8,307 bases of DNA from Candidatus Bathyarchaeota archaeon (GTDB lineage Archaea > Thermoproteota > Bathyarchaeia > Bathyarchaeales > Bathyarchaeaceae): NCBI GenBank assembly GCA_003662715.1, contig QMYO01000056.1:1-8307 (forward strand), written 5' to 3'. This document shows, one piece after another, positions 1-8,307 of this stretch. The stretch's first letter is position 1; each line of letters opens with the position of its first letter. Under the pieces are notes generated by a model, which ran no database searches, was not told where the DNA came from, and saw only the letters and a program-made list of their open reading frames with translations. The translations under genes and the position numbers were made by a program.

Positions 1-2
1 CG

Positions 3-272
3 CCGCCAACTGTTCTTCAGATGCTTGAACGGAACGTAGGACGAAAGATAATGGTGATTTTAGACCCTTCATACGGATTTGAGGGGACATTAGTTGCTGT
101 TACGCATGAACCGCCGGGGATATGGCTGTCCGATGCTGATGCAGTAATAATGCGGGCTACGATAGCGCAGCCAATACCACACGTTGTGGGCAAGGAAGAC
201 AGAAGCGAAGTATTTATTCACCTAAATTCGGTTCAACGCATTGAGGTTTTACATAAAAGTCAGCAGGCTTAG
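3..272 (+). CDS. Sm-like (LSm) fold protein, 5' end outside window
   Basis: The frame is open to the left edge, reading P-P-T-V-L-Q before the first Met at 21, and no Shine-Dalgarno sequence precedes that Met. The gene therefore probably starts upstream and the visible 83-90 residues are its 3' part. From the Met at 21, residues 8-40 (RKIMVILDPSYGFEGTL, then a T-H-E-P-P-G-I-W-L stretch) look like the Sm1 strands of an LSm protein: a basic start, V-x-L-D-P, F-x-G-T-L and a short turn. Residues 64-77 (VFIHLNSVQRIEVL) would be the Sm2 strands, but the usual R-G-[DN] signature of RNA-binding Sm2 is absent. By family knowledge LSm proteins form rings that bind RNA; this copy is divergent, so RNA binding is uncertain. 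It converges on secG and ends before a T-run. Another small beta-barrel remains possible. Confidence 0.55.
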   Translation, partial: PPTVLQMLERNVGRKIMVILDPSYGFEGTLVAVTHEPPGIWLSDADAVIMRATIAQPIPHVVGKEDRSEVFIHLNSVQRIEVLHKSQQA

Positions 273-296
273 ATTTCAGAATAAACCGCGCTAATA

Positions 297-309
297 TTTT
301 TTGTTTTTT
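297..309 (+). terminator. T-run terminator after the Sm-like gene
   Basis: Six T, one G, six T begin 24 nt after the stop of the Sm-like gene and lie next to the end of the convergent secG gene. No hairpin precedes them. This matches archaeal intrinsic termination at oligo-T tracts. Confidence 0.5.
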
Positions 310-310
310 G

Positions 311-508
311 CTAAAATGGAAGGGCACCTTGAGCGTAGAGAGTTGCTAAGACACTAGCGATTATTAATCCCACTGCTAGGACCATAACTAGTTCAGGCCT
401 TATCCTAATACCTTGAGTTTCCTCTTCGAAGAAACGGAGTAAGCCAGCGCTCGCGGCGGGCATGGGAGCGCTTCTTTCCCGCTTCTTACTTCTCTTACTT
501 TTGCTCAT
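311..508 (-). CDS. secG: Preprotein translocase subunit Sec61-beta (SecG)
   Basis: This is the small third subunit of the archaeal SecYE-beta protein-conducting channel in the cytoplasmic membrane. The 65 residues follow the archaeal Sec61-beta plan. There is a Lys/Arg-rich cytosolic start (residues 2-12). Next comes the family signature P-M-P-A-A-S-A-G-L-L-R-F-F-E-E-E (about 15-30). A short amphipathic link (G-I-R-I-R-P) leads to a single C-terminal membrane helix at about residues 40-60 (VMVLAVGLIIASVLATL). Length is normal for the family. The ATG at 508 has a good ribosome-binding site (GGAGA on the minus strand, 516-520, 7 nt spacing). The gene is divergent from the DUF488 gene, with 91 bp between the start codons; I see no convincing TATA box there. 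This subunit is an archaeal/eukaryotic type and is the best taxonomic clue in the window. Confidence 0.93.
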   Translation of the reverse strand: MSKSKRSKKRERSAPMPAASAGLLRFFEEETQGIRIRPELVMVLAVGLIIASVLATLYAQGALPF

Positions 509-584
509 GGAGTTGTCTCCGAAAATCTATAACAGAAGAGTTTCTCTAATTAATGTTACGTTGTTTCCATATTTCTATTAGGAT

Positions 585-589
585 GGAGG
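585..589 (+). promoter_or_regulatory. Ribosome-binding site supporting a TTG start
   Basis: GGAGG sits 10 nt before the TTG at 600. It decides the DUF488 start, since no ATG lies nearby in that frame. Confidence 0.7.
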
Positions 590-599
590 TTAACTAGGA

Positions 600-1043
600 T
601 TGAATAAGACTGTTTTATGGACGATAGGACATAGTAACAGGTCTGTTGAAAAATTCTTGAAGCTGCTTAAAGAGCATAATGTCAGAATTTTGGTTGACAT
701 ACGCAGATTTCCAACTTCTAAGGTTGAGCATTTTAAGAGAGAGGAGATGGAACAGTGGTTACCTGAACATGGAGTTGAGTATGTTTGGTTTGGCAAGGAG
801 TTAGGTGGTTATCGTCGAGGCGGATATCAGGCTTATCTGAAGACGAAAACATTTAGAGAAGGCATAGAGAGGCTTCTTCAACTTGCTAGAAAAGAGAGGG
901 TATGTATCATGTGTATGGAGAAAAATCCTAAGTATTGTCATCGCCGTTTTGTTTCAGCGTATTTAGAGAGGAGAAACGTAGAGGTGAGGCATATTCTTGA
1001 AGAGGGACAGGTGAGTCTTATGAAGTTTGAGGAGATAATGTAA
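600..1043 (+). CDS. DUF488 family protein
   Basis: A 147-residue protein of the DUF488 family, whose biochemical role is not established. Family hallmarks are visible in order: T-I-G-H-S-N-R-S near the start (about residues 8-15), L-V-D-I-R-R-F-P (31-38) followed by a basic stretch, G-K-E-L-G-G (65-70), and near the C-terminus M-C-M-E-K-N-P-K-Y-C-H-R-R, with the conserved Cys, Glu and Cys-His-Arg that suggest an active or metal site. The start is TTG at 600. It is chosen because GGAGG lies at 585-589 with 10 nt spacing and because the family's T-I-G-H-S motif follows at the usual short distance. The MazG-like gene begins 14 nt after the stop on the same strand, so the two are probably co-transcribed. 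A link to nucleotide or nucleic-acid housekeeping is possible from that neighbour but is only inference. Confidence 0.88.
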   Translation: MNKTVLWTIGHSNRSVEKFLKLLKEHNVRILVDIRRFPTSKVEHFKREEMEQWLPEHGVEYVWFGKELGGYRRGGYQAYLKTKTFREGIERLLQLARKERVCIMCMEKNPKYCHRRFVSAYLERRNVEVRHILEEGQVSLMKFEEIM

Positions 1044-1057
1044 GCGCTCATTAGGAG

Positions 1058-1357
1058 ATGGATGAGGAGATGGAGATAAGCGAGTTTCAAGACTTGATGC
1101 GGCGAATATATTTTCATCGAGATTCCAAGCGTGGAGCCGCTGGAACGTATGAGTGGCTTGTGGAGGAAGTGGAAGAGTTAGGAGAGGCTTTAAAGGAAAA
1201 GAATACGGAAGCTATTGAAGGCGAGTTTGCCGACGTTTTAGCTTGGTTGGCTTCCTTAGCAAATGTTGTTAACATAAATTTAGAGGGGGCAGCAGCAAGA
1301 AAATACAGTGGTAAATGTCCTAAATGCCATCAGGCACCATGTAATTGTTCAACTTAA
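1058..1357 (+). CDS. MazG-like nucleotide pyrophosphohydrolase
   Basis: A 99-residue single-domain MazG-type protein. This all-alpha family hydrolyses nucleoside triphosphates to monophosphate and pyrophosphate and cleans the nucleotide pool. The metal-binding signature is present: E-E-V-E-E at 36-40, giving the first E-x-x-E, and E-F-A-D at 56-59, giving E-x-x-D, 15 residues later. The family-like N-terminus E-I-S-E-F-Q-D-L-M-R precedes it. A short C-terminal tail carries four Cys (C87, C90, C95, C97) in a C-P-K-C-H-Q-A-P-C-N-C cluster that could bind zinc and is not part of the catalytic core. The ATG at 1058 is directly abutted by GGAG (1054-1057), too close to serve it. The ATG at 1070 (Met5), 12 nt from that GGAG, may be the true start and would give M-E-I-S-E-F-Q. 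The gene lies 14 nt after the DUF488 gene. Confidence 0.85.
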   Translation: MDEEMEISEFQDLMRRIYFHRDSKRGAAGTYEWLVEEVEELGEALKEKNTEAIEGEFADVLAWLASLANVVNINLEGAAARKYSGKCPKCHQAPCNCST

Positions 1358-1361
1358 AAGA

Positions 1362-1373
1362 TTTTTTTGTTTT
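1362..1373 (+). terminator. T-run terminator after the MazG-like gene
   Basis: Seven T, one G, four T start 5 nt after the stop codon, in the space between this gene and the convergent metF. No stem-loop precedes them, as expected for archaeal oligo-T termination. Confidence 0.55.
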
Positions 1374-1472
1374 CAACAATAGACTATATATTATCGCATC
1401 GTCAAAACATCGAAGGCTATCAAGACAAAGCTAAGGTAGAGTGTCTGTGCAGTGGAATGGCTTTTTTTGTGA

Positions 1473-2372
1473 CTAAACTACTCCTGAAGCTTTGATGGCT
1501 TTCACTGTCTCAGCGACTAAGTCTGCTCTTTCTGGAACCATAACGTGGATTCCCGCTACTCCCATAGATGCAATCTCTGAGACCACTTCCACAATCATCT
1601 TTATTCCCTCTTTCACCTTGTCCTCTGCACCCTTCAATCGTTTAATCATTTCATCATGGATGATTACTCCGGGACAGTTTTTAACCATCCACTTCGCCAT
1701 GCCCGCAGACAACAGAGGGGTGATTCCCACCAAAATCTTGACGTCTAAGTGTGAAATCTGGTCCATGAATTTCTCTAGGACAGCGGGGTCGTAAAGGCAC
1801 TGGGTCTGCGCAAACTTGGCGCCCATAGCAACTTTCTTCTCTAACCTAATGATTTCTGGTTCGAGAGGGTCAATGCCCGGATTTACAGCAGCACCTACGA
1901 ACAATTTTGGCGGGGTCTTCAGTTGTTTTCCTGCTAAATCTACTCCTTCTTCTTGCATTCTTTTGATTGCCCATAGGAGTTGAACAGAGTCGAGGTCAAA
2001 CACTGGCTTAGCTTCTGGATGGTCGCCCATTGTTATGTAGTCGCCTGTTAAGACTAGAATGTTTTTGATTCCTAGGGCGTTTGCTGCTAGTATGTCTGAT
2101 TGCAAAGCCAGTCGGTTTCTGTCTCGGCAAGTTATTTGATAGATTGTTTCGAGACCAGTCTGTTTCTCTATTAGGTGGCAGGTTGCTAGGGTGCTCATGA
2201 CGACGCGGCTTGTGGGATTGTCGGTTACGTTGGTAGCCACTACATCGTCTTTAATTAGTTTGGCTCCGTCAAGAAGGTCTTCGATGCTTGCGCTTTTTGG
2301 CGGGGTTAACTCGCCGGTGATGGTGAATTTGGATGTTGCTAGACTTTTTTCTAGAGAACTAATATAACTCAT
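1473..2372 (-). CDS. metF: Methylenetetrahydrofolate reductase, catalytic subunit MetF
   Basis: This is a TIM-barrel flavoenzyme that reduces methylene- to methyl-tetrahydrofolate (or a pterin analogue). The 299 residues match the bacterial-type single-domain length. Visible family features are G-E-L-T-P-P-K with E21 at the place of the catalytic Glu, C-R-D-R-N-R (82-87), L-T-G-D (108-111), A-A-V-N-P (161-165), G-A-K-F-A-Q-T-Q (184-191) and G-I-T-P-L-L-S-A-G near 217. The gene begins 6 nt after metV. Its ribosome-binding site (GAGGT on the minus strand, 2381-2385, 8 nt spacing) overlaps the metV stop region, so translation is probably coupled. Pairing with metV marks the MetVF type of acetogens, which works with MetV rather than directly with NAD(P)H. 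In archaea this step is usually done by the unrelated F420-dependent Mer. Whether the carrier here is folate or methanopterin cannot be read from the sequence. Confidence 0.92.
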   Translation of the reverse strand: MSYISSLEKSLATSKFTITGELTPPKSASIEDLLDGAKLIKDDVVATNVTDNPTSRVVMSTLATCHLIEKQTGLETIYQITCRDRNRLALQSDILAANALGIKNILVLTGDYITMGDHPEAKPVFDLDSVQLLWAIKRMQEEGVDLAGKQLKTPPKLFVGAAVNPGIDPLEPEIIRLEKKVAMGAKFAQTQCLYDPAVLEKFMDQISHLDVKILVGITPLLSAGMAKWMVKNCPGVIIHDEMIKRLKGAEDKVKEGIKMIVEVVSEIASMGVAGIHVMVPERADLVAETVKAIKASGVV

Positions 2373-2378
2373 TTTGAG

Positions 2379-3017
2379 CTACCTCGGAACAATTTGTTGA
2401 GGGGATGTTGAAATCTGATAGTTTCTCGGCTTTCTAAAAGCCCTAAACTTGTCTAGCTGCCCGATGTCTTTCATTCGCTTGTAAATTAGTACCCAAGCAC
2501 AGTCCTTTTCACGGTCTACTTCACATTTTTCATTCATATGACCCGCACAAGGTCCGTTGAGGAGTCCTTTTGGACATCTTGTGATTGGGCAGATGCCTCC
2601 AGTTTCGTCGAGGATGCAGTCGCCGCAGGCTCGGCAACGCTGATAAAACTCTCCTATGTGTTCAGTCATACCTATGAATTTGGTGTTGAGGCCGGGTATG
2701 ACGATTTTTCCGGTTAGGTCAACGAGTGTTTGGACGCCTACTCCGCAGGATAACATGAGAACTGTGTCTGCTGTGTTTAGAGGCGCTGATATGGCTCTTA
2801 GGTCACGTTTTAGCAGTCTTTTGTCGCATGGAGTTTCAAAAACTGCTGTTCCCACTATCTCTTTGTCGCTTAGGAGTTTTGCCATTTCTTTGACTTGTTC
2901 TTCGCCGCCGGTTTGAGCGAGTGTTGCGCAGGTTCCGCAGCCTAGTATGAAAACTTTTTTGCTGTTTGTTAGGCTTTCTTTTATTTCTTCTATTGGCTTT
3001 TTTTCGGTCATTATCAT
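2379..3017 (-). CDS. metV: MetV-type partner of MetF (MTHFR C-terminal family)
   Basis: A Cys-rich protein of the methylene-tetrahydrofolate reductase C-terminal family (MetV). In acetogens it binds MetF and is thought to pass electrons to it. Counting from the ATG at 3017 (212 residues), the N-terminal part has L-G-C-G-T-C-A (C27, C30), E-T-P-C-D-K-R (C64) and L-S-C-G-V-G (C91). A second cluster follows in C-R-A-C-G-D-C (C128, C131, C134), then C143, C148, C157, C165 and C173. These suit iron-sulfur and/or zinc sites. Starts at TTG 3026, ATG 3017 or ATG 3011 are all possible, since none has a clear Shine-Dalgarno. The TATA box at 3061-3068 predicts transcription from about 3036-3041, giving a very short leader, and I prefer the first ATG. 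It is the first gene of the metV-metF operon. Confidence 0.88.
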   Translation of the reverse strand: MIMTEKKPIEEIKESLTNSKKVFILGCGTCATLAQTGGEEQVKEMAKLLSDKEIVGTAVFETPCDKRLLKRDLRAISAPLNTADTVLMLSCGVGVQTLVDLTGKIVIPGLNTKFIGMTEHIGEFYQRCRACGDCILDETGGICPITRCPKGLLNGPCAGHMNEKCEVDREKDCAWVLIYKRMKDIGQLDKFRAFRKPRNYQISTSPQQIVPR

Positions 3018-3060
3018 GGATAACAACTCGGCTTGAATCTTTAAGAAAGTGATTTCTATT

Positions 3061-3068
3061 TATATAAA
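3061..3068 (-). promoter_or_regulatory. metV: TATA box of the metV-metF operon
   Basis: The minus strand reads TTTATATA here, preceded by an A-rich stretch (CAAAAATC) that suits a B recognition element. Transcription about 25 nt downstream would begin near 3036-3041, 10-25 nt before the possible metV starts. That suggests a short-leader or nearly leaderless transcript. Confidence 0.65.
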
Positions 3069-3336
3069 GATTTTTGATTATACGGCGGTCCTTTCTTGGC
3101 GGAATGAGTGAAAAAAAGGAGGTTTTTCTTGTGTGATAGGTTAATGAATGATGTTTTCATGTTAAATTTGTGGGCGGCTATTGTTTTTCGTTAGGCTGGT
3201 GTGAGCACATTCTTGTATAGATGCTACAGTAGTTCCTTTGTGGTGATGCGGGTAAGGTGTATTTTTAGGTGAAGCGAAAATTTTATTGATTATTGTTGTT
3301 TAAGAAGTGTTGGCGTTACAGATTTTTGTGGATGGA

Positions 3337-3356
3337 AAAGACTTCTAGAAGTTTTT
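3337..3356. repeat. Inverted repeat 1 upstream of the solute-binding operon
   Basis: ACTTCTAGAAGT (3341-3352) is a perfect 12-bp palindrome. With flanking A and T runs it extends to 20 bp with a single mismatched pair (G3340/T3353). Possible operator site; it lies about 105 bp before the start codon. Confidence 0.5.
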
Positions 3357-3367
3357 GGGATAAAGCT

Positions 3368-3388
3368 TAAATTGTCGTTTACAATTTA
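3368..3388. repeat. Inverted repeat 2 upstream of the solute-binding operon
   Basis: Perfect 8-bp arms TAAATTGT (3368-3375) and ACAATTTA (3381-3388) are separated by CGTTT. This is a typical size for a dimeric regulator site. It overlaps a possible TATA-like TTAAAT. Confidence 0.5.
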
Positions 3389-3396
3389 GAATGTTG

Positions 3397-3422
3397 TGAT
3401 CTAGAGGTTATACTCTGGATCA
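3397..3422. repeat. Inverted repeat 3 upstream of the solute-binding operon
   Basis: Arms TGATCTAGAG (3397-3406) and CTCTGGATCA (3413-3422) are separated by GTTATA. They pair fully as RNA, with one G-U. The element could be an operator or a hairpin at the 5' end of the transcript. An A-rich tract follows, so it is not an intrinsic terminator for the plus strand. Confidence 0.5.
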
Positions 3423-3459
3423 AAAGTTAAAAAAAATAAAAAATTAGAGAGGGAAAGGA

Positions 3460-5631
3460 GTGTTTCAAAAGAAATTTGACAAGACATTGATTTCTGTGGT
3501 TTTAGCCTTTACAATGCTAGCTAGTGCATTAGCAGCAAGCTATGTTACACCTACACGCGCACAACCAAACTTCACTTTGTGGGCAACAATTGGTCCGGAT
3601 CCTTACTGGGGATATTATGGTGGATACTGGGATATCTGGTATTCGTTGCAACCTGAATGGGCAAAAATCGGCGTCGACTTGCAGCTGTATTTCCAAGGTG
3701 ACATCTACTCCAACTGGGAGCTAATATGGAGCTCCAGTGTGCCGGAGGGCGGTTGGCCCGGCGGCAAACCACCACACGCATGGGACCTCACTATGATGGA
3801 ATGGTGGTTGCAGCCTCAAGGAATGCTATGGCAGGATGGTATAATTCTGGCTAAAAACATAATAAATGGGCCGATGGGTGGCTGGAACATCTTTCCATAC
3901 TTAAGTCAAAAGAGTGATGAGTACTATTGGGGAATGCAAACAAGCTTTGACGTTGACACTAGGAAAGCATACGCTGATGCTTGGCAAGTAGAATTGATGC
4001 ATAACCCTCCAATAATAAACATCTACTCTCCGCACGTGTACGAGGTTCACGGTTCATACATGCAGGGCTACGATCCATACTGTTTTGAGACTCAGCCTTC
4101 ACATATACGCATTAACCGAACCCTAGTGGACTCCTTACATAATCAGGGGCTATTATCAGACACCGCTTACACCCGACTCTACAATGATAAGACACTTGTC
4201 GCCGGAGCAGCTGAAGCTTGGTGGAGTTATCTAAATCCTTGGTGCGACAGCTATACCGAAGAGAGTTTCATGGCTCTAATGCATGTGCCTCTGTACTTCT
4301 TTGATATTGTTCCTTGGCCAGCTGAAGGCGAAGTTGTGGATGCATCAACTTATGCTATTACGCCTCGGTTAGCAAGCGATATGCCACAGGATATAGGATG
4401 GGAAACTGATCAGGACGGCGAAGATGTCTTTCGAGTGAGAATTCCTCTAAGACAGGGTGTTCTTTGGAGTGATGGCCACGAATTCGATGCTCAGGACGTA
4501 GTTTGGACCCTTAATGATATCGTCCTTTATCACCCGGAGGGAACGTCCGCGACCGGTGACACCGCACCTATTATTAAGCGGGCAGAATACATAGGCAATT
4601 ACACGCCTGGAGATCCAAACTATAATCCTTACGCAGTTGACCTAATTCTCCATGACCACTACGTTGATCTTCCACTGATCCTTGCGAACGACTGGGGTCC
4701 AGGCATTATGCCTTATCACTATTTCGGCGGTGTAGCGCCATCGTCGACTGATCCGGTGGTCACATCCTTCGATAAGGCGAAACTTGTGCCGGTTTTAGGC
4801 CCATTCAAGTTAGACTCTGAAGGTACGCCGGCTGGAAACTCATGGATTAAGCTGGCAAGAAACCCGCTTTACTTCGGATATGACCTTGGCTGGGGACCCT
4901 ACGACATTGACTACTGGATCTTCGAATATGTTCCCGACGCAAGTACAAGACTGTCAAAACTACTATTACACGAACTCGACTATGCTGGATACCCAACAGC
5001 TCCAGTTGAAGTTTTCGAGGAATTAATTGGACAACCTGACTTAACAGTAATAAAAACCTTTTATCCCGCAGTTAACCCGATATGGATGAATTTCAACAAT
5101 CCACAACTCAGCAACAGATACGTGCGGTTAGCTTTAGCTCATGCCATCCCATACGCAGACATATACAAAGACATACTGCCCAGCTGGGGCATCACCGATC
5201 CAGTTCCTGGAGGAAGCTTCATCCATCCATGGCAATACTATCAAGGCGTACAGCTCTTCAACACTGAGATGGGCCAGTATACCTACAACATTACTCGGGC
5301 TCAGCAGTACCTAAACATGTGGTTTTACGCCCAAACCGGTGAAGATTACACTAATGGACCCGTTGGCGACGCCGACTTCAGCGGCATAGTGGACTTAGAC
5401 GACCTCTGGTACTGGCTGGAAGAATATGGAAACGCACCATACACTCGTCCAATAACTTGGTTAGACCCATCTTGGTACACCACCTATCCATGGCCAGCGG
5501 ACAGTGGACCAATCGCTCCTGGCAACGACATAGACCCTGACTTCGACAATAGTGGAACCGTAGGTATTGAAGACTATCCGCTGTGGCTTGCAAACTTTGG
5601 AAGAGAATATCCATTCCCCGGAGCCTGGTAG
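3460..5631 (+). CDS. Secreted oligopeptide-type ABC solute-binding protein, permuted lobes, C-terminal dockerin
   Basis: A 723-residue exported protein of the SBP_bac_5 family, expected to capture peptides or similar solutes outside the membrane. A basic start (residues 3-8) and hydrophobic core (10-26) form a signal peptide, cleaved near A25/A26 or A34; there is no lipobox Cys. Residues 38-205 (EWAKIGVDLQLYF, DTRKAYADAWQ around 168, N-P-P-I-I-N-I-Y) look like the segment that normally ends this family. Residues about 245-625 then carry the normal beginning: the signature I-P-L-R-Q-G-V-L-W-S-D-G at 328-339 with D-A-Q-D-V-V-W-T, and Y-N-I-T-R-A-Q-Q-Y-L at 609-618, where the lobe normally continues. 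Instead a dockerin-like pair of calcium loops follows (D637-D648 and D694-D705). The start is GTG 3460; GAGAGGG at 3447-3453 precedes it by 6 nt. The next gene is 2 nt downstream. Confidence 0.85.
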   Translation: MFQKKFDKTLISVVLAFTMLASALAASYVTPTRAQPNFTLWATIGPDPYWGYYGGYWDIWYSLQPEWAKIGVDLQLYFQGDIYSNWELIWSSSVPEGGWPGGKPPHAWDLTMMEWWLQPQGMLWQDGIILAKNIINGPMGGWNIFPYLSQKSDEYYWGMQTSFDVDTRKAYADAWQVELMHNPPIINIYSPHVYEVHGSYMQGYDPYCFETQPSHIRINRTLVDSLHNQGLLSDTAYTRLYNDKTLVAGAAEAWWSYLNPWCDSYTEESFMALMHVPLYFFDIVPWPAEGEVVDASTYAITPRLASDMPQDIGWETDQDGEDVFRVRIPLRQGVLWSDGHEFDAQDVVWTLNDIVLYHPEGTSATGDTAPIIKRAEYIGNYTPGDPNYNPYAVDLILHDHYVDLPLILANDWGPGIMPYHYFGGVAPSSTDPVVTSFDKAKLVPVLGPFKLDSEGTPAGNSWIKLARNPLYFGYDLGWGPYDIDYWIFEYVPDASTRLSKLLLHELDYAGYPTAPVEVFEELIGQPDLTVIKTFYPAVNPIWMNFNNPQLSNRYVRLALAHAIPYADIYKDILPSWGITDPVPGGSFIHPWQYYQGVQLFNTEMGQYTYNITRAQQYLNMWFYAQTGEDYTNGPVGDADFSGIVDLDDLWYWLEEYGNAPYTRPITWLDPSWYTTYPWPADSGPIAPGNDIDPDFDNSGTVGIEDYPLWLANFGREYPFPGAW

Positions 5632-5633
5632 CC

Positions 5634-6767
5634 ATGACGCAGAGAAAACTGATAATGCCCATCCTACTTGTGCTAACGTTGAGCATCCTAAGCCCAGCCT
5701 TAATACCGACCTCAACTGGCTATAACTCACCAGTAATCTACATATACCCTGATTCAATAATAGCGGTAAATGCAACACAGATCAGCATAGATGTGATGAC
5801 GAACTACACTGGAAATGACATTTGGGGCTACGAATTCACCCTAACCTATAACCCATTAATCTTAAGCGGCGATAGCGTCACCAACGGAAATGTAACAACG
5901 CAAGGCGATGTAACCTTTATTGCTGGAACATTCGACAACAATGAAGGCAAATTAACCCTGACATCAGCATACAGTCTTGACCAAACCACCACGCCACCAA
6001 CTCCAGTAAACAACACTGGACCAGGAATCCTTGCTACTGTAACCTTTAATGTCACGGGCACCGGAGAAACACCGATAACGCTTGGACCTGAAACCAAACT
6101 TAAAAGTGTGGACGGAAGCAACATCGTAGATGGACCCTTCAATCTTGTACATGGCTACTTCCGTAACATAGAACCTGCGCCCACACATGATGTGGCAGTA
6201 ACCGGCGTCACATTCCACCACGAAATCACAGCAACCTCAACATACAACGAAACGCAGAGTCTAATCTATATTGAAGCCACCACCGTAAACGAAGGCGACG
6301 TAACTGAAAGATTCACTGTGGAAATCTACTATAGACTTGCAGGGTGGCTTGAACTCGTGAAGGCAGAAACAATAAACGTGGCGGCTGGAGACACCGTGGT
6401 GGTTACTGGAGGATTGAACACAACCGGTTTTCCAGTGGGCTACCTAACGATCATAGTTGAAGCAAGCGAAGTGTACAATGAAACTGAAACAATTAACAAT
6501 ACCTACAGTACCACATTGCTAATTAAAATGGTAGGAGATGTCCAAGGTGACCCAGAGGACCCAGACCCCACCATCGGCGACGGCGACGTAGACAAATATG
6601 ACTTCGGCACCTTCGCTTATCATTTTGGAAAGAACTATCCGAACACGGACTACAATCCTGAATGTGACTTTAACAGAGACGGAAAAATTGACAAATATGA
6701 CTTCGGCGATCTCGCCTATTGGTATGGCAAATCGATAAGTGCTACCCCACCGTACCCGATATTATAG
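5634..6767 (+). CDS. Secreted cohesin-like / CARDB-like / dockerin-like protein
   Basis: A 377-residue exported protein. The ATG at 5634 is chosen over an upstream in-frame ATG (5583) because it gives a signal peptide at once (M-T-Q-R-K-L, hydrophobic residues 6-24), has GGAG at 5620-5623, and lies 2 nt after the previous stop. Residues about 33-173 resemble a cohesin: V-I-Y-I-Y-P-D-S start, W-G-Y-E-F-T-L-T-Y-N-P-L-I-L, G-I-L-A-T-V-T-F-N-V and a closing D-G-P-F-N-L-V-H-G-Y-F. Residues 186-297 resemble a CARDB beta-sandwich (HDVAVTGV start, ETETINNTY end). Residues 300-367 form a dockerin-like pair of calcium loops. Loop 2 is canonical (D345, N347, D349, G350, D353, D356); loop 1 has a D/P-rich insertion. 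Many N-x-S/T sites are present. It may bridge the solute-binding protein's dockerin and another cohesin; partner choice is inference. Confidence 0.75.
   Translation: MTQRKLIMPILLVLTLSILSPALIPTSTGYNSPVIYIYPDSIIAVNATQISIDVMTNYTGNDIWGYEFTLTYNPLILSGDSVTNGNVTTQGDVTFIAGTFDNNEGKLTLTSAYSLDQTTTPPTPVNNTGPGILATVTFNVTGTGETPITLGPETKLKSVDGSNIVDGPFNLVHGYFRNIEPAPTHDVAVTGVTFHHEITATSTYNETQSLIYIEATTVNEGDVTERFTVEIYYRLAGWLELVKAETINVAAGDTVVVTGGLNTTGFPVGYLTIIVEASEVYNETETINNTYSTTLLIKMVGDVQGDPEDPDPTIGDGDVDKYDFGTFAYHFGKNYPNTDYNPECDFNRDGKIDKYDFGDLAYWYGKSISATPPYPIL
6591..6707 (+). repeat. Exact 18-bp direct repeat in the two dockerin halves
   Basis: The 18 bases encoding D-K-Y-D-F-G occur identically at 6591-6608 and 6690-6707, once in each calcium-loop half of the dockerin-like module. 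They cover the loop ends (D320-G325 and D353-G358), the positions that normally face the cohesin. Confidence 0.8.
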
Positions 6768-6791
6768 TCATAACCACCGCTTAACATTCCC

Positions 6792-6800
6792 TTTTTTTTT
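6792..6800 (+). terminator. Poly-T terminator after the cohesin/dockerin gene
   Basis: Nine T in a row start 25 nt after the stop codon with no preceding stem-loop. This is a strong candidate for archaeal oligo-T termination of the two-gene operon that begins at 3460. Confidence 0.65.
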
Positions 6801-6813
6801 AAACTAAACACAT

Positions 6814-6873
6814 GTAAGCTGTAATAATCCACTGAAAAGCAGTGTTCGCTTGGCTAGGAGACACTTAGCTTAC
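6814..6873 (+). other. Possible nested stem-loop in the intergenic region
   Basis: GTAAGCT (6814-6820) can pair with AGCTTAC (6867-6873). A smaller hairpin CACTG/CAGTG (6830-6834 with 6840-6844, 5-nt loop) lies inside. It sits after the terminator and before the next promoter. It may be a structured untranslated or small RNA, or chance. The rest of 6768-6989 shows nothing I recognise. Confidence 0.25.
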
Positions 6874-6989
6874 TGCAAACATGGATTGAAACGAAGATGA
6901 AACTAAAGTTAACTTCCAACAGCGAAACACGGCATGAAGACACTTTGCGTTTTGATGATTTATTATATTTTCCTGTATGCATAACATAG

Positions 6990-6999
6990 TTTATATATA
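6990..6999 (+). promoter_or_regulatory. TATA box of the beta-repeat/cohesin protein gene
   Basis: TTTATATATA lies 56 nt before the ATG at 7056. Transcription about 25 nt downstream would start near 7020, leaving a leader of about 35 nt that contains GGAGAG (7048-7053) as ribosome-binding site. This shows the gene has its own promoter. Confidence 0.65.
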
Positions 7000-7055
7000 A
7001 GAAACATTTAATTTTCATGCACAATTAGAATATAGCGTCACGGGAAAGGAGAGAA

Positions 7056-8307
7056 ATGTCAGTGAAAATGAAGAAATATTCGGTAACGTTTATTATTCTA
7101 CTTATGACCTTGTCTAGTTTAGCGATAATCAATATACATGTGAAACCAGCTCAAGCTCCACCACTCCGCAATTTGACGGTACAATCAACACCTATCGATG
7201 GCATCAACTTCACCATTAATGGAACGTCTTATACGACAAACACGACTGCTAACTTGGACGTGGGCACTAGCAACGTCTTCAATGTTACTATGCCCAAAAC
7301 CTGGATGAATGGTACAGATAAGTACACTTTTATTCGGTGGGAGGATAATTCCACCAATCCGGTTCGCATTATAACTTTGCAATCTGACACAACAATTATT
7401 GCCTTCTATGCACATGTCAAAGTCTATGTTAACCAGCCTCAAGGATACATACCTGGAGTGCCCGAAGGCACTCACTTTCAGATTGACATAATGATTGAAA
7501 CAAACGGATTTGTGGATTTTGGGACGCCTAGCATCTGTGGTTGGAGCGTGGACTTACAAGTTAACCCAGACGTGATTTCCATAAACACGACTGCGCCATC
7601 TCCACCACCCTTCCCACCTCCACCGCCAGACGCAAAAATCATAGGATCAGAAGCAGGCTACGTCATGTATGACTACGACCAATTGCTTGGAAGCCCAAAC
7701 CCTCCTGCACTGCTTCCAGGCACAGCTTATCCTACCACTGGCTACTGGGACGAAATCACAGAGATTTTCGTACCCATGCCTTCCACAGGATTCGGCGACT
7801 ATATGACCCAGACTTACTATGGCGGCCCCGCCCCCCTGGTGACAATTGAAGTAACCTCAAAAAATGAAACCGCCTATTCATTAATAGACCTACTTGACGT
7901 CAAATGGGTTGACGGTAATAACAAATGGCATGATGTTGACAATGTTATAGACGGCCACTACAACCCGCCCCCTCCAAACTACACTTTGACGGTGGAGTCA
8001 ACACCCATCGATGGAATAAACTTCACCATAGGCACGACAACCTACACGACAAATACAACAGTCGAGTTACAAAAAGGAACCTACACTGTTACTATGCCTT
8101 CAACCTGGACGGTTGGCGCTGACCAATATAACTTCGTGAAGTGGGAGAACAATTCCACCAATCCATTGCGCACCATAGATCTAACGTCCAACAAAACCAT
8201 CATCGCCACCTATGAACGCGCACTAGAAAATTATACTTTAACGGTTAATTCGGTTCCTATCGATGGCATCGACTTTACCATTAATGGGACGTCTTATACG
8301 ACAAACA
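7056..8307 (+). CDS. Secreted beta-repeat protein with divergent cohesin-like domain, 3' end outside window
   Basis: One uninterrupted frame of 417 codons runs from ATG 7056 to the window end with no stop. The signal peptide has M-S-V-K-M-K-K, a hydrophobic core (10-25) and likely cleavage after K-P-A-Q-A (34). Residues 40-118 form repeat 1, resembling the divergent InlB B-repeat/Flg_new group (L-T-V-x-S-T-P-I-D-G start, F-x-x-W-E, I-I-A-x-Y end). Residues about 121-303 look like a divergent cohesin (F-Q-I-D-I-M-I-E, C-G-W-S-V-D-L-Q-V-N-P-D-V-I, P-L-V-T-I-E-V-T, D-G-H-Y), with a Pro-rich loop at 180-192. Repeat 2 spans 311-386 and repeat 3 starts at 395. GGAG at 7048-7051 is only 4 nt from the ATG; GTG 7062 (8-10 nt from GGAGAG) is an alternative start. 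The gene probably encodes a cell-surface scaffold or adhesin; repeats and any anchor should continue beyond the window. Confidence 0.75.
   Translation, partial: MSVKMKKYSVTFIILLMTLSSLAIINIHVKPAQAPPLRNLTVQSTPIDGINFTINGTSYTTNTTANLDVGTSNVFNVTMPKTWMNGTDKYTFIRWEDNSTNPVRIITLQSDTTIIAFYAHVKVYVNQPQGYIPGVPEGTHFQIDIMIETNGFVDFGTPSICGWSVDLQVNPDVISINTTAPSPPPFPPPPPDAKIIGSEAGYVMYDYDQLLGSPNPPALLPGTAYPTTGYWDEITEIFVPMPSTGFGDYMTQTYYGGPAPLVTIEVTSKNETAYSLIDLLDVKWVDGNNKWHDVDNVIDGHYNPPPPNYTLTVESTPIDGINFTIGTTTYTTNTTVELQKGTYTVTMPSTWTVGADQYNFVKWENNSTNPLRTIDLTSNKTIIATYERALENYTLTVNSVPIDGIDFTINGTSYTTN
7173..7409 (+). repeat. Beta-repeat unit 1
   Basis: First 79-residue unit of the InlB/Flg_new-like repeat. It begins L-T-V-Q-S-T-P-I-D-G, carries F-I-R-W-E-D-N-S-T-N-P, and ends I-I-A-F-Y. 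It is separated from unit 2 by the cohesin-like region. Confidence 0.75.
7986..8213 (+). repeat. Beta-repeat unit 2
   Basis: Second unit, 76 residues: L-T-V-E-S-T-P-I-D-G start, F-V-K-W-E-N-N-S-T-N-P, I-I-A-T-Y end. It is three residues shorter than unit 1 in the middle and diverges from it at the DNA level more than unit 3 does. Confidence 0.75.
8238..8307 (+). repeat. Beta-repeat unit 3, cut by window end
   Basis: Start of a third unit (L-T-V-N-S-V-P-I-D-G). It shares with unit 1 exact DNA stretches of 15 bp (8256-8270 with 7191-7205) and 19 bp (8289-8307 with 7224-7242), so the two are recent copies or have been homogenised. Confidence 0.8.

Follow-up and report, generated by a model that had tools for sequence, protein, structure and literature searches.

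What holds a secreted binding protein (SBP) at the cell surface when it ends in a dockerin-like module, and what is the function of the cohesin-bearing adaptor encoded directly behind it? These questions are raised by a locus of Candidatus Bathyarchaeota, which we analysed in a window of 8,307 nucleotides (the whole stretch of DNA under study; the genes and modules given with coordinates below lie on its forward strand). We know of no role assigned to the non-cellulosomal cohesin of Archaeoglobus fulgidus (PDB 2xdh). For the present locus we propose, with moderate confidence, that the two genes constitute a non-covalent surface anchor leading from the SBP dockerin through the adaptor to a membrane-anchored cohesin near an importer. 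The secreted gene 1 SBP would carry a dockerin where its permuted relatives have a membrane helix at the C-terminus. Gene 2 might act as a monovalent adaptor whose cohesin holds this dockerin, and its own dockerin could plug into a membrane-anchored cohesin of the CARDB-cohesin-CARDB-TM type, such as appears within the OppBCDF importer operon of a relative. The chain would gather the SBP at one importer, perhaps together with other SBPs interchangeable with it. Every binding step, the choice of partner between dockerins and cohesins, and the delivery of ligand to OppBCDF are what we infer from computed features of the proteins and their genes.

Architecture of the gene pair

Gene 1 (3460..5631; 723 aa, GTG start) encodes a secreted, circularly permuted family 5 SBP with a dockerin-like module at its C-terminus. 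The N-terminal segment of about residues 1-35 (3460..3564) is signal-like in sequence (hydrophobic window at residue 6, mean 1.61), and no lipobox cysteine was seen in it. Profile and two-lobe fold both assign the protein to family 5 (SBP_bac_5, cluster C). The canonical chain order, which is usual for this family and not defining, is reversed: residues 54-205 (3619..4074) correspond to canonical residues 397-536 (HHalign prob 97.3, E 2.3e-11), the C-terminal part of canonical SBPs placed here at the N-terminal side, and residues 294-619 (4339..5316) correspond to canonical residues 96-376 (HHalign E 4.5e-46; Pfam PF00496 at 319-619). The permutation was assessed by HHalign, by the order of profile matches and by comparison of a structural model with DppA, where the VIA alignments did not extend over the canonical C-terminal part. 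In a chain-order profile test the natural protein scored 126.8 bits and the re-ordered protein 128.8 bits; this is weak evidence, since the N-terminal piece reached no more than 9.4 bits by itself and cutting at 310 as a control likewise left a single stretch (two resulted from cuts at 120 and 400). The permutation claim therefore rests on match order and HHalign and not on the profile score.

In the dockerin-like module (5359..5628) a long insert separates the two loops, which are at residues 637 and 694. It is divergent and has no Pfam match, and it matches a PDB dockerin at E 0.0011. Two loops are present in 39 members of the gene 1 family, gene 1 included. Among the 45 family rows (P0001 and 44 homologs), all have at least one dockerin loop except the truncated P0026, and none has a C-terminal TM helix. 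Twelve positions of the module are invariant in 26 of 26 sequences. Such tags are not confined to SBPs: dockerin-like ones were also found on NosD-type beta-helix proteins.

Gene 2 (5634..6767; 377 aa) begins 2 nt after the gene 1 stop and is followed by a T-run (6792..6800) that may be a transcription terminator. It encodes a secreted adaptor composed of a cohesin module (about residues 30-179; 5721..6170), a CARDB-like spacer (about residues 180-300; 6171..6533) and a dockerin with an insertion in its first loop (about residues 299-365; 6528..6728). The cohesin (PF00963) scores above the Pfam cut-off and has the cohesin fold. The dockerin reaches 18.6 bits against 22.9 for the dockerin type I family profile and matches a PDB dockerin at 3.7e-4, and 3 of 22 family members have a Pfam match at 0.001. 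Its sequence is unlike that of the gene 1 dockerin, and on this comparison it would belong to a different class with a putative different specificity. Both parts of the original prediction that concern the pair, an SBP-dockerin gene adjacent to that of a cohesin/dockerin adaptor and two dockerins differing in sequence, are confirmed, and the two genes probably form one operon. Within the gene 2 family (63 rows) a TM helix ends the protein in 12 (in one weakly), and none of these 12 has a C-terminal dockerin loop. Of the remaining rows, many carry a dockerin loop at the end and some, such as P0084, P0098, P0099 and P0103, have neither; the TM-ended members checked (P0066, P0072, P0088) consist of CARDB and cohesin by Pfam.

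Association with importer genes

Of the 256 genomes of the class that were searched, only G001 and G002 gave near full-length matches to the gene 1 SBP family, and a scan of genome contigs yielded three loci in two genomes. The MetV encoded in the window and its counterpart in Bathyarchaeota MAG bin28 (G002, CP070759.1) share 90% identity across 211 residues. At the corresponding place G002 has a gene 1 family SBP, directed away from MetV, with 56% identity along the first 450 residues; this copy is interrupted by a 100-N gap ahead of the adaptor position. Two dockerin-SBPs of G001 have no cohesin gene alongside, and the gene 1-type SBPs of both genomes (L001-L003, L101) were not seen adjoining opp genes.

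A membrane-anchored cohesin is encoded in an opp operon of G002. On its contig C1 an 855-aa gene and then a 469-aa gene stand directly before oppB, oppC, oppD and oppF, and both products have a C-terminal TM helix. The 469-aa protein is CARDB-cohesin-CARDB (Cohesin 1.9e-7). The 855-aa protein contains CARDB and has cohesin matches from the gene 2 profile only; it is probably a second anchored cohesin. No SBP gene was found around these opp genes from 236 to 258 kb, a result limited to the sequence present because of an N gap in L103 (240.6 kb). The other OppB of G002 at E 1e-30 or better adjoins a TM-anchored permuted SBP (L118). In these archaea SBPs might be exchangeable cartridges, with one OppBCDF that has anchored cohesin sockets and no SBP of its own being shared by several dockerin-SBPs encoded elsewhere, some of them via an adaptor. 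We put this elaboration forward tentatively, as something that could be so but probably is not.

Other loci of the class show dockerin-SBPs and cohesins together beside opp genes. In L105, beside oppBCDF, a gene for a cohesin-TM protein of 237 aa (Cohesin 1e-7) comes 117 nt after a canonical-order dockerin-SBP gene. In L110 and L109, both beside oppBC, a gap of 9 and 23 nt, respectively, separates the dockerin-SBP gene from a following cohesin gene without TM helix (Pfam 3.5e-4 and 1.1e-4, below cut-off), and TM-anchored cohesins above cut-off are encoded further downstream. The order of these two loci is as in the window, with the addition of the receiver that the window lacks.

For that receiver the original prediction had named gene 3 (7056..8306), a repeat protein that ends beyond the window. 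Its supposed cohesin identity could not be established: gene 3 matches no Pfam family above cut-off, Cohesin (PF00963) is unmatched even at E up to 1, and HHalign to the gene 2 cohesin gives a prob of 3%. Membrane-anchored cohesins are better candidates. Judging from its homologs, gene 3 could nonetheless code for an anchored protein of the cell surface: P0110-P0114 combine PKD with a C-terminal hydrophobic tail, and P0070, P0071, P0086 and others have a dockerin-like one.

The SBP could instead be docked on the S-layer or some general scaffold outside the cell, serving capture, adhesion or signalling and not a transporter. The tags on NosD-type proteins and the distance of gene 1-type SBPs from opp genes in G001 and G002 are consistent with such docking, as is the discussion of ANME dockerin proteins with S-layer domains in the available portion of PMC9012536. 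Yet dockerin-SBPs are present in opp neighbourhoods and an anchored cohesin lies inside an oppBCDF operon, and we consider a scaffold unlikely, although the strongest of the alternatives.

Membrane anchors and pairing with cohesin genes

SBP ORFs complete at both ends were compared in loci L001-L100. Among permuted SBPs, 23 have a C-terminal TM helix and no dockerin, four have a dockerin and no TM helix, and one, cut by an N gap, has neither. Canonical-order SBPs have a C-terminal TM helix in 10 cases and none in another 10; three SBPs were of uncertain order.

A broader set was built by searching the 256 class genomes with OppB of G002, which has a match in 152. The 114 OppB matches listed, down to E 2.6e-53, gave 111 neighbourhoods for the count; opp loci of lower rank (L108, L111, L120) were excluded. 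Of 98 SBP matches, six short or poorly covered and one open at the 3' end were removed, which left 91. SBP seeds were trimmed of dockerin tails, which had drawn in non-SBPs, and dockerins were detected by an iterated profile, as a simple two-loop pattern missed degenerate ones. Applied to 1169 ORF tails, this profile matched 10 further ORFs that encode something other than an SBP or a cohesin. The 91 SBPs comprise 58 with a C-terminal helix and no dockerin, 13 with a dockerin, and 20 with neither, 19 of which have an N-terminal hydrophobic stretch. A C-terminal membrane helix is called in 58 of the 78 SBPs without dockerin and convincingly in none of the 13 with one, where two borderline calls were made (L110, 1.74, inside the dockerin; L105, 1.62, in a wider window).

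Dockerin-SBPs also tend to have a cohesin gene nearby. Of the 13 dockerin-SBPs, 11 have a cohesin gene no more than 8 kb away, versus 2 of the 78 others (Fisher p 1.2e-10; 111 OppB neighbourhoods). At 2 kb the counts are 6 of 13 versus 0 of 78, with only Pfam-supported cohesins accepted for L196 (Pfam matches Cohesin in its ORF at 3.5 kb but not in the nearer one at 1.4 kb). In all 11 cohesin-paired loci Pfam matches Cohesin inside the 8-kb range (E up to 0.0015), in seven of them above cut-off; the cohesins of L208, L191, L211 and L121 are below cut-off, as are the soluble ones encoded beside the SBP in L110 and L109. Relatedness was handled by identity clusters only. By majority rule, a cohesin is nearby in 9 of 10 dockerin clusters versus 0 of 37 others at 50% identity, in 6 of 6 versus 0 of 31 at 40% (p 4.3e-7, one mixed cluster), in 4 of 4 versus 0 of 23 at 35% (two mixed), and in 2 of 2 versus 0 of 5 at 30% (p 0.048, two mixed), where seven clusters are left. 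Eleven loci had been fetched first, some because a cohesin nearby had already been seen; in L125-L224 alone (100 loci, these eleven excluded) the pairing is 6 of 8 versus 1 of 74 (p 5.5e-7). Three OppB matches outside the 111-neighbourhood count were examined later (G165:C137, G110:C152, G041:C27). One has an SBP without dockerin and without cohesin, with which p would become 1.1e-10; one has a dockerin on a truncated SBP end of 176 aa, which was left uncounted and has no cohesin on its 5.5-kb contig; and one has no SBP.

That related archaea often keep dockerin-tailed SBPs near cohesin genes suggests a dockerin in the place of the usual membrane anchor, and such a replacement is the most likely reading. 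The pairing in turn suggests an SBP-holding role, since the dockerin occupies the anchor position of relatives and the cohesin is near opp genes. Alternatively, the gene 1 module might be a calcium-stabilised tail or spacer that binds no cohesin, with the adaptor serving other partners. Its divergence from Pfam dockerins, the long insert between its loops and its retention in covalent fusions with a cohesin fit such a tail, but a mere spacer is difficult to reconcile with the near mutual exclusion of dockerin and C-terminal TM anchor, the strong pairing with cohesin genes and the invariance of twelve module positions. We consider it improbable.

Fused forms

In G002 the pair also occurs as one chain. 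A fused ORF of 1138 aa (L003:9968-13384) comprises permuted SBP, dockerin, cohesin, CARDB and dockerin, and a second one (L008/L102; 916 aa) lacks part of the SBP. P0036 (1029 aa) joins SBP and dockerin to a weak cohesin match (0.0015, below cut-off) and ends in another tail. Docking between SBP dockerin and cohesin would be superfluous or intrachain in these proteins, as the two are already covalently joined, and the dockerin-to-adaptor step could accordingly take place within one chain. These fusions lend some appeal to the idea that dockerin and cohesin act inside a single SBP-adaptor unit, of which the two-gene form is a split version and the adaptor dockerin the sole real plug, but the separate genes of the window and the separate dockerin-SBP and TM-cohesin genes of L105, L107 and L220 make this very improbable.

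Comparison with known systems

The occurrence of dockerin-SBPs near cohesins beside opp genes points to a role for archaeal cohesins and dockerins, namely the retention of SBPs at an importer, and the genomic pairing names small protein pairs in which this anchoring role can be tested directly. According to the available portion of PMC5244752, ANME-1 and ANME-2a have many dockerin and cohesin domains, and the function of these modules outside the cellulosome is not known; cellulosome-like sets are described for Cloacimonadota in the accessible part of PMC8542988. The original prediction, which held up with regard to the operon pair and its conservation (the pair is fused in G002, and dockerin-SBPs of the class are far more often near cohesin genes), was not supported with regard to gene 3 as receiver, nor in calling a nutrient-capture scaffold a new setting for these modules. 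Dockerin-bearing NikA/OppA- and TroA-type SBPs have already been reported from ANME archaea (PMC9012536, as far as its available portion goes). As in our case, these are SBPs of archaeal ABC transporters with dockerins, in genomes that encode cohesin proteins; permutation, replacement of a membrane helix, a pairing statistic, fusion and a cohesin anchored in an opp operon are not mentioned in that portion. A literature search, limited to accessible text and with most subscription papers and bioRxiv preprints outside its scope, found no description of permutation, cohesin pairing, fusion or anchor swap in archaeal family 5 SBPs, or of opp-operon cohesins.

The permutation itself has a precedent in the sugar SBP TpMglB-2 ('Cluster Bc'; PMC4990184), and a remark in the available part of that paper holds that permuted SBPs of this kind are probably tethered. 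Unlike TpMglB-2, the protein described here belongs to family 5 (SBP_bac_5), is archaeal and dockerin-tailed, and represents another SBP class and another permutation. The adaptor, finally, resembles the monovalent adaptor scaffoldins of cellulosomes as presented in the accessible text of PMC4959524, in which one cohesin and one dockerin link a tagged protein to a further scaffold. It differs from them in that Pfam shows no carbohydrate-binding module in gene 2 and in that the tagged protein is an SBP and not an enzyme; no dockerin-tagged plant-wall enzyme was found among the nine window proteins scanned. The proposed anchor at the end of the chain would here be a membrane helix.

Results

A second circular permutation, unlike the first, occurs within the same SBP family, as judged from profile positions in four ORFs at separate loci (L107:6838-8880, L109:4928-6955, L110:14593-16731 and L196:4145-6421). 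In these proteins the chain begins with second-half profile positions and ends with first-half ones, an order with which the best Pfam stretches are consistent, and the dockerin sits at the new C-terminus.

The window SBP (3460-5631) and the SBP at the syntenic place in the Bathyarchaeota MAG bin28 (G002) are 56% identical over the first 450 residues, whereas the adjoining MetV (2379-3026) is 90% identical to its G002 counterpart over 211 residues; the SBP appears to be diverging far more rapidly than the gene next to it. The MTHFR (PF02219) and MetV-type (PF12225) genes at 1473-3026, which adjoin the SBP on the opposite strand, were assigned by Pfam and are a C1-metabolism pair without relation to the dockerin-SBP/cohesin finding. 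In one G002 fusion protein (L008:298-3048, about 161-164 kb on contig C1) the SBP middle is mostly absent: the SBP profile match skips from 190 to 535 while the reading frame stays open. This gap may be a real deletion or an assembly error.

Among the matches listed, the OppB most closely related to that of G002 (62%) is encoded at L112, on contig C85 of genome G063, where oppB and oppC are followed by a short open ORF at the contig end whose cohesin-profile match marks it as a candidate cohesin. C-terminal dockerin-like tags are also carried by NosD-type beta-helix proteins of G002 (L011 and L013), which are possibly further cargo of the same cohesins as the SBPs.
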